From the NCBI RefSeq assembly GCF_025403485.1, contig NZ_CP099966.1:868001-932000 (forward strand): a DNA stretch of 64,000 nucleotides, read 5' to 3'. The notes beneath the pieces are model-generated. The model was not told the origin of the DNA. It saw nothing but the letters and a program-made list of their open reading frames with translations, and did no database searches. A program made the translations under genes and the position numbers. This document shows positions 1 through 64,000 of this stretch, piece after piece. Position 1 is the first letter of the stretch. Each line of letters begins with the position of its first letter. The stretch comes from Chryseobacterium paludis (GTDB taxonomy: Bacteria > Bacteroidota > Bacteroidia > Flavobacteriales > Weeksellaceae).

Positions 1-658
1 TACAGAAGAAGCTTTAAAAGCGAGAGTATCTGAAAAATATATGTTTGCAATTGTTGCAACGCCAGCGAAAAGTTATTATACAGAACCTGTTTCTGTAAAA
101 ATCTCTGATCATTATTCAAGAGCTGCTAACGGAGGTGTTGGTTCAGCTAAAGCTGCAGGAAACTATGCTGCATCTTTTTATCCTACTCAATTAGCAATGG
201 CGGAAGGATATGATCAAATTATCTGGACAGATGATTCTACTCACGAATATTTTGAAGAAAGTGGAACAATGAACGTTTTCGTTAGAATTAATGATACGGT
301 TTATACACCACCAACTTCAGAAAAAATCTTAGATGGAGTAACAAGAGACAGTTTCATCCAATTGGCTAAGAAAAGAGGAATTGAAGTTAAAGTTGAGCCA
401 ATTGCAGTAAAAACTGTTGTAGAAGCTCAGAAGAACGGGACATTAAAAGAAGTTTGGGGTGTAGGAACAGCGGTTGTAACCACTATTTTCCAGGCATTAG
501 GATATCAGGGAGAGAAATTAGACTTACCTAAATTATCTGATGAGGAAAGTTTTGCTGCAATTCTTAAAAATGATTTAGTTGATCTACAAACTAATCATTC
601 TGATGATTCTTTCGGATGGAGAGTACTGGTTGAGAAAAATGTATTGGAAACGGTTTAA
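1..658 (+). CDS. ilvE: branched-chain amino acid aminotransferase, 3' part
   Basis: This is the C-terminal about 219 residues of a fold-type IV PLP aminotransferase. It transfers the amino group between branched-chain amino acids and 2-oxoglutarate in the last step of Val/Leu/Ile synthesis, in the cytoplasm. The frame is open from base 2, so the gene begins left of the window and the internal ATG at 41 is not the start. The segment GGVGSAKAAGNY carries the probable PLP lysine (the K of SAK), and EESGTMNVFV followed by DGVTRDS are the family's phosphate and cofactor-binding loops. A strong terminator follows immediately, so it is the last gene of its transcript. Identity is based on recognised family motifs. 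Confidence 0.93.
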   Translation, partial: TEEALKARVSEKYMFAIVATPAKSYYTEPVSVKISDHYSRAANGGVGSAKAAGNYAASFYPTQLAMAEGYDQIIWTDDSTHEYFEESGTMNVFVRINDTVYTPPTSEKILDGVTRDSFIQLAKKRGIEVKVEPIAVKTVVEAQKNGTLKEVWGVGTAVVTTIFQALGYQGEKLDLPKLSDEESFAAILKNDLVDLQTNHSDDSFGWRVLVEKNVLETV

Positions 659-680
659 TTCCAACTTAAGAATTTATATA

Positions 681-707
681 AAAGCCAAGACATTCTTGGC
701 TTTTTTT
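681..707 (+). terminator. rho-independent terminator after ilvE
   Basis: A 10-bp perfect stem (681-690 with 694-703) encloses a 3-nt loop and is followed by a T run to 707. It lies 22 bp after the ilvE stop codon. Confidence 0.9.
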
Positions 708-748
708 GTTTTTTATATCCTGTGAAATGCTTATTTTCGCAAAAGTTT

Positions 749-1258
749 ATGAAAAAAATACTCTTCATATCAGTATTGGGGCTGTTGAGCTGTAACAGAA
801 ATACACAGACACATCCACCTCTAGGTGGGGTTTTGAGCCAAAAAGATCTTGATGTTTCTAAAGCAAGGATGAAAAATCTTAATGCTTCGGAAAGAATGCA
901 TATTCAGGAATGGATCAATGGGCAGTCTGTGAAATTTTATCCAACACAGCTTAATTACTGGGTAGATACTGAAGGTTTTGATACAAGAGAAAGAAGACCG
1001 GATAATTCCCTGATTTCTTATTCTTATGATCTTTATGATTTCGATCAGACGAAGATCTATGATGAGCCTTTTGAAAGGAGAGATGCCAAATTCGGGCACT
1101 TTGATGAATTAAAAGCGGTAGAAAATGCTTTGCGTTTTATACGTGATGGTGAGGAAGTTACGATTTTGGTTCCATCTTCTCTTGCTTATGGCACCTATGG
1201 AGACGAGAAAAAAATAAATAACGATATCCCATTAATCATAAAATTAAAAGCTCTATAA
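749..1258 (+). CDS. gldI: GldI-like FKBP-type peptidyl-prolyl isomerase lipoprotein
   Basis: A 169-residue lipoprotein. An N-terminal hydrophobic signal ends in the lipobox LLSC, and an FKBP-type fold occupies roughly residues 80-169, ending in the typical LVPSSLAYGTYG segment. It resembles GldI, the peptidyl-prolyl isomerase linked to gliding motility and T9SS in Flavobacterium. A GTG at 722 is possible, but the ATG at 749 places the signal peptide at the N-terminus and is preferred. Its stop codon directly abuts the start of the next isomerase gene, so the two are surely co-transcribed. The likely role is folding of exported proteins on the periplasmic side. No other gliding gene is in the window, so motility is not implied. 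Confidence 0.75.
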   Translation: MKKILFISVLGLLSCNRNTQTHPPLGGVLSQKDLDVSKARMKNLNASERMHIQEWINGQSVKFYPTQLNYWVDTEGFDTRERRPDNSLISYSYDLYDFDQTKIYDEPFERRDAKFGHFDELKAVENALRFIRDGEEVTILVPSSLAYGTYGDEKKINNDIPLIIKLKAL

Positions 1259-2374
1259 ATGAAATTGTTTAACAAGAATATAATTCTGGCAGCGGCAAGT
1301 ATTTCGCTGATGAGTTGTACACCAATTTATAAAAAAATGAACGTAGACAAAGAAACTTACGAAGGTCTTAAAGACGGACTTTATGCTAATCTTCAAACAT
1401 CTAAAGGAAATCTTATTGTAAAGTTTGAAGACAAAAAATCGCCTGTTACTGTAGCTAACTTTGTTGGTCTTGCAGAAGGGAAAATTGATAACAAATCTAA
1501 AGCAAAGGGAGTTCCTTTTTATGACGGAACTATTTTCCATAGAGTGATCAAAGATTTCATGATCCAGGGGGGAGATCCTCAGGGAACAGGAATGGGAGAT
1601 CCTGGATATAAATTCGAGGACGAAAAAAATGACCTTCAACACACTGGGAAGGGAACTTTATCAATGGCTAACTCTGGACCAAATACCAATGGTTCTCAGT
1701 TTTTCATTACTGAAGTAGCTACTCCTTGGTTAGACGGAAGACACACTATTTTCGGAAAAGTAGTAAAAGGAGATGATGTGATTGATGCAATCGCTAATGT
1801 TGAGAAAGGTGCTCAGGATAAGCCTAAAACAGATGTTGTTTTAGAAAAAGTAAGCATTTTCAGCAAAGGAGATGAATTCAAAAACTATGATGCTGCAAAA
1901 ACTTTCAATGAAGGGAAAGCTAAAATCCAGGAAAACAACAAAGCTTATTTAGCAAAAGAAGAAGCTGAGAAAAAGAAAAAAGAAGAAGAATTCAAAGCAA
2001 ACCAGGAGAAGTTAGTAGAAAACTTAAAAGCTGGAATGCAGAAAACCGAATCTGGTTTATACTATAAAATCACAAAAACTACTGACGGAAAAGCTCCAAA
2101 ATCTGGAGATAATGTATCGGTACACTATGCTGGTAAATTAGTAGACGGAACCGAATTCGATTCTTCTTTCAAAAGAAATGAACCTATCGATATTCCTATC
2201 GGAATGGGGAGAGTGATCAAAGGATGGGATGAAGGTATCCTATTGTTAAAAGAAGGTGAAACAGCTACTTTATTGATTCCATCTTCAATGGGTTACGGAG
2301 AAAGAGGAGCAGGAGGAGTAATTCCACCAAACGCTTGGTTGATCTTCGATGTTGAACTTGTAAAAGTGAAATAA
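1259..2374 (+). CDS. two-domain peptidyl-prolyl isomerase (cyclophilin + FKBP)
   Basis: A 371-residue lipoprotein (lipobox LMSC near residue 19) joining two unrelated prolyl isomerase folds. Residues about 40-205 are a cyclophilin domain (FHRVIKDFMIQGGDPQGTG, SMANSGPNTNGSQFFI). Residues about 215-260 are a Lys/Glu-rich, probably helical linker. Residues about 265-371 are an FKBP domain (VSVHYAGKLVDGTEFDSS, GWDEGILLLKEGE, PSSMGYGERGAGG-IPPN). The protein is expected in the periplasm as a folding factor for exported proteins. It starts at the base after the stop codon of the gldI-like gene, so translational coupling is likely. The transcript ends at the hairpin just downstream. Catalytic residues of both domains look intact. 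Confidence 0.92.
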   Translation: MKLFNKNIILAAASISLMSCTPIYKKMNVDKETYEGLKDGLYANLQTSKGNLIVKFEDKKSPVTVANFVGLAEGKIDNKSKAKGVPFYDGTIFHRVIKDFMIQGGDPQGTGMGDPGYKFEDEKNDLQHTGKGTLSMANSGPNTNGSQFFITEVATPWLDGRHTIFGKVVKGDDVIDAIANVEKGAQDKPKTDVVLEKVSIFSKGDEFKNYDAAKTFNEGKAKIQENNKAYLAKEEAEKKKKEEEFKANQEKLVENLKAGMQKTESGLYYKITKTTDGKAPKSGDNVSVHYAGKLVDGTEFDSSFKRNEPIDIPIGMGRVIKGWDEGILLLKEGETATLLIPSSMGYGERGAGGVIPPNAWLIFDVELVKVK

Positions 2375-2395
2375 TCCAAATTTTATTATACAGAG

Positions 2396-2422
2396 AGCCG
2401 GCTTTTAAGCCGGCTTTTTTTT
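2396..2422 (+). terminator. rho-independent terminator after the isomerase operon
   Basis: A 9-bp perfect GC-rich stem (2396-2404 with 2407-2415), a 2-nt loop and a T run to 2422. Confidence 0.92.
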
Positions 2423-2544
2423 GTAATTTAAAGCTATGTTAAGCATGATTTTAAAGAGGATACAATATCATTTACTCATTTAGGAAGACTGCATTTTATT
2501 TCTTAATCAATCACAAAATCCCTATTTTAGCCCAAAATAAATTC

Positions 2545-3708
2545 ATGAAGAAGATTTCATCCCTATTATTTCTATTTTTATTAATTATATCTCCAGCTCA
2601 GGGAAAACGCTTCTTCGAAACCGGAGAAGTCGAATTAACCAATCCTATTGAGAAGATCAACTTAAATTTCACTAATGATCTGCCTCTTGTAAAAGTGAGT
2701 ATCGACGGTAAATTATATAATTTTCTGTTTGATTCCGGTGCTCCTACGGTTATTTCTAATGCGATCTATACTGAGCTTAATCTTCAGAAAGAACATACAA
2801 GTAAAGTAAAAGATTCCCAGAAAAATAAACAGGAACAGATCTTTACCAAATTGCCGGAGATGACTGTTGATCATGTTATTTTTAAAAATATTGGCGCAAT
2901 AGTAATGGATCTGAGTGCTTCCGAGTTGGGATGTTTTAAAATTGATGGTATTCTTGGCGCCAATCAGATGGCAAAACTATTCTGGAGAGTGAATTACTCA
3001 GAAAATTCTTTAGAAGCAACAAAAGATCTGTTGAATTTTAAGTTTGATGATTATGAAACAGTTGTTCCATTTGATCCGCAAACTCAGAAAACTCCTGTTA
3101 TAGAAACTAAAATTTTAGATAAAAAAATTAAACTTACTTTTGATACTGGATTTACAGGGAGAATTAAAATATCAGATAGCGATTATGACCCTAAAAAAGT
3201 AAAACAAACTGTTGAAACATTTGGAATAAGTTCTGTAGGAGCTTTTGGTGCTGGAAAACCGGTTTCAGGTTTTATTTTTAAAATTTCTGAGCTGGGATTT
3301 GGAAATAAGGCATTTGGAAACGAAATGATCATGACAGGAAATTCAAGACTGATTGGAAATGATTTCTTTAAAGATTTTACGTTTATTATGGATTGGCAAA
3401 ATAAAAAGATCTATATGAAGAAGATTAAAAATAATCCACCTACATTAGAATCTTTTGGGTTTGGATACCGTTTTATTGATGCGAAACCAGTGGTAGCATT
3501 TGTATTTAAAGAAAGGGATTCTCCTTTAGAAATAGGAGATTCTATTCTAAGTATTAATGATGTGGATTTGGATCATTTGAATCAGGAATCTGCTTGTCAT
3601 TATATGATGAATAGGGTAGAAAGGGATTATAAAACAATCGGAATCAGAATAAAAAGAGCGGGTAAAGTAATGGATTTAAGACTTGATAAAAAAGAATATC
3701 TGAATTAA
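2545..3708 (+). CDS. secreted retropepsin-like aspartyl protease with C-terminal PDZ domain
   Basis: A 387-residue exported protein with a signal peptide of about 20 residues ending near AQG. Two aspartyl-protease half-sites are present. The first is FLFDSGAPT with Asp63 in a DSG motif, and the second is LTFDTGFTG with Asp200 in a DTG motif. The two lobes therefore lie in one chain, as in bacterial retropepsin-like families. Residues about 300-387 look like a PDZ-type domain (IGDSILSINDVDL). The substrate is unknown. It is a single-gene unit or is followed loosely by the small broken gene 17 bp downstream. Confidence 0.82.
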   Translation: MKKISSLLFLFLLIISPAQGKRFFETGEVELTNPIEKINLNFTNDLPLVKVSIDGKLYNFLFDSGAPTVISNAIYTELNLQKEHTSKVKDSQKNKQEQIFTKLPEMTVDHVIFKNIGAIVMDLSASELGCFKIDGILGANQMAKLFWRVNYSENSLEATKDLLNFKFDDYETVVPFDPQTQKTPVIETKILDKKIKLTFDTGFTGRIKISDSDYDPKKVKQTVETFGISSVGAFGAGKPVSGFIFKISELGFGNKAFGNEMIMTGNSRLIGNDFFKDFTFIMDWQNKKIYMKKIKNNPPTLESFGFGYRFIDAKPVVAFVFKERDSPLEIGDSILSINDVDLDHLNQESACHYMMNRVERDYKTIGIRIKRAGKVMDLRLDKKEYLN

Positions 3709-3724
3709 TTGAAAAAGACTTTTC

Positions 3725-4214
3725 ATGTCTAAGCAAACATTTGAAAATGATTTGAAAAAATCTTTAGCTGATCTACTTAAATTAGTAGAAAAGTTCTGTT
3801 GGAATAAAATATCTCAAAATTGCTTGTACATTGTATCAGATTATAATGAGTTTGATTCTCCTGACCACAAAGACTATCGTAAAATCAGAAAGACAATTAA
3901 CAATAAAAAAGCTCCACAAGACTTACAATTGGCCGTAAAAGAATTATATAAAAAATGTAATGATCTGTATGACATTACGCTTTATGCATTCAAAGTAAAG
4001 AGAAATTTGACCATCATTGAAATCCAATACTTTAGGAAATCTAATAAAGGATAATCCTCCCATGTTTCATACAAAGATTTCACGTCCAATATATATTGGA
4101 GATCAAGACATAAAGTTTGATGTAAATTGGGAATCCATGAATATAAGGCATAATCTCAATCTATTGATACATCGATGGAAATACCGAAAAATAATAAAGC
4201 AATTTAAAAAATAA
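3725..4214 (+). pseudogene. small hypothetical gene, probably frameshifted
   Basis: I do not recognise this family. A 109-residue frame runs from the ATG at 3725 to a stop at 4052-4054. A second frame, one base on, is open from about 4011 to the stop at 4212-4214 and encodes a charged, structured-looking segment (IKDNPPMFH, FDVNWE). The second frame's stop touches the terminator hairpin at 4214. That suggests it is the true gene end and that one +1 shift lies between 4011 and 4054. The joined product would be about 160 residues, cytoplasmic, with no signal peptide. It could be a genuine mutation, a sequencing error, or two overlapping small genes. Confidence 0.5.
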
Positions 4215-4236
4215 AAACCGCCTATCAGGCGGTTTT
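4214..4236. terminator. bidirectional terminator between convergent genes
   Basis: A 10-bp perfect stem (4214-4223 with 4227-4236) with a 3-nt loop has A/T runs on both sides. It serves the plus-strand small gene and the minus-strand peptidase operon. Confidence 0.88.
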
Positions 4237-4244
4237 ATTATATT

Positions 4245-5603
4245 TTACCAATTCTTATCAATCATATAAATAAGTTGTGTCATCGCAACTGCTCCTAAAA
4301 GAAGCTCTCTTCGATTAACCTTTTCAAAAGTATCTTCATTTGTATGATGGATATCAAAATATCTTTGAGAATCCGGAACCAGTTCGGCAGTAGGAACACC
4401 CAGATCATGAAGGGGATAAATATCCGTTCCAGAATATTTTCCTTCAAAATTGTAGACCCCATAAGGAATAAATAAGTTAGCCCAGCTTTGGATCTGTTTT
4501 CTTTTTGAATCATCCATTTCCAGAGAAATTCCTCTGGGAGAAAAACCTCCGGCATCGGATTCTATAGCAAACAGGTGTTTTTCATTCTTTTCTTTAGCAG
4601 TCTTTCCATATTGTATACCGCCTTTTACTCCGTTTTCTTCATTAGCAAAACAGACAACTCTGATCGTGTGGTTATTTTGGATACCCAGTTTTTTAAAAGT
4701 TCTTAACACTTCTATACTTTGAACAATTCCGGCTCCGTCGTCATGAGCTCCTTCACCTACATCCCAGGAATCCAGGTGTCCGCCTACAACGATAACACTT
4801 TTATCTTTCTTACCTGTAATCTCTCCGATCACAGAGTGGGAGAGCTTTTCGCCTTTCATGCCACAGTTAGAATTCAAAGTGGCCAGGACTTTTTGGGTTT
4901 TTAAAAGTTGTTCCAGTTCATCTGCAGTTGTATTCCCCACAGCAACGGCTGGTATTTTGTCAACATTATCTTCATATCGCATAGCCCCTGTGTGAGGTAC
5001 GTCATCAAATGCTGACGAAAGGGAACGGATAATGGCAAATTTACCTCCTTTTTTAGCTGTTAAAGCTGCTGCAGTAACTCTATACTTGGCTGCATCACTG
5101 TATCCTTTGAAAGTCTCTATAAAAGACTGGCTGAAAGGGTAGTTGAAGAATACAATTTTATCTTTTACCTTTTCTGCCGGAAGACGGTAATATTCTTCCA
5201 TTGATTTAACCATAATGACCTCCCCGGAAACATCTTTTCCGCCAGTACCTTCAGAATTCCCCAGAGAAAGCATTTTCAAGGTCTTCCATCTTCCGCTGTT
5301 TGCAGTGATTTTTAAAGATTCTTTTCCTCTTTCCCAGACTGGAACCATCACTTCCTGAAGCCATACTTTATCAGCTCCAGCTTCACGGAGTTCTTTAGCT
5401 GCCCATTGTGTGGCCTTTTCATAGGCGGGAGAGCCACTTAAACGATGTCCTATATTTTTAGTTAAATCTTTTAATTCAATATATCCTTTTCCATTATTAA
5501 GAATCTCCTTCGAGATTGTATTGAATTGTATAGAATCTTCTTTAGCCTGGCCAAATGAAGCCATACTGAGAAGTAGTAATAAAGTGCTTGTTATTTTTTT
5601 CAT
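4245..5603 (-). CDS. secreted M28-family metallopeptidase (copy 3 of tandem)
   Basis: A 452-residue exported zinc peptidase resembling carboxypeptidase-Q-like M28 enzymes. The signal peptide is the first about 22 residues (to SFGQ). A protease-associated (PA) insert is likely around residues 110-240. The di-zinc core follows: GGHLDSWDVGEGAHDDGAG gives the first His and bridging Asp, ANEENG the catalytic and ligand Glu, and ESDAGG and DIHHTNEDT further ligands. The ATG at 5603 is chosen over an upstream TTG at 5612 because it starts the signal peptide and avoids overlapping the previous gene's stop. It is a near-identical paralogue of the gene 2 bp upstream. The probable role is hydrolysis of extracellular or periplasmic peptides. 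Confidence 0.92.
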   Translation of the reverse strand: MKKITSTLLLLLSMASFGQAKEDSIQFNTISKEILNNGKGYIELKDLTKNIGHRLSGSPAYEKATQWAAKELREAGADKVWLQEVMVPVWERGKESLKITANSGRWKTLKMLSLGNSEGTGGKDVSGEVIMVKSMEEYYRLPAEKVKDKIVFFNYPFSQSFIETFKGYSDAAKYRVTAAALTAKKGGKFAIIRSLSSAFDDVPHTGAMRYEDNVDKIPAVAVGNTTADELEQLLKTQKVLATLNSNCGMKGEKLSHSVIGEITGKKDKSVIVVGGHLDSWDVGEGAHDDGAGIVQSIEVLRTFKKLGIQNNHTIRVVCFANEENGVKGGIQYGKTAKEKNEKHLFAIESDAGGFSPRGISLEMDDSKRKQIQSWANLFIPYGVYNFEGKYSGTDIYPLHDLGVPTAELVPDSQRYFDIHHTNEDTFEKVNRRELLLGAVAMTQLIYMIDKNW

Positions 5604-5605
5604 AT

Positions 5606-6964
5606 TTACCAATTTTTATCGATCATATAAATAAGTTGTGTCATTACTGTAGAACCTAAAAGTAATTCTCTTCTATTTACTTTTTCAAAAGTATCTTCTG
5701 CTGTGTGATGGATATCGAAATAACGTTGTGGATCAGGAACTAATTCAGCGGTAGGAACTCCCATTTCATGAAGTGGAGCAATATCCGATCCTGAATATTT
5801 TCCATCGAAATTATAAACTCCATATGGCAAAAACAGATTAACCCAACTTTGGATCTGTTTTCTGTTTTGTTCATTCATTTCCAGAGAAATTCCCCTTGGA
5901 GAAAAACCTCCTGCATCAGATTCTATAGCAAAAAGATGCTTTTCATTAGTGTCTTTTGCTGTTTTTCCGTACTGTTTTCCCCCTTTAGTCCCATTCTCTT
6001 CATTTGCAAAACAAACTGCTCTTATGGTATGATTATTTTGAATTCCTAATTTTTTAAATGTTCTTAAGACCTCAATACTTTGAACAATTCCAGATCCGTC
6101 ATCATGGGCACCCTCACCAACATCCCAGGAGTCGAGGTGTCCACCCACAACAATAACACTTTTATCTTTTTTACCAGTAATTTCTCCGATTACAGAGTGG
6201 GAGAGTTTTTCACCCCTCATTCCACAATTGGAATTAAGTGTTGCAATTACTTTTTGGGTTTTTAAAAGTTTTTCGAGATCATCAGCTGTAGTATTTCCAA
6301 TACAGACTGCAGGAACTTTAGCTATATTGTCTTCATACTTCATTACACCGGTATGTGGAACATCATCAAACGCAGATGATAATGAACGAATGATGGCATA
6401 TTTACCGCCTTTTTTGGCGGTTAGAGAAGCTGCCGTACGTCTGTAAGCTCCCCCTTCCCTATATGCAATGAAAGTTTGTGCATAACTCTGATCAAAAGGA
6501 TGGTTAAAGAAGACAATTTTACCTTTTACTTGCTCAGCAGGAAGACGGTCATATTCTTCCAGTGATTTTACCATAATAATTTCTCCACTGACATCTTTTC
6601 CACCTGTTCCTTCAGAATTTCCAAGAGAAAGCATCTTCAGGGTTTTTGATTGCCCATTGTTGGTTTTGATCTGTAAAGATTCTTTTCCTCTTTCCCAGAC
6701 CGGGATAATTACTTCCTGAAGCCAGACTTTATCAGCTCCTGCTTCACGAAGCTGTTTAGCTGCCCATTGTACTGATTTTTCATAGGCTTCAGAACCACTT
6801 AAACGCTTCCCAATGTTTTTGGTCAGATCTCTGAGTTCTTCGTAACCTTTTCCATTATTTAAAATTTCTGTAGAAATCTTATTAAACTGTATTGAATCTT
6901 CTTTGGACTGTCCAGATATGGTGATACCCAGAAGAATTAGCGAGCTGTATACCAATTTTTTCAT
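5606..6964 (-). CDS. secreted M28-family metallopeptidase (copy 2 of tandem)
   Basis: A 452-residue paralogue of the following gene, with the same length and domain order. It has a signal peptide to ISGQ, a probable PA insert, and the metal-site sequences GGHLDSWDVGEGAHDDGSG, ANEENG and ESDAGG. It lies 1 bp after the stop of the frameshifted copy 1 and 2 bp before copy 3, so all three form one operon. The close similarity of copies 2 and 3 indicates a recent tandem duplication. Copy 1 is more diverged. Confidence 0.92.
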   Translation of the reverse strand: MKKLVYSSLILLGITISGQSKEDSIQFNKISTEILNNGKGYEELRDLTKNIGKRLSGSEAYEKSVQWAAKQLREAGADKVWLQEVIIPVWERGKESLQIKTNNGQSKTLKMLSLGNSEGTGGKDVSGEIIMVKSLEEYDRLPAEQVKGKIVFFNHPFDQSYAQTFIAYREGGAYRRTAASLTAKKGGKYAIIRSLSSAFDDVPHTGVMKYEDNIAKVPAVCIGNTTADDLEKLLKTQKVIATLNSNCGMRGEKLSHSVIGEITGKKDKSVIVVGGHLDSWDVGEGAHDDGSGIVQSIEVLRTFKKLGIQNNHTIRAVCFANEENGTKGGKQYGKTAKDTNEKHLFAIESDAGGFSPRGISLEMNEQNRKQIQSWVNLFLPYGVYNFDGKYSGSDIAPLHEMGVPTAELVPDPQRYFDIHHTAEDTFEKVNRRELLLGSTVMTQLIYMIDKNW

Positions 6965-6965
6965 A

Positions 6966-8371
6966 TTACCAATTTTTATCGATCATAAAAATCATTTGTG
7001 TCATCACTACGGCACCCAATAAAAGCTCTCTTTTATTGACTTTGTCAAAAGTATCTTCAGAAGAGTGGTGGTAATCAAAGTATCTTTGAGTATCAACAAC
7101 CAATTCTGCTAACGGAATATCGAGTTTCTTTAAAGGAGAGATGTCCTGTATTGCGTAAGTTTGGTCAAAATCATAAACTCCGTAAGGAAGGAAATAACTT
7201 TTCCAGTCAAAGATCAGCCTTCGCCTTTGAGGGGCCATATCTAATGAAAATCCTCTGGGAGAATAACCACCGGAATCAGTTCCCAGGGCAAAAATATGTT
7301 TCTCATCTTTCTTTTTAACATAAGCTGCATAGCTTTCCCGTCCCTGGCCGCCATTTTCACTGTTAGCATAAAGAACAACTCTTATCGTATGGTTATTATT
7401 GATATCTAAAGCTTTAATAGCTCTCAATACCTCAAGACATTGTACGACTCCCGATCCATCATCATGAGCACCCTCTGCGAAATCCCAGGAATCCAGCTGT
7501 GCTCCCAAAACAATCACCTTGGAATCTTTCTTTCCGGGAATTTCCCCAATAATATTATGGTTAATAGCATCTCCTTTTGATTCAGCAGACATATTCAATC
7601 TCGCCTTGACGGTCTGTTTTTTCAAAAGCTTTTCTAATTCATTAGCTGATTTTGCACCTATTGTTACGGCAGGTATTTTTATTCGGTCATCAGGTTCATA
7701 GTAAATCATTTTGGCATGTGGAATATCATCAGAAGCGGTTGTCAGTGATCTGATAATTAAACCTTTTGCTCCTTTTTTGCCAATTACAGATGCGGATAGT
7801 AATTTTGATTTTGCTGTAATTAAGTAGGAATCCACTGTATTGATGATTTTTTGATCTATAGGGGAGTTCACAAAAATAATTTTATCTTTTACCTGAGCGG
7901 AAGTCAGTGTGTTAAGCTCAGGAATATCTTTAACCAATAAAATATCTGCTGTAAGGTCTTTCCCGCCTGTTCCTTCAGAATTTCCAAAAGATAACATTCT
8001 AATATTCTTCCAATCACCATTACCCGTTTTTATCTGTAGAGATTCTCGTCCTCTTATCCAAACAGGGACTCTGACGTCCTGTTTCCAGATGTTTTCAGCG
8101 CCGGCTTCCTTAAGTTTTCTTTCTGCCCATTCCGTTGCCTTAGCATAACCCAAAGTGGCACTAAAACGAGGGCCAATGCCTTTGGTTAGTTCTTCTAAAT
8201 TTTCGTATGCGGTACCGTTGGTTAAAATTTCATCAGAAATCTGTTTAAATTCATCATGATAGTTGAATTTTGCTGTCGTCGATTTTTTCTGAGGCTTCTT
8301 TTGAGTTTTTTTTGAGAAAATAAAAATCCACTCAAAAAGAGTGGAAGTATGATAATGAATATTTTTTTCAT
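6966..8371 (-). pseudogene. M28-family metallopeptidase split by a frameshift in an A8 run (copy 1 of tandem)
   Basis: The peptidase body (GAQLDSWDFAEGAHDDGSG, ANSENGGQG, GTDSGG) is open from 6966 to about 8315 but has no good start codon. Homology to copies 2 and 3 continues upstream of the TTG at 8153 (FKQISDEILTNGTAYENLEE, then LTKGIGPRFSAT). A perfect start and signal peptide, MKKIFIIILPLFLSGFLFSQ, lies at 8371 in another frame and reads into a stop at 8222. The frames meet at eight T's on the plus strand (8306-8313), which is A8 in the mRNA. One extra A, or a -1 slip on A AAA AAA, gives an approximately 468-residue exported peptidase. The active-site Glu pair reads NSENG rather than NEENG, so this copy may also differ in activity. 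Confidence 0.8.
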
Positions 8372-8427
8372 TTTTTGATTTACCTTTTCTTTTCCGTCTA
8401 TAAAAGTAGGAAAAAAATAGAAATAAT

Positions 8428-9672
8428 CTAAGGTTTCATGTCGTACATTAATAGTGCTGTAACTAATTTAGGCTCAATAAATGTACATTTCGGAGGCATG
8501 CTTAATTTGAGATCTGAAATTTTAATCATATCATTAAAACTTACAGGATAGATCCCGAAACCTACACGACCTTCGCCATTGTCGATTTTTTCTTTTAATA
8601 GACTGATTCCTTCAAGATTAGAAGTCCCTTTAATATAAGAAATTTTATCTGAGCTATCAGGATCTTCAATTTTCAAAATATCCTTAAATATATATTTATC
8701 CAAAAGATGGTGATCAAGATTGTCTAATGACATCTCCTGAGAACGAAGATCATGCTTTACGTGTAAAGAGTAGAATTTACCATCCAGATACATCGACATG
8801 TGGAATTTTTGCGAAGGATAGTAAGCCGTTTCTTCTTTTTCATGAATTAGAAAATAATGTTCAAGCTGCTTTAAGAAGTCGGCAGTCGATAAACCATTAA
8901 TATCAGCTACAATTCTATTGTAATCATGAATTTTAATAGACTGATTGGAAACGATAAAACTAAATACAAAATTGTATGCTTCAGTACCGTTATGTCTTTT
9001 ATTTTTATCCTTATGATGCTTGGCATTCAATGCAGTAGAGCCAATTCTGTGGTGACCATCAGCAATGTAGAAAGAATCGATCTGTTCGATCACTTCCTTA
9101 AACTGCTGTAGTTTTAGACGGTTATCAATTCTCCAGATTTTATGTCTGATTCCTTTAGAATCGACATGATTGAAAATAGGTACATTTTTCTCCTCGTGAT
9201 TCATCAGTAGCTCAACTTTCGAATTTGATGGATAGGTAAGGAGTACAGGCTCAGCCTGTAGGTTTACTTTTTCAAGATAATGGGCCAGTTTTTCTTTTTT
9301 CTGAGGAATGGTACTTTCATGTCTTTTAATCTTCCCATTCCAGAAATCTTCAAGACTGGTTAGACCAAGCAATCCTCTGAAAACCTGTTTGCTGGGGTAG
9401 ATCTGCTCATAAAGATAGTATGCTGAACTGTCCTGGACAAGTTTTTTCTCGTCCATAAGTTCTTCAAAAGTAGAACGGATCTTTCTTAAATTCCGGTCAA
9501 TATCTTTAGATTTACTTACAACATAAGGTTTTATCATATTAATGTAAGTGTTCTCAACCTGAGCTTTTTCGGCAATTTCCTCTTGAGTGAAATTGTCTAA
9601 TGGATGTGTTGGAAAAGTCTGCTCAAAGTCTTTATGAGGTCTAATTCCGCGAAATGGTTTAAAAACAGGCAT
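8428..9672 (-). CDS. DUF1015 family protein
   Basis: A 414-residue cytoplasmic protein with the DUF1015 N-terminal start MPVFKPFRGIRP and the internal block FYIADGHHRIGSTALN, a His-rich motif typical of the family. Its molecular function is not established. It lies 2 bp downstream of the serA-like gene on the same strand, and I recall this pairing from other Bacteroidota, which suggests a link to serine or phosphoserine metabolism. No signal peptide or membrane segment is visible. Length is normal for the family. Confidence 0.85.
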   Translation of the reverse strand: MPVFKPFRGIRPHKDFEQTFPTHPLDNFTQEEIAEKAQVENTYINMIKPYVVSKSKDIDRNLRKIRSTFEELMDEKKLVQDSSAYYLYEQIYPSKQVFRGLLGLTSLEDFWNGKIKRHESTIPQKKEKLAHYLEKVNLQAEPVLLTYPSNSKVELLMNHEEKNVPIFNHVDSKGIRHKIWRIDNRLKLQQFKEVIEQIDSFYIADGHHRIGSTALNAKHHKDKNKRHNGTEAYNFVFSFIVSNQSIKIHDYNRIVADINGLSTADFLKQLEHYFLIHEKEETAYYPSQKFHMSMYLDGKFYSLHVKHDLRSQEMSLDNLDHHLLDKYIFKDILKIEDPDSSDKISYIKGTSNLEGISLLKEKIDNGEGRVGFGIYPVSFNDMIKISDLKLSMPPKCTFIEPKLVTALLMYDMKP

Positions 9673-9674
9673 AT

Positions 9675-10640
9675 TTATTTTATAGTTTCTTTTTGTAGCT
9701 TGATAATTTGTTCTGCAAGTTCAACTCCGATTTTTTCCTGAGCATCTACTGTATTTCCACCAATATGGGGAGAAAGAGATAATGATGGGTTCATCAATAA
9801 AGTCAGTTCAGGGCTCGGTTCGTTTTCAAAAACGTCCAATGCTGCGCCTGCTACCTTACCGGATTCGATAAAATCGAGTAGTGAAACTTCATTAATTACA
9901 CCGCCCCTTGCAGTATTTACAATATAAACACCATCTTTCATCTTTTCAAATTGTGCGGTGTCTATGATATATTCATTTGTCTTAGGCGTATTAATGCTTA
10001 TAAAATCAGTATCCTTGTAGAAAGCATCTGTATCGTTTGTGGATTCAATTTCAAAGTTCACTGTTTGTCCGTCAAAAAATGATAAAGAAAGCGTTTTTGT
10101 TTTAGGTTTTCGGGTTAAAACTTTCACCTTCATTCCTAAAGATATTCCCATCTTTACAACCTCCTGGCCTATGCTTCCGAAACCAATTACTCCCAATGTT
10201 TTTCCTGAAAGTTCATACGCATTACTGAACGATTTTTTCATCGCATCGAAATGAGTTTCTCCTTCCAAAGGCATCAGTCTATTGGATTCGTGTAAGAATC
10301 GGGCTAAAGAAAAGAAGTGAGCAAATACCAATTCGGCAACAGATTTTGAAGATGCTGTTGGTGTATTGATTACCTGGATGCCCTTGCTTTTAGCATAATC
10401 AACATCAATATTATCCATTCCGATGCCACCTCTTCCTATGATCTGAAGACCAGGACAGGCATCAATAAGATCTTGTCTTACTTTAGTGGCACTTCTAACC
10501 AAAAGAACATCAACATTATTTTCGTTAATGAAATTAATGACGTGATCCTGTGCAACACGGTTATTCAGAATCTCAATTCCTGCTTCTTTTAAAGCTAATT
10601 CTCCCGCTTTGGAAATTCCATCGTTAGCTAAGACTTTCAT
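9675..10640 (-). CDS. serA: D-3-phosphoglycerate dehydrogenase-type 2-hydroxyacid dehydrogenase
   Basis: A 321-residue NAD-dependent D-2-hydroxyacid dehydrogenase. Visible features are the nucleotide-binding motif GVIGFGSIGQEV (around residue 150) and the catalytic Arg in NTARGG, Glu in FENEPSP and His in SPHIGGNT. It lacks the C-terminal ACT domain of E. coli SerA, so it is the short form without classical serine feedback. With serC directly upstream, the role is the first step of phosphoserine synthesis, oxidation of 3-phosphoglycerate. The order is serC - (115-bp spacer with repeat) - serA - DUF1015. Assignment to serA over another hydroxyacid dehydrogenase rests largely on this context. 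Confidence 0.85.
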   Translation of the reverse strand: MKVLANDGISKAGELALKEAGIEILNNRVAQDHVINFINENNVDVLLVRSATKVRQDLIDACPGLQIIGRGGIGMDNIDVDYAKSKGIQVINTPTASSKSVAELVFAHFFSLARFLHESNRLMPLEGETHFDAMKKSFSNAYELSGKTLGVIGFGSIGQEVVKMGISLGMKVKVLTRKPKTKTLSLSFFDGQTVNFEIESTNDTDAFYKDTDFISINTPKTNEYIIDTAQFEKMKDGVYIVNTARGGVINEVSLLDFIESGKVAGAALDVFENEPSPELTLLMNPSLSLSPHIGGNTVDAQEKIGVELAEQIIKLQKETIK

Positions 10641-10662
10641 ACTTTCTTTTTATTTAAAAAAT

Positions 10663-10761
10663 TTAAAGATTGAAGAATTTAAATATTTAAAATTGGTTTG
10701 CAAATTAATAAAATTATTATTAGCACTACAATCTTTTAATTCTTTAATGTTTGAATTACTT
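10663..10761. repeat. 8-bp-periodic inverted repeat between serC and serA
   Basis: The left arm is four consecutive 8-mers from 10663 (ttaaagat, tgaagaat, ttaaatat, ttaaaatt). The right arm is four 8-mers from 10730 (aatctttt, aattcttt, aatgtttg, aattactt) with the complementary trend, ending over the serC stop codon. aaagattg and caatcttt pair exactly. The element is AT-rich, so single matches mean little, but two others with the same architecture occur in this window. It could act as an intercistronic RNA structure. Confidence 0.45.
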
Positions 10762-11820
10762 GATAGATTTCATTACATCAACCAAAACCTGAACGCTTTC
10801 GATAGGGAGTGCGTTGTATAAACTGGCTCTGTAACCTCCTAAACTTCTGTGTCCGTTTAATCCATTAATTCCTGCTGCTTTCCATGCATTGTCAAAAGCT
10901 TCTTTTTTTGTTTCGTCTAATAATTTGAAAGAAACGTTCATTAGAGAGCGATCTTCTTTTACACAGAACGTTTCAAATAGGGGATTGTTGTCTATTTCGT
11001 CATAAAGAAGTTTGGCTTTTGCCTCATTTCTTTGCTCTGCAGCTGCAATTCCACCATTTCTTTCAAGATATTGAAGCGTTAATAAAGACGCATAAACAGG
11101 GAAAACCGGTGGAGTGTTATACATTGATTCTTTATTGATATGCTGTTCATAATCAAAATAAGAAGGCATATTTTCTCTTCCCGTTTTTCCAAGAATATCT
11201 TTTTTTACAACAACCAATGTTACTCCTGCAGGTCCCATATTCTTCTGAGCTCCAGCATAAATCAAATCAAATTTACTGAAATCAAGCTGTCTTGAGAAAA
11301 TATCAGAACTCATATCACAAACCATTAAAGTATCTACTTCTGGAAATGACTTCATTTGAGTTCCATAAATGGTATTATTTGATGTGCAATGGAAATAATC
11401 ATAATCTGAAGAAACTGTATAATCTTTTGGAATGAAAGAATAATTCTCTTCTTTTGAAGAACCTAAAACATCTACAGTTCCAACTTTTTTCGCTTCTTTA
11501 ATAGCTCCTGCAGCCCAAGTTCCGGTATCTAGATAAGCAGCTTTTCCGCCCACTTTCATCAGGTTGTAAGGAACCATTGCAAACTGTAAGCTAGCACCAC
11601 CGCCTAAATATAATACTTCATAATCATCACCAAGGTTCATCAGTCTTTTTACAATGGCACGCGCTTCATCCATTACAGCAACAAAATCTTTGCTTCTGTG
11701 AGAAATTTCAAGGATCGATAATCCGATACCATTGAAATCAAGAATAGCCTCTGCTGATTTTTGAAATACCTCTTCTGGTAAGATACATGGTCCTGCGCTG
11801 AAATTGTGCTTTTTGCTCAT
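10756..11820 (-). CDS. serC: phosphoserine aminotransferase
   Basis: A 354-residue class V PLP aminotransferase. It converts 3-phosphohydroxypyruvate and glutamate to phosphoserine in the second step of serine synthesis. The N-terminal HNFSAGPCILPEEV and the PLP lysine in IYAGAQKNMGPAGVT are diagnostic, and GLNGHRSLGGYRAS near the C-terminus is typical. Length is standard. It has its own leader, since the upstream ferredoxin gene ends in a terminator. A near-palindrome (11842-11861) lies in that leader. It forms one strand group with serA and DUF1015 downstream. Confidence 0.96.
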   Translation of the reverse strand: MSKKHNFSAGPCILPEEVFQKSAEAILDFNGIGLSILEISHRSKDFVAVMDEARAIVKRLMNLGDDYEVLYLGGGASLQFAMVPYNLMKVGGKAAYLDTGTWAAGAIKEAKKVGTVDVLGSSKEENYSFIPKDYTVSSDYDYFHCTSNNTIYGTQMKSFPEVDTLMVCDMSSDIFSRQLDFSKFDLIYAGAQKNMGPAGVTLVVVKKDILGKTGRENMPSYFDYEQHINKESMYNTPPVFPVYASLLTLQYLERNGGIAAAEQRNEAKAKLLYDEIDNNPLFETFCVKEDRSLMNVSFKLLDETKKEAFDNAWKAAGINGLNGHRSLGGYRASLYNALPIESVQVLVDVMKSIK

Positions 11821-11841
11821 ATTTTTATTTTTTTGGTTGTT

Positions 11842-11861
11842 ACAGGCTTTTGAAAACCTGT
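11842..11861 (-). promoter_or_regulatory. imperfect palindrome in the serC leader
   Basis: A 20-bp near-palindrome (acaggctttt then gaaaacctgt) starts 22 bp upstream of the serC start codon. It could be a regulator site or a small RNA hairpin. There is no T run after it, so it is not a terminator. Confidence 0.3.
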
Positions 11862-11905
11862 GGTTTCACTTTTAATATTTTTAATAGATCTTTCAATTTA
11901 TAATT

Positions 11906-11935
11906 AAAAAAACCGTCCCATAATTGATGAGACGG
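11906..11935 (-). terminator. terminator after the ferredoxin gene
   Basis: On the minus strand there is a 9-bp stem with one G-U pair (11927-11935 with 11913-11921) and a 5-nt loop, followed by seven T's (11906-11912). It separates the ferredoxin gene from serC. Confidence 0.85.
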
Positions 11936-11941
11936 CATTTT

Positions 11942-12292
11942 TTATTCACCGTGTAAGAACGCTTTTTTATTAAGTAAAGCTTCTTCAGACTCTACATGAT
12001 CCTCATCTGGGACACAGCAATCTACAGGACAAACTGCGGCACATTGTGGTTCTTCATGGAATCCTTTACACTCTGTACATTTATCAGTAACAATAAAATA
12101 AACATCATCACTTACAGGTTCCTGAGGTGAATCTGCATCCACTGTTAGTCCTGATGGCAATGTTATAGTACCTTTTAATTCAGTACCTTCGGAAGCTTTC
12201 CAATCTACGGCTCCTTCATATATTGCAGTATTTGGGCACTCTGGTTCGCAGGCTCCACAATTAATGCATTCATCAGTTATTTTAATAGCCAT
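11942..12292 (-). CDS. 4Fe-4S dicluster ferredoxin
   Basis: A 116-residue soluble electron carrier with two [4Fe-4S] motifs. The first is [13 protein letters not shown] near the N-terminus. The second is [13 protein letters not shown] followed by AAVCPVDCC, with a longer spacing between the second and third Cys, as in the Alvin/Fdx-type 2[4Fe-4S] family. An acidic insert of about 40 residues separates them. It is divergent from the LuxC-type acyl-CoA reductase with a 59-bp shared spacer, suggesting shared control or use. It ends in its own terminator. Confidence 0.94.
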
Positions 12293-12305
12293 CGCTAATT
12301 TTTTT

Positions 12306-12313
12306 TAAATTTG
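12306..12313 (+). promoter_or_regulatory. -7 box candidate for the acyl-CoA reductase gene
   Basis: TAAATTTG matches the Bacteroidota -7 consensus TAnnTTTG and lies 38 bp upstream of the start codon. No clear -33 TTG is visible. Confidence 0.45.
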
Positions 12314-12351
12314 CACAAAATTACAAAATATTCCCCAATTTTACAGTAATT

Positions 12352-13386
12352 ATGAATATCGAAAATCAAGTTTTAGGACTTATTAAACTAAGTGATTATA
12401 TAAGAGCGTATTTAGCAAAAAGTACGGAAGAATTTAATGAAGATGATTCTGAATTTGAATTATTATTAAAGAAGTCTGAAATAGAGAACCCATGGTTTAC
12501 TATTGATAATCAGAAATTTGCTTTCAAACAATGGGCAGATTTACTGAGGGAAGAGAATATAAAGAATTGGCTTAAAGATTATTCTGCTTCCAAAACTCCA
12601 AAAAGAGTAGGGTTAATCTTAGCTGGAAATATTCCGTTAGTTGGATGGCATGATGTGATTTCTGTAGTTTTAAGCAATCATATTCCGGTGATCAAACTAT
12701 CTTCAAAAGATAAATACACGGTTCCTTTTTTATTAAAGAAATGGAAAGAGTTTTCAAATGACCAAGTGGAGTATGAGTTTGTTGAGAGACTGGAAAATTT
12801 CGACGCCGTTATTGCTACAGGAAGTAACAACACAGCAAGGTATCTTGAATATTATTTTAAAAATCATTTGAATATCATTCGTAAAAACAGGACTTCTGTT
12901 GCTGTTTTAAAAGGTGACGAGACAGAAGCCGAATTACAACTTTTAGCAAAAGATATTTTCCAATATTTTGGATTAGGCTGTAGAAATGTAACCCGGATTT
13001 TTATTCCTGAAGATTTTTTAATTGACAGGCTGTTTGAGAGCTTTTTAGAATACCAGGATATTATCAACCATCATAAATATGCCAATAATTACGACTATAA
13101 CAAAGCGGTTTATCTTTTGAACAGAGATCTGTTTTGGGATAATAATTTTGTCATGTTAAAAGAGGATGATAAATTATTCAGTCCACTTTCGGTTATTAAT
13201 TTTAGCAGATATTCTTCTTTAGATGACGTGAAAAATTTTATTACAGAAAATGAAGAAGACATTCAGTGTATTGTAGCTAAGGATGAATTGGGATTTGATT
13301 CTATTCATTTTGGGGAAGCACAAAATCCGGGCTTAGATACTTATGCGGATAATGTGGATACTATGAAGTTTCTAGAAATAGTCTAA
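12352..13386 (+). CDS. LuxC-like acyl-CoA reductase family protein
   Basis: A 344-residue protein resembling the acyl-CoA reductase (LuxC) branch of the aldehyde dehydrogenase superfamily. That branch reduces acyl-CoA or acyl groups to aldehydes with NADPH. Visible motifs are GLILAGNIPLVGWHD (nucleotide-site region, about residue 85), VIATGSNNTARY and the putative catalytic Cys in FGLGCRNVTR (about residue 210). It has no signal peptide or membrane segment. There are no Lux luciferase genes nearby, so the physiological substrate is unknown. The divergent ferredoxin could be a partner, but this is inference. Confidence 0.82.
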   Translation: MNIENQVLGLIKLSDYIRAYLAKSTEEFNEDDSEFELLLKKSEIENPWFTIDNQKFAFKQWADLLREENIKNWLKDYSASKTPKRVGLILAGNIPLVGWHDVISVVLSNHIPVIKLSSKDKYTVPFLLKKWKEFSNDQVEYEFVERLENFDAVIATGSNNTARYLEYYFKNHLNIIRKNRTSVAVLKGDETEAELQLLAKDIFQYFGLGCRNVTRIFIPEDFLIDRLFESFLEYQDIINHHKYANNYDYNKAVYLLNRDLFWDNNFVMLKEDDKLFSPLSVINFSRYSSLDDVKNFITENEEDIQCIVAKDELGFDSIHFGEAQNPGLDTYADNVDTMKFLEIV

Positions 13387-13410
13387 CTTTATAGAACCAA
13401 ATCTCATTAT

Positions 13411-13866
13411 ATGAAAAAAATATTTTTAGCAGTAACACTTTTTTTAGCTCAATTTTTCTTTTCTCAGAAAGTTGTGGATGTAAAGGTTGAGAACAATGAT
13501 AAAAAGGAAGCAGCTGTAGAAGTAAGTAAAGAGAAGATCGCCCTATACAATGAAAAGTACTTTGCATTTATAAAGGCTTTAAAGACTCCTACTGATCGTA
13601 AGGCAATTGATGATCTAATTTCTGAAAAGGTAAAAACTCTGGTTACGGATAAAGTTCTGGAAAAATTATCGAATGGTATTCAATTGGATAGAAAAATGGA
13701 AGTTTTTAAATCAGATCATCAAACACTAATGGATGGGGTTAGTTATCCTATGATCCAATATAAATATTCGGATGACAAATCCTCTCTACCAAAAGATCTC
13801 GTTAACGTTTTATTTGAGGACGATGGCAAGATTATTGGAGTAAAACCGGAAGAGAAAAATAAATAA
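13411..13866 (+). CDS. exported protein of unknown function
   Basis: A 151-residue protein with a clean signal peptide (MKKIFLAVTLFLAQFFFSQ). The mature part is charged and mostly helical-looking, with one probable small domain ending in VNVLFEDDGKIIGVKPE. I do not recognise the family. It begins 24 bp after the acyl-CoA reductase gene and ends 29 bp before the Bax-inhibitor-like gene, so all three may be one transcript ending at 14613-14642. It probably sits in the periplasm. Confidence 0.75.
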   Translation: MKKIFLAVTLFLAQFFFSQKVVDVKVENNDKKEAAVEVSKEKIALYNEKYFAFIKALKTPTDRKAIDDLISEKVKTLVTDKVLEKLSNGIQLDRKMEVFKSDHQTLMDGVSYPMIQYKYSDDKSSLPKDLVNVLFEDDGKIIGVKPEEKNK

Positions 13867-13895
13867 TTTCGTTATATTTAAAGAAAATATAAACT

Positions 13896-14582
13896 ATGAC
13901 TAAAGATATTTTAGTAGCTCAATCTACGGACGTAGAAAAAGCTGATTTTTACAAGAAAACGTATTTACACGTTGCACTTTCGATCCTTGCATTTATCGGG
14001 GTTGAAACTATTTTATTGAAAACCGTTCCTGCTGAGTTAATCTATATGATGTTTGCTCAGAAATACGCATGGTTACTGATCATCGGGGTTTTCTGGATTG
14101 CCTCTATTTTAGCTTCCAAATGGTCATTATCACAAAGCAAATCAACTCAATACTTAGGACTTGGATTTTATGTATTGTTGGAAGCTGTTATTTTCCTGCC
14201 ACTGATTTATATTGCGATGGTATATTCCGGCCCCAATGTTATCTTTCAGGCCGCTACTTTAACTGTTGCTATGTTTGCCGGGATATCAGCTGTTGCATTT
14301 ACTTCTAAAAGAGATTTTTCATTCCTGAGAAATATCATCGTAATTGGTGGATTTGTTTCAATAGGTCTTATTGTAGCGGGAATGATCTTTGGATTTAACC
14401 TTGGACTTTGGTTCTCTGTTGGAATGGTAATTCTGGCTTCTGCCACCATTTTATATCAAACAAGCAAACTTAAAGATTCTTATGGTACAGATCAGTATGT
14501 GGGAGCAGCTCTTCAGCTTTTTGCTTCGATCATGCTTTTATTCTGGTATATCTTAAGCATCCTGATGAGCAGAAGAAGCTAA
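13896..14582 (+). CDS. Bax inhibitor-1/YccA family membrane protein
   Basis: A 228-residue integral membrane protein with about seven hydrophobic segments and the BI-1 family pattern, including GISAVAFTSKRDFSFL in the middle and LYQTSKLKDSYGTDQYVGAALQLF near the end. Bacterial relatives such as YccA modulate FtsH, and YetJ is a pH-sensitive calcium leak channel. The function here is unproven. No signal peptide is expected, and the protein should be in the inner membrane. Confidence 0.88.
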   Translation: MTKDILVAQSTDVEKADFYKKTYLHVALSILAFIGVETILLKTVPAELIYMMFAQKYAWLLIIGVFWIASILASKWSLSQSKSTQYLGLGFYVLLEAVIFLPLIYIAMVYSGPNVIFQAATLTVAMFAGISAVAFTSKRDFSFLRNIIVIGGFVSIGLIVAGMIFGFNLGLWFSVGMVILASATILYQTSKLKDSYGTDQYVGAALQLFASIMLLFWYILSILMSRRS

Positions 14583-14612
14583 TCAAGATACTAAACAAGT
14601 AATGATAAATAT

Positions 14613-14642
14613 AATCCCGGTGAAATTTCATCGGGATTTTTA
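14613..14642 (+). terminator. terminator after the BI-1 gene
   Basis: A near-perfect stem (aatcccg with cgggatt, a G-T pair, and an inner tgaa/ttca) spans 14613-14638 and is followed by T's. Confidence 0.85.
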
Positions 14643-14696
14643 ATTTCTGTTCAATTTGTGTAATTTGGAAAACACTTTAAAAACAAAAACTTAATT

Positions 14697-15065
14697 ATGG
14701 AAGCAAAATTTGAAGGCGGACTTAATATTGCCATAAAGATCCCTAAAAATAAATACGAACAGACGGTATCTTTTTATAAGGATATTCTAAAGCTGGAAGT
14801 AGAAGAAAAGCCGATCAGTAATCCAACAGTATCAAGAACTCATGAAGTGAAGTTTGGTGGTAATACGGTCTGGTTGGATTGTGTTGATAATTATACCCAT
14901 TCTGAAACATGGTTAGAACTGAACGTACCTGATGTAGCTGCTGCAATATCTCATCTTAAAGATAACAAAGTAGAGACCTGTGATGAATTTGAAAAAATTC
15001 CTGATAATATGCATTGGATCACAGATCCTGCCGGTACCGTTTTTATTGTTAAGCAGCGGGATTGA
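14697..15065 (+). CDS. VOC (glyoxalase/bleomycin resistance) family protein
   Basis: A 122-residue single-domain protein of the vicinal oxygen chelate superfamily. It has two beta-alpha-beta-beta-beta modules. The first starts LNIAIKIPKNKYEQTVSFYK, and the second contains WLELNVPDVAAAISHLKDN and HWITDPAGTVFIVKQ. The superfamily covers glyoxalases, dioxygenases and antibiotic-binding proteins, and nothing here fixes the substrate. It is transcribed alone, with terminators on both sides. Confidence 0.85.
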   Translation: MEAKFEGGLNIAIKIPKNKYEQTVSFYKDILKLEVEEKPISNPTVSRTHEVKFGGNTVWLDCVDNYTHSETWLELNVPDVAAAISHLKDNKVETCDEFEKIPDNMHWITDPAGTVFIVKQRD

Positions 15066-15090
15066 TAAAGTAATTTCTAAAAAACAAAAA

Positions 15091-15121
15091 AATCCTGATG
15101 TAAGATCATCGGGATTTTTTT
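15091..15121. terminator. bidirectional terminator between VOC and thioredoxin-side genes
   Basis: A 10-bp stem with one G-T pair (15091-15100 with 15107-15116) and a 6-nt loop is flanked by A and T runs. The next minus-strand gene ends at 15181. Confidence 0.85.
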
Positions 15122-15180
15122 ATTATTTAAGTCTCAGATTTTAAATCTTTACTTTGAGTTTTGAATCTTACGATTCAATA

Positions 15181-15429
15181 TTATTTATCTATAGATCCTA
15201 AAACCTTTTGTGCAAAAGAGTTTAAAGCATCTTTTTCGCTCATTCCGTTTTGAACATTAGCATGAACTTCTAAAGCCCCACAGATGTTGGTGATTAATTC
15301 TCCGGCAACATTTAAGTCCTCTTCACTTGTTCCTCTGAATTCACTGAAGCTTTCTAAAACTTCTAATGTTTTTTCAAGGTTTTCAGGGGTCTGATTTTGA
15401 TAAAATTGTCTGATTACAGGTAACTTCAT
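15181..15429 (-). CDS. small conserved protein following thioredoxin
   Basis: An 82-residue, acidic, all-helical-looking cytoplasmic protein (MKLPVIRQFYQNQTPENLEK). I recognise it only as a small protein usually found after this thioredoxin in flavobacteria, with no known function. Its ATG overlaps the thioredoxin stop by one base (TAATG), so it is translationally coupled. A role with the thioredoxin/peroxiredoxin pair is inference. Confidence 0.8.
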   Translation of the reverse strand: MKLPVIRQFYQNQTPENLEKTLEVLESFSEFRGTSEEDLNVAGELITNICGALEVHANVQNGMSEKDALNSFAQKVLGSIDK

Positions 15430-15737
15430 TATGCTAATTCATTAAAAAGGTTAATTAGACTTTCAGCCTGATTAGATTGAACCTGATTCACCAATTCTCC
15501 ATTTTTGAAAATGGCAAAAGTAGGTAAGTTATCAACTTTAGCTAATTTTCTACTTTCTGGTAATTTTTCTGCATCTACATATAAGAATGGAATCGCGTCA
15601 TTTTCAGAAGCTAATTTTTTGAATTTAGGTTTCATAATTCTACAGTTCCCACACCATGTAGCGCCATATTGAACGACTACTTTTTCATTGTCATTAACGA
15701 TATTTTGTAACGTATCTTCTGTTAATTCTGTATACAT
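15429..15737 (-). CDS. thioredoxin-family protein with CGNC active site
   Basis: A 102-residue single thioredoxin domain. The active site is GATWCGNCRIMKP (Cys29 and Cys32), with Asn in place of the usual Pro of CGPC, and the cis-Pro loop NLPTFAIF is present. No signal peptide is visible, so it is cytoplasmic. It probably reduces disulfides, plausibly of the peroxiredoxin encoded 63 bp upstream, though a terminator lies between them. The Asn may shift the redox potential. Confidence 0.92.
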   Translation of the reverse strand: MYTELTEDTLQNIVNDNEKVVVQYGATWCGNCRIMKPKFKKLASENDAIPFLYVDAEKLPESRKLAKVDNLPTFAIFKNGELVNQVQSNQAESLINLFNELA

Positions 15738-15756
15738 AATTGTTGTGATTTTTAAT

Positions 15757-15788
15757 TAAAAAAAATAGGGTCTGAAAAATTCAAACCC
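15757..15788 (-). terminator. terminator after the peroxiredoxin gene
   Basis: On the minus strand an 8-bp stem with one G-U pair (15781-15788 with 15768-15775) and a 5-nt loop is followed by a T run (15757-15765). Confidence 0.75.
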
Positions 15789-15799
15789 CATTGTTATTT

Positions 15800-16432
15800 T
15801 TAGTTTTTAGCTAAATATTCAGCGGTTGAATTTCTGTCAGCTTTCATAGCTTCTTTACCTTCTTCCCAGTTTGCCGGACAAACTTCTCCATGCTTCTGAA
15901 CGTGAGTATAAGCATCAATTAATCTTAAATATTCTTTTACGTTTCTTCCAAGAGGCATATCGTTTACAGACTCGTGGAAAATCTTTCCTGTTTCATCGAT
16001 AAGATATGTTGCTCTGTAAGTTACGTTAGATCCTGTAAAGCTTTCATTTCCTTCATCATCATAATCGAAATCCTGATCTACAATTCCTAAGATATTTGCT
16101 AATTGTCTGTGAGTATCAGCTAAAAGTGGGTAAGTTACTCCTTCAATACCTCCATTATCTTTTGCAGTATTTAACCATGCAAAATGTACTTCGTTAGTAT
16201 CACATGAAGCTCCGATTACTTTAGTGTTTCTTTTTTCGAATTCACCTAAAGCATCTTGAAAAGCGTGAAGCTCTGTAGGGCAAACAAAAGTGAAATCTTT
16301 TGGATACCAGAATAAGATAACTTTCTCTTGATTTTTAGTTGTTTGTTCTAAAATGTTGATTCTTAAATCATCACCCATTTCAGACATCGCATCGATTGTT
16401 AGATTCGGGAATTTTTTTCCTACTAAAGACAT
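15800..16432 (-). CDS. typical 2-Cys peroxiredoxin
   Basis: A 210-residue AhpC/Prx1-type peroxidase that reduces hydrogen peroxide and organic peroxides. The peroxidatic Cys51 lies in DFTFVCPTELHAF, and the resolving Cys185 in GEVCPANW. A GASCDTNEVHFAW block and RATYLIDETGKIFHE are typical. It is cytoplasmic. The neighbouring thioredoxin genes are the likely reductant source. It is transcribed separately from them, with a terminator directly after it. Confidence 0.95.
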   Translation of the reverse strand: MSLVGKKFPNLTIDAMSEMGDDLRINILEQTTKNQEKVILFWYPKDFTFVCPTELHAFQDALGEFEKRNTKVIGASCDTNEVHFAWLNTAKDNGGIEGVTYPLLADTHRQLANILGIVDQDFDYDDEGNESFTGSNVTYRATYLIDETGKIFHESVNDMPLGRNVKEYLRLIDAYTHVQKHGEVCPANWEEGKEAMKADRNSTAEYLAKN

Positions 16433-16541
16433 AATTTTCTGTTTTTATATTTAATTTTCTGTTGCAAATATATGAATGATTTATCTATCAAACAAACGTA
16501 TTTCGATAAATAAAATCTATAATTGTTTTCATTTCGATAGA

Positions 16542-16575
16542 AAGAAAAAAGCCCTGAATTCAGGGCTTTTTTCTT
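16542..16575 (-). terminator. terminator downstream of the M16 peptidase
   Basis: A perfect 34-bp palindrome centred on gaattc, with A/T runs at both ends, lies 4 bp past the stop codon of the minus-strand M16 gene. It would work in both directions. Confidence 0.9.
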
Positions 16576-16579
16576 ATTT

Positions 16580-19519
16580 TTAGTAACCGAATATTTCAGT
16601 TAAGTTGAGTTTTTTCACCTCGCCTAACTTTTGCATATCGGCTTCATTTACTTTGTCTTGAGAAGCGACCAGACAATAGGTATAATTTTTACCTTTCATT
16701 TCCTTATCGTGGAAACTGTTGATGTCGGTAAATGCTAATTTTGGAGCCTGTTCATATACATTCCTTCTTATATCACTCATATTACCAAGCTTTTGAGCTC
16801 TTAAATAGGTGAAGATGATCCCGTCCTGAGTGATTCTTTCAGAAGCAATGGATTTCTTCAATCCACTTTTAGCAGTTTCAAATAATTGCTGAGACTGTGG
16901 CAGAGTAGTAAGAAGTTCATTCATTGCAGTAGTAGACTCATTGAATTTATCTGCCTGTGTTCCTACATAAGCTGTTATAATATCTTTATCTTCTTTTTTG
17001 CTTGGAAGAGAGAAATAGCTATAAGTAGAATATGCTAAAGCTTTAGATTCTCTGATTGTTTGAAATACAATAGAACCCATTCCACCACCAAAGTAGTTAT
17101 TGAATAAGCTTACGGTAGGTGTAATTGCTGAATTGTAGGCATCTCCATTTCTTACCCAGAAAACTTCAGCCTGAACCATATCGTAATGAGCAAACAATAC
17201 TTTGTTCTTATCTGTTGCAATCTGTGCAAATGTTTTAGACTTCGGCATCTCTTTTAAAGTAGCAGGAAGTTTGTGGATCGGGTTCAGAGATGCAACTGCC
17301 TCACTTCCTGATTTTGGACCGTAATAAAGCACTTTATGCTTGTAATTAAACAGGTCATGAAGTATTTTGATAAGATCTTCAGCCTTTAAAGCGTCAAGCT
17401 CTGCATCACTTAGTACATTGTTGAAAGGGTTTTGAGCTCCATACTGTGCGTAACTTCTTAAGCCGGACATAATAGTTCCCTTATTTTGTTTAGCATTCGC
17501 TCTTGACTTTTTCAATCTTGCTTTATAAGAATCTAAAGCACTTTGATCGGCCTCACAGTTTTTAATTAAATCCTCAAACAACGCAGCTGTTTTGTCAAAG
17601 TTTTCATTTAAACCTTCTAATGTAACGTATGTTTCTTCATTACCGGCACCAACACTGAAACTTGATGCTAATTTGTAAAATTCTTTACTGATTGCCTCAG
17701 AAGATTTATTTTTTGTTCCTAAATACTGCAGATATTCCGCAGCTAAAGGAAGCATCTTGTTATTCCATTTTCCGGAATCAAAATAATAATAAAGTCTGAA
17801 CAGCTCATTATCAGTATTTTTTACCGAAAGAACATCGACACCTCCTAATTTATTCTTGGCAATATCTTTGTCGAAATTCAGCCAAACCGGAGAGATAGCC
17901 GCTTCAGGCATCTCGTTGATTTTTTTTACAAAATCAGATTGATCATCTCTGTTTACAGATACCGGAGTAATTGTAGGTTTATCAACTTTTACAATATTTT
18001 TATCTTCTCCTTTTCTTTTATAAACAGCAACATAATTGTTGTCCTGAAGATATTTTGAAGTGAAATCCATAATATCTTTTTTCGTAAGCTTGGATATTTC
18101 CTCCACATATTCCAAAGCTGCCTTATGATCAATATCAGAAGTGAATTCATCCATTAATGTACTCGCTCTGGAAGAATATTTTTCGTTATTCTGAATGATA
18201 TTTTTTCTTTCGTTATTTACAATGGACTGAATAAGATCATCAGAGAATTCTCCTTTTCTTAGTTTATCAATTTCCTGAAGTAATAAAGCTTTAACCTGAT
18301 CCAAAGATTGCCCTTCCGTAGGGTTTCCCTGTAAGAAAAGAACAGAATAATCTTTTAAAACATATGGAAAAGCATATGCTCCCAACAGTTTTTGTTTTTT
18401 TATCAGATCCAGATCGATAAGACCTGCTTGTCCGTTTGTTAGCATACTTCCTATTAGATTAAGAAGTCTGGCATCTTTTGTAGTAGCACCCGGAAATCTG
18501 AAACCTATTGTTATGTTTTCAGGATTCGGTCCAAAAACCTCTTTCGTAATAGGCGCTGTAATTGGTTTTTCCTGACCAATATTATATACTGGGATTGCTT
18601 TAGACTTCATATAAGAGAAGTCCTTATCAATTTTTGTAATCATTTCGTCGGGATTAAAGTCTCCGGACATGATGATTCCCATATTGTTAGGTACATAGTA
18701 ATTATCGAAATACTCTCTGATCGCTTTTAAAGATGGATTTTTTAAATGCTCAACAGTTCCTATTGTTGTTTGTTTTCCATAATTGTTATTAGGGAAAATA
18801 GCAGCAAACATTGCTTCAGAAACTTTTCTTGAATCACTGTCCAGTCCTCTGTTTTTTTCCTCATAAACAGCTTCAAGCTCAGTATGGAAAAGTCTTAAAA
18901 CCGGTTGTCTGAATCTTTCAGCCTGAACGGCTAAGAATTTATCTGTAACATTCGCTGGAATGTCTTCAGTATATACTGTTTGTTCAAAAGAAGTAAAGGC
19001 ATTGGTTCCGTCAGCTCCCATTCCGGACATCAATTTATCATACTCATTGGCAATGGCATATTTTGCTGCTTCTCCGGAAACTTTATCTATTTCTTTGTAG
19101 ATTTCCTTTCTCTTGGATTCATCTTTAGTCTGATTGTATTTTTCATAAAGAGCATCAATTTGATCTAACAAAGGTTTTTCTTTTGCCCAGTCTTTAGAAC
19201 CAAACCTGTCAGTTCCTTTGAAAAGCATGTGTTCCAGATAATGAGCAAGACCTGTATGATCCGCCGGGTCTGTTTTACTTCCTGCTTTGGTAGCAATATA
19301 AGCCTGGATTCTCGGATCTTTAGTCGTAGGGCTTAAAATAACTGTTAACCCGTTTTTTAATGTATAATATCTTGCTGAAGTAGGATCGTTGGTTACATAC
19401 CGATAGGTATAACCTTTGGATGTAGCTTCCTTCCATTGGAAATCCTGTCCGAAAGCATAACCACTAAAACTTGCAGCAGCAATACTGGATGCAATGGTAA
19501 TTCTTTTGAAAAAATTCAT
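16580..19519 (-). CDS. exported M16 (pitrilysin/insulinase-like) zinc peptidase, two-domain
   Basis: A 979-residue protein with a signal peptide (to about residue 24, YAFGQ). It has two tandem M16 halves. The N-terminal active half carries the inverted zinc motif HYLEH (His93, Glu96, His97), with the distal Glu expected about 75 residues on (ELEAVYEEKNRG). The C-terminal half (about residue 530 on) has no HxxEH and is the inactive partner lobe. Such enzymes degrade peptides of up to a few kDa in the periplasm. The start is 13 bp after the stop of the aminotransferase gene, so the two form an operon. Confidence 0.95.
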   Translation of the reverse strand: MNFFKRITIASSIAAASFSGYAFGQDFQWKEATSKGYTYRYVTNDPTSARYYTLKNGLTVILSPTTKDPRIQAYIATKAGSKTDPADHTGLAHYLEHMLFKGTDRFGSKDWAKEKPLLDQIDALYEKYNQTKDESKRKEIYKEIDKVSGEAAKYAIANEYDKLMSGMGADGTNAFTSFEQTVYTEDIPANVTDKFLAVQAERFRQPVLRLFHTELEAVYEEKNRGLDSDSRKVSEAMFAAIFPNNNYGKQTTIGTVEHLKNPSLKAIREYFDNYYVPNNMGIIMSGDFNPDEMITKIDKDFSYMKSKAIPVYNIGQEKPITAPITKEVFGPNPENITIGFRFPGATTKDARLLNLIGSMLTNGQAGLIDLDLIKKQKLLGAYAFPYVLKDYSVLFLQGNPTEGQSLDQVKALLLQEIDKLRKGEFSDDLIQSIVNNERKNIIQNNEKYSSRASTLMDEFTSDIDHKAALEYVEEISKLTKKDIMDFTSKYLQDNNYVAVYKRKGEDKNIVKVDKPTITPVSVNRDDQSDFVKKINEMPEAAISPVWLNFDKDIAKNKLGGVDVLSVKNTDNELFRLYYYFDSGKWNNKMLPLAAEYLQYLGTKNKSSEAISKEFYKLASSFSVGAGNEETYVTLEGLNENFDKTAALFEDLIKNCEADQSALDSYKARLKKSRANAKQNKGTIMSGLRSYAQYGAQNPFNNVLSDAELDALKAEDLIKILHDLFNYKHKVLYYGPKSGSEAVASLNPIHKLPATLKEMPKSKTFAQIATDKNKVLFAHYDMVQAEVFWVRNGDAYNSAITPTVSLFNNYFGGGMGSIVFQTIRESKALAYSTYSYFSLPSKKEDKDIITAYVGTQADKFNESTTAMNELLTTLPQSQQLFETAKSGLKKSIASERITQDGIIFTYLRAQKLGNMSDIRRNVYEQAPKLAFTDINSFHDKEMKGKNYTYCLVASQDKVNEADMQKLGEVKKLNLTEIFGY

Positions 19520-19532
19520 TTTATGGTGTTTA

Positions 19533-20726
19533 TTAGTTAAATTTCTGTAATAACTCTTTAATCCTTCTCATCGCTTCCCTTAAATCATCTTCTGATGCAG
19601 CATACGAGAATCTGATGCATTCCGGACTTCCGAATGAAACACCACCTACACAACCTACATGGGCATTTTCTAAAATGAACATCGCAAAATCATCGGCATC
19701 TTTGATTTCATTTCCATCTAAGGTTTTACCAATATAATGGGAGATATCAGGAAAGAAATAAAACGCTGCTTTTGGTAAAAGAACTTTGAATCCCGGAATT
19801 TCAGTAATTAGACCATACACAAGATCCCTTCTTTTTTTGAAAGCATCGATCATGTATCTGTATTCTGAAGGGTCGGTTTTTAATGCTGTTATAGAGGCTC
19901 TTTGTGCCATTGTATTAGCTCCACTGGTCATCTGTCCCTGAACTTTTTCACAAGCTTTTGCAAGCCATTCCGGGCATGCAGAATATCCGATTCTCCAGCC
20001 TGTCATTGCAAAAGCTTTTGACATACCATTGATCACGGCAGTTTGTTCATATATCTCAAGAAACTGAGCAATAGATGCTGTTTTAGTTTCATAATTGATG
20101 AACTCATAGATCTCATCAGAAATTACTGTAACCTGTGGATATTTTGCAATAACCTGCGCTAAAGATTTCAGTTCGTCATAAGTGTAATAACCTCCAGAAG
20201 GATTACAAGGTGAGCTGAATAGGATAGCCTTGGTTTTATCAGTAATGGCCTCTTCTAATTGTTCGGCAGTGATTTTAAAATCAGTGACATACGAAGTGGA
20301 TACCATCACAGAATTTCCACCCATCATTTTTACCATTTCATCATAGCTTACCCAGTATGGCGTTGGAAGAATAACTTCATCTCCATCATTGATAATAGCT
20401 GCCAAAACATTTAAAATAGCTTGTTTTGCACCATTGGAAACACAAATTTGGGTAGGCTTGTATTCTATATTGTTATCTCTCTTTAATTTGTAAGCAATCG
20501 CTTCACGAAGTTCCAAAAAGCCGGGAACGGGAGAGTAGTGACTGAAATTTTGATTAATAGCGTCGAATGCCGCTTGTTTTATGTTGTCGGGAACATCAAA
20601 ATCCGGTTCGCCGAGAGTTAAACTGATAACGTCTATTCCGTTGGCTTTCATTTCTCTGGCCTTATTAGACATTACGAAAGTTTGGGAGTAACCTAATCTT
20701 TTTACTCTATCTGAAAGTTTGTCCAT
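19533..20726 (-). CDS. class I PLP aminotransferase (aspartate aminotransferase type)
   Basis: A 397-residue fold-type I aminotransferase. The motifs are YSPVPGFLELREA, SNGAKQAILN, FSSPCNPSGGYYT (the Asn binding the cofactor), VISDEIYE, SKAFAMTGWRIGYSA (PLP lysine) and a C-terminal IRFSYAAS with the carboxylate-binding Arg. It probably transfers amino groups from aspartate or a related amino acid to 2-oxoglutarate. The exact substrate cannot be read from sequence. It leads an operon with the M16 peptidase and is divergent from the M28 gene at 20853. Confidence 0.92.
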   Translation of the reverse strand: MDKLSDRVKRLGYSQTFVMSNKAREMKANGIDVISLTLGEPDFDVPDNIKQAAFDAINQNFSHYSPVPGFLELREAIAYKLKRDNNIEYKPTQICVSNGAKQAILNVLAAIINDGDEVILPTPYWVSYDEMVKMMGGNSVMVSTSYVTDFKITAEQLEEAITDKTKAILFSSPCNPSGGYYTYDELKSLAQVIAKYPQVTVISDEIYEFINYETKTASIAQFLEIYEQTAVINGMSKAFAMTGWRIGYSACPEWLAKACEKVQGQMTSGANTMAQRASITALKTDPSEYRYMIDAFKKRRDLVYGLITEIPGFKVLLPKAAFYFFPDISHYIGKTLDGNEIKDADDFAMFILENAHVGCVGGVSFGSPECIRFSYAASEDDLREAMRRIKELLQKFN

Positions 20727-20816
20727 GTAGTCTTTTTCTATTGTAACAAATATATAATAAAAACTTAATGTGACTGAGGTGTGAAATAAAAAACTGCATT
20801 CAAAAAAGAGATTTAG

Positions 20817-20824
20817 TATATTTG
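20817..20824 (+). promoter_or_regulatory. -7 box candidate for the M28 peptidase
   Basis: TATATTTG matches TAnnTTTG 29 bp upstream of the ATG at 20853. No convincing -33 element is visible. Confidence 0.4.
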
Positions 20825-20852
20825 GATTGATCGGCTTAAAAGATTTTTGATT

Positions 20853-22190
20853 ATGAAATATTTTCTTTTTTTAATGTTGGCTCCATCTGTTATTTTTTCA
20901 CAGGTTAGTTCAAAAGATAGTGAAATAAAAAAATACGTTTCTGAGGTGAGCTCGGATTCTCTAAAAAGTTATATCAACAAACTTGTCGGTTTTAATACGA
21001 GACATACACTAAGCGCCATTGATGATCAGAATAAAGGAATAGGAGCAGCGAGGAATTGGGTTCTTGGTAAATTCACAGACTATGCGAAAAATTCTGAAGG
21101 AAGAATGGATGTGTATTTACAACAGCAGGACATTCAGCCAGACGGAAAACGGGTAGATCAAATAACGAATCTTGGTAATCCTATTGCTTATTTAAAAGGA
21201 ACAGATTCTAATGATAAAAGAATCTTTTTGATTTCAGGACATCTGGATTCACGGGTTACGGATGTTATGAATAGAACATCATTTGCTCCCGGGGCAAATG
21301 ATGATGGCAGTGGAGTAAGTGCGGTAATAGAAGCCGCAAGGATTTTGAGCAGATCCAAATTTCCGGCATCTGTTATTTTTGTTGCTTTTTCCGGAGAAGA
21401 GCAGTCTTTACTCGGGTCTAAACTATTAGCAGAAAAAGCTAAGAATGAAAACATGCAGATCGAGGCTGTATTAAATAATGACATGATAGGAAATGCTAAG
21501 GCTGGAGAGACCAATGAGATCAATAATAACACCTTGCGCGTGTTTAGTGAAGGTTTGCCTTATTTAGATTTAGATAAAAAGGCAATGGGAATAAGAAACT
21601 TAGGGTTGGAAAATGACGGTGAATCCAGGCAATTAGCCAGATACATTAAAGAAACTGCAGAAAAATATGTAAAGAAACTTGAGGTTAAATTGATCTATAG
21701 AAATGATAGATTTTTGCGTGGCGGAGATCATTCAAGTTTTGTTAATTATGGATTTCCTTCCGTAAGGCTGACTGAATATTATGAGAACTATGACCATCAG
21801 CATCAGGATGTAAGAATGGAAAATGGAAAACAATATGGTGACCTTCCTGAATTTATTGATTATAACTACCTGAAAAAGAATGTAGCTGCAAATATTGCGG
21901 TGTTGGCCAGTCTTGCTAAATCTACGGCAAAGCCCGAGAATGTGGAAATAGAGGTTAAAGCGCTTACAAATTCTACCACATTGCATTGGAAAAAGCCAAA
22001 ATCTGGGCTCCCAATTGGATATTATGTGCTTGTAAGAGAAACGGATAGTCCGGCGTGGCAGAAAAAAATATTTACCAAGGATCTTTCTATTAAAGTTCCA
22101 TTGTCAAAGGATAATTATATTTTTGCAGTACAGGCAGTTAACCAAACTGGAAATTTAAGTATCCCTGTTATTCCAGTTATTGCCAGATGA
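20853..22190 (+). CDS. secreted M28-family aminopeptidase with C-terminal Fn3-like domain
   Basis: A 445-residue exported metallopeptidase. The ATG at 20853 is preferred over a TTG at 20847 because it starts the signal peptide (MKYFLFLMLAPSVIFSQ). The catalytic core has SGHLDSR, FAPGANDDGSGVSA (bridging Asp), FSGEEQSLLGS (Glu pair), NNDMIG and RGGDHSSF. It differs from the tandem M28 group at 4.2-8.4 kb in lacking the PA insert. Residues about 365-445 form a probable fibronectin-type beta domain (STTLHWKKPKSG, FAVQAVNQTGN). It is a single gene. Confidence 0.9.
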   Translation: MKYFLFLMLAPSVIFSQVSSKDSEIKKYVSEVSSDSLKSYINKLVGFNTRHTLSAIDDQNKGIGAARNWVLGKFTDYAKNSEGRMDVYLQQQDIQPDGKRVDQITNLGNPIAYLKGTDSNDKRIFLISGHLDSRVTDVMNRTSFAPGANDDGSGVSAVIEAARILSRSKFPASVIFVAFSGEEQSLLGSKLLAEKAKNENMQIEAVLNNDMIGNAKAGETNEINNNTLRVFSEGLPYLDLDKKAMGIRNLGLENDGESRQLARYIKETAEKYVKKLEVKLIYRNDRFLRGGDHSSFVNYGFPSVRLTEYYENYDHQHQDVRMENGKQYGDLPEFIDYNYLKKNVAANIAVLASLAKSTAKPENVEIEVKALTNSTTLHWKKPKSGLPIGYYVLVRETDSPAWQKKIFTKDLSIKVPLSKDNYIFAVQAVNQTGNLSIPVIPVIAR

Positions 22191-22237
22191 TCAGAGTTGT
22201 GATTGTTTAAATTAAAACCCTGATTTGAGCGACTTAA

Positions 22238-22269
22238 TTTGAATACAATGTTAAATAAACTTATTTTTG
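22238..22269 (+). promoter_or_regulatory. promoter of rsmG (-33 and -7 boxes)
   Basis: TTTG at 22238-22241, 20 bp of spacer, then TATTTTTG at 22262-22269 fit the Bacteroidota consensus (TTTG, 19-21, TAnnTTTG). The rsmG ATG is 18 bp further on. This is the best promoter match in the window. Confidence 0.7.
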
Positions 22270-22287
22270 CAAATTATAATAATTCTT

Positions 22288-22923
22288 ATGTCTATATCGT
22301 TACTATTAAAATACTTTCCCGATCTTACAGAAAATCAGATACAACAGTTCACTCAGTTAGAAAATCTCTATACAGAATGGAATGAAAAGATTAATGTAAT
22401 TTCCAGAAAAGATATGGAATCTTTGTACGAAAAGCATATTCTACACTCATTGGGAATTGCTAAAGTAATGGAATTTACACCAGGAACCAGAGTTTTAGAT
22501 ATTGGAACAGGTGGTGGTTTTCCAGGAATTCCTTTAGCTATTTTATTTCCGGAATCACAATTTACTTTAATTGATTCTATAGGAAAAAAGATAAGTGTTG
22601 TGAATGCTGTTGCAGAAGGGGTGGGATTGAAAAACGTAACTGCCATTCATGGAAGAGCTGAGAAGCTTAAAGAAAAATTCCATTTTGTGGTGAGTAGAGC
22701 AGTAACACAAATGCCGGAATTTTTAAAATGGTTAAAAGGGAAATTTGAAAAAGAGCAGTTTAATGCCAAACATAATGGAGTTTTATACTTAAAAGGTGGA
22801 GATCTGGCTGAAGAGCTGGGTGGCATTAAATCTGAAATCTTTAATCTTAAAAATTATTTCGAAGGAGAGTTTTTTGATACTAAAAAAGTGGTTTATGTAT
22901 CAAAAGGTAATTTTAATTCTTAA
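22288..22923 (+). CDS. rsmG: 16S rRNA (guanine-527-N7)-methyltransferase
   Basis: A 211-residue SAM-dependent methyltransferase of the RsmG/GidB family. It methylates G527 of 16S rRNA, and its loss causes low-level streptomycin resistance in several bacteria. Motif I is RVLDIGTGGGFPGIPLAI, followed by LIDSIGKKISVVNAVAE and FVVSRAVTQMPEFLKW. The ATG at 22288 is chosen because an upstream TTG would lie inside the predicted -7 box. Length is normal. Confidence 0.96.
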   Translation: MSISLLLKYFPDLTENQIQQFTQLENLYTEWNEKINVISRKDMESLYEKHILHSLGIAKVMEFTPGTRVLDIGTGGGFPGIPLAILFPESQFTLIDSIGKKISVVNAVAEGVGLKNVTAIHGRAEKLKEKFHFVVSRAVTQMPEFLKWLKGKFEKEQFNAKHNGVLYLKGGDLAEELGGIKSEIFNLKNYFEGEFFDTKKVVYVSKGNFNS

Positions 22924-22986
22924 TTTATCTTAATTAAGGAATAGTTTTTGCTAATTATTTGTTAATAATCGAAATTCTATTGTGTT

Positions 22987-23391
22987 ATGAAAAGACTTTT
23001 AAATATTGGGTTTTCTGCAATAATATTAGGAGTAGTACTTACTTCTTGTAATGATGATGATTATGAAACAATACAATCTGTTGATAAAGTAAAAATAGAT
23101 AGTGTAAGAATTACTAATGATACTATGAATGTTTTTGATATTCAGCATATTAAAACCTATTCTTCCTACCTTTCGCAATGTGAAGGTTTTTATGGCTACG
23201 ACTACATACATAACGATAATTTAACCAGAACTGTGACTGCATATAAATTTCGTACTGATGCCGCTTGTGCACAGTCTACACATCAAGGCATGAATCAGAT
23301 TAATTTTAATCCACAGCAGACGGGAACATATACTTTTAAATTCTGGACAGGTACCAATAGTTGGATTACAAAAACAATTGTAGTAGAATAA
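22987..23391 (+). CDS. small lipoprotein of unknown function
   Basis: A 134-residue lipoprotein with lipobox VLTSC. The residues after the cysteine (NDDDYE) resemble the acidic lipoprotein export signal that sends Bacteroidota lipoproteins to the cell surface. The mature part has two more cysteines (about residues 59 and 89) that could form a disulfide, and a beta-rich end (GTYTFKFWTG). I do not recognise the family. Its stop codon overlaps the start of the DUF922-like gene (TAATG), so the pair is translationally coupled. Confidence 0.75.
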   Translation: MKRLLNIGFSAIILGVVLTSCNDDDYETIQSVDKVKIDSVRITNDTMNVFDIQHIKTYSSYLSQCEGFYGYDYIHNDNLTRTVTAYKFRTDAACAQSTHQGMNQINFNPQQTGTYTFKFWTGTNSWITKTIVVE

Positions 23392-23924
23392 TGAGATGGA
23401 GCGTCATTTGTCTTTTGGTCTCCATTCAGTTATTTAGTCAGAAAATAATATGGAAAGAAGACCAAAAACTAACATGGAATGATTTTAAAAGTTCTGTAAA
23501 CAGGAAAAATAATAAAGATGTAGTAGCCTATACCCATTGTGGATGGGAATATTCTGTTATAACATCCTCTAATCCTTCATCCCCAGTGAAAATTGAAATT
23601 TTGACTATTTTTAATAAGGATAAGTCATGGAAGGATGTAAAGAGGATTAGTGACTATGTGCTGCTCCATGAGCAAAAGCACTTTGATATTGCTGAAATTT
23701 ATGCCAGAAAGCTTCGAAAAGAAGTATTGGAAAATATTAAAACTTCCAGTGATTTCGATAAAAAATTTAAAGCTATTTATTCCCGGATTTTAAATGAATA
23801 TAGAGACTTCCAGATGGCTTATGACAGAGATACACAAAATGGGATGGATAAAGAAAAACAGGCTCAATATAATACCATTATATCTGAAGCATTAGAAAAC
23901 CTAAATAGCTATAAAAAGTCTTGA
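23391..23924 (+). CDS. exported DUF922-like putative Zn-protease
   Basis: A 177-residue exported protein. The start at 23391 is chosen because it overlaps the previous stop by one base and begins a signal peptide (MRWSVICLLVSIQLFSQ). An upstream in-frame start would lie inside the lipoprotein gene. The core contains LLHEQKHFDIAEIYARKL, a HExxH-like metal-site helix (actually HEQKH) as in DUF922 predicted zinc proteases, and the aromatic WKEDQKLTWNDFK near the N-terminus. It is probably periplasmic. Its end overlaps the next gene by 4 bp. Confidence 0.8.
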   Translation: MRWSVICLLVSIQLFSQKIIWKEDQKLTWNDFKSSVNRKNNKDVVAYTHCGWEYSVITSSNPSSPVKIEILTIFNKDKSWKDVKRISDYVLLHEQKHFDIAEIYARKLRKEVLENIKTSSDFDKKFKAIYSRILNEYRDFQMAYDRDTQNGMDKEKQAQYNTIISEALENLNSYKKS

Positions 23925-26620
23925 AATTTCTCAATAAAATTATTCACGAACTCTTAGCTCAAAATACAGATTTATCGGTATTTAATATTGTTATTCCCGG
24001 TAAACGACCTATTGTTTTCATCAGACAAATTCTTGAAGAAAATAATTATTCAGGGTTTCTGCCTAACTTTTTTACCATTGAAGAACTTATTGATAAAATA
24101 GCTGATAAACAGCCAATTCAGGGGATCTCTCTATGGTTATTTGCATTTGATGTATACAAAAGCCTTAATCTGATTCCCAACGATAGTTTTTCGGATTTCC
24201 TGAAATGGTTTCCTACTTTACAAAAAGATTGGGATGATATTTTAAAGTTTTCTGAAAGCGATGAAATCGTTTTGCAATACATGTTTGATGAAGAGAGGAT
24301 TAAAGACTGGGCCCAGAATTTAGGTGAAGATGATGATGTTCCAAGAAAGAAATTTCTGAACTTCTGGAGAAATATGAATATTTTCCTTCCGGTATTAAAA
24401 AAGAAATTACAGGAAAAAAATTGGGCTACCTCAGGAATGATTCATGAAACGGCTAAAGCAAAAATAATTGATTTCGCTAAAGCTACCTCTGAACAGTTTG
24501 TTTTTTGTGGATTCAATGCCTTTACACCCGTAGAAGAAAAATTAGTTAGAGGCTTGCTGCAGTGGAATAAAGGACAGTGTTTTTTTCAGGCTGATCATTA
24601 TTATTTTGATGATGAAAGGCAAGAGGCGGGAAAATTTCTCAGAAATCATAAATTATGGAAGGAGTTTAATGATAGTCGCGCCTTCCAGTGGATTGAAGAT
24701 GATTTCAATCAACCAAAAAATATAAAAGTATACGAGGTTTCCGGGAATGTAACTCAAACTAAAATATTGCCTGAAATCTTTAATGAAATAGATAATAAAA
24801 CCTATTCAAATACAGCACTCGTTTTATTGGATGAAAATTTGCTTCCTGCAAGTTTAGATGTAATGCATGGGATTGATAACCTAAATATTACGATGGGTTT
24901 TCCTCTGAAGAATTTATCTTTTTCAAATGCCATAAAACAATTATTTTATCTGCAGAAGCAATTAGAAAAGAATAAATCTTCTTACTATTACAGAGATTTA
25001 TTTCCTATCCTCGAAGAACTTCCGAAGTCAGCTGAAGATCAAGAGGTTATCAATCGATTTAAGTCTAAAATAGAAGAGCGTAATATTGTTTATATATCCA
25101 AAAAGTTGCTTTATGAACTTTTAAATGATCTGTCTTATTTTCATCTGCTTCAAAAAGCTGACTCTACAAGCATCTACCTCGATATGCTTATCGCGTTCTG
25201 TCAGCAGATCAAGTGGCTGGAAATAGATGATATTCAGTACGAAAATATCTCGCATTTTGAAAGTGCTTTTAAGATTATTAAAAATCAGGTTACTCCCTAT
25301 GATTTTGAGATCAAGATGGAAACTCTGGAAATTCTTATCAATCAGCATATTAATTCTGAGAGTATTGACTTTCAGGGTGAGCCATTGAGGGGATTGCAAA
25401 TTATGGGACTTTTGGAAACCAGGCTTTTAAACTTTGAAAATGTGATCCTGTTATCCGTAAATGAAGGGAAGCTGCCATTAGGAAACTCACAAAATACCTA
25501 TATTCCTTTTGATATAAGGAAATTCTTCGATTTACATACTTTTCTGGAAAATGACAGTATTTATGCGTACCATTTCTATCGATTGATCCAGGATTCCCAG
25601 AATGTTCATCTGCTTTTTAACGCTTTAAGTTCAGGCGTAAACAGCGGTGAGAAAAGTAGATTTATTACCCAGATAGAAATGGAGAGTTCTCATATTATTG
25701 AACACCTGATTATCGAGAATTCTTCTGAGCCTATTATAACACAACCTATTGAAATTTTCAAGACTGATATTGTTCTGGAAAGACTTGAAAAATGGAAAGA
25801 AAAAGTTTCAGCTTCACACCTTACGAGCTATCTTTATAATCCCATTGATTTTTACTTATCAAAGATTTTAAATACGTCTGAAGCAGATGAAATTGAAGAG
25901 GAATTATCTGTGAAAAATTATGGAAATCTTGTTCATTATTCACTTCAAGAAGTATATGAAGTATTAAAAGGTAAAGTTTTAAAGGAAAATGATTTAAAGG
26001 ATTCAATTAAAGCAATAGATTACTATATTAATGTTGCTATTGAAAAGCTAAAACATCAGCCGGAGTTTTATGAGAAAGGGATGAATTTTATTCATCGGGC
26101 AATTGCGAAAAAGGTAATTGAAAATATTTTAAATCATGATCTTGATCTTGTAAAAAGAGGAAATAAACTGGAGATCATTGCCATTGAAAGGAGGTTTGAA
26201 AATGTTGATTTTTATCTTGACGAAGCTGCTAAAGACAGGATCTCTTTTTTTGGTTTTATAGACCGCATAGACCGTCTGAATGGTACAGTAAGAATCATTG
26301 ATTACAAAACGGCAAAAATAAAGAATCTTGTTGTAAAAATAGACGCTGATAATGTAGATGGATATTTCCATAATAGTGATAGGAAACAGGCACTTCAGCT
26401 TTGCATCTATCAATACGTTATTCAAAGTCTTCCGGAATTCTGGGGGCTTCCCGTGGAAACTGGAATCTGGAGTTTTGCAGAAGCTAAAAAAGGTGTTGTT
26501 TCTCTTCAGTTTGAAAAAGGAAGTATTAATGAAGCAATGCAGTCTGTTCGAAGCCTTATCCTTGAAATTTTAAATCCAGATATTAGTTTTATTGAAAACA
26601 TTAAGTCTTTTGTAAGCTAA
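23921..26620 (+). CDS. AddB-like PD-(D/E)XK nuclease family protein
   Basis: A large cytoplasmic protein of 899 residues resembling the nuclease/inactive-helicase subunit AddB (RexB) of bacterial double-strand-break repair enzymes. The C-terminal nuclease domain has GNLVHYSLQEVYE (Glu region), ISFFGFIDRIDRL (Asp) and VRIIDYKTAKIK (Asp-x-Lys), the PD-(D/E)XK core. The N-terminus has VIPGKRPIVFIRQIL where a Walker A motif would be, so ATP binding there is unlikely. The TTG start at 23921 overlaps the upstream TGA, consistent with coupling. No AddA partner lies in the window. Confidence 0.82.
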   Translation: MKFLNKIIHELLAQNTDLSVFNIVIPGKRPIVFIRQILEENNYSGFLPNFFTIEELIDKIADKQPIQGISLWLFAFDVYKSLNLIPNDSFSDFLKWFPTLQKDWDDILKFSESDEIVLQYMFDEERIKDWAQNLGEDDDVPRKKFLNFWRNMNIFLPVLKKKLQEKNWATSGMIHETAKAKIIDFAKATSEQFVFCGFNAFTPVEEKLVRGLLQWNKGQCFFQADHYYFDDERQEAGKFLRNHKLWKEFNDSRAFQWIEDDFNQPKNIKVYEVSGNVTQTKILPEIFNEIDNKTYSNTALVLLDENLLPASLDVMHGIDNLNITMGFPLKNLSFSNAIKQLFYLQKQLEKNKSSYYYRDLFPILEELPKSAEDQEVINRFKSKIEERNIVYISKKLLYELLNDLSYFHLLQKADSTSIYLDMLIAFCQQIKWLEIDDIQYENISHFESAFKIIKNQVTPYDFEIKMETLEILINQHINSESIDFQGEPLRGLQIMGLLETRLLNFENVILLSVNEGKLPLGNSQNTYIPFDIRKFFDLHTFLENDSIYAYHFYRLIQDSQNVHLLFNALSSGVNSGEKSRFITQIEMESSHIIEHLIIENSSEPIITQPIEIFKTDIVLERLEKWKEKVSASHLTSYLYNPIDFYLSKILNTSEADEIEEELSVKNYGNLVHYSLQEVYEVLKGKVLKENDLKDSIKAIDYYINVAIEKLKHQPEFYEKGMNFIHRAIAKKVIENILNHDLDLVKRGNKLEIIAIERRFENVDFYLDEAAKDRISFFGFIDRIDRLNGTVRIIDYKTAKIKNLVVKIDADNVDGYFHNSDRKQALQLCIYQYVIQSLPEFWGLPVETGIWSFAEAKKGVVSLQFEKGSINEAMQSVRSLILEILNPDISFIENIKSFVS

Positions 26621-26698
26621 TAATTATGGGAAGCCATCTCGTACGTAGTAGAAATTTTATAACTTTAGTATTGGTGGCTGAAACTCTTGAAGCTATCA

Positions 26699-26731
26699 TA
26701 AAAAAGGTTGTCCTTGCTATAAGACAACCTT
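26699..26731 (-). terminator. terminator after the lipase-like gene
   Basis: A 9-bp perfect stem (26704-26712 with 26723-26731) around a 10-nt loop is followed on the minus strand by a T run (26699-26705). On the plus strand there is no T run, so it belongs to the minus-strand gene. Confidence 0.75.
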
Positions 26732-26765
26732 CCAATTAATATAATTGATATGAAGAAAGTTATTG

Positions 26766-28715
26766 TTATAATTTTACTTTTTTATTAATTATTTTTCCAT
26801 CGCTTAGTATGACTTGTGTTACATAAATTCCTGATTCTAAAGGTTTAGATTCAAAATTAGAGGCGTTAATTTCTTGTTTTTGTATCAAAGCTCCGGAAAT
26901 GGAATAGATATCTATAGTTTTAATATTATCCTTTGACTTCACTTTAACCTGGTTGTTTTGAGTAAATATATCTACGTTGTTCTCTGAACCATTATTAATT
27001 TCAATACTTCTATTAAACTGTAGATTATAAAATTCAGTAACGATTTCAAATGTATGGGTTTGGTTTCCAATGTTATTTAAATTAATTCCACCTTCTTTTA
27101 TATATTCCTTTTGTGATATAGTTTTAACCAGATTTTTATTTTCATCAAATATATTGATGGATAACAATTCATCCTGATTAACTTTTAAGCTTAAAATATT
27201 GTTGTTTTCTGAAGCAATAATCTCATTTTCTGCAATAAGAGTTGGGGTGTTTTTAATATAAGGAATAAGCTTGTTTTCATTATTCTGTAAAACTTTCAAC
27301 AAATAAACACCATCTTTTAAAGAACTCAAATTGTTACTGGCTACTGACCTGGTGGCTGTATCTTCTTTATTAAAATCTTTTATTTCAACGAGTTGCATAG
27401 AACCCAGATTTGGTTTTATTTGAGATGAATAAAGAGAAGTAATTTTAGGTTGTTCGTTTGTGGATTGTTTTGAGGTCAACATTGCCCATTCATTCAGTAA
27501 ACCACCGCTTCGCAGGGTATTAAATTTAGCATTAGATGCTAAAACAAAAGGAACTATACCACCAATATGCCCAAGAGGCCCCCAGTAAAAAGATTGTAGC
27601 TTGAATTTATCTAAATTCCACCATGGATAATATGCCCTTTGTACATCAATCGTTTTCGAAGTGTTTTCCGGTGGAATAGCCAGATCCACTGTGGAATGAC
27701 CCAATGTCATTGGGGTCTTATTGTACCAATCATACACATCATTTGATTTTAAACAAAGTCTGAGTTTATTACTGGTATTATTGGTTACATCGCTAATAAA
27801 ATTATTGGTCAAAAGCTTTCTCCAGATAAGAGGTCCCCATAGTAATCCGCCATTATCCTGTAGAACATGATAATTGTATTTATCCATATACTCTGCAGAA
27901 ATAACCTCTGAAATATTATTGTTGTACGTTTTGTAACCTGTATTGTTACAGGTATTGATTACATTGGCAAGGAAAGAAGTAAATGGATAAACGTCTTTTT
28001 CCAAAACTCCTTTTTGAAGGGTAACTCCTGAAAAATCATACGGACCATCACCCATGTAAGCATATTTGAATTTCAATTGTGTGGGATTGGAAATATTTAA
28101 TTTTTTGAGTGTGGACATGGCTGCGTGAGCACCTTGGGAATAACCTGTTAAAAAGTATTCATCATATCTTTTTATCCCTAACTGTGCGATAACTGTGTTA
28201 GCGGCAGTAATAAAATCGATAGTTGCGCCAGATTCTGTAGGGTAGTGTACATAAGGATGAACTCCATCGCCACCACCCATCCCCACATAATCAGGTGCCA
28301 TCAGGATATAGCCGTTCAATACATAGGATAATTCAACAACAAACCCGGCATATAAGACACCTTTTAAATTAGAGGGAACATTACTTCTGCTGTCTGTTGT
28401 TCCATGATCAGAAACTACCGTTGACAGTTTGTAATTGACATTAGGATACATAATAAGCCCTGTTGCTTTAACCAGTGTATTATTTTCATTTTTAGTATAA
28501 TACGTTATCTTATATGCTTTTATACCAACATTAAAGCCATTTAGATAATTAACAAAATCAGGAGTATTCTGGTCTCCCAGATTGTTAGATATGAAATTGA
28601 TAACACCTTGCGGAGTTAAATCGAGCTTTTGCTCAAAATTTACAACATCTCCTGCCTGCTGGGAAAAGTAAAAAGGCGCAGAGAGGCCAAGTAAAAAAAG
28701 AGTAATTTTTTTCAT
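26766..28715 (-). CDS. T9SS-secreted alpha/beta-hydrolase (secretory lipase-like)
   Basis: A 649-residue extracellular enzyme. The ATG at 28715 begins the signal peptide (MKKITLFLLGLSAPFYFSQQ), and a longer reading from 28766 lacks one. The hydrolase region (about residues 30-420) has VVSDHGTTDSR, YILMAPDYVGMGGG and the nucleophile elbow FLTGYSQGAHAAM (Ser193), as in secretory lipase and large esterase families. Residues about 580-649 are a type A T9SS sorting domain ending in KTIDIYSISGALIQKQ, then LESGIYVTQVILSDGK. It should be exported by T9SS and anchored or released. The substrate is unknown. It is a single gene. Confidence 0.88.
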   Translation of the reverse strand: MKKITLFLLGLSAPFYFSQQAGDVVNFEQKLDLTPQGVINFISNNLGDQNTPDFVNYLNGFNVGIKAYKITYYTKNENNTLVKATGLIMYPNVNYKLSTVVSDHGTTDSRSNVPSNLKGVLYAGFVVELSYVLNGYILMAPDYVGMGGGDGVHPYVHYPTESGATIDFITAANTVIAQLGIKRYDEYFLTGYSQGAHAAMSTLKKLNISNPTQLKFKYAYMGDGPYDFSGVTLQKGVLEKDVYPFTSFLANVINTCNNTGYKTYNNNISEVISAEYMDKYNYHVLQDNGGLLWGPLIWRKLLTNNFISDVTNNTSNKLRLCLKSNDVYDWYNKTPMTLGHSTVDLAIPPENTSKTIDVQRAYYPWWNLDKFKLQSFYWGPLGHIGGIVPFVLASNAKFNTLRSGGLLNEWAMLTSKQSTNEQPKITSLYSSQIKPNLGSMQLVEIKDFNKEDTATRSVASNNLSSLKDGVYLLKVLQNNENKLIPYIKNTPTLIAENEIIASENNNILSLKVNQDELLSINIFDENKNLVKTISQKEYIKEGGINLNNIGNQTHTFEIVTEFYNLQFNRSIEINNGSENNVDIFTQNNQVKVKSKDNIKTIDIYSISGALIQKQEINASNFESKPLESGIYVTQVILSDGKIINKKVKL

Positions 28716-28825
28716 AATGGTAATTTTTTGTGGAGTTAAGATAGAATTTTTTAATATTAAATTCACTCTATTGAGATATTAATAATTATTCAATGAATAG
28801 TACTCTATTGATTTAACGCAAAATA

Positions 28826-28855
28826 AAAGCGTCTGGTCAACTGACCAGACGCTTT
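28826..28855 (-). terminator. terminator after the acyl-CoA dehydrogenase gene
   Basis: A 14-bp perfect stem (28826-28839 with 28842-28855) with a 2-nt loop lies just past the minus-strand stop at 28877. The T tail is short. Confidence 0.75.
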
Positions 28856-28876
28856 GTATATTTATCTGCTTATGGA

Positions 28877-30055
28877 TTAGAATGCGTTGATACCAGTAAT
28901 ATCCATACCTGTAATTAACAAATGAACATCATGTGTTCCTTCATACGTAATTACAGATTCTAGATTAGCGGCATGTCTCATCATCGGGAATTCACCCATG
29001 ATTCCCATTCCACCAAGGATCTGGCGGGATTCTCTTGCAATATCAATTGCCATTTTTACATTGTTTCTTTTTGCCATTGAAATTTGAGCCGGAGTAGCTT
29101 TATGATCATTTTTAAGACTTCCTAGCTGAAGACAAAGCAACTGAGCTTTGGTAATTTCAGTTAAAAATTCTGCTAATTTTTTCTGTTGCAACTGATAAGA
29201 ACCAATTGGATTTCCAAACTGCTTTCTTTCTTTAGAGTATTGAACAGCAGTACAGTAACAATCAATAGCGGCTCCAATTACTCCCCACGAAATTCCGTAT
29301 CTGGCAGAATTAAGGCAAGAAAGAGGTCCTTTCAATCCAGTAACTCCCGGAAGAAGATTCTCTTTTGGAACTTTTACATTATTAAATACCAATTCTCCTG
29401 TTTTAGAAGCTCTTAAGCTCCATTTGTTATGAGTTTCAGGAGTGGTAAACCCTTCCATTCCCCTTTCAACAATCAGTCCTTGTATTTTTCCTTCTTCATT
29501 TTTTCCCCAAACAACAGCAATATCACATAAAGGAGAATTTGTGATCCACATTTTTGCACCATTTAAAAGATAATGATCGCCCATGTCTTTAAAATAAGTC
29601 TCCATAGAGCTTGGATCAGAACCATGGTTAGGCTCCGTTAATCCAAAAGATCCGATCATTTCTCCGGAAGCTAATTGCGGAAGATATTTCTTTTTTTGCT
29701 CCTCAGATCCGAATTCATTAATAGGAAACATAACCAAAGAACTTTGTACAGAAGCTGCAGAACGTACAGCAGAATCTCCTCTTTCCAGTTCCTGCATAAT
29801 AAGACCATAAGAGATCTGATCCAATCCTGAACCACCATATTCTACCGGAATATAAGGACCAAGAGCTCCGATTTTCCCTAATTCTTTCATTAAACCAGGT
29901 AAATCCGTATGATTTTGTGCAGCATGATCTATTTGAGGCATTACAAAACTTTCAACCCAATCTCTTACAGATTGGCGAATTAGCTTGTGTTCTTCGGTAA
30001 GTAAGGCATCAATTCCGTAATAGTCAGGAATACTTGTAAGAGGATAATATGACAT
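28877..30055 (-). CDS. gcdH: acyl-CoA dehydrogenase, glutaryl-CoA dehydrogenase type
   Basis: A 392-residue FAD flavoenzyme. The domain order is an N-terminal helical part, a beta middle domain (GSFGLTEPNHGSDPSSM) and a C-terminal helical part. The catalytic base Glu lies in LESVITYEGTHDVHLL, the position used by glutaryl-CoA dehydrogenases. RYGISWGVIGAAIDCY and YSKERKQFGNPIGSYQ also fit that subgroup. It would convert glutaryl-CoA to crotonyl-CoA in lysine and tryptophan breakdown. It is transcribed alone. Another short-chain acyl-CoA substrate cannot be excluded. Confidence 0.85.
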   Translation of the reverse strand: MSYYPLTSIPDYYGIDALLTEEHKLIRQSVRDWVESFVMPQIDHAAQNHTDLPGLMKELGKIGALGPYIPVEYGGSGLDQISYGLIMQELERGDSAVRSAASVQSSLVMFPINEFGSEEQKKKYLPQLASGEMIGSFGLTEPNHGSDPSSMETYFKDMGDHYLLNGAKMWITNSPLCDIAVVWGKNEEGKIQGLIVERGMEGFTTPETHNKWSLRASKTGELVFNNVKVPKENLLPGVTGLKGPLSCLNSARYGISWGVIGAAIDCYCTAVQYSKERKQFGNPIGSYQLQQKKLAEFLTEITKAQLLCLQLGSLKNDHKATPAQISMAKRNNVKMAIDIARESRQILGGMGIMGEFPMMRHAANLESVITYEGTHDVHLLITGMDITGINAF

Positions 30056-30215
30056 TTTTATAATTTTCCTAAAAATAGCACTTTTCGTGATTTCAGAAAA
30101 ATTTTTTTGCCTGCCTTTTTAAATAATATTTTTTTTGATGTATAAAGCTGATATGGAGAATTAAGCTATCTTTTTTATGGATAGAATATAAAGATCACTT
30201 TATGAGGATTTGGTA

Positions 30216-31010
30216 TTACAGTTCTTCTTCCTCCTCATTGGATATTGGGTAATGATTCGCCGAATTATGAATTTTATTTTTGAATTTATAGAGGTAAGGC
30301 GCTTTGTTCGCAGATCCATCATACAACTTTTCCAGTCTTTCGAGGATATTTAAGCTTAAAATTTTTCGCTGAAAATTATTTCTTCTGAATTTCTGACCTA
30401 AAATTGTTTCATATAAGGATTGCAGATCCTTCATCGTGAATTTTATAGGAAGTAAATTACTGGCAGCTACTTCCGTATTAATATTCATTCGAAGATACTC
30501 TAATCCGGTTTCTATAACTTTATCATGATCAAAAGCTGTTTTTGGCAGATTATTCACTTCAAACCACTCACAGGTTTCATTGAAAGCATCGGGAAAAGTA
30601 TTTGCAATAGAAAAATCAATAAGGCTGCAATAGCCTACCGTCACAAATCGCTGAAAGATCCAGTGGTTTTTAGGAACTTCTATTCCTTTGTTTTTAAGTA
30701 ATATCTGATGTACATTGTTTTCTGTACGGTCTATTCTTCCAAATGTATGAAATTGTTTAAGGAAAATATCTTTAAGGTGTGTTCTTTCATACAGGACACG
30801 CGCAGCAGCTTCTCTAAGGTCTTCATCATTAAAGACAAATCCCCCGGGAAGTGACCAAAGATCTAAATCATGGTATTTTAATAATAAAACCTTCAGTATA
30901 TTATTGTGAAAACCAAATATCGTGCAGTCCACTGAAAGATGGGCTACAAAGTCTTTGGTGTCTATAAGTTCCTGAAGTGTTTCTTTGTTTTTTGAATCCT
31001 TGATTTCCAT
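30216..31010 (-). CDS. Nudix-derived transcriptional regulator (NrtR/AraR-like)
   Basis: A 264-residue protein with an N-terminal Nudix domain (about residues 20-165) and a C-terminal winged-helix part (about 180-245; FTMKDLQSLYETILGQKFRR, NFQRKIL). The Nudix box begins correctly (Gly57, Glu63) but is degenerate in the REUXEE core, which reads RVLYER, losing two of three metal-binding Glu, and Gly78 is His. This suggests a catalytically dead sensor, as in the NrtR family and the Bacteroides arabinose regulator AraR. It lies next to an MFS sugar-type transporter and the beta-glucan locus, so it is the best candidate for their sugar-responsive regulator. Its effector is not known. Confidence 0.85.
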   Translation of the reverse strand: MEIKDSKNKETLQELIDTKDFVAHLSVDCTIFGFHNNILKVLLLKYHDLDLWSLPGGFVFNDEDLREAAARVLYERTHLKDIFLKQFHTFGRIDRTENNVHQILLKNKGIEVPKNHWIFQRFVTVGYCSLIDFSIANTFPDAFNETCEWFEVNNLPKTAFDHDKVIETGLEYLRMNINTEVAASNLLPIKFTMKDLQSLYETILGQKFRRNNFQRKILSLNILERLEKLYDGSANKAPYLYKFKNKIHNSANHYPISNEEEEEL

Positions 31011-31032
31011 GGGAGTAAAAATAAAATTATTT

Positions 31033-32223
31033 TCAATATGTTTTTTTAATAAGCTTAAAATAAATTAAACTTATTGAAAAAAGGACAGTTACAATAAATA
31101 AGATGTATAATGGGTAATATCTTAGTAATTGATTTTCAAATAGTAGTGAGATAATAATTGAACTTACTGAACTTCCCAACGACGAAAAAATAACGATCAG
31201 GGAGGTAAAAAGGTTTGTTTTTTCTTTATCAATCTGTACAATCATCTTGGAATTAATAACCGGATAGAGTGGTGACAAGAAGAAACCAATGATCGGGAAT
31301 AAAAATAAAATGGCTTTTGAATCCTCCGATTCAAAATATTGGATTCCCAGAATAATACCTAATACGAGAATAATAGCCGATAAGCAGTATACATAATATT
31401 TTGAAAGTGGAAACCTATGAATAATGTGGGCTGTTATCGTTCTTCCTACATATGAAAAAAGGGCTAAGAAAGATGAAGCCTGCAAGGCGAAAAAGGAGTT
31501 AACTTTTAAATGGTTTTTATAAAATGACGGTAACCAGGAATTGAAACTCTGTTCAACAAACACAATGGAAAAAACAACAGCCAGAAATATGATAATTGAT
31601 GGATTGACAAATCCCGACAAATCTGAAAGAAGATCTTTCTTTTGATCAGTCTTTTTGGGTTCAGCTATTTCCAATCTTGAAAACAGGAATATTGTAATTA
31701 AAGAAAGAACTGAAATTGCAATAAATCCAAATTTCCAATATTCTGAGTATTTACTGGAAATTAACCATCCGAAAATGGTATTGACCACAAAAATTCCAAT
31801 CATAAAAGAGGCTTCTACATTACTCATGGTCTTGGTAAGGGATTTTTCATCTGATATATTATTCCGGATAATTCCGAAAACGCATATTTTCCCTATAGCG
31901 AAACAAGTCCCAATAATAGCAAACCAAAGCTTATAAAACCAAAATACTTTTACAAAAGGGAGGATAGATGAACAAATCCCAACAATTATTAATGCAAAAA
32001 TTAATGCCTTTTTTGTCCCAATCCGACCAATAAAATTAACCGCAAAAAGAGATATAAATGCAATAGGTAAATCTTTGAAAGATTCTAAAAGTCCGAGTTT
32101 TTCATAGGTGATATTTGCCTCCGAAAGTTGCAATATTACAATGCCCATGCAGTTTAGAACCATGGAAAAAATTAAGAAGGTCAGTTTTAATGGAAGTGAA
32201 ATATTACGAAGCTTACTCGACAT
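31033..32223 (-). CDS. MFS transporter, probable sugar importer
   Basis: A 396-residue inner-membrane protein with about 12 hydrophobic segments and a central cytoplasmic loop (FSRLEIAEPKKTDQKK). It resembles the sugar:H+ symporter group of the major facilitator superfamily (FucP/GluP side), but no diagnostic substrate motif is visible. It is divergent from susC across a 177-bp region and followed after 22 bp by the Nudix-type regulator, so import of the sugar released by the glycoside hydrolases is the natural inference. Confidence 0.8.
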   Translation of the reverse strand: MSSKLRNISLPLKLTFLIFSMVLNCMGIVILQLSEANITYEKLGLLESFKDLPIAFISLFAVNFIGRIGTKKALIFALIIVGICSSILPFVKVFWFYKLWFAIIGTCFAIGKICVFGIIRNNISDEKSLTKTMSNVEASFMIGIFVVNTIFGWLISSKYSEYWKFGFIAISVLSLITIFLFSRLEIAEPKKTDQKKDLLSDLSGFVNPSIIIFLAVVFSIVFVEQSFNSWLPSFYKNHLKVNSFFALQASSFLALFSYVGRTITAHIIHRFPLSKYYVYCLSAIILVLGIILGIQYFESEDSKAILFLFPIIGFFLSPLYPVINSKMIVQIDKEKTNLFTSLIVIFSSLGSSVSSIIISLLFENQLLRYYPLYILFIVTVLFSISLIYFKLIKKTY

Positions 32224-32400
32224 TTTGGGGATTGATTTTATTAATTTTTTATGAGTTTTTATGAAATTTTAGTCAAAAAAAAGGGCTTTCAACCCCCAAA
32301 AATAAAAGAAATATTAAAATATTTATTAATATAATGTTAACTATTTAAAAAAAAATATATTTTTATTGTCTCAAAATGAGAATTAAAAAACTAACTGTAT
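32224..32400. promoter_or_regulatory. divergent control region of the beta-glucan locus
   Basis: This 177-bp AT-rich spacer lies between the MFS gene (minus) and susC (plus). It holds a perfect 16-bp AT palindrome at 32309-32324 (aaatatt-aa-aatattt), a candidate operator, although chance is possible in such AT-rich DNA. I see no clean TAnnTTTG box. Confidence 0.4.
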
Positions 32401-35313
32401 ATGAATATTAGAATATCAAGAGGTTTGGGAATGGTTGCTGTACTTTATTTTACAGCTAATTTCAGTGCCCAAAAAACAGCCAATGATACTCTTCCAAAAG
32501 AACAAAAAATTGAGGAAGTGGTAATGATTGGTTATGGTACTCAGAAAAAGAGTAATGTGACTGGAGCAATATCAAGCATCAAGGCATCTGATATTGAAAA
32601 TTCTCCTACTGCGGGAAGACCTGAGCAAATTATGCAGGGTCGAGCTGCTGGTATCAGTGTAATATCAAATTCGGGGCAACCTGGGACTGCAGCTACTGTG
32701 AGGGTGCGTGGTATTACCAGTTTTGGTGCCGGAAGTAATGATCCTTTATGGGTAGTCGATGGAATCGTAGTTGATAACATTGGTTGGTTGAATCAGTCTG
32801 ACATTGAAGGAATGGAGATTCTTAAAGATGGTGCTTCGGCAGCAATTTATGGAGTTTCTGCAGCAAAAGGTGTTATTTTGATTACGACTAAAAAAGGGAC
32901 GAAAGGAAGGTTAAATCTTTCATACAATGGTTTCTTTGGAGTTGGAAGTGCCGCAAAAAAGCTTGATCTTTTAAATGGATCGGAGTACGCTACAATTATG
33001 AATGAGGCATATACCAATGAAGGTAAAACACCAGTATTGGGAAATCCTGCATCTTATGGAGTAGGTACGGATTGGCAAAAACAAATTTTCAATAGTGCAC
33101 AACGTCAATCTCATGAATTCAGCATCAATGGGGGAAGTGATAAGTCTACTTATTATGCTTCTTTCGGATATTATGATCAACAAGGTATTGTATTGAGAGA
33201 CATTTCTAATTATAAAAGAGTTAATGCCAGATTAAATTCAACACATAAAGTATTTGATTTCTTAACGGTAGGACAAACTTTTGCTTATACGCATACAAAA
33301 TCTCAAGGGGTTACTGATAACGGAGAATTCGGAGGCCCGTTAAGTTCTGCTATCAATCTGGATCCATTGACCCCTGTTATAGTAACCAATGGTATTGCTA
33401 ATCAACCTAATGCAAATGATTATATTAATAACCCTAATTATGTAAGAGATCCAAATGGGAATCCCTATGGACTTTCACGTTTTGTAAGTAAAGAAATGAC
33501 AAATCCACTGGCTTTCAGACAAGTTCAGTTGGGTAGATATAAATGGTCAGATGATCTTATAGCAAATGTATTTGCTGAATTGAAAATTAATAAAAATATC
33601 AGTTTTAAATCTAGTATAAACGGAAAGCTTTCCTACTGGGGAAATCAGGCCTTTACTCCTACTAACTATTTGAGTACAGCAAATAAAAATGATTTTAATA
33701 GTTTATTCAGACAAACTGATAAAAAATTTGAATGGAGTACTGAAAATACCGCTACTTATCAAAATAAGTTTGGACTGCATAACCTAAATGTTTTATTAGG
33801 ACAGGGGTACTATGAGTATAATATTTCTTCAGGCCAAAGTACTACATTTACAAACTTACCAGTTAATAACTGGGAAGATGCATCTTTTAATTTCGATATT
33901 TCTCCGGAAAATAAAAAAGGTGATGCATGGGATGGAAAACAAACTCACAAAGCTTCTTACTTTGCCAGAGTAGTATACGATTATGATAACCGATACTTAT
34001 TTACAGGAACAATTCGTAGAGATGGTTCTTCCAAATTTGGAAGTAATAACCATTGGGGAAACTTTCCAGCAATGTCTTTGGGTTGGAATGTTTCAAATGA
34101 AAGTTTCTGGCCGCAAAATAATATTATAAGCAGCGTTAAGTTAAGAGGTGGATATGGTGTATTAGGAAATGATGGTATTACAGAATTTCAGTTTGCCAAC
34201 TTTTTAACTGCAGGAAGTAATTATACTTTTGGAGATAATATAATCCGTGTTGGATATGCACCAAGCACACTAGAAAATCCCGATCTTAAATGGGAAAGAA
34301 CATCACAGTTCAATATCGCCGCAGACCTTAAGATTCTCAAGAACTTTGATTTAAGTGTTGATGTTTATAGAAAGAAAAGTACAGATATCTTAAGACAAGT
34401 CGAAGTTCCTGGTTATTTAGGATTGATTAATAACCCGTGGAGAAATATTGGAGATATGAACAATGATGGAATTGAAATAAGTTTAGGTTATAAAAAGAAT
34501 TGGGGTGACTTTGGGTTTTCTGCAAATGGTAATGTTGCTTATTTAAAAAATGAAATTACAAGATTAGAAGGTAATAAACCATATGTGAATTTTGCTTCTT
34601 ACCAAACTTTGGGTACCGTATCGAGATTGCAAGTTGGTGAATCATATGGCTCTTTTTATGGTTTCCAAAATATGGGAATTTTCCAGAATCAAGCTGAAAT
34701 TGATGCGTATAGAAATACAAATGGAGGGCTAATTCAACCCAATGCTAAACCTGGAGATTTTAAACGATTAGATGCTAATGGTGATGGGAAAATTGATGAG
34801 AAGGATTTTGTGAATTTAGGGAATTCAGTACCAAAATATACATTTGGTTTAACATTGAACATGAATTACAAAAACTTTGATTTGATGGTATTCGCACAGG
34901 GACAGGCAGGAAATAAAATTTTCCAGGGGCTAAGAAGATTGGATATTCAGGAAGCGAATTACCAGACTTCTATTTTAGACCGTTGGACTGGTGAAGGGAC
35001 ATCAAATACTGTAGCAAGGGTTACAAGAGATGATCTTAATCAGAATTATACCAGAATGTCTGATTACTATCTTCAAAAAGGAGACTATTTACGTATAAAA
35101 TTGGTACAGGTAGGATATACACTTCCAAAAAATATTTCTGAAACTATAGGAGCAAGCAAAGTAAGATTTTATGTTACAGCAGAGAACTTAGTTACTTTTA
35201 CAAAATATACTGGTTATGATCCTGAAATTGCAGGAGCAGATACTTTTGGTATAGACAGAGCTTTCTATCCCCAAGCAAGAACTTTCCTTTTCGGTGCTAA
35301 TGTTCAATTTTAA
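32401..35313 (+). CDS. SusC/RagA-type TonB-dependent outer-membrane transporter
   Basis: A 970-residue outer-membrane beta-barrel that imports oligosaccharides with its SusD lid. After a signal peptide (to NFSAQ), a TonB box-like EEVVMIGYG (about residue 38) leads into the plug domain (NVTGAISSIKASDIE, VRVRGITSFGAGSNDPLWVVDG). The barrel then runs to the C-terminal Phe of FGANVQF. The usual N-terminal carboxypeptidase-regulatory-like domain is missing, so the plug follows the signal peptide almost directly. susD starts 11 bp after its stop. Confidence 0.95.
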   Translation: MNIRISRGLGMVAVLYFTANFSAQKTANDTLPKEQKIEEVVMIGYGTQKKSNVTGAISSIKASDIENSPTAGRPEQIMQGRAAGISVISNSGQPGTAATVRVRGITSFGAGSNDPLWVVDGIVVDNIGWLNQSDIEGMEILKDGASAAIYGVSAAKGVILITTKKGTKGRLNLSYNGFFGVGSAAKKLDLLNGSEYATIMNEAYTNEGKTPVLGNPASYGVGTDWQKQIFNSAQRQSHEFSINGGSDKSTYYASFGYYDQQGIVLRDISNYKRVNARLNSTHKVFDFLTVGQTFAYTHTKSQGVTDNGEFGGPLSSAINLDPLTPVIVTNGIANQPNANDYINNPNYVRDPNGNPYGLSRFVSKEMTNPLAFRQVQLGRYKWSDDLIANVFAELKINKNISFKSSINGKLSYWGNQAFTPTNYLSTANKNDFNSLFRQTDKKFEWSTENTATYQNKFGLHNLNVLLGQGYYEYNISSGQSTTFTNLPVNNWEDASFNFDISPENKKGDAWDGKQTHKASYFARVVYDYDNRYLFTGTIRRDGSSKFGSNNHWGNFPAMSLGWNVSNESFWPQNNIISSVKLRGGYGVLGNDGITEFQFANFLTAGSNYTFGDNIIRVGYAPSTLENPDLKWERTSQFNIAADLKILKNFDLSVDVYRKKSTDILRQVEVPGYLGLINNPWRNIGDMNNDGIEISLGYKKNWGDFGFSANGNVAYLKNEITRLEGNKPYVNFASYQTLGTVSRLQVGESYGSFYGFQNMGIFQNQAEIDAYRNTNGGLIQPNAKPGDFKRLDANGDGKIDEKDFVNLGNSVPKYTFGLTLNMNYKNFDLMVFAQGQAGNKIFQGLRRLDIQEANYQTSILDRWTGEGTSNTVARVTRDDLNQNYTRMSDYYLQKGDYLRIKLVQVGYTLPKNISETIGASKVRFYVTAENLVTFTKYTGYDPEIAGADTFGIDRAFYPQARTFLFGANVQF

Positions 35314-35324
35314 TTAAAGAAAAA

Positions 35325-36860
35325 ATGAAAAATAAAAGATTAATATATAAAAGTTTATCTGTTTTATTATTAGCAGGTATTAGTTTTGGAGCTGTATCTT
35401 GTGATAAAGGTGATCTTGAGAATGTAAAGAATACAGGTACTTTTGATGCAAGTAATTACTTTCAAAATGAAGAACAGTCTTTTACAGGATTGGTAGCAAC
35501 ATACGATATGTTGAGAAAATATTCTGGAGGATTTGAAAATATGGTAACCTTCTTTAATGGTGCTTCTGATGATTTCTATTCAGGAGGTGGAAATTCTTCA
35601 GATGGTGCAGGAATCCAGGGGTTCTCAAATTATACCATTAATCCGATTATCATGCCTGCTAGTTACTGGAAAAATTACTATCAGGGAATTGCAAGTGCAA
35701 ATCTTCTATTAGAAAGAATCCCTAATGCAAATATGAATGAACAGACAAGAAAGAGATTTATTGCTGAAGCTAAAGTTTTAAGGTCACTGTATTATTTTGA
35801 ATTGTTAAAAATGTTCAAAAATATTCCGCTTATTTTAAAGCCTGTTTTAGCTACAGATGATTATTACAATATTCCACAAGAAGATCCGGCAAAAGTATAT
35901 ACCCAAATAGAAGGTGATATTGTTTCTGCACTTCCAGATCTTATGATGGTAGCTTCTGGAGCATCTGAAAAAGGAAGAATTACGCAAGGTACTGCTCATG
36001 CTATTTTAGGAAAGATTTATCTATATGATAAAAAGAATACCGAAGCTGCTGCTCAGTTTGAAATGGTGAACGGTACACCAGGGCAAACGAGCCAGTATGG
36101 TTATAAGTTAGTTAGTAACTTTGCAGATCTGTGGAAAGTAGATAATAAATTTACCACAGAGTCCATTCTTGAAGTAATGCATACTAATAAAAGTAATGCG
36201 GATTGGCCATTTTGGGGTTCCGGAAAAGATGAAGGAAATTCAATTAATGTGATGCTTGGTATTATATCTTATGGCCGTACGACAGTACCTAATAATGACG
36301 CGCCCGATATTTATGCAAGTTGGGGCTTTAATCCAATGACGGATGATCTTTTTAATTTCATGCAGGGAGATCCTCGTTTAGACGCTACAGTACTTAATTG
36401 TAAAAAATTAAAACAAGAAGGTAAGATTACTTATTCTCCAGGCTTTAAAGACACTGGATATTTCTTAAACAAATATGCACCAAGAAATGCAGATAAAAGT
36501 AATTTGCCAGGTCCTACTGAATTAAACTTCCGTCAAAACTATATTGCCATCAGATTAGCTGATACCTACTTGATGGAAGCAGAAGCACTAGGTGGTGCGG
36601 GAGCAAGAGCTCAGGCATTACTGGATGCGGTAAGATCGAGAGTAGGATTAGGTTCAGTTCCGGTTTCTATGCAGGCGATTAAAGATGAAAGAAGAAGAGA
36701 ATTGGCAGGAGAAGGTCACAGATGGTTTGACCTGGTAAGATGGGGCGATGCTCCGGCTAAATTAGGGGCAAGAGGATTTGTAGCAGGTAAGAATGAAATT
36801 TTACCAATTCCTTTCAACGAATTAGTAAATACTGCTTTAAAACAAAACCCTGGCTATTAA
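35325..36860 (+). CDS. SusD/RagB-type glycan-binding lipoprotein
   Basis: A 511-residue surface lipoprotein (lipobox GAVSC) with the SusD helical fold. TPR-like helices include YYFELLKMFKNIPLIL and AHAILGKIYLYDKKNTEAA, and the C-terminal SusD signature is IKDERRRELAGEGHRWFDLVRWG. It pairs with the preceding SusC to capture glycan at the cell surface. It ends 3 bp before the first GH30 gene, which places SusCD and the hydrolases in one operon. Confidence 0.95.
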   Translation: MKNKRLIYKSLSVLLLAGISFGAVSCDKGDLENVKNTGTFDASNYFQNEEQSFTGLVATYDMLRKYSGGFENMVTFFNGASDDFYSGGGNSSDGAGIQGFSNYTINPIIMPASYWKNYYQGIASANLLLERIPNANMNEQTRKRFIAEAKVLRSLYYFELLKMFKNIPLILKPVLATDDYYNIPQEDPAKVYTQIEGDIVSALPDLMMVASGASEKGRITQGTAHAILGKIYLYDKKNTEAAAQFEMVNGTPGQTSQYGYKLVSNFADLWKVDNKFTTESILEVMHTNKSNADWPFWGSGKDEGNSINVMLGIISYGRTTVPNNDAPDIYASWGFNPMTDDLFNFMQGDPRLDATVLNCKKLKQEGKITYSPGFKDTGYFLNKYAPRNADKSNLPGPTELNFRQNYIAIRLADTYLMEAEALGGAGARAQALLDAVRSRVGLGSVPVSMQAIKDERRRELAGEGHRWFDLVRWGDAPAKLGARGFVAGKNEILPIPFNELVNTALKQNPGY

Positions 36861-36862
36861 AA

Positions 36863-38293
36863 ATGAAGTTTCACAGTTTATATAGTTTCTTTTTTAGAAG
36901 TATCGCACCACTTTGTGGTGTGGTACTTTTATCTTTATCAGCGTGTAAGTCGAGTTCAGCAAATAATAGGAACGAAGTTCAGGTATGGCTTACCAAAGGT
37001 GATGAGAGCATAAAATTACAGCAGCAACCTTCAATCAATTTTACGAACAATCCTGATAACGGTCAGAATATTGAAATTGACGATACTCAAAAGTTTCAAT
37101 ATATTGATGGTTTCGGATATACATTGACAGGGGGAAGTGTGGAAGTAATTAACAGACTTTCAGAAGCAAAAAGAAAAGCTTTATTAAATGAACTTTTTGG
37201 AAATAATACAAACTCAATTTCTGTCAGCTACCTTAGATTAAGTGTAGGAGCCTCTGATCTTGATGGTGAGGTATTTTCTTATGATGACCTACCTGAAGGA
37301 AAAACAGATATTTCACTGGAATATTTCAGTTTAGCAAGAGATAAAGATCTGATTGCTATGTTAAAAGAGATTTTAGCGATCAATCCGAAGATTAAGATTA
37401 TTTCTGCTCCATGGTCAGCTCCGGTTTGGATGAAAGATAATGGAAAGTCAAAAGGAGGAAGTCTAAAACCTGAATATTACGGGGTATATGCGAATTATTT
37501 TGTGAAATATATTCAGGGAATGAAAAAAGAGGGTATTAATATTGATGCTATTACACCTCAGAATGAACCGCTGCATCCGGGAAATAATCCAAGTTTGTAT
37601 ATGGCCTCTGATCAGCAAAAAGATTTTATTAAAAATCATTTAGGTCCGGTTTTCCAATCTAATGGGATTAAAACTAAAATTGTCGTATATGATCACAATT
37701 GTAACAAACCAGAATATGCTACCAATATTTTAAGCGATCCTGAAGCTTATAAATATGTTGATGGTTCTGCATTTCATTTATATGAAGGAGACATTTCTGC
37801 ATTAAGTACCGTTCATAATGCGTATCCAAATAAAAATCTTTATTTTACAGAGCAGTGGACAGGAGCTAAAAGCAACTTTAATGAAGATCTTAATTGGCAT
37901 ACTAAAAATGTGATCATTGGTTCCATGAGAAATTGGAGTAAAATAGCTTTAGAATGGAATCTGGCTAATGATCCACAGTATAAACCTCATACTGATGGTG
38001 GTTGTACGGAGTGCAAAGGAGCGATTACTATTTCTGACAAGGAAAATTTTACCAGAAATGTTTCTTATTATATTGTTGCACATGCAGCAAAATTTATTCC
38101 TGCTAACTCGCAGCGAATTGGTTCTTCTCAAACAAACAATCTATCTTCTGTAGCTTTTAAAACTCCAAAGGGAAAAACTGTTTTAATAGTACAGAACAAC
38201 AGTAAAACGGAAGAGGTCTTTACTCTTAAGTATAACCAGAAAACAGCTCCTGTAAGTATATCAGGAAATTCTGTAGCAACCTATATTTTCTAA
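36863..38293 (+). CDS. GH30 glycoside hydrolase lipoprotein (beta-1,6-glucanase candidate)
   Basis: A 476-residue lipoprotein (lipobox LLSLSAC, Cys28) with a GH30 (beta/alpha)8 barrel plus a C-terminal beta-sandwich. The predicted acid/base is Glu235 in ITPQNEPLHPGN and the nucleophile Glu330 in LYFTEQWTG. The start FQYIDGFGYTLTGG and SAPWSAPVWMKDNGK are GH30 landmarks. GH30 contains beta-glucosylceramidases, beta-1,6-glucanases and xylanases. With GH16 and GH3 alongside, beta-1,6-glucan linkages are the most likely target. It shares only distant similarity with the second GH30 gene downstream. Confidence 0.9.
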   Translation: MKFHSLYSFFFRSIAPLCGVVLLSLSACKSSSANNRNEVQVWLTKGDESIKLQQQPSINFTNNPDNGQNIEIDDTQKFQYIDGFGYTLTGGSVEVINRLSEAKRKALLNELFGNNTNSISVSYLRLSVGASDLDGEVFSYDDLPEGKTDISLEYFSLARDKDLIAMLKEILAINPKIKIISAPWSAPVWMKDNGKSKGGSLKPEYYGVYANYFVKYIQGMKKEGINIDAITPQNEPLHPGNNPSLYMASDQQKDFIKNHLGPVFQSNGIKTKIVVYDHNCNKPEYATNILSDPEAYKYVDGSAFHLYEGDISALSTVHNAYPNKNLYFTEQWTGAKSNFNEDLNWHTKNVIIGSMRNWSKIALEWNLANDPQYKPHTDGGCTECKGAITISDKENFTRNVSYYIVAHAAKFIPANSQRIGSSQTNNLSSVAFKTPKGKTVLIVQNNSKTEEVFTLKYNQKTAPVSISGNSVATYIF

Positions 38294-38299
38294 TTAATT

Positions 38300-40522
38300 A
38301 TGAAAAAAGCTTATTTCTTATTAGCATTTGCAGCATTTGGATTGAATACATACGGACAAAAGACAATTGATCAAAAAGTTTCTGATCTTTTGTCTAAAAT
38401 GACATTGGAAGAAAAAGTGGGACAATTGATGCAATACAGTGGCTTTGCATATGCTACAGGACCCCAGAATTCCAATTCAGCAACCGTTCTTGAAGAAATA
38501 AAAAAAGGTAAAGTGGGCTCTATGCTAAATGTAGCTGGCGTAGAAGAAACAAAATCTTTTCAAAAATTAGCTTTAGAATCAAGATTAAAAATACCGTTAT
38601 TATTTGGACAGGATGTTATTCACGGATACCGAACCACCTTTCCTGTTAATCTTGGACAGGCAGCAAGCTGGGATTTAGCATTAATTGAAAAATCTGAAAG
38701 AATAGCTGCTACGGAAGCTTCAGCATATGGAATTCACTGGACTTTTGCTCCAATGGTAGATATTGCCAGGGATCCAAGATGGGGGAGAGTAATGGAAGGC
38801 TCTGGTGAAGATACTTACTTAGGAACACTGATCGGTTTGGCAAGGATTAAAGGATTCCAGGGAAAAGGTCTTGGAAACCTCGATGCAATAATGGCTTGTG
38901 CGAAACATTTTGCGGCGTATGGCGCAGCAGTAGGTGGAAGAGACTATAATTCTGTAGATATGAGCCTCAGACAACTGAATGAAACCTATTTACCTCCTTT
39001 CAAAGCTGCGGCAGAAGCAGGCGTTGCAACATTCATGAATTCTTTTAATGATATTAATGGGGTTCCCGCGACTGCTAATAAATACATTCTTAGAGACTTG
39101 TTAAAAGGAAAGTGGAACTACAATGGTTTTGTGGTTTCAGATTGGGGAAGCATTGGTGAAATAGTTAACCATGGTTATACGAAAGATAAAGCGGAAGCCG
39201 CTGAAAAAGCTATTTTGGCAGGAAGTGATATGGATATGGAAAGTCACGTTTATATGACGGAACTTCCAAAACTGGTTAAAGAAGGAAAAGTAGATCCAAA
39301 ATTCATTGACGATGCGGCAAGACGAATTTTAATCAAAAAGTTTGAAATGGGATTATTTGATGATCCTTATAGATTCAGTAATGAGAAAAGAGAAAAAGAG
39401 CAGACCAATAACTTGGAGAACAGAAAATTCGGAAGGGAATTCGGGTCAAAAAGTATTGTTCTTTTAAAAAATCAAAATAATATTTTACCACTTTCAAAAT
39501 CTACGAAGACGGTAGCTTTAATAGGACCTTTTGGAAAAGAAACGGTAGCCAATCATGGATTCTGGTCTGTTGCTTTTAAAGATGACAACCAAAGGATCAT
39601 TTCTCAGTTTGACGGAATTAAGAATCAGTTGGATAAAAATTCAACTTTATTATATGCTAAAGGTTGTAATGCTGATGATCAGGATAAATCAATGTTTGCT
39701 GAAGCAGTAGAAACGGCAAAGAAAGCTGATGTTGTTATTATGACTTTAGGGGAAGGACATGCAATGAGTGGGGAAGCGAAAAGCCGGAGTAATATCCATT
39801 TTTCTGGTGTTCAGGAAGAACTGTTAAAAGAAATTGCAAAAACCGGAAAACCTATTGTATTGATGATCAACGCGGGCAGACCTCTCGTCTTTGATTGGGC
39901 AGCGGATAATATTCCTGCGATTCTGTATACGTGGTGGCTAGGAACGGAAGCAGGAAACTCAATAGCTGATGTTCTTTTTGGAACTGTAAATCCGGGAGGT
40001 AAACTTCCCATGACTTTTCCAAGAACCGAAGGTCAGATTCCTGTTTACTATAATCATTATAATACAGGAAGACCCGCAAAAACGAATAAAGAACGAAGTT
40101 ATGTTTCTGCTTATATCGATCTAGATAACGATCCTAAATTTCCTTTTGGATATGGATTAAGTTATACTCAGTTTAAATATTCTGATATGACGCTAAGCTC
40201 AACAAGTCTAAAAGGAAATCAAGCTTTAAATATTAAAGTGAATGTTTCTAACAACGGAAATTATGACGGTGAAGAAGTAGTGCAGTTATATATCAGAGAC
40301 TCATTCGGAAAAGTGGTAAGACCTGTAAAAGAATTAAAAGGTTTCCAAAAAATACTTCTGAAAAAAGGAGAAACTAAAACAGTAAACTTTACACTAACTC
40401 CAGAAAATTTGAAATTCTATGATGACCAATTAAATTATGATTGGGAAGGTGGAGAGTTTGAAATTATGGTAGGAACCAATTCTCAGGATGTTCAGACAAA
40501 AAAAATTAATTGGATTAAATAA
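38300..40522 (+). CDS. GH3 beta-glucosidase
   Basis: A 740-residue exported family 3 glycoside hydrolase. The domain order is signal peptide (to TYGQ), (beta/alpha)8 domain, alpha/beta sandwich and C-terminal fibronectin-like domain. The nucleophile is Asp281 in GFVVSDWGSIGE. FGQDVIHGYRTTFPVNLGQ, DPRWGRVMEGSGEDTYL and AKHFAAYG are typical of BglX-type periplasmic enzymes. It would release glucose from beta-linked oligosaccharides made by the neighbouring endo-enzymes. It follows the GH30 gene after 6 bp. A weak terminator comes after it. Confidence 0.93.
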   Translation: MKKAYFLLAFAAFGLNTYGQKTIDQKVSDLLSKMTLEEKVGQLMQYSGFAYATGPQNSNSATVLEEIKKGKVGSMLNVAGVEETKSFQKLALESRLKIPLLFGQDVIHGYRTTFPVNLGQAASWDLALIEKSERIAATEASAYGIHWTFAPMVDIARDPRWGRVMEGSGEDTYLGTLIGLARIKGFQGKGLGNLDAIMACAKHFAAYGAAVGGRDYNSVDMSLRQLNETYLPPFKAAAEAGVATFMNSFNDINGVPATANKYILRDLLKGKWNYNGFVVSDWGSIGEIVNHGYTKDKAEAAEKAILAGSDMDMESHVYMTELPKLVKEGKVDPKFIDDAARRILIKKFEMGLFDDPYRFSNEKREKEQTNNLENRKFGREFGSKSIVLLKNQNNILPLSKSTKTVALIGPFGKETVANHGFWSVAFKDDNQRIISQFDGIKNQLDKNSTLLYAKGCNADDQDKSMFAEAVETAKKADVVIMTLGEGHAMSGEAKSRSNIHFSGVQEELLKEIAKTGKPIVLMINAGRPLVFDWAADNIPAILYTWWLGTEAGNSIADVLFGTVNPGGKLPMTFPRTEGQIPVYYNHYNTGRPAKTNKERSYVSAYIDLDNDPKFPFGYGLSYTQFKYSDMTLSSTSLKGNQALNIKVNVSNNGNYDGEEVVQLYIRDSFGKVVRPVKELKGFQKILLKKGETKTVNFTLTPENLKFYDDQLNYDWEGGEFEIMVGTNSQDVQTKKINWIK

Positions 40523-40535
40523 TTAGATCAAGAGG

Positions 40536-40556
40536 AGCGGGTTTTAACCCGCTTTT
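40536..40556 (+). terminator. terminator after GH3
   Basis: An 8-bp perfect stem (40536-40543 with 40546-40553) with a 2-nt loop and a short T run. It may be partly read through into the GH16 gene. Confidence 0.7.
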
Positions 40557-40599
40557 AATAAAACGGAATAATTGCCGGTTCACTAAACCACCATATTGT

Positions 40600-41412
40600 A
40601 TGAAAATTAATATCCGAAGACATTTTTATTTATTAATAACAGGGGGGATTTTATCTCTTTCTATATCAAACTGCACAGCTCAGAAATCTGATTCCAATAG
40701 AAATCTAATCTGGAGTGATGAATTTAATGGGAAAGGATTGCCAGATTCTTCAAAATGGAATTATGATGTTGGCGGAGATGGTTATGGAAATAAAGAAGCC
40801 CAGTTTTATACTAAAGAACGTCTGGAAAATGTAAGGATGGAAAATGGGAATTTAATCATTGAAGCGAGAAAGGAAAACTGGGAGAAAAATAAATATACTT
40901 CAGCAAGGCTTTTAACCAAGGGAAAATTTTCTTTTCAGTATGGAACAATTGAGGTAAGGGCAAAATTACCGAAAGGACGTGGAACATGGCCTGCCATCTG
41001 GATGATGAGTGAAGATATGAAGAAATGGCCTGATGATGGCGAGCTGGATATTATGGAGCATGTTGGGTTTAATCCCGGGTATATCCATGCTTCCGTACAC
41101 ACCAAAAAATACAACCATATTCAGGGAACACAGAAAACAGATACTTTAATCATCAGTGATGCAAGTGATCGGTACCATGTATATAAAGCAGATTGGACAC
41201 CAGAGAAAATAGATGTTTATATTGATGATAGGAAGTTCTTCACGTATGAGAATAAAGAAAAAAACTATGAAGCATGGCCTTTTGATCAGCCTTATTTTAT
41301 CATTTTAAATCTGGCTGTTGGTGGATTTTGGGGTGGAAAGGAAGGAATAGATGATTCCATTTTTCCACAAAAATATTATATAGACTATGTACGGGTTTAT
41401 CAGAATAAATAA
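40600..41412 (+). CDS. GH16 endo-beta-1,3-glucanase (laminarinase-type) lipoprotein
   Basis: A 270-residue lipoprotein (lipobox SISNC) with a family 16 beta-jelly-roll fold. The catalytic signature GELDIMEHVG gives the nucleophile Glu148, Asp150 and the acid/base Glu153. WSDEFNGKGLPDSSKWNYD, AKLPKGRGTWPAIWMM and the C-terminal IDYVRVYQ are classic laminarinase landmarks. The methionine bulge in ELDIME is the form found in beta-1,3-glucanases. It lies between GH3 and the second GH30 gene, supporting a laminarin-like substrate. Confidence 0.93.
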   Translation: MKINIRRHFYLLITGGILSLSISNCTAQKSDSNRNLIWSDEFNGKGLPDSSKWNYDVGGDGYGNKEAQFYTKERLENVRMENGNLIIEARKENWEKNKYTSARLLTKGKFSFQYGTIEVRAKLPKGRGTWPAIWMMSEDMKKWPDDGELDIMEHVGFNPGYIHASVHTKKYNHIQGTQKTDTLIISDASDRYHVYKADWTPEKIDVYIDDRKFFTYENKEKNYEAWPFDQPYFIILNLAVGGFWGGKEGIDDSIFPQKYYIDYVRVYQNK

Positions 41413-41451
41413 TGAAGGGAATAAAACCTCCATAAAACAGGAAGTAATACA

Positions 41452-42891
41452 ATGAAAAAACTAATCGTAAGTTGTTTTGTTATAGGGATGGCTTGTAATG
41501 CTCATGCACAAAACTACTGGAAGAAAAATGCCGGAAAATCAGCAAAAGTTATTGTTACCAATTCTAAAACCAATGAGAAAATGGTTGACAAAGGAATGGT
41601 AAAATTTGAAAAATTTGATCAGCCTAAAGAAAATGAAGCCTGTGTTTTCGTAGATCCGGATTTTAAATATCAGAAATTAATAGGAATTGGTGGAGCAATT
41701 ACAGATGCTGCAGCAGAAACTTTTTATAAATTACCGAAGGACAAACAGAAGGAAATTATTGAAGCCTATTATGGGAAGAATGGTTTAGGTTATACCATAG
41801 TTCGAACCAATATGAATTCCTGTGATTTTTCAAGTGATTCTTATACTTATGTAGATGATAATGATGCGTCATTAAAGTCGTTTTCGGTTGCCCATGATGA
41901 AAAGTATAAGATCCCAATGATTCAGGAGGCTCAAAAATCTATAGGAAATCAATTTAAGCTTTATTTTTCTCCATGGAGCCCACCAGCGTGGATGAAATCT
42001 AATAAAGATATGCTGAACGGTGGAAGGCTGGAAAATCAATATTATCAGACCTGGGCAGATTATTATATCAAGTTTATTAAAGAATATGAAAAAAGAGGGA
42101 TGAAGATCTGGGGATTAACGGTTCAGAATGAGGCAATGGCAAAACAAAAATGGGAGTCCTGCCTTTATACTGCGGAGGAGGAAGGTGCATTTTTGAAAAA
42201 TAATCTTGGTCCAACCTTGTGGAAGAATGGATATAAAGATAAAAAAGTAATGATCTGGGATCATAATAGAGATTTGATCTTTCAAAGAGCAACCACGACA
42301 TTAGGTGATCCTGAAGTTTCAAAATATACATCTGGTATTGCCTATCACTGGTATGAAACGTGGCACAACAAAACACAGTTATTTGATAATGTTGGAGAAA
42401 CACATAGGGCATTTCCAGATAAATTCCTGGCTTTTACAGAAGGATGTAAAGAGGTATTTAATATGTCAAGGATCAATGATGTCAGTTTAGGGGAGCTGTA
42501 TGGTAAAAATATGATCAACGATTTTAATCGTGGAACTTCTTTATGGACGGACTGGAATGTACTTCTGGATGAAACAGGAGGTCCCAATCATGTTGGAAAT
42601 TTATGTTTTGCACCAATCATTGCCGATACAAAAACAGGAGAGGTACATTATACTTATGAATACTATTATGTTGGGCATGTTTCAAAATATATAAAACCTA
42701 ATGCTCAGAGAGTTGGAAGCTCTACAAATACATCAGGTTTAATTTCTACTTCATTTATGAATGAAAATGGAGAACTTGTGACTGTAATTATGAATAATTC
42801 GGATGATGATATAGATACTCATCTTTGGATTGAAGGAATGGCGGCCAAACTTTCAGCGCCTGCACATTCCATACAGACTGTAATTTTATAA
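41452..42891 (+). CDS. GH30 glycoside hydrolase, second paralogue
   Basis: A 479-residue exported GH30 enzyme with a signal peptide ending at AHAQ and no lipobox, so it is probably periplasmic or released. The predicted acid/base is Glu227 in GLTVQNEAMAKQKW and the nucleophile Glu330 in FLAFTEGCKE. FSPWSPPAWMKSNKDMLNG and KLIGIGGAITDAAAETF are family landmarks. It is closer to the glucosylceramidase-like GH30 branch than the first paralogue and may act on shorter beta-1,6-linked products. It is the last gene of the locus, followed by a strong terminator. Confidence 0.9.
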   Translation: MKKLIVSCFVIGMACNAHAQNYWKKNAGKSAKVIVTNSKTNEKMVDKGMVKFEKFDQPKENEACVFVDPDFKYQKLIGIGGAITDAAAETFYKLPKDKQKEIIEAYYGKNGLGYTIVRTNMNSCDFSSDSYTYVDDNDASLKSFSVAHDEKYKIPMIQEAQKSIGNQFKLYFSPWSPPAWMKSNKDMLNGGRLENQYYQTWADYYIKFIKEYEKRGMKIWGLTVQNEAMAKQKWESCLYTAEEEGAFLKNNLGPTLWKNGYKDKKVMIWDHNRDLIFQRATTTLGDPEVSKYTSGIAYHWYETWHNKTQLFDNVGETHRAFPDKFLAFTEGCKEVFNMSRINDVSLGELYGKNMINDFNRGTSLWTDWNVLLDETGGPNHVGNLCFAPIIADTKTGEVHYTYEYYYVGHVSKYIKPNAQRVGSSTNTSGLISTSFMNENGELVTVIMNNSDDDIDTHLWIEGMAAKLSAPAHSIQTVIL

Positions 42892-42918
42892 ACACTTCAT
42901 ATTAATATTTTTTTATTA

Positions 42919-42948
42919 AAATAGGCTGTCTCTAGAGACAGCCTATTT
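42919..42948. terminator. bidirectional terminator between GH30 and fabI
   Basis: A perfect 30-bp palindrome (15-bp arms) with T-rich flanks lies between the convergent genes. Confidence 0.9.
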
Positions 42949-42978
42949 ATTTTTATCATCGAAAGTTTGTTAAACAAA

Positions 42979-43788
42979 TTATTCAACATCATATTTTCTG
43001 ATTACCTTCTGAGTTACTCCAGAGCTGCTGAAACCTCCATCATGGAAAAGGTTCTGCATGGTTACTTTTTTCGTAAGATCAGAGAAAAGGGTCACACAAT
43101 AATCTGCACACTCAAGAGCTGTAGCATTTCCAAGAGGAGACATATCTTCAGCATATCCAAGGAAACCTCCGAAACCTTTCACTCCGCTACCTGCAGTAGT
43201 TACTGTAGGAGACTGAGAAACCGTGTTTACACGTACTTTTCTCTCACCCCAATAATTTCCGAAAGTTCTTGCAATACTTTCCAAATAAGCTTTGTTGTCA
43301 GACATATCATTATAATCCGGGAACGTTCTTTGAGCAGCAATATAAGTAAGTGCTAAAATACTTCCCCACTCATTCATACAGTCTTTTTCCCAAGCCACAC
43401 GCATTACTTTATGGAAAGAAACAGAAGAGATATCCCAGCCTTTTTCTAACCAATCGTAATTCATTTCTGTATAATGTTTTCCTTTTCTTACATTTACGGA
43501 CATTCCTATAGAATGAAGGATGAAATCGATTTTTCCAAATTTTGCGATGGCAGTATCAAAAAGCTTTTCAAGATCTTCAATAGAAGTAGCATCTGCACCA
43601 ACAACTTCAGAACCTGTTTTTTCAGCTAAACCATTAAGTTCTCCCATTCTCAAAGCAATAGGAGCATTAGATAAGATAAATTCAGCACCTTCTTCATGGC
43701 ATCTTTCAGCAACTTTCCATGCGATCGATTGTTCATTAAGGGCCCCAAAAATAATTCCCTTTTTGCCTTTAAGTAAACCGTATGACAT
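42979..43788 (-). CDS. fabI: enoyl-ACP reductase
   Basis: A 269-residue short-chain dehydrogenase-fold enzyme that performs the last reduction in each round of fatty acid elongation, with NADH. The motifs are GLLKGKKGIIFGALNEQSIAW (Gly-rich nucleotide loop), HSIG and the catalytic Tyr-x6-Lys in DYNDMSDNKAYLE, as in E. coli FabI. It is cytoplasmic and the target of triclosan. It is a single gene with its own promoter region; the upstream minus-strand gene ends in a terminator. Confidence 0.96.
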   Translation of the reverse strand: MSYGLLKGKKGIIFGALNEQSIAWKVAERCHEEGAEFILSNAPIALRMGELNGLAEKTGSEVVGADATSIEDLEKLFDTAIAKFGKIDFILHSIGMSVNVRKGKHYTEMNYDWLEKGWDISSVSFHKVMRVAWEKDCMNEWGSILALTYIAAQRTFPDYNDMSDNKAYLESIARTFGNYWGERKVRVNTVSQSPTVTTAGSGVKGFGGFLGYAEDMSPLGNATALECADYCVTLFSDLTKKVTMQNLFHDGGFSSSGVTQKVIRKYDVE

Positions 43789-43853
43789 AATTTTTTAATG
43801 TTTATTAATATACATACAAATGTAACGATAATTTGTGTTCAGAACATAATAAA

Positions 43854-43883
43854 AAACAGAGCCTTTATAAAAAGACCCTGTTT
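43854..43883 (-). terminator. terminator after the helical repeat protein gene
   Basis: On the minus strand a 13-bp stem with two G-U pairs and a 4-nt loop is followed by T's. A T run on the plus strand would also allow the opposite direction. Confidence 0.75.
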
Positions 43884-43912
43884 TTTTTGAAAATATTTAT
43901 ATAACTGAAATT

Positions 43913-44278
43913 CTAATTGGTTTTTTTATTCCATTCTGCTTTTACATCTTCAGCGGCATCATTCGCCTTATCTTTCACATCTTTTGCAGCATCCGTTGCT
44001 TTATCTTTTGCATCTTCGGCAATGTCTTTCGTTTTTTCCCATGCATCACCCGCTTTATCTTTAATATCTTCCCAAGCATCAGAAATATTAGCTTTTACCC
44101 TGTCTAACCAATCTTCCTGGCTAGCTTCCTGGTCGTTGTTTCTCTTTTCATTAATATAATCCCTAGCTTTATCTGCTAAATCGTTGATTTTCCATTTTGC
44201 ATCGTTAGCTGCATTTTTTAAAGAATTTTCTGTGTTATTTACAGCGTCTTCCGCTTTGTTGTAATCTGAATTATTCAT
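43913..44278 (-). CDS. LEA-like amphipathic helical repeat protein
   Basis: A 121-residue, very hydrophilic, Ala/Asp/Lys-rich protein without signal peptide. Residues about 65-115 repeat an approximately 11-residue unit of the type KDxAxDAKDKATDAA. This resembles late-embryogenesis-abundant (LEA) group 3 and CsbD/YtxH-type stress proteins. Such proteins are disordered in solution and become helical on drying or at membranes. A general stress or desiccation role is inference. It contains four Trp in a WxDxxxxA spacing (SQEDWLDR, SDAWEDIK, GDAWEKTK, AEWNKK). It has its own terminator. Confidence 0.75.
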   Translation of the reverse strand: MNNSDYNKAEDAVNNTENSLKNAANDAKWKINDLADKARDYINEKRNNDQEASQEDWLDRVKANISDAWEDIKDKAGDAWEKTKDIAEDAKDKATDAAKDVKDKANDAAEDVKAEWNKKTN

Positions 44279-44417
44279 AAGATTTATTATTTAGTGATAT
44301 TTGTAGTAAAACAATAACCATTCCTAAAGCCGGGATACGCTGTTAAATTTTTCATAATCTTTTGTTATAGTTTTCCAAATCAGTTTTATCTTTAAAGCTA
44401 AATAAAAATGAATATTT

Positions 44418-44975
44418 ATGGAAAAGATACGCTGTGGATGGTGTGAAAGAGATGATCTGTACAGAAAATATCATGATAAAGAATGGGGGAGTCCTGTTTA
44501 TGATGATGAAACTATTTTTGAATTTCTGATATTGGAAAGTTTCCAGGCTGGCCTAAGCTGGTATACCATTTTAAGTAAAAGAGACAATTTTAGGAAAGCA
44601 TTTGATCATTTTAATTATAAAAAGATTGCAAAATATACCGATGATAAGGTGGTGGAACTTATGGCAGATTCTGGGATCATAAGGAATAAACTTAAAATTT
44701 TAGCGACCATCACTAATGCACAGCGATTTATGGAAGTTCAAAAAGAGTTTGGCTCTTTTTCAAAATATATCTGGAGCTTTGTAGATGGAAAACCTATCGA
44801 TAACAAACCAGAGACTTTAAAAGATATTCCTGCTACTACCGATATTTCTGATGCTTTGTCAAAAGATTTGAAAAAGAGGGGTTTTAAATTTATGGGCTCT
44901 ACTGTAGTATATGCACATATGCAGGCAACAGGTATGATGAATGATCATATCAAGGATTGTTTTACCAGACAGTGA
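44418..44975 (+). CDS. tag: DNA-3-methyladenine glycosylase I
   Basis: A 185-residue base-excision repair enzyme that removes 3-methyladenine from alkylated DNA. RCGWCERDDLYRKYHDKEWG at the N-terminus carries the first zinc-binding Cys. ESFQAGLSWYTILSKRDNFRKAF is the conserved core, and the C-terminal MQATGMMNDHIKDCFTR supplies His and Cys ligands. Length matches the family. It is transcribed on its own. Confidence 0.96.
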   Translation: MEKIRCGWCERDDLYRKYHDKEWGSPVYDDETIFEFLILESFQAGLSWYTILSKRDNFRKAFDHFNYKKIAKYTDDKVVELMADSGIIRNKLKILATITNAQRFMEVQKEFGSFSKYIWSFVDGKPIDNKPETLKDIPATTDISDALSKDLKKRGFKFMGSTVVYAHMQATGMMNDHIKDCFTRQ

Positions 44976-45054
44976 ATATTTGTCTTACTCTATGCTATAA
45001 TATAATAGTATGATCATTAAATATCTATTATCAGATACATTTCCTTAGAAAACC

Positions 45055-45072
45055 AGTAACACGCATGTTACT
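45055..45072. promoter_or_regulatory. palindrome upstream of the SDR gene (HxlR operator candidate)
   Basis: A perfect 7-bp inverted repeat (agtaaca, 4-nt centre, tgttact) lies 29 bp upstream of the -7 box of the SDR gene. Its size and position suit a dimeric winged-helix repressor such as the HxlR protein encoded downstream at 46033. Confidence 0.45.
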
Positions 45073-45100
45073 GCATTCGTTTTTTGGAAGTTTTGAAACA

Positions 45101-45108
45101 TAATTTTG
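45101..45108 (+). promoter_or_regulatory. -7 box candidate for the SDR gene
   Basis: TAATTTTG matches TAnnTTTG 29 bp upstream of the ATG at 45137. Confidence 0.5.
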
Positions 45109-45136
45109 TTAAGAATTTAAAACAAAAAATAAAATT

Positions 45137-45886
45137 ATGTCCATATTAAAAGGAAAAACGGCTTTTGTAACCGGAGGAACAAGAGGAATGGGAGAAGCCA
45201 TTGTAAGACGTTATATTCAGGAAGGAGCAGAGGTAGCATTTACCTATGTAAATTCTGATGAAAAAGCAGAAGCACTTGTTGCTGAGATTGCAAGATCAGG
45301 AGGAGTTGCCTATGCAATAAAAGCGGATGCTTCGATTTCTGGAAATACAGAAAAAGCGATCATAGAAGCTGCTGACAAATTTGGTAAAATAGATATTTTA
45401 GTAAATAATGCTGCCATATCAATTGCCGGTCCTGTAGAGCAGGCTCATACACAGGCAGATGATTACAACAGACAAATTGATGTAAACATAAGGGCAGTAA
45501 CGGAGGCTGTGCGTACAGCTTTAAGATTTATGCCCGACGGAGGACGCATTATCACTATTGGTTCAGTTGGAGCAAAACGCATAGGAGGACCTACTATGAG
45601 TGAGTATATTGCTACAAAAGCTGCTGTTGGCGCTTACAGTCGTGGATTAGCATGGGATCTGGGATTAAGAAATATTACAATAAATACAATAGAGCCTGGA
45701 GTTATTGATACAGATATGTTGAAAAAAGCAGATAATGCTACCAGGGAATTTTATATGAATGCTATGGCATTAAAAAGGTTAGGAACACCGGAAGATGTAG
45801 CTGGTTTGGCAAATTTTCTGGCAGGTCCCGATGCAGCTTACATTACTGGAAGCAGTATCGTTATTGATGGCGGTTTCTCTGCTTAA
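45137..45886 (+). CDS. short-chain dehydrogenase/reductase
   Basis: A 249-residue classical SDR. TGGTRGMGEAIVRR is the NAD(P)-binding Gly motif, NNAAISIAGP the NNAG-like motif, and SEYIATKAAVG the catalytic Tyr-x3-Lys, with a Ser in IGSVGAKRIGG completing the triad. The C-terminal ITGSSIVIDGGFSA is standard. The substrate cannot be determined. It has a promoter with a palindrome just upstream and an HxlR regulator gene just downstream, an arrangement often seen when the regulator controls an oxidoreductase. Confidence 0.92.
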   Translation: MSILKGKTAFVTGGTRGMGEAIVRRYIQEGAEVAFTYVNSDEKAEALVAEIARSGGVAYAIKADASISGNTEKAIIEAADKFGKIDILVNNAAISIAGPVEQAHTQADDYNRQIDVNIRAVTEAVRTALRFMPDGGRIITIGSVGAKRIGGPTMSEYIATKAAVGAYSRGLAWDLGLRNITINTIEPGVIDTDMLKKADNATREFYMNAMALKRLGTPEDVAGLANFLAGPDAAYITGSSIVIDGGFSA

Positions 45887-45914
45887 ATCCTTTAATATAA
45901 ATATCAGATTGATG

Positions 45915-45944
45915 ATCCACTCTGTTTTCAAAACAGGAGTGGAT
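45915..45944 (+). terminator. terminator after the SDR gene
   Basis: A long, slightly bulged stem (atccactc with gagtggat, inner tgtttt with aaaaca) is followed by a modest T-rich stretch. Confidence 0.6.
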
Positions 45945-46032
45945 TTCTTTATCACTGCCTTGTTGGCATAGAATTCCTTTGGTATTATTATTGATTTTTT
46001 CTAATCATTAAAAACCTAATTTTTTACGAACC

Positions 46033-46377
46033 ATGAAAAAATGCGTTGTTATAGATCATACTGAGGAAAACCTGCGTGCATTACAGGATACCATATATGT
46101 TATTGGTGGTAAATGGAAACTTCCTATCCTTTTTGCATTGGGTAATGGCAAAAAACGGTTTCTTGATATTAAACGCGATATTTCCGGTATTTCTACACGA
46201 ATGCTTTCCCTCAATTTAAAAGAAATGGAAATTAATAAATTAGTAAAAAGGTCAGCTTGTGAAGATACCAGAGAGGTAATCGAATATGAATGTACCGAAT
46301 ATGCTAAAGACTATGCAAAATTAATGAAAGATATGATAGAATGGGGGAAAGAGCACCGAAGAGTTATTATAGCATAA
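46033..46377 (+). CDS. HxlR-family winged-helix regulator
   Basis: A 114-residue DNA-binding protein of the HxlR/MarR-like family. The start TIYVIGGKWKLPILFALGNG, then KRFLDIKRDISGISTRMLS (recognition helix) and the wing VIEYECTEYA, are family landmarks. Cys4 (MKKCVV) sits where YodB and relatives carry their redox-sensing Cys. Several other Cys are present, so thiol or electrophile sensing is plausible but inferred. The SDR gene just upstream is the obvious target. Confidence 0.92.
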   Translation: MKKCVVIDHTEENLRALQDTIYVIGGKWKLPILFALGNGKKRFLDIKRDISGISTRMLSLNLKEMEINKLVKRSACEDTREVIEYECTEYAKDYAKLMKDMIEWGKEHRRVIIA

Positions 46378-46381
46378 AAAA

Positions 46382-46405
46382 GAAACCGTCATAGTAGACG
46401 GTTTC
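46382..46405. terminator. bidirectional terminator between HxlR and nucleoside phosphorylase genes
   Basis: A 9-bp perfect stem (46382-46390 with 46397-46405) with a 6-nt loop and A/T tracts on both sides. Confidence 0.85.
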
Positions 46406-46423
46406 TCTTTTTATTTAAAATTG

Positions 46424-47278
46424 TTATTTAATAATTCTTTCCAATACCCATTCGATAAGGTTCTTTTCTGAGGCATGGTGATCAGAGGAGAATTCTCCAC
46501 GTCTTCTGTTAGCAATAACGTTATTTACAGTAATCGCTTTATGTCCCAATAATTTTGAGAATGCATAAATGGCAGAAGTTTCCATTTCAAAATTGGTGAT
46601 CCCAAGATCATTTAATGTTTCCAGGAATTTGTCATCTAGAGCTTTTAAACGAAGCTGTCTTCCCTGCGGAGCGTAGAACCCTGGAAAGGTCGCAGTATTT
46701 CCGTGATATTTGGCATCTTTATAATAATCTGCCATATCTTCAGCCCATTCCGCGAAATAAAGCATCGGCTTAATCTTATCATAAGGGAATCTTTCTAAAA
46801 AGCTTTTAGAAAACTCATTTTCGAAATGATAATCCTGATAAAAATGCATTAGGCCATCTAAACCTACAACATTCTGAGTGACCAACATATTGTCAACCTG
46901 CACATCAGGGTTTACACTGCCACATGTTCCCATACGGAAAAGTTCAAGTGTTTTATGTTCTGTTTTAAGTTCTTTGTTTTTAAGATCGATATTCACTAAA
47001 GCATCAAGCTCATTCATTACAATATCAATATTCTCTGTACCGATCCCTGTAGACATTACAGTAACTCTTTCACCTCGTAATGTTCCGGTATGTGTATAGA
47101 ACTCTCTTTTGTTTTTTTTGATTTCTACTTTATCAAAATATTGAGATACTTTTGGTACCCTGTCAGGATCACCAACAAGGATGATTTTATCAGCAATATC
47201 TTCAGGTAAAAGGTTTAAGTGGTAAACACTTCCGTCTTCATTTAATACAAGCTCTGAGGCTGCAAGTTTATTTAGCAT
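46424..47278 (-). CDS. nucleoside phosphorylase (uridine phosphorylase-like)
   Basis: A 284-residue enzyme of the PNP/UDP family that splits nucleosides with phosphate. Visible motifs are DKIILVGDPDRVPKVSQYFD (phosphate loop), VMSTGIGTENIDIVMNEL, RMGTCGSVN and FEMETSAIYAFSKLLGHKAI (ribose and base pocket Glu-Met-Glu). The ATG at 47278 is chosen because an upstream reading from 47314 would overlap the preceding gene's stop. Whether uridine or a purine nucleoside is preferred cannot be read directly. Confidence 0.88.
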   Translation of the reverse strand: MLNKLAASELVLNEDGSVYHLNLLPEDIADKIILVGDPDRVPKVSQYFDKVEIKKNKREFYTHTGTLRGERVTVMSTGIGTENIDIVMNELDALVNIDLKNKELKTEHKTLELFRMGTCGSVNPDVQVDNMLVTQNVVGLDGLMHFYQDYHFENEFSKSFLERFPYDKIKPMLYFAEWAEDMADYYKDAKYHGNTATFPGFYAPQGRQLRLKALDDKFLETLNDLGITNFEMETSAIYAFSKLLGHKAITVNNVIANRRRGEFSSDHHASEKNLIEWVLERIIK

Positions 47279-47285
47279 AATATGT

Positions 47286-47753
47286 TTATTTTTTTGTGTC
47301 GATGAATATAGCATCTTTATAAGGAGTAGGCATAAGTTCTATAAGTGAACCATATTCTTCTACAATTCTTTTTTGATTGTTTACAACCTCATATACAGTA
47401 ATGGTTGTTTTTTCGAAATTTTTAGGATCCTTTCTTTGAGAAGTGATTTCATAAAAATGATTATCCTTTTTCATGACAGAAACCAATTCTTCTTTGGTCG
47501 AATTATTGGATGTCATCATTCCTGGAAAGTCCATTACGATTTCTTTTAATTCTGTATAATTCTTATAAGGCTTTATCAGTCCATTTGAGTAAACGTAAAC
47601 TTTAGGTACCTCTACACCTTCTGCCAAACGAATCAGATAGTAGTCATTTCCTTTTTTTTCCGCATAAACAGCCATTTCCTGAGTTGATTTTTGTGCAAAA
47701 GAATTTAATGAAAAAAGACCTGCTATAAAAGTCAGAAATAATTTTGTTTTCAT
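47286..47753 (-). CDS. exported protein of unknown function
   Basis: A 155-residue protein with a signal peptide (to NSFAQ). The mature part is beta-rich with an alternating pattern (DYYLIRLAEGVEVPKVYVYS), and it contains no cysteine. I do not recognise the family. It lies 7 bp upstream of the nucleoside phosphorylase start on the same strand, so the two are probably co-transcribed. It is likely periplasmic. Confidence 0.7.
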   Translation of the reverse strand: MKTKLFLTFIAGLFSLNSFAQKSTQEMAVYAEKKGNDYYLIRLAEGVEVPKVYVYSNGLIKPYKNYTELKEIVMDFPGMMTSNNSTKEELVSVMKKDNHFYEITSQRKDPKNFEKTTITVYEVVNNQKRIVEEYGSLIELMPTPYKDAIFIDTKK

Positions 47754-47960
47754 AATAATATTTTGTTTTGATTTGTTGAAAAATAGTTTTAAAATCCTCT
47801 TCCCATCATTCCTTCATCATTTTTTTTAAAAGAACCGGATCTGTATTCGGATTTTCAGTATAGTGAATTTGGTTTCGGGGTTTAAAATTAATAAAATTCT
47901 ATGAATTAAAATATAAACATTATTTAATCCAGATTTAAAACTGGGATAACATCGGAGTTG

Positions 47961-47968
47961 TAGCTTTG
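47961..47968 (+). promoter_or_regulatory. -7 box candidate for the cytochrome c peroxidase gene
   Basis: TAGCTTTG matches TAnnTTTG 15 bp upstream of the ATG at 47983. No -33 TTG is seen. Confidence 0.45.
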
Positions 47969-47982
47969 CAGCTAAAAATTTC

Positions 47983-49815
47983 ATGAGATATTCTCTATCA
48001 TTTATTATCATCTTATTATTCGGTTTTGCAATAATGTCATTTAATCCAACTGACAAAGGCGTAGAAAAAGAAAATACTGTCATAAACAAAGGATTAACTG
48101 ATTTCAAAAATAAACTCGAACAATTAAAAACAGACGTATATCTGTTTGATGATGATAAAATATCTCTTGAAGATCTACAAAAATCATTAAGAAGTACAAG
48201 AAATTCTTTTAAAGAAATAGAATTCTATATTGCTTATCATTACCCCGAATTCACCAAAACCCATCTTAACGCAGCGCCACTGTTTCATATAGAAGCGGCA
48301 GGAACTTCTGCATACACCTTGCCTCCTGAAGGGTTACAGGTATTGGATGAATTGATCTTTTCTGAAGAGGCTGGTGAACAAAAGGAAAAGATAAAATCCA
48401 TTACCGATTTCTTGTATAATAGTTATGCGAACTTTTATTTAAGTTCAATTAAAAATGGATTGAGTAAAGGAACCAATAAAACCTTACCTCTTCGAATAGA
48501 ATTAATCAGAATTTACAGTTTAGGAGTAACAGGATTTGATACCCCAGGTTCATTAAATATATCAGAAGAAGCTGGTTATGCACTTTTGGGAATTAAAAAA
48601 TACATCAATGATGATCCTTATTTTAAAAATTATAATATTCAAAAAGTAAATACAATCCTTTCTGCAGCTGGTGAGTATCTATCAGAACATAAAGATTTTG
48701 AAACATTTGACCGTATAGAATTTTATAAAAAATATGTACAACCTTTATATGAAGAATTTGGTTCTTGGGACGGAAGATCAGATGATCTCAAAGAGTTTTC
48801 AGGATGGAATGTGGGTAATAAAAACTTCTTTAGCAGTGATTTTCTGGATCCTTATTTTTATACATTACTACAATCATCGGAAGATAGCCCTGAGCTTAGA
48901 GAACTTGGAAAAGATATTTTCTATGATCAAAGTGTAAGCGATAACACAAAGATGAGTTGTGCAACATGTCATTTACCTGAAAATGCTTTTACAGATTTAA
49001 AAGTAAAATCACCTAGCAATGTAGTAGGAAAGACAGTATTGAGAAACTCGCCTTCTCTATACAATGCTGTATTTGCAAAAAGATTTTTCTATGATATGCG
49101 CGCATTCTATATCGAACAACAGGCGGAACATGTTATCTATAATGAACAGGAATTTAATACGAGCTACGAAAGTATCATCAAAAAATTAAAAACAAAACCT
49201 GAATATAAAAAAGCCTTCCGTTCGGCATTCAAAGATGGTAAGATCAATAAAGAGAACTTCTCCAAGGCATTAAGTTCTTATGTCGCTTCTTTGTATTCTT
49301 TTGAAAGTGATTTTGACCGCTTTATGAGGAATGAAAAAGAAATTTCAGATGATGCTAAAAAAGGTTTCAATTTATTTATGGGAAAAGCCAATTGTGCAAC
49401 ATGTCATTTTGCACCTCATTTTTCCGGTCTGGTTCCTCCTTTCTATAACGAAAATGAATCTGAAGTATTAGGAGTTACAAAGGCACCTATCAATAAACTG
49501 CCTTTGGAATTAGATTCAGATCCGGGTAGGATAAAAAGTCCTGTGAAAAAAGAAAATTCATGGATCTATGAAAACTCTTTTAAAACAGTAACGGTGAGAA
49601 ATATTGCCCTTACCAAGCCTTATTTCCATAATGGAGCTTTCAGTACTTTAGATGAGGTTCTGGATTTCTATAATGAAGGTGGTGGAGAAGGATTAGGCTT
49701 GAAAATGAATAACCAGACTTTACCTGCGGATAAACTCAACCTCACCAAACCGGAAATCAAGCAGATCATTGCATTTCTAAACACACTTACTGATATTAGC
49801 CGAGCAAAGAAGTAA
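47983..49815 (+). CDS. di-haem cytochrome c peroxidase (MauG/CcpA family) with N-terminal extra domain
   Basis: A 610-residue exported protein. The C-terminal about 340 residues are a di-haem peroxidase with two haem c motifs, SCATCH (Cys326, Cys329, His330) and NCATCH (Cys471, Cys474, His475), and the family sequences LRNSPSLYNAVF, FFYDMRAFYIEQQAEHVI and KPYFHNGAFSTLDEVLDFY. The N-terminal residues about 25-270 are an unassigned helical domain with LRSTRNSFKEIEFYIAYHYP, perhaps imelysin-like; this is uncertain. It is periplasmic, anchored by or cleaved at the N-terminal hydrophobic segment. The family reduces hydrogen peroxide or oxidises protein substrates. The PhoX-like gene follows. Confidence 0.9.
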   Translation: MRYSLSFIIILLFGFAIMSFNPTDKGVEKENTVINKGLTDFKNKLEQLKTDVYLFDDDKISLEDLQKSLRSTRNSFKEIEFYIAYHYPEFTKTHLNAAPLFHIEAAGTSAYTLPPEGLQVLDELIFSEEAGEQKEKIKSITDFLYNSYANFYLSSIKNGLSKGTNKTLPLRIELIRIYSLGVTGFDTPGSLNISEEAGYALLGIKKYINDDPYFKNYNIQKVNTILSAAGEYLSEHKDFETFDRIEFYKKYVQPLYEEFGSWDGRSDDLKEFSGWNVGNKNFFSSDFLDPYFYTLLQSSEDSPELRELGKDIFYDQSVSDNTKMSCATCHLPENAFTDLKVKSPSNVVGKTVLRNSPSLYNAVFAKRFFYDMRAFYIEQQAEHVIYNEQEFNTSYESIIKKLKTKPEYKKAFRSAFKDGKINKENFSKALSSYVASLYSFESDFDRFMRNEKEISDDAKKGFNLFMGKANCATCHFAPHFSGLVPPFYNENESEVLGVTKAPINKLPLELDSDPGRIKSPVKKENSWIYENSFKTVTVRNIALTKPYFHNGAFSTLDEVLDFYNEGGGEGLGLKMNNQTLPADKLNLTKPEIKQIIAFLNTLTDISRAKK

Positions 49816-49834
49816 TAAGTGTTGTGAGTTTCGA

Positions 49835-49950
49835 GATGTGGGTTGAGGTTGAGACACGAGGTTATGGAATTTGGCTTTCAGGATTGGAAACATCAATATT
49901 GCTTCCAATAACTTTCAACTTCAATTGTCAACCCACACAAATCCCACATC
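49835..49950. repeat. 8-bp-periodic inverted repeat, GC-richer form
   Basis: An approximately 116-bp imperfect hairpin with ends gatgtggg (49835) and cccacatc (49943-49950). A perfect 10-bp match also exists between tgtgggttga (49837-49846) and tcaacccaca (49928-49937), and a central attggaa/ttccaat pairing. Both arms break into 8-nt units (tgtgggtt, gaggttga, gacacgag; then aacttcaa, ttgtcaac, ccacacaa). It has no coding capacity and fills the spacer between the peroxidase and PhoX-like genes. Confidence 0.65.
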
Positions 49951-50055
49951 ATAATTTAACAATAACTTAATTCCCTTAATATTGGGTTTTTAATTTTGTA
50001 ACATTGGATGATGTTTATTTAAAACTGTATTAATAGAGGGCTCGTGATTATAAAA

Positions 50056-50063
50056 TAGTTTTG
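50056..50063 (+). promoter_or_regulatory. -7 box candidate for the PhoX-like gene
   Basis: TAGTTTTG matches TAnnTTTG 26 bp upstream of the ATG at 50089. No clear -33 element is seen. Confidence 0.45.
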
Positions 50064-50088
50064 CAACATCTAATAAATCGAAACTATT

Positions 50089-52236
50089 ATGAAGAAAAAA
50101 CTACTTACAATTGCAGCTCTTGCATTAGTATCAAGTTCTGTATTTCAAGCACAGACTTTTGTTTTCAATAAGAATGCCTCATGGAGGTATAAAGACAACA
50201 ACCAGGCGCAGGTTGCTCAATGGAAGGATACCAACTTCGATATTACTTCTTGGTCAACAGGAAATGGTCCTCTTGGATATGGTGATCCTGTAACTACAAC
50301 GATCAGTTCAGGTCTTACAGCTGCTTATTTTGCAAAAGATTTCACTGTAAATTTAGCCGATCTTTCTGATGCAATGGAATTAGGTATTATGAGAGATGAT
50401 GGTATTGTAGTATATCTGAATGGAGTAGAAGTTGTAAGAGATAATATGCCAACAGGAGCTATTGCTTTTAATACACCGTCTGTTAACACTATTGATGGTG
50501 CTGCGGAAAGTGTTTACAATATTTTCTCGATTCCAAAATCAAAATTTGTAAATGGGAACAATAGAATATCTATTGAATTGCATAACAGAACAGGGCAAAG
50601 CTCAGATTTAAGAATTGACGCCTATCTTAAAACAACGACCACTCCAACCAATCCGGTTAGCTGTAATATTGCTCATATCAGCTGTTTTACTTCTATCGTT
50701 CCAACATCGCAAACGAATAAGCTTATTATCCCAACAGAACATAAATATCAGCTTATTTTAAAAGAAGGTGATAACTATACACAGGGAGGTGGATTAGTAG
50801 GAGGTCAGAATGACTTTACAGCTTATGTACCTAAAAACGGAAGTGCTACTAATGGATATCTTTCTGTAAACCATGAAACAAACCCTGGTGGAGTTACCAT
50901 GGCTGAAATCAACTATAATGCTTCATCGAAACTTTGGCAATTGACAAAGTCGAGAGCTGTAGATTTTTCAACACCTAGTTTAGTACAAACGATCAGAAAC
51001 TGTTCTGGAGGTATTACACCTTGGGGAACAGTAATAACTGCTGAAGAATCGGTAACATCAAGTGATGTAAATGCTGATGGATATAAAGATTATGGATGGT
51101 TGGTAGAAATTGATCCTGCAACCGCTCAGGTGATCTCTCAAAATACAGATGGTTCTAAAGGTAAGCTATGGCAAATGGGTATTATGAATCACGAAAACGT
51201 AGTGGTTAATAATGCAGGAACTACCGCTTATTATGGTGAAGATGGTGGAACACATTTGGTTTATAAATATGTAATGGATACCCCAAATAATCTGTCTTCA
51301 GGTAACCTTTATGTATTGAAATTAGATCAGGGACTAAGCAGTGGTGGAGATCCTGTAGGAACTACTGCAACATGGATTCAGGTTCCTAATAAATTTAAAG
51401 CTGACCAGAATAATACCAATAATTTGGCATCCTCATTAGGGGGAACTTCATTTAATGGAGTAGAAGATGTTGATATCAGTCCATTAGATGGGAAAATTTA
51501 TTTTACAGCTAAAGGTTTAAATAAAGTATATCGTTTACAGGATAACGGAACAACTGCTTCATCAGTAGAAACTTTTGTAGGTGGACTTTCTACCGTATAT
51601 TCTTTCAATACCGCACAAGGAATGAAATCTGAAGTTTGGGGAGATGGTAATGACAACCTTACCTTCGATGAACTAGGAAATCTTTGGGTATTGCAAGACG
51701 GGGGTAAAAATTATATTTGGGTAGTGGCACCAGATCACACGGCGGCAAATCCTAAAGTAAGACTTTTCGCTTCCATGCCTACAGGATCTGAGCCCACAGG
51801 ACTTACATTTACGCCAGATCATAAATTTGGATTCTTCTCTATTCAGCATCCGGATGGTACGATCTCTACAGATGTTGATGCAACAGGAAATGTGATTGAT
51901 TACCGTGGAAAATCTGCAACGATTGTTGTAGCGCTTAAAGATAATTTAGGACAAAACGGAACTTTAGGAACTATTGATGCTAAGGCAGAAAATACAGTTA
52001 CTATAGCACCAAACCCTACTTCAGGAATTGTGAAAATTAATTCTCCTAAAGGTCTGAAGGATATTTCAGTAACAGCTTACAGTATCGATGGTAAGATTGT
52101 TTACACAAAGAAATTCACAGGTTCTAATACTACATTGGATTTAGATTTTACATCACAACTTGAAGCATCTGGAGTGTTGATCTTGAATATTGAAGCTGTA
52201 GGTTTCCAGAAAACCGTAAAACTTCTTAAAAAATAA
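50089..52236 (+). CDS. PhoX-like (DUF839) protein with N-terminal jelly-roll and T9SS sorting domain
   Basis: A 715-residue extracellular protein. The signal peptide (to VFQAQ) is followed by an approximately 180-residue beta-sandwich (NASWRYKDNNQAQVAQWKD, GPLGYGD, DGIVVYLNGVEV) as found in front of bacterial phosphatases. A PhoX/DUF839 beta-propeller region (about 220-625) contains GYLSVNHETNPGG, WGTVITAEESV, MNHENVVVN, YYGEDGGTHLVYKY and NGVEDVDISPLDGKIYFTAKG. The His and Glu metal-ligand type residues of PhoX are visible, but I could not confirm all of them. The last about 75 residues form a T9SS type A sorting domain (TIAPNPTSGIVKINS). A role in phosphate release outside the cell is likely. 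Confidence 0.88.
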   Translation: MKKKLLTIAALALVSSSVFQAQTFVFNKNASWRYKDNNQAQVAQWKDTNFDITSWSTGNGPLGYGDPVTTTISSGLTAAYFAKDFTVNLADLSDAMELGIMRDDGIVVYLNGVEVVRDNMPTGAIAFNTPSVNTIDGAAESVYNIFSIPKSKFVNGNNRISIELHNRTGQSSDLRIDAYLKTTTTPTNPVSCNIAHISCFTSIVPTSQTNKLIIPTEHKYQLILKEGDNYTQGGGLVGGQNDFTAYVPKNGSATNGYLSVNHETNPGGVTMAEINYNASSKLWQLTKSRAVDFSTPSLVQTIRNCSGGITPWGTVITAEESVTSSDVNADGYKDYGWLVEIDPATAQVISQNTDGSKGKLWQMGIMNHENVVVNNAGTTAYYGEDGGTHLVYKYVMDTPNNLSSGNLYVLKLDQGLSSGGDPVGTTATWIQVPNKFKADQNNTNNLASSLGGTSFNGVEDVDISPLDGKIYFTAKGLNKVYRLQDNGTTASSVETFVGGLSTVYSFNTAQGMKSEVWGDGNDNLTFDELGNLWVLQDGGKNYIWVVAPDHTAANPKVRLFASMPTGSEPTGLTFTPDHKFGFFSIQHPDGTISTDVDATGNVIDYRGKSATIVVALKDNLGQNGTLGTIDAKAENTVTIAPNPTSGIVKINSPKGLKDISVTAYSIDGKIVYTKKFTGSNTTLDLDFTSQLEASGVLILNIEAVGFQKTVKLLKK

Positions 52237-52252
52237 TTTATTAATATTTTAT

Positions 52253-52284
52253 AGCTGTCGGTAATTTTATTATCGACAGCTTTT
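52253..52284 (+). terminator. terminator after the PhoX-like gene
   Basis: A 13-bp stem (52253-52265 with 52269-52281, one G-T pair) with a 3-nt loop and a following T-rich run ends just before the LRR gene. Confidence 0.85.
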
Positions 52285-52292
52285 CTCTTTCT

Positions 52293-53192
52293 ATGAAAAA
52301 GCTATCTCTACTTCTTATTTTGTTTTCTATCAGCTTTGCTAAGGCACAGATCGATCCCGTAAAATATCCTACTTATACCAATGTAGAAGACGCATTGAAA
52401 AGTGATAAACCGGTTTATAGTATGAGCTTTAGAGGTAAGGGAATGTTTAATGTTCCCTCTGAAATTAAGAAACTAAATTCTTTGTTTTTTTTAAATATTA
52501 TGGGGAATAATTTAGAAAGGATGGATCAGGAACTATTTTTATTAAAAGATCTTGAAATTTTAAATGCCAACGAGAACAGCATTAAATTTATTCCTGATGA
52601 GATAGGGGAGCTTACAAAATTGAAAACACTTTCCATAAATCTGAATAGTTTAACATCTGTTAATCCAAATATTGCTAAACTACAGCAGTTGAAGGCAATC
52701 CATCTTGATGCCAATAATCTGAATGTTTTCCCGGAAGCATTAACTCAAATTCCAACCCTTGAAGAAATTAACCTTCAGGGTAATCAGATCAGTTTTATTT
52801 CAGGTCATTTAAAACAAATTAAAAATTTAAAATATCTGAACCTTGCTGCCAATCAAATCAATGACCTGGGAAGCCTTGAGTTTCCAAAGGATCTGAAATA
52901 TCTTGAGCTGCAACAGAATGCTATTTCAAAACTGCCTGAAACATTATTTCAATCAAGAAATCTTGAATTCCTTAATCTTAGTCAAAACAACATTAAAGAA
53001 ATTTCAACTAAAGTAAAAGGATTAAAAAGTGTAGTAAGTATGAACCTTGCTAACAATGACTTAAAGGATCTTCCCATAGAAATTTCAAAATTGAAAAATC
53101 TTAAAACATTGATACTGACAGGAAATCCTATGGATAAAGCAACAGTTGAAAAACTTAAAAGCCTGTTACCGAAAGCGCAAATTTATTTCTAA
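52293..53192 (+). CDS. exported leucine-rich-repeat protein
   Basis: A 299-residue protein with a signal peptide (to AKAQ) and about nine leucine-rich repeats of 22-23 residues (LEILNANENSIKFIPDEIG, LKTLSINLNSLTSV and so on), forming a solenoid for protein binding. There is no T9SS tail or lipobox, so it is probably periplasmic. The start codon is 9 bp after the upstream terminator, an unusually close arrangement. It is convergent with the SUI1 gene, with a 1-bp gap and no terminator between them. No function is known. Confidence 0.88.
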   Translation: MKKLSLLLILFSISFAKAQIDPVKYPTYTNVEDALKSDKPVYSMSFRGKGMFNVPSEIKKLNSLFFLNIMGNNLERMDQELFLLKDLEILNANENSIKFIPDEIGELTKLKTLSINLNSLTSVNPNIAKLQQLKAIHLDANNLNVFPEALTQIPTLEEINLQGNQISFISGHLKQIKNLKYLNLAANQINDLGSLEFPKDLKYLELQQNAISKLPETLFQSRNLEFLNLSQNNIKEISTKVKGLKSVVSMNLANNDLKDLPIEISKLKNLKTLILTGNPMDKATVEKLKSLLPKAQIYF

Positions 53193-53193
53193 A

Positions 53194-53517
53194 TTATCCA
53201 CCGACTCTTTTAGTTTTATAACCCATATCTTTAAGAATTTCCATGATCTTATCACGGTTGTCACCCTGAATGATGATCGTTCCATCTTTTTCCGATCCCC
53301 CAATTCCTAAAGTTGTTTTAATCTTTTTAGAGATTTTTTTCAAATCTTCTTCAGTTCCTTCCCAGCCTTCAATCACAGTGACAGGCTTTCCATTTCTTCC
53401 TTTTTTCTCAAACTTACATACTAAAGGCTCTTTCTGCTTGAATTTTTCTTCAGGCATTTCAAAATCCTGTTCTTCGTGCCCAGGAAAAAGGTTCTTCAAT
53501 TGATCTCGTAAATCCAT
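53194..53517 (-). CDS. translation initiation factor SUI1/YciH family protein
   Basis: A 107-residue protein with a C-terminal eIF1/SUI1 fold (residues about 35-107). The landmarks are KGRNGKPVTVIEGWEG, LKKISKKIKTTLGIGGSEKDG and IIQGDNRDKIMEILKDMGY. It matches bacterial YciH. E. coli YciH has been reported to affect translation initiation fidelity. It is transcribed alone, tail-to-tail with the LRR gene. Confidence 0.92.
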   Translation of the reverse strand: MDLRDQLKNLFPGHEEQDFEMPEEKFKQKEPLVCKFEKKGRNGKPVTVIEGWEGTEEDLKKISKKIKTTLGIGGSEKDGTIIIQGDNRDKIMEILKDMGYKTKRVGG

Positions 53518-53831
53518 AGAGCAAAATTAAAAATAATAATTAATTCTTCACAGTGGTGGTAGAAAATATGTTCAATTTATTCTATAGTCCTCGGCAGGTC
53601 TTGCAGATAGTATAGGTTTTTCATCGTTATAAGAGAGCTAACCTAAGTATAGAATGAGATTTTAGAAATGTAATTAAGATGGCGTAATCTGTGATAACAA
53701 AAAAAGTATTTGCTTTAGAATTTTCTTCATTTAAAAAGGAAATAAATAAATTCTTTAATAAAAATTTAAGTGTTTGAGATTATTAGTTTCATTGGAAAAT
53801 AGGTAAATTTGTATAATAAAAGTTACAGAAA
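53518..53831. other. 314-bp AT-rich spacer with possible gpmI promoter
   Basis: No open frame or hairpin stands out. The divergent promoters of the SUI1 gene and gpmI must lie here. A -7-like box, TAAATTTG, at 53804-53811 precedes gpmI by 20 bp. I see nothing else. Confidence 0.5.
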
Positions 53832-55382
53832 ATGTCGAAAAAAGCAATACTGGCAATACTTGATGGATGGGGATTGGGAAAGAATCCTGAAGTTTCAGCC
53901 TTAGATAGTGCCAATACACCATTTATAGATAGTTGTTTTCATAAATATCCACATACAACCCTTGAGGCAAGTGGAACAGCAGTAGGGCTTCCTGCCGGAC
54001 AGATGGGAAATTCTGAAGTTGGACATATGAACCTGGGAGCCGGAAGAGTGGTATATCAGAATCTTGTAAAACTGAATATGGCCGTTGAAAACGGGACTCT
54101 GGGTGAAGAAAAGGTTATTCAGGAGGCTTTTGAATATGCCAAAAGAGAAAATAAAAAAGTACACTTCATAGGATTGGTTTCCAATGGTGGAGTACATTCA
54201 CATATCAACCATTTAAAAGGTTTATTAACAGCCGCGAAGAATTTCGGATTGAATGACAATGTATTTGTTCACGCTTTTACTGATGGTAGAGATTGTGATC
54301 CACATTCAGGATTAGGCTTTATTAAAGAATTGGAAGACCATATGCATTCAACGACTGGAAAATTAGCAACTGTTGTTGGAAGGTATTACGCGATGGACAG
54401 AGATAAAAGATGGGAGCGTGTGAAATTAGCTTACGATGCATTAACAGAAGGAGTAGGACTTCAAACAACAGATGCATTAGCAGCTATTCAAGAGTCTTAT
54501 GACAATAATGTGACAGATGAGTTTTTAAAACCAATTATTTTAATACATACAACAGAAACTGGAAATGTAGTACCTGTTGCTAAAATTGTAGATAATGATG
54601 TGGTGATCTGCTTTAATTTCCGTACTGACAGAGGAAGAGAAATTACAGAAGTTCTTTCTCAACAGGATTTACCCGATTACTTCATGCGTAAATTGAATTT
54701 GTATTATGTTACACTGACCAATTATGACAAAACCTTTAATAATGTTCATGTAGTTTTTGATGAAGAAGTACTACAAGAAACAATGGGCGAAATCATTGAG
54801 AAAAATGGTAAAACTCAAATCAGGATTGCCGAAACAGAAAAATATCCACATGTGACATTTTTCTTCTCAGGAGGAAGAGAAAAAGAATTCGTCGGAGAAA
54901 GAAGATTACTTTGCCCAAGTCCGAAGGATGTTCCTACTTATGATTTGAAACCCGAAATGTCAGCATATGATATTACAAACGCAATCATTCCTGAATTGGA
55001 AAATGAAACAGCTGATTTTATCTGTCTCAATTTTGCCAATACCGATATGGTAGGTCATACCGGAGTATTTGAAGCGGCAGTAAAAGCGGCAGAAACTGTA
55101 GATAAATGTATTGAAAAAGTAGCGACAACAGCTTATGAACATGGTTATGCGGTATTTATTCTCGCGGATCATGGAAATTCTGATGTGATGGTTAATCCTG
55201 ATGGAACTCCAAATACACAACATTCTACGAATTTGGTTCCTTTTATTATAATGGATAAAGACCATACATGGAATTTGAAACCAGGGAAGTCAGGGAAGTT
55301 AGGGGATGTGGCTCCAACTATTCTAAAAATAATGGGAATAGATATCCCAAAAATAATGACTGGAGATATTTTAGTGAACTAG
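53832..55382 (+). CDS. gpmI: 2,3-bisphosphoglycerate-independent phosphoglycerate mutase
   Basis: A 516-residue, two-metal (Mn) cytoplasmic enzyme that interconverts 3- and 2-phosphoglycerate in glycolysis. ILDGWGLG at the N-terminus supplies the first metal Asp. The nucleophilic Ser is in AGQMGNSEVGHMNLGAGR. DGRDCDPHSG, FRTDRGREIT, NFANTDMVGHTG and LADHGNSD are the remaining metal and substrate loops. Length is normal. It is followed by a terminator. Confidence 0.97.
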   Translation: MSKKAILAILDGWGLGKNPEVSALDSANTPFIDSCFHKYPHTTLEASGTAVGLPAGQMGNSEVGHMNLGAGRVVYQNLVKLNMAVENGTLGEEKVIQEAFEYAKRENKKVHFIGLVSNGGVHSHINHLKGLLTAAKNFGLNDNVFVHAFTDGRDCDPHSGLGFIKELEDHMHSTTGKLATVVGRYYAMDRDKRWERVKLAYDALTEGVGLQTTDALAAIQESYDNNVTDEFLKPIILIHTTETGNVVPVAKIVDNDVVICFNFRTDRGREITEVLSQQDLPDYFMRKLNLYYVTLTNYDKTFNNVHVVFDEEVLQETMGEIIEKNGKTQIRIAETEKYPHVTFFFSGGREKEFVGERRLLCPSPKDVPTYDLKPEMSAYDITNAIIPELENETADFICLNFANTDMVGHTGVFEAAVKAAETVDKCIEKVATTAYEHGYAVFILADHGNSDVMVNPDGTPNTQHSTNLVPFIIMDKDHTWNLKPGKSGKLGDVAPTILKIMGIDIPKIMTGDILVN

Positions 55383-55397
55383 ACAAATAAAAAAATA

Positions 55398-55429
55398 AAA
55401 GTGTCGTTATACTGATAATGGCATTTTTT
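55398..55429 (+). terminator. terminator after gpmI
   Basis: A 13-bp stem with three G-T pairs (from 55398, loop actg at 55411-55414) is followed by T's. Confidence 0.7.
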
Positions 55430-55493
55430 ATGATATATGTCATGCATATTATGAGAGGCATATGTTATTATGCGCTAAATAATAAATAAATCA

Positions 55494-55501
55494 TATCTTT
55501 G
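55494..55501 (+). promoter_or_regulatory. -7 box candidate for the acyl-ACP desaturase gene
   Basis: TATCTTTG matches TAnnTTTG 34 bp upstream of the ATG at 55535. Confidence 0.45.
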
Positions 55502-55534
55502 TATATTAAATTATAATAAATCTAAATAACGGAA

Positions 55535-56512
55535 ATGTATCAAACGCTGGTAAGGAAAGAAGTAATGGGTATCTTGGAAAAGGAAGTAAGTTCTTTTCTG
55601 GAAAAATTTTTGACGCCAATTGAAAAAATATGGCAGCCCTCAGATTACCTTCCAGATCCATCAAGTGCAGATTTTAAATATGATTTAGAAGAAATTCAGA
55701 CCTTTGCGCGCGAAATGCCTTATGATCTTTTTGTTACTCTTATTGGTGACTGTATCACAGAAGAGGCATTGCCATCTTACGAATCATGGTTAATGGGGGT
55801 AGACGGAATAAATCAGGAAGAAAAAGTAGGTTGGGCCAATTGGGTGAGATCTTGGACAGGAGAGGAAAACAGACATGGTGACTTATTGAACAAATATCTT
55901 TATTTGTGTGGTAGAGTAAACATGAGAGAAGTTGAAATCACTACCCAATATCTGATCAGTGATGGTTTTGACTTGGGGACAAGTATGGATCCTTACAGAA
56001 ACTTTGTGTATACAAGCTTTCAGGAAACTGCTACTAATATTTCTCATAGAAGAGTAGGAACTTTAGCAAAGCAATCCGGAAACGGGAAATTGGCTAAAAT
56101 GTGTGGTGTGATTGCCGCTGATGAAGCCAGACATGCTAAAGCATATAAACATTTTGTTGCTAAAATTCTAGAATTAGATCCTTCAGAAATGATCCTGGCA
56201 TTTGAAGATATGATGCGTAAAAAAATTGTAATGCCTGCCCATTTAATGAGACAGTCAGGACAAAAAGCTGGTGAGCTTTGGGGACATTTCTCAGATGCAG
56301 CTCAAAGATGTATGGTATATACCGGTCAGGATTATATCAATATCATGAAAGAATTATTGGATGAATGGAAGATAGAACATATTAAAGGGCTTACTGAAAA
56401 AGCTGAAAAAGCTCAGGAATATCTTATGAAACTTCCTTCCAGACTGCAAAAAATTACAGATAGAGTATCCACTCCAGACTTACAATTTCAATTCAGTTGG
56501 GTGAAAAGTTAG
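55535..56512 (+). CDS. acyl-ACP desaturase
   Basis: A 325-residue soluble diiron enzyme of the plant-type stearoyl-ACP desaturase family. It inserts a double bond into ACP-bound fatty acids using oxygen and ferredoxin-like electrons. The two iron motifs are EENRHGDLL (about residue 110) and DEARHAKAY (about residue 200), giving the two E/DExxH pairs of the diiron cluster. An in-frame ATG at 55565 is possible, but the first ATG is kept. The ferredoxin encoded at 11942 could be a donor, though there is no local link. Confidence 0.9.
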   Translation: MYQTLVRKEVMGILEKEVSSFLEKFLTPIEKIWQPSDYLPDPSSADFKYDLEEIQTFAREMPYDLFVTLIGDCITEEALPSYESWLMGVDGINQEEKVGWANWVRSWTGEENRHGDLLNKYLYLCGRVNMREVEITTQYLISDGFDLGTSMDPYRNFVYTSFQETATNISHRRVGTLAKQSGNGKLAKMCGVIAADEARHAKAYKHFVAKILELDPSEMILAFEDMMRKKIVMPAHLMRQSGQKAGELWGHFSDAAQRCMVYTGQDYINIMKELLDEWKIEHIKGLTEKAEKAQEYLMKLPSRLQKITDRVSTPDLQFQFSWVKS

Positions 56513-56539
56513 GAAAAGAATACATAAAATTATAAAGTA

Positions 56540-56572
56540 AGAGTGCCGAGTGTTTTTTGGCACTCTTTTTAT
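56540..56572 (+). terminator. terminator after the desaturase gene
   Basis: An 8-bp perfect stem (agagtgcc with ggcactct) and a following T run. The -33 box of the next promoter overlaps its distal arm. Confidence 0.85.
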
Positions 56573-56584
56573 TTCTTATCTTTG
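56556..56584 (+). promoter_or_regulatory. promoter candidate for the HAD-like gene
   Basis: TTTG at 56556-56559, a 17-bp spacer, then TATCTTTG at 56577-56584. The ATG at 56607 is 22 bp beyond. The -33 part lies in the terminator hairpin of the previous gene. Confidence 0.5.
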
Positions 56585-56606
56585 CACTGCTAAAAACGCA
56601 AAAAAA

Positions 56607-57038
56607 ATGTTAAACAATAAAAAAATTGCTGTAGATTTCGACGGAACAATTGTTGACGATGCCTATCCCGGAATTGGTAAGGCAAAGATCTTCGCTTTTG
56701 AAACATTAAGAAAACTTCAGTCTGAAGGCTACAGATTAATTCTTTGGACATACAGACACGGAAAAACATTAGATGAAGCGGTAGAATTCTGCAAAAAAAA
56801 CGGAATAGAGTTTTATTCCGTTAATGGCAGCTTCGAAGGAGAGGTTTTTGACCCTGAAACACAATCTCGAAAAATAGATGCCGATTGGTTTATTGATGAT
56901 AGAAATCTAGGCGGTTTTCCAGGTTGGGGAGAGATCTATAATATTATCAATGAAAGAATAGAATTCCGTGTTGAAGGCAAAGAAGTTTTAGCATATTCTA
57001 AACTTAAAAAAGATAAGAAAAAAGGATTATTCTGGTAA
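56607..57038 (+). CDS. HAD-superfamily small hydrolase
   Basis: A 143-residue cytoplasmic protein of the BT0820-type HAD group. IAVDFDGTIVDD holds the nucleophile and acid/base Asp pair, LILWTYRHGK the second motif Thr, and DADWFIDDRNLGG the metal-binding Asp pair. The ATG at 56607 follows a predicted -7 box; a longer reading from 56550 would start inside the terminator. Family members are small phosphatases of unknown substrate. It is separated from map by the 8-bp-unit repeat at 57046. Confidence 0.85.
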   Translation: MLNNKKIAVDFDGTIVDDAYPGIGKAKIFAFETLRKLQSEGYRLILWTYRHGKTLDEAVEFCKKNGIEFYSVNGSFEGEVFDPETQSRKIDADWFIDDRNLGGFPGWGEIYNIINERIEFRVEGKEVLAYSKLKKDKKKGLFW

Positions 57039-57045
57039 GAAAAAT

Positions 57046-57129
57046 CTAACAATATAACAATGTAGCAGTTTACCAATTTTAATATTTGTATTGTTACATT
57101 GCTAAATTCATAAATTGTTACATTAGAAC
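57046..57129. repeat. 8-bp-periodic inverted repeat up to the map start codon
   Basis: The left arm is four tandem 8-mers from 57046 (ctaacaat, ataacaat, gtagcagt, ttaccaat). The right arm is five 8-mers from 57090 (attgttac, attgctaa, attcataa, attgttac, attagaac), the reverse complement of the same NTARCAAT unit. The centre is AT-rich (57078-57089). The last unit ends at 57129, directly before the ATG of map, so the element forms the 5' leader or promoter region of that gene. Confidence 0.75.
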
Positions 57130-57939
57130 ATGATTCAATTAAAAACAATAGACGAACTTCGTCTCATGAAACAGAGTGCTCAGTTGGTTTCAAAAACATT
57201 AGGAATGTTAGCGAAAGAAATCAAACCGGGAATTACTACTTTGTATTTAGATAAATTAGCGCATGATTTTATTAAAGACCATGGTGGTGAACCTGCATTC
57301 TTAGGATATGGAGGTTTTCCAAATTCATTATGTATTTCTCCAAATGAACAGGTAGTACATGGTTTTCCCAATAATGATATTATTAAAGAAGGCGACGTAC
57401 TTTCTGTAGATTGTGGAGCTATTTTAAATGGCTTTGTAGGGGATCATGCCTATACATTTGAAATCGGAGAAGTAAAGCCTGAGATCAAAAAACTATTGCA
57501 GATTACCAAAGAATCTCTTTATAAAGGAATTGAACAATGTGTGAGAGGAAAGAGAATAGGAGACATTTCTCATGCAATTCAGGCTCATTGTGAAAAAGAA
57601 GGTTATGGAGTAGTAAGAGAGCTCGTAGGACATGGATTAGGAAGAAAAATGCATGAAGACCCTCAAGTACCTAACTATGGGAGACAGGGAAGTGGAAAAG
57701 TCATTAAAGATGGTTTAGCGCTTGCCATTGAACCTATGGTAAATCTGGGAACTGAAAAAGTGAAGTTCCATAATGATGGCTGGACGGTAACAACTTTAGA
57801 TAATCAGCCTTCAGCACATTTTGAGCATGATGTAGCGGTAATTAATGGAAAACCTGTATTGCTTTCTACCTTCAAATATGTATATGAAGCTTTAGGTATT
57901 CAAAGTGATGAGGAAAAGCCTTTCCAAATGGATTTTTAA
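57130..57939 (+). CDS. map: type I methionyl aminopeptidase
   Basis: A 269-residue metalloenzyme that removes the initiator methionine from new proteins. The five metal ligands are visible: Asp in SVDCGAILNGF and FVGDHAYTF, His in VGHGLGRKMHEDPQVPNYG, Glu in AIEPMVNLG and Glu in HFEHDVAVINGK. Length matches the family. It overlaps the following methyltransferase gene by 1 bp, so the two are co-translated. Confidence 0.97.
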   Translation: MIQLKTIDELRLMKQSAQLVSKTLGMLAKEIKPGITTLYLDKLAHDFIKDHGGEPAFLGYGGFPNSLCISPNEQVVHGFPNNDIIKEGDVLSVDCGAILNGFVGDHAYTFEIGEVKPEIKKLLQITKESLYKGIEQCVRGKRIGDISHAIQAHCEKEGYGVVRELVGHGLGRKMHEDPQVPNYGRQGSGKVIKDGLALAIEPMVNLGTEKVKFHNDGWTVTTLDNQPSAHFEHDVAVINGKPVLLSTFKYVYEALGIQSDEEKPFQMDF

Positions 57940-58706
57940 TGAAAAAAGTAACCAAGCTTTTACTGAATACAATTCCGCGTCCGATGCTTATTACGATGAG
58001 TATCTGGGCGAGACCTCTTATCTATCAGTTTTTTAAGGGCGATGAATTTTTCGATCCTATTGATGGAAAATCATATCGTAAATTTCTTCCCTATGGCTAT
58101 GGGAAGCAAAGAGAAAATGCTTTGTCCCCGGGAACCTTAAGCCTGGAAAGACACCGTCAGATGTGGCTGTATCTTCAAAATGAAACTGATTTTTTTATTA
58201 AAAATTATAAAGTTTTACATATCGCTCCAGAGCAAGAGTTTCTGAGGAAATTCAAGAGAATGAGAAATCTTGATTATATTTCTGCAGATCTTTTTTCCCC
58301 TATTGTAGATGTAAAAGCAGATATTCTTGATCTTCCTTTTGCTGACGAAAGTTTCGATATCGTTTTCTGTAACCATGTTTTGGAACATATTGAGGATGAT
58401 GCCAAAGCCATAAGCGAGCTTTATAGGGTAATGCGACCTGGCGGATGGGGGATTTTTCAGGTTCCTATGAAAAATTCATTAGAGAAAACCTATGAAGATT
58501 TTTCTATTAAAGATCCTAAAGAACGTCAAAAACATTTCGGTCAGTATGATCATGTTCGTTGGTATGGAATGGATTATTTTGATAGGCTAAAAAAAGCTGG
58601 TTTTGAAATAGAACCTAATTTCTATTCGCAAAACTTCTCAGAAGAAGAAATAAGAAAATTCGGTTTAAGGCATAATGAGATCTTACCGGTTGTTTTTAAA
58701 AAATAA
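57939..58706 (+). CDS. SAM-dependent methyltransferase of unknown substrate
   Basis: A 255-residue class I methyltransferase. The SAM-binding region includes VLHIAPEQEFLRKF, SADLFSPIVDVKADILDLPF and FDIVFCNHVLEHIEDDAKA, and YRVMRPGGWGIFQVP is the typical post-core motif. Its N-terminal about 80 residues are basic and hydrophobic (LITMSIWARPLIYQFFKG) and may bind the substrate or membrane. It is coupled to map by a 1-bp overlap. The substrate cannot be read from sequence. Confidence 0.85.
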   Translation: MKKVTKLLLNTIPRPMLITMSIWARPLIYQFFKGDEFFDPIDGKSYRKFLPYGYGKQRENALSPGTLSLERHRQMWLYLQNETDFFIKNYKVLHIAPEQEFLRKFKRMRNLDYISADLFSPIVDVKADILDLPFADESFDIVFCNHVLEHIEDDAKAISELYRVMRPGGWGIFQVPMKNSLEKTYEDFSIKDPKERQKHFGQYDHVRWYGMDYFDRLKKAGFEIEPNFYSQNFSEEEIRKFGLRHNEILPVVFKK

Positions 58707-58709
58707 ATA

Positions 58710-58742
58710 AAAAAATGTCTTCAGGTTCTGAAGACATTTTTT
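58710..58742. terminator. bidirectional terminator between the methyltransferase and Gdx/SugE genes
   Basis: A 15-bp perfect stem (58710-58724 with 58728-58742), a 3-nt loop and A/T tracts at both ends. Confidence 0.92.
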
Positions 58743-58759
58743 ATGATAAGATGTATACT

Positions 58760-59086
58760 TTAGTGAGAAGCAGCTTTTAACCCTATGATAGAACCAATAA
58801 GGGTAGAGATGAAGAAAATTCTCCAAAAGGTTACAGGATCTTTAAAAAAGAGCATACCCATTAAAGCGGTACCTACAGCACCAATCCCCGTCCATACGGC
58901 ATAAGCTGTTCCTATCGGTAATGTTTGTGTAGCTTTGATCAGTAATAACATACTGATGGTCATCGTAACCAAAAAGCCTGCAAACCAATAATACATTTCT
59001 GATCCTGTTGTTTCTTTTGCTTTTCCTAAACAAGATGCAAAAGCAACTTCAAACAATCCTGCGATAATTAAAATAATCCAGTTCAT
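58760..59086 (-). CDS. small multidrug resistance family exporter, Gdx/SugE type
   Basis: A 108-residue inner-membrane protein with four transmembrane helices. The conserved Glu of helix 1 is in IAGLFEVAFA, and TLPIGTAYAVWTGIGAVG is characteristic. The sequence pattern fits the SugE/Gdx subgroup, whose studied members export guanidinium, better than EmrE. No guanidine riboswitch is visible in the 138 bp upstream. It works as a dual-topology dimer in relatives. Confidence 0.85.
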   Translation of the reverse strand: MNWIILIIAGLFEVAFASCLGKAKETTGSEMYYWFAGFLVTMTISMLLLIKATQTLPIGTAYAVWTGIGAVGTALMGMLFFKDPVTFWRIFFISTLIGSIIGLKAASH

Positions 59087-59224
59087 TTTTATTTTTTTTC
59101 TCCTGCAAAGTTCCGCATTTATGAGGAATAAAAATTTTACAAATGTTAAAAAATAAGTTTTTCTTCTTTTAGGCTATATTGATAATCAATAAAGATTTTT
59201 TCTAATTAGAAATCTTACAAATTA

Positions 59225-59788
59225 TTATCTGATCTCAGCTCTGATTCTACTCAAGCTTACCTGTGTAATTCCTAAATAAGAAGCAATATGTCCCAACTGA
59301 ACCCTCTTCAAAAGATTAGGTTTGTCACGCATTAAGTCTTTATAGCGCTCAGTAGATGTTTTAAATTGTCTGGAGATAATTAATTCTTCTGTTTTTACAA
59401 GCTCTCTTTCTGCAAATTTCCGTCCCCAATTGGCAATATAAATATCCTCATTGAATAGCTTTCTCAGATTTTCAGTAGCCAACTGGTAAAGTTCGCAATC
59501 CTCCAACAATTCAATGCTTTCATAGCCTGGTTTATTTTCTACGTAGCTTTTCATAGAAATTACCGTTTCACCTTCGCTACCAAACCAAAATGTAATATCA
59601 TTATCTTCCGTAGAAGCGTAGGCGCGAACAATTCCTCTTTTTATAAAGTACACATAAGGAATAATCTTATTTGCTTCCATGAGGCAAAAGCACTTTGGAT
59701 AAGAAACTTCTGTAATATACATTTTCAAATTTTCCTTTGAAGCTGCAGGAAGGGGAAGTATACTATCAATAATTTCGTCTATGGTCAT
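59225..59788 (-). CDS. Crp/Fnr-family transcriptional regulator
   Basis: A 187-residue protein with an N-terminal cyclic-nucleotide-binding-type beta barrel (about residues 25-125; PYVYFIKRGIVRAYAST) and a C-terminal helix-turn-helix (HIASYLGITQVSLSRIRAE). There is no Cys cluster for an Fe-S sensor, and key cAMP-binding residues are not evident, as is common in Bacteroidota Crp-like proteins. The target may be the downstream Gdx-type gene, but the effector is unknown. Confidence 0.88.
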   Translation of the reverse strand: MTIDEIIDSILPLPAASKENLKMYITEVSYPKCFCLMEANKIIPYVYFIKRGIVRAYASTEDNDITFWFGSEGETVISMKSYVENKPGYESIELLEDCELYQLATENLRKLFNEDIYIANWGRKFAERELVKTEELIISRQFKTSTERYKDLMRDKPNLLKRVQLGHIASYLGITQVSLSRIRAEIR

Positions 59789-60118
59789 GAGGGTAAATTG
59801 TGATGGGTCAAAATTATCTGTTTTTCATGATTAATTAAAAAATATGAGAACTAATTTTATTTTATAACTAGTAAAGAATCTGAAAAATTACCGAAAATAA
59901 GTCAAAATAGAAAGGAGATGAAATGGATTTTAGCAGAGTATTACTCAAATGAAATAGAAGTTATGTGTTTTTAATTGATTTATTTTCAGTTGTTTAAGTT
60001 GCTGATTGGTGTCCTTTTTAAGAAGTTGCGAAACTACAATAATTTTATAAAAAAATTATGCTATTTATTATACATTTTTTTATATTTTATGAAATACTTT
60101 TGTATGTCAATCAATAAA
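59789..60118. other. 330-bp AT-rich divergent spacer
   Basis: It separates the Crp-like and LacI-like genes. Only the -7-like box at 60095 stands out. A long reading of the LacI gene from 59975 adds low-complexity hydrophobic sequence not seen in the family and is rejected. Confidence 0.5.
60095..60102 (+). promoter_or_regulatory. -7 box candidate for the LacI-family gene
   Basis: TACTTTTG matches TAnnTTTG 16 bp upstream of the ATG at 60119. No -33 TTG is seen in the flanking A/T-rich sequence. Confidence 0.4.
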
Positions 60119-61120
60119 ATGAAAAGAGCTTCCATAAAAGATATTGCAAGAATTGCCGGTGTTTCCGTAGCAACAGTTTCATATGTATTAAATAGAAAGG
60201 AAGGAAGCAGGATCAGTGAAGCTACAAAAATTAAGATTCTCGAAGTAGCAAAAGAAATTAATTATGCTCCAAATAAGATTGCCAGAAGTCTTAAAATGAG
60301 CAATAGTAAACTTATAGGCTTGATTGTTCCTGATATTTCAAACGATTTCTTTTCTAATATCGCAAGATGGATAGAAAATGAAGCCATGAAGTTAGGTTAC
60401 ACGATCCTTATTGGGAGTTCTGACGAAAATCCAGATAAATTCAGACAGCTTACAGAACTTTTTTCTGAACAGCAGGTTGATGGAATGATTGTAGTTCCAG
60501 TTGTTGGCTCAGATGATGCGATCAAAAAACTTTTGAATAATGAATACCCCGTTGTTAGTGTCGATTATTACCTTGAAAATGTTAATCTTCCTGCAGTAAC
60601 ACTGAATAATTTTGAAATCTCTGAAATTATAGTCGATTATCTTATTGATCATAATTTCGAGGAATTAATTTATGTAGGTTATAACACAAAATTGCCTCAT
60701 TTACTTGACAGGCAACGTGGTTTTGAGCGAAAGGTTCGTGAAAGAGGTATTATAGCAAAAAAAGTTTTAGTGGATATGAAAGATGTTACACCTAAAGTTC
60801 ATACCGAGCTTAAGAAGCAACTTAAAATTACTTCTAAAAAGACCGCCTTGTATTTTTTAAATAATAAAATTGGAATTGCCGGATTAAATTATCTGGTTAG
60901 AAATAAGATAAAGGTTCCTGAGGATGTTTCTGTAATTGCATTTGATGAAACAGATGCCTACACTTTATTTCCCACGGAAGTTACCTACATTAGACAGCCT
61001 TTGGAAGAAATGGCTGTTAATGCTTTAAAACTTCTTGATGATCAGATTAAAAACTTTTCCGAAAAGGGAACAAGAATAATCTGTTCTGGTGAATTGATCA
61101 AAATGAAATCTGTAAAGTAA
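60119..61120 (+). CDS. LacI-family sugar-responsive repressor
   Basis: A 333-residue regulator with an N-terminal LacI helix-turn-helix (SIKDIARIAGVSVATVSYVLNR) and hinge helix, followed by a periplasmic-binding-protein-like sensor domain (LIGLIVPDISNDFFSNIARWIE, VDGMIVVPVVG, VSVIAFDETDAYTLF). The ATG at 60119 gives a standard length; ATG 60104 is an alternative five codons upstream. It lies 31 bp upstream of a PfkB sugar kinase, and a perfect palindromic LacI-type operator lies in that gap. The effector is probably a sugar or its phosphate, perhaps fructose. Confidence 0.93.
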   Translation: MKRASIKDIARIAGVSVATVSYVLNRKEGSRISEATKIKILEVAKEINYAPNKIARSLKMSNSKLIGLIVPDISNDFFSNIARWIENEAMKLGYTILIGSSDENPDKFRQLTELFSEQQVDGMIVVPVVGSDDAIKKLLNNEYPVVSVDYYLENVNLPAVTLNNFEISEIIVDYLIDHNFEELIYVGYNTKLPHLLDRQRGFERKVRERGIIAKKVLVDMKDVTPKVHTELKKQLKITSKKTALYFLNNKIGIAGLNYLVRNKIKVPEDVSVIAFDETDAYTLFPTEVTYIRQPLEEMAVNALKLLDDQIKNFSEKGTRIICSGELIKMKSVK

Positions 61121-61135
61121 AATTTTATAAATAAT

Positions 61136-61147
61136 TTAAACGTTTAA
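61136..61147. promoter_or_regulatory. perfect palindrome TTAAACGTTTAA, LacI-type operator
   Basis: A 12-bp perfect palindrome with a central CG, as in LacI/GalR operators, lies between the regulator gene and the kinase ATG at 61152, 4 bp before it. I found no second copy by eye in the regulator's own upstream region or in the susC spacer. Confidence 0.6.
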
Positions 61148-61151
61148 CCAT

Positions 61152-62048
61152 ATGATACAAGACAATCAATATGTGGTATGTTTCGGAGAAGTCCTCTGGG
61201 ACCTATTTCCTCAGGGAGCAAGAGCAGGGGGAGCACCATTTAATGTTGCCTATAATGTTTATAAAATGGGAGTAAATGTTGAAGTACTCAGTAGAATAGG
61301 AAGTGATGAGCTTGGAGATAAGCTTATTGATCAGATTAAAAATTGGGGAATTACCACCGATTATATTCAGGTTGATGATCAAAAACCTACGAGTACCGTT
61401 ATTGCTACTATTGATGAAGATAATGAAGCCAGCTACGAAATTATTAATGATGTAGCCTGGGATTATATAGAATTTCTACCCAAATTGGCTGAGTTAGTTT
61501 CTAATGCCGATGCATTTATTTTTGGAAGCTTAGCTGCAAGGAATGAAAAAACAAGGAAAACACTCCTTAAGCTTTTGGAGTATGCAAAACTTAAAATTTT
61601 TGATGTCAATTTCAGACCTCCATTTGTGGATGTTGACCTTATTACAGAACTTTTATATCATGCAGATATCGTGAAGATGAATAAAGCCGAGATGAGACAG
61701 ATCCTCGATTTCCTTGATGTAGAATATGTGAATGAGGATCAAAGTGCGGCCTTTATTCAGGATCACTTTAAGATAAAGGAAATTGTTCTGACTAAAGGTA
61801 GTAAAGGAGCAAGGTATTTTGTAGAAAATGAAAGCTATGACTGCCCGGCAGTTCCTATCACAATTGCAGATACTGTAGGAAGTGGAGATTCTTTTCTTGC
61901 AGGTTTTATTTCTAAAAGAATTCAACTCGAAGCACCTTATAAAATAATGAAAGAGGCTATTGCTCTGGGAGCTTTTATAACTTCAAAACCGGGAGCTTGT
62001 CCTGATTATGAATATGAGGAATTTCAAAAATTCAGAGACCAGTACTAA
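61152..62048 (+). CDS. PfkB-family sugar kinase, fructokinase-like
   Basis: A 298-residue ribokinase-fold enzyme. The N-terminal CFGEVLWDLFPQGARAGGAPFN is typical of fructokinases. The catalytic Asp and anion hole are in IADTVGSGDSFLAGFISK. FDVNFRPPFVD and LTKGSKGARYF complete the family blocks. It phosphorylates a hexose, probably fructose, with ATP. It is controlled by the palindrome and LacI regulator just upstream. No sucrose, inulin or levan enzyme is in the window, so the sugar source is unknown. Confidence 0.85.
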   Translation: MIQDNQYVVCFGEVLWDLFPQGARAGGAPFNVAYNVYKMGVNVEVLSRIGSDELGDKLIDQIKNWGITTDYIQVDDQKPTSTVIATIDEDNEASYEIINDVAWDYIEFLPKLAELVSNADAFIFGSLAARNEKTRKTLLKLLEYAKLKIFDVNFRPPFVDVDLITELLYHADIVKMNKAEMRQILDFLDVEYVNEDQSAAFIQDHFKIKEIVLTKGSKGARYFVENESYDCPAVPITIADTVGSGDSFLAGFISKRIQLEAPYKIMKEAIALGAFITSKPGACPDYEYEEFQKFRDQY

Positions 62049-62094
62049 AGATCTAAATCTTTAAAATTAATCCTAAAGACCGGTTTTCTTTTAG

Positions 62095-62102
62095 TAACTT
62101 TG
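62095..62102 (+). promoter_or_regulatory. -7 box candidate for era
   Basis: TAACTTTG matches TAnnTTTG 21 bp upstream of the ATG at 62123. Confidence 0.45.
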
Positions 62103-62122
62103 CAATCCGTAATATAATTTTT

Positions 62123-62998
62123 ATGCACAAATCAGGATTTGTAAATATAGTTGGAAAACCTAATGCTGGAAAATCGACCTTGCTGAACCAATTGATGGGC
62201 GAGAAGTTGGCGATCGTAACGCAGAAGGCACAAACAACACGTCACAGAATTTTTGGAATTTATAATGAAGAGGACTTACAGATCGTATTTTCTGATACAC
62301 CGGGAGTATTAGACCCAAAATACGGGTTACAGGAAAAAATGATGGATTTTGTAAAGGACTCTTTACAGGATGCTGATGTCTTTTTATTCATTGTGGATGT
62401 TACAGATAAAGCTGAACCTTCAGAATTTTTAATTGAAAAGCTGAATAAAATTCCTGTTCCTGTTTTACTTTTATTAAATAAAGTAGATCAGACCAATCAG
62501 GAGGGACTTGAAAAATTGGTAGAAGAATGGCATAATAGGATTCCTAAAGCTGAAATTTTACCTATTTCTGCACTGAATGCATTTAATACAGATGTTATTC
62601 TGCCTAAGCTTAAATCGATGTTGCCGGAGAACCCACCTTATTACGATAAGGATCAATATACAGATAAGCCGGAAAGATTTTTTGTAAATGAGGCAATTCG
62701 TGAAAAAATTCTTCTGAACTATGATAAAGAAATTCCTTATTCAGTAGAAGTTGTTACCGAACAATTTAAAGAAAAGGAGGGAATCATTTTTATAGATTCT
62801 ATTATTTATGTAGAAAGAGATACCCAAAAGGGAATTATTATTGGCCATAAAGGGGAAGCAATTAAAAAAGTAGGAACAGAGGCAAGGATAGATCTGGAGA
62901 AATTTTTCTCAAAAAAAATTCACCTTAATTTATTCGTAAAGGTGAAAAAAGACTGGCGTAAAAACGACCGGGATCTGAAGAATTTCGGATACAGATAA
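62123..62998 (+). CDS. era: GTPase Era
   Basis: A 291-residue ribosome-assembly GTPase that binds the 3' end of 16S rRNA during small-subunit maturation. G1 is GKPNAGKSTLLN, G3 DTPG (FSDTPGVLDP), G4 LLNKVDQ and G5 PISALN. The KH domain lies at the C-terminus (IIIGHKGEAIKKVGTEARI), ending in KKDWRKNDRDLKNFGYR. It is cytoplasmic and of standard length. Confidence 0.98.
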   Translation: MHKSGFVNIVGKPNAGKSTLLNQLMGEKLAIVTQKAQTTRHRIFGIYNEEDLQIVFSDTPGVLDPKYGLQEKMMDFVKDSLQDADVFLFIVDVTDKAEPSEFLIEKLNKIPVPVLLLLNKVDQTNQEGLEKLVEEWHNRIPKAEILPISALNAFNTDVILPKLKSMLPENPPYYDKDQYTDKPERFFVNEAIREKILLNYDKEIPYSVEVVTEQFKEKEGIIFIDSIIYVERDTQKGIIIGHKGEAIKKVGTEARIDLEKFFSKKIHLNLFVKVKKDWRKNDRDLKNFGYR

Positions 62999-63064
62999 AC
63001 TAAAATGTCAATAATCATCGTTGTATAGAAAGATTTTATTATCTTTAAACTAAATTTTTCATAC

Positions 63065-63493
63065 ATGAATTATAGTAACTCAAATTCTAATCCTATATTT
63101 AGAGATATTATACTGTTAATTGTGAGAGTTTTTATTGGATTTTCCATGCTTTCTCACGGATTTCCCAAGCTTCAGATGTTACTGGAAGGAGGGAAGATCG
63201 AGTTTTATGATTTCCTGGGGCTGGGTCCACAGATATCTTTAATTCTTACTATCGTAGCAGAGTTTGTATGTTCTATACTTCTGATTTTGGGATTGTTTAC
63301 CAGAGTAGCTTTAGGCTTTCTCATATTTACAATGGCTATTGCTGCCTTTGTAGTTCATGGTGCAGATCCTTTTGAGAAACGAGAATTGGCTTTCATTTAT
63401 TTATCTGCATATCTTCTGTTAATGTGCTTTGGAGCAGGAAGATTTTCGATAGATCATATGATTGAAAAAAGAAAAAGAGCTTCAGATTGGTAA
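63065..63493 (+). CDS. DoxX-family membrane protein
   Basis: A 142-residue inner-membrane protein with four hydrophobic segments. RVFIGFSMLSHGFPKLQM, AEFVCSILLILGLFTR and FVVHGADPFEKRELAFIYL are DoxX landmarks. The family includes subunits or relatives of quinone-linked oxidoreductases and actinobacterial thiol-homeostasis complexes. The function here is unknown. It is transcribed alone and ends at a strong bidirectional terminator. Confidence 0.88.
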   Translation: MNYSNSNSNPIFRDIILLIVRVFIGFSMLSHGFPKLQMLLEGGKIEFYDFLGLGPQISLILTIVAEFVCSILLILGLFTRVALGFLIFTMAIAAFVVHGADPFEKRELAFIYLSAYLLLMCFGAGRFSIDHMIEKRKRASDW

Positions 63494-63514
63494 AAAGATC
63501 TAAAAAAATATAAT

Positions 63515-63545
63515 AAAAAAGAGCATTAATCTAATGCTCTTTTTT
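63515..63545. terminator. bidirectional terminator between DoxX and the peptide gene
   Basis: A 14-bp perfect stem including A/T tracts (gagcatta with taatgctc) around a 3-nt loop. It serves the DoxX gene and the minus-strand peptide gene. Confidence 0.92.
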
Positions 63546-63552
63546 ATTTCTG

Positions 63553-63714
63553 TTAAGGTCTGCAAGGAAGTGTTGATGGTATGCAATCCCAAATTGGAGA
63601 ACCATTTTCATCTCTTCCCGTAACACAAGCTCTATAACCTGATTCACACAAAGGGGCATTTCCTCCATTAACAGTCTTAAGGTCTTTCTTTGATAATTTG
63701 CGTAAATTTTTCAT
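63553..63714 (-). CDS. bacteriocin-like small peptide with double-glycine leader
   Basis: A 53-residue peptide. The N-terminal part, MKNLRKLSKKDLKTVNGG, is a typical double-glycine leader (Leu and Lys spacing before Gly-Gly), to be cut by a C39-type peptidase/ABC transporter after residue 18. The mature 35-residue part (starting NAPLCESGYRAC) has four cysteines at 23, 30, 44 and 51, spaced C-x6-C-x13-C-x6-C, and ends PCRP. It lies 8 bp from the terminator at 63515. The gene is similar in pattern to the one 151 bp upstream. No transporter or modification gene is in the window. Confidence 0.8.
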   Translation of the reverse strand: MKNLRKLSKKDLKTVNGGNAPLCESGYRACVTGRDENGSPIWDCIPSTLPCRP

Positions 63715-63828
63715 ACTTTTTTGATTTAATTTGAATCACTAATGTAATATTTATTTTATTATATCACAAGATTAGGATTAAATGCTATTTAATTGTTCTT
63801 AATTTTATAAGCTGAAAATAGATAAAGA

Positions 63829-63854
63829 AGGGCATTTCATTTTTGAAATGCCCT
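63829..63854 (-). terminator. terminator after the second peptide gene
   Basis: An 11-bp perfect stem (63829-63839 with 63844-63854) with a 4-nt loop and a weak T-rich tail, just past the stop at 63866. Confidence 0.7.
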
Positions 63855-63865
63855 CTCTTGATTTA

Positions 63866-64000
63866 TTAAGGCTTACATGGTAAAGATGCCCAGACACAGG
63901 TCCATTTTGGTGTGTCGTCTTCACCAATTATCATACAGGGCTTGAATCCTTGTGGACATTCCGGAGCACTGCCACCATTAATAGCTTTAAGATCTTTCAT
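63866..64000 (-). CDS. second bacteriocin-like peptide, probably cut by the window edge
   Basis: At least 44 residues are visible. An ATG sits exactly at the right edge (MKDLKAINGG), but by comparison with the neighbouring peptide the leader probably starts a few codons beyond the window. After Gly-Gly comes SAPECPQGFKPC, a middle with WTCVW, and LPCKP at the end. The cysteines (visible residues 15, 22, 35, 42) are spaced C-x6-C-x12-C-x6-C, one less in the middle than in its neighbour. APxC after Gly-Gly and LPC(K/R)P at the end are shared between the two. Confidence 0.75.
   Translation of the reverse strand: MKDLKAINGGSAPECPQGFKPCMIIGEDDTPKWTCVWASLPCKP

Follow-up and report, generated by a model that had tools for sequence, protein, structure and literature searches.

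The two small genes pep1 and pep2, at the right edge of a 64,000-nucleotide stretch of Chryseobacterium paludis DNA (the window, bases 868001-932000 of the single 5,050,391-base contig), would belong to a large Chryseobacterium repertoire of secreted peptides that are rich in disulfides, have a leader in common and are encoded at many separate places. Through this leader of 18 residues, every precursor of the repertoire would be directed to a single C39-type ABC exporter, whose gene is at another place in the genome (G000:C1:4112740-4114932). The exporter would cut after the Gly-Gly and, together with a HlyD-type adaptor, release the core. The disulfides would be formed by a VKOR-thioredoxin fusion enzyme beside the exporter, and this enzyme may bind the same leader via a C39-like N-terminal domain. 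Outside the cell, the mature peptides would be antagonists directed at other Bacteroidota, made with no immunity gene of their own. For this reading as a whole, a dispersed repertoire with one shared exporter and oxidising enzyme and with antagonism of other Bacteroidota as its purpose, we place the chances at about even.

If this reading is correct, the bacteria of a common environmental genus have at their disposal a very large stock of natural mini-proteins rich in disulfides, which share one exchangeable leader and are oxidised and exported by one machinery. It would amount to thousands of such peptides over the genus, by extrapolation from the 1,385 leader matches summed over 59 genus genomes. 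This stock would be a source of new scaffolds and a simple system for Gram-negative disulfide-peptide folding during export, and would offer a way to test directly whether peptide warfare among Bacteroidota can do without immunity genes.

The peptide pair and its surroundings

The pep1 gene (63553..63714, minus strand) encodes 53 residues. Its leader, MKNLRKLSKKDLKTVNGG, has 18 residues ending in Gly-Gly (63661-63714) and is followed by the 35-residue mature part NAPLCESGYRACVTGRDENGSPIWDCIPSTLPCRP (63556-63660), with the cysteine pattern C-x6-C-x13-C-x6-C. The visible portion of pep2 (63866..64000, minus strand) is cut by the window edge. The full gene has 52 codons for amino acids and reaches window coordinate 64024 (L009:3867-4025), and the ATG at 64000 is not its start but codes for a Met within the protein. 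Its full form consists of the leader MKNLRKLSMKDLKAINGG, also of 18 residues, and the 34-residue mature part SAPECPQGFKPCMIIGEDDTPKWTCVWASLPCKP (63869-63970), with the pattern C-x6-C-x12-C-x6-C. In both peptides, the motif APxC follows the first mature residue and PC(R/K)P is located at the C terminus. Reading both genes directly therefore confirms what the earlier note had described: two adjacent minus-strand genes with Gly-Gly leaders and cores of 35 and 34 residues, cysteine spacings of 6-13-6 and 6-12-6, and nearly identical ends.

The two proteins share 54% identity, and each mature part carries a net charge of -1. The leader family is already known, as the NCBIfam model NF047798 (leader_Chryseo, 'bacteriocin-like protein'), and both full-length peptides score above its curated cut-off of 23.5 bits (34.6 bits for pep1 and 24.5 bits for pep2). 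By sequence comparison, the resemblance between the peptides and their scores with this profile exceed what chance would be expected to give. The model spans only the 18-residue leader and is silent on the core, the exporter and the function. The window-truncated pep2 alone matched no NCBIfam model, a Pfam scan of pep1 and truncated pep2 gave no family at its cut-off, and among bacteriocin models none other than NF047798 reached its cut-off with either peptide. A third member of the core family is located at 1919850 of the same genome, and identical proteins of the same tandem pair are present in the record of Chryseobacterium sp. ISL-6 (L146).

A model of pep1 calculated from 42 sequences has modest overall confidence (mean pLDDT 70.9, pTM 0.42), with residues 21-50 forming a block at pLDDT 83-87. 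This block contains a hairpin with strands at residues 27-34 and 40-46. Residue 30 is placed opposite residue 44, and extension of this register places residue 23 opposite residue 51 (sums of 74). Nested disulfides, C1-C4 and C2-C3, are therefore likely, and the mature parts of pep1 and pep2 are probably anionic beta-hairpins with this pairing, as deduced from the modelled strands. A Foldseek search with the hairpin model gave 44 matches at E<=10, the best at 2.6, and no solved structure resembled it significantly. The pep1 profile found a single match among PDB sequences, histone H3.1, with an E value of 0.16.

On the left, the pair is preceded by two plus-strand genes, whose products we take to be, from their sequences, the GTPase Era (62123..62998) and a DoxX-like membrane protein (63065..63493). 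The latter is the conserved left neighbour, and both serve here as syntenic markers only. An inverted repeat with a T run (63512..63548), matching its own reverse complement at 92%, lies between the convergent doxX-like gene and pep1 and is probably a terminator shared by the two. A similar copy of this repeat is present at G000:C1:2958093-2958148 in the same genome.

On the right, the next gene beyond pep2 encodes an 803-residue protein, presumably an S9 family peptidase, and is followed by ordinary-looking genes. The earlier note had suspected a larger cluster past the right edge of the window, and this suggestion has to be given up. The 15 kb past the edge contain no leader peptide except pep2, and in the whole-genome leader-profile search the nearest other matches lie at contig positions 756 kb and 986 kb, the latter being the first on the right. 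Inspection of the neighbours by eye recognised no ABC transporter/peptidase or thiol oxidoreductase, no immunity gene, receptor, regulator or modifying enzyme, and no ATP-grasp gene.

Homologues and selection

The same slot, in the order era, doxX, peptide and S9 peptidase, is found in 30 of the 30 best loci, the window's own included. The 32 peptides of these loci were located with a leader expression requiring at least two cysteines, and all 32 have four cysteines in the same arrangement. So does the peptide of locus L109, which was missed by the expression yet is intact, and which stands outside the selection analysis. Tandem pairs among the best 30 loci occur in the window genome, in G104 (the same species by genome survey, and probably the ISL-6 genome, as its match lies where that of L146 does, at 661134 of a contig) and in G132. 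The type of core in the slot varies by species. By mature identity, and with the window's own peptides included, 22 of the 32 are nearer to pep1 (two of them by small margins) and 10 are nearer to pep2, and the window pair therefore carries one of each type.

Relatives at other places occur in up to four copies per stretch, mostly with 6-11/12/13-6 spacing. The 80 loci from named genomes gave at least 79 distinct peptides, 52 of which fit the pattern C-x6-C-x10-14-C-x3-7-C, with spacings of 6-n-6 (33 peptides), 6-n-3 (17) and 6-n-5 (2). Among the 27 of the 79 that do not fit, 17 have 6-5-6 spacing. Trp42 and the four cysteines are invariant over 42 aligned sequences, most of which were selected by their cysteine pattern; the four cysteines are also invariant in all eight aligned sequences chosen without it. 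A four-cysteine search of 173 genus genomes gave a match at E<=1e-5 in 142; some of these matches are weak and may be due to the leader, and the figure is not taken as a count of the core family. Homologues in related genomes, on which the earlier note had staked its proposal, do exist, with intact relatives in many Chryseobacterium genomes, and the frequent stop codons that it regarded as fatal were not encountered. Among the matches listed, the relatives are mostly free of stops; seven show one stop, and in the two that were examined (L099 and L114) this stop is the regular end of the gene, downstream of the fourth cysteine.

The pN/pS ratios (Nei-Gojobori) pooled over 29 sequences are 0.20 for the leader and 0.44 for the mature part, and those over the 23 closest pairs are 0.17 and 0.35, respectively. 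Between the window genome (G000) and G132, pep1 has one non-synonymous and 12 synonymous differences in the mature part (5 and 8 in the leader), and pep2 has 6 and 13 (6 and 6 in the leader). The mature parts of pep1 and pep2 differ from each other at 21 synonymous and 29 non-synonymous positions (pS 0.90), too diverged to judge selection. The window family is under purifying selection, which by the pooled ratios is less strong in the core. A 'diversifying' family in the sense of positive selection is not borne out by averages well below 1 in both parts, although in such short peptides a few fast-evolving sites could escape notice in the averages; these figures do not show an arms race.

The fixed synteny and the conservation also suit a signal. 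A role as extracellular signals (pheromones) or as matrix factors, serving cells of the producer's own kind, would be in keeping with the doxX/S9 peptidase slot retained in all 30 best loci, with purifying selection, with the anionic mature peptides and with the lack of a recognised immunity gene beside the pair. On the other hand, about fifty different cores in one genome (see below) are many for signals, the core type in the same slot differs between species, and no gene next to the pair looked like one for a receptor or regulator. Signalling is, on balance, a rather unlikely role, and targeted antagonism is retained as the preferred one.

The leader-sharing repertoire, its probable exporter and the VKOR-thioredoxin enzyme

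A search of the whole genome with the NF047798 leader profile gave 56 matches at E<=1, and 35 of these exceed the cut-off. Two (4167925 and 679258) were left out of the counts, and two others were dropped, one for lack of an ATG start (3158799) and one of 26 residues without cysteine, though over the cut-off (3411728). The remaining 52 leader-sharing precursors, 34 of them over the cut-off, are located at 32 places, counting genes separated by less than 5 kb as one place. Although these peptides were selected by their leader and not by cysteine, 49 of the 52 have an even number of cysteines (six in 28, four in 18, eight in two and two in one), and three have an odd number. Against a 50:50 expectation and assuming independence, this excess has a p value of 5e-12, which is overstated because many of the 52 peptides are paralogs, and the count ignores shared ancestry. 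The mature parts, as defined by a simple leader-cutting rule, have a median length of 36 residues and a mean net charge of -1.0, with none at +3 or more. As the mature parts of pep1 and pep2 are anionic as well, cationic lysis is an unlikely mode of action. The peptide-finding expression (leader and at least two cysteines) recovers 45 of 54 own-genome sequences, and peptide counts in other genomes are therefore lower bounds.

Six of the leader peptides in this genome (at 92062, 2442469, 2442685, 4073926, 4734756 and 4734935 of G000:C1; loci L024, L016, L049 and L014) have the spacing C-C-CC-C-C, which is knottin-like. A profile of these members matches 13 proteins, of which the seven with a source name are all from Chryseobacterium; at least one of the 13 (P0025) has another cysteine pattern. 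Such scaffolds raise the possibility of an action on eukaryotes (predators, hosts or competitors), for example as enzyme inhibitors. Anionic multi-cysteine peptides with varied frameworks would suit this role, and the knottin-like spacing of the six members would fit it. However, neither the window family nor the C-C-CC-C-C family is significantly similar to a solved structure in the searches run (for the latter, two PDB matches at E<=1, the better being 6cei_A at 0.29), and a C-C-CC-C-C peptide could be modelled only poorly (mean pLDDT 61.2). We regard a eukaryotic target as unlikely, and other Bacteroidota are preferred as the targets of the repertoire.

The genome encodes two C39 ABC exporters, so that the exporter type anticipated in the earlier note is present, though at a distance. 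The first (locus L045, G000:C1:4112740-4114932, minus strand) is about 1.9 Mb from the window genes, given a circular contig, and has no linkage to pep1 and pep2. It is found with leader-like peptides, the VKOR-thioredoxin enzyme and a HlyD-type protein, in the order VKOR-thioredoxin gene, small peptide, C39-ABC gene, small peptide and HlyD-type adaptor gene, all on the minus strand. The peptide after the exporter gene has a leader score of 23.6 bits in the genome search and 22.4 bits in the protein scan; the peptide before it scores 13.7 bits only and lacks the Gly-Gly.

The VKOR protein of this locus carries the Pfam domains VKOR and Thioredoxin_4. It has six cysteines, at residues 174, 186, 253, 256, 365 and 368, the last four arranged as CxxC pairs. 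Within its first 118 residues, an hhalign alignment to the C39 domain of the exporters extends over 82 columns, with a probability of 89.5 in local mode; the global mode gave 58.2. This C39-like region is free of cysteine, the first being residue 174. In the distant VKOR relative of G051, the Pfam model PF03412 scores 25.6 bits (cut-off 22) inside the protein. From this domain composition, we infer that the protein may be a disulfide relay, and one that may bind the same leader as the exporter.

The second exporter (L054:6534-10306, at 4662321, or 4.66 Mb) adjoins a gene whose product resembles JmjC_2 (16.1 bits, where 22 would be needed) and one for a cysteine-less peptide, which is rich in valine and arginine and has an RGG leader. 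This locus looks like a different modified-peptide system, and because of these two neighbours the second exporter was set aside as a likely partner of pep1 and pep2.

The leader and the enzyme are distributed together across genomes, in counts that ignore shared ancestry. Within the genus, 54 of 59 genomes have the leader, with 6-45 matches each at E<=0.001, and a VKOR ortholog (E<1e-140) is present in all 54 of these and in one of the five leader-negative genomes. Among the latter, G011, G055 and G058 have no such ortholog, and G051 has a distant relative only. The one with the ortholog, G028, keeps the VKOR, C39-ABC and HlyD genes (L121, G028:C13:60000-76000) with no leader match in the genome at E<=0.001, and no leader peptide was seen between the three genes. 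C39 genes in general are no guide to the leader, as 58 of the 59 genomes have one. In G037, the VKOR ortholog is broken into two overlapping matches (G037:C1:4131916-4133420), one with internal stops, beside an intact C39 match, and this genome has 42 leader matches.

In 29 of 30 VKOR loci, the C39-ABC gene starts no more than 1.5 kb past the VKOR gene on the same strand, and the 30th locus ends at a contig edge. Leader peptides are found in at least 19 of these 30 stretches (none by the same expression in 11), and G009, G030, G038 and G056 each have a leader match above 39 bits less than 1 kb from the VKOR gene. In a sample of 148 genomes of the family, the leader is present in 36 and the enzyme (E<=1e-50) in 36, with both in 33, the leader only in three and the enzyme only in three, provided that both searches covered the same genomes, which their sample sizes and the handles listed indicate. 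Beyond the genus, the corresponding numbers are 11 with both, three with the leader only, three with the enzyme only and 107 with neither, assuming that the 92 unlisted genomes of each search hold no further genus members. The enzyme in the three enzyme-only genomes of the family sample is of a more distant kind (34-38% identical). In a phylum sample, 10 of 247 genomes have the leader, four of the 10 belonging to the genus.

Known systems and the role of the peptides

Pediocin-like class IIa bacteriocins have a Gly-Gly leader, C39 export and disulfides, features that would be shared by pep1 and pep2, but their YGNGV motif is absent from both peptides. The NCBIfam family NF047792 (CCPGW family putative bacteriocin) has a weakly similar leader; pep1 and pep2 score 17.9 and 17.3 bits with its model, below the cut-off of 80.

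The closest likeness is to the bacteroidetocins, the proposed class IIf, as they are portrayed in parts of the published account (PMC6671954). These have a Gly-Gly leader of 15-16 residues and four cysteines, and their regions consist of four clustered genes, for a C39 ABC protein, a transmembrane protein, usually a thiol oxidoreductase, and the four-cysteine peptide. As a class they are characterised by killing Bacteroidales. Loss of the thiol oxidoreductase weakens activity, and those parts of the account report that no immunity protein was found. The likeness covers the Gly-Gly leader, a length of about 40 residues, four cysteines, the C39-ABC protein with a thiol oxidoreductase and the lack of an immunity gene, and is a comparison of published descriptions rather than a sequence alignment.

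There are several differences, however, between the two systems. The leader has 18 residues in pep1 and pep2; their cores, of 34-35 residues with four cysteines, are similar in size to those of bacteroidetocins A and B (42 residues) and have the two or more cysteines that mark the class. The two bacteroidetocins are basic (+2 and +6; PMC6671954), whereas pep1 and pep2 are anionic. Their genes are clustered, whereas the exporter and oxidoreductase here are at the distant locus L045, and about fifty leader-sharing precursors are present per genome in this Chryseobacterium. Synthetic bacteroidetocins made without disulfide formation are described as active (PMC6671954), and disulfides therefore need not matter for killing. 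The bacteroidetocin target is reported to be BamA, in a paper whose main text nowhere mentions Chryseobacterium (PMC8546649).

The antagonistic role is the weakest step of our reading. Receptor-targeted antagonism is favoured because the bacteroidetocins combine the same elements, and by this analogy it would be right in roughly one case out of two; the negative charge of the peptides and their distance from the exporter count against it. The earlier note had offered secreted, disulfide-stapled bacteriocins or signals. Its first part fares well, with membership in a Gly-Gly family, a fitting C39 exporter and likely disulfides, and between its two functions we lean towards antagonism, short of proof.

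A bolder form of the same idea is an arsenal of one exporter and many cores, which we advance tentatively and hold to be somewhat more doubtful than the reading above. The leaders of about fifty dispersed genes would be read both by the C39 protease of the exporter and by the C39-like domain on the VKOR-thioredoxin relay, such that any core behind the leader would be oxidised and exported. The frameworks would range from two-disulfide hairpins to bacterial cystine knots, organised like the families of animal venom peptides.

Gly-Gly leaders are also used by enzymatically modified RiPP systems, and pep1 and pep2 could be lanthipeptide, rSAM, MNIO or graspetide products instead of disulfide peptides. 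The rSAM-modified RiPP model TIGR04149 matches pep1 weakly (14 bits, compared to the 25 needed), and a DUF692/MNIO family gene (PF05114, 104.5 bits; G000:C1:861926-862555, L226) is located about 6 kb left of the window. However, no modifying enzyme was recognised among the neighbours of the pair, and the even cysteine numbers and the VKOR-thioredoxin enzyme at the exporter favour disulfides. The lanthipeptide enzymes that the earlier note proposed to look for find no counterpart, as the genome has no match to the LanC-like cyclase family (PF05147). Modified RiPPs are an improbable explanation. Chryseobasin, an MNIO/DUF692 RiPP of Chryseobacterium with a CPACGMG motif, likewise comes from a small cysteine-containing precursor of this genus (PMC10214503), but CPACGMG is absent from pep1 and pep2 and the MNIO gene of this genome is not adjacent to them.

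Exported relics or neutral by-products of leader duplication would agree with the wide variation in copy number (6-45 among the 54 leader-positive genus genomes), but are very improbable given pN/pS well below 1 in leader and mature part and the four cysteines kept in the best 30 loci and in all eight sequences aligned without the cysteine pattern.

Among the papers listed in a literature search with little coverage of subscription journals and of bioRxiv as such, none, judged by its title and the opening of its abstract, dealt with this peptide set; other Chryseobacterium peptides are described in PMC8939145 and PMC10214503.

In the 150 bases upstream of the peptide genes, the motif TAnnTTTG, which we take to be the Bacteroidota -7 box, is not enriched (11 of 52 peptide genes, compared to 17 of 45 control genes of the window). 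The word AACTAAA is present in 15 of the 52 upstream stretches and in none of the 45 controls, and could possibly reflect shared regulation of the peptide genes; it was chosen post hoc after many words had been inspected and serves as a lead only. Two arrays of leader peptides are also present in the genome. One (L048, G000:C1:1621411-1622648) has five peptides, four with the cysteine framework 7-6-4, and the other (L056, 4252209-4253702) has seven, three with the framework 3-12-8-0-9.
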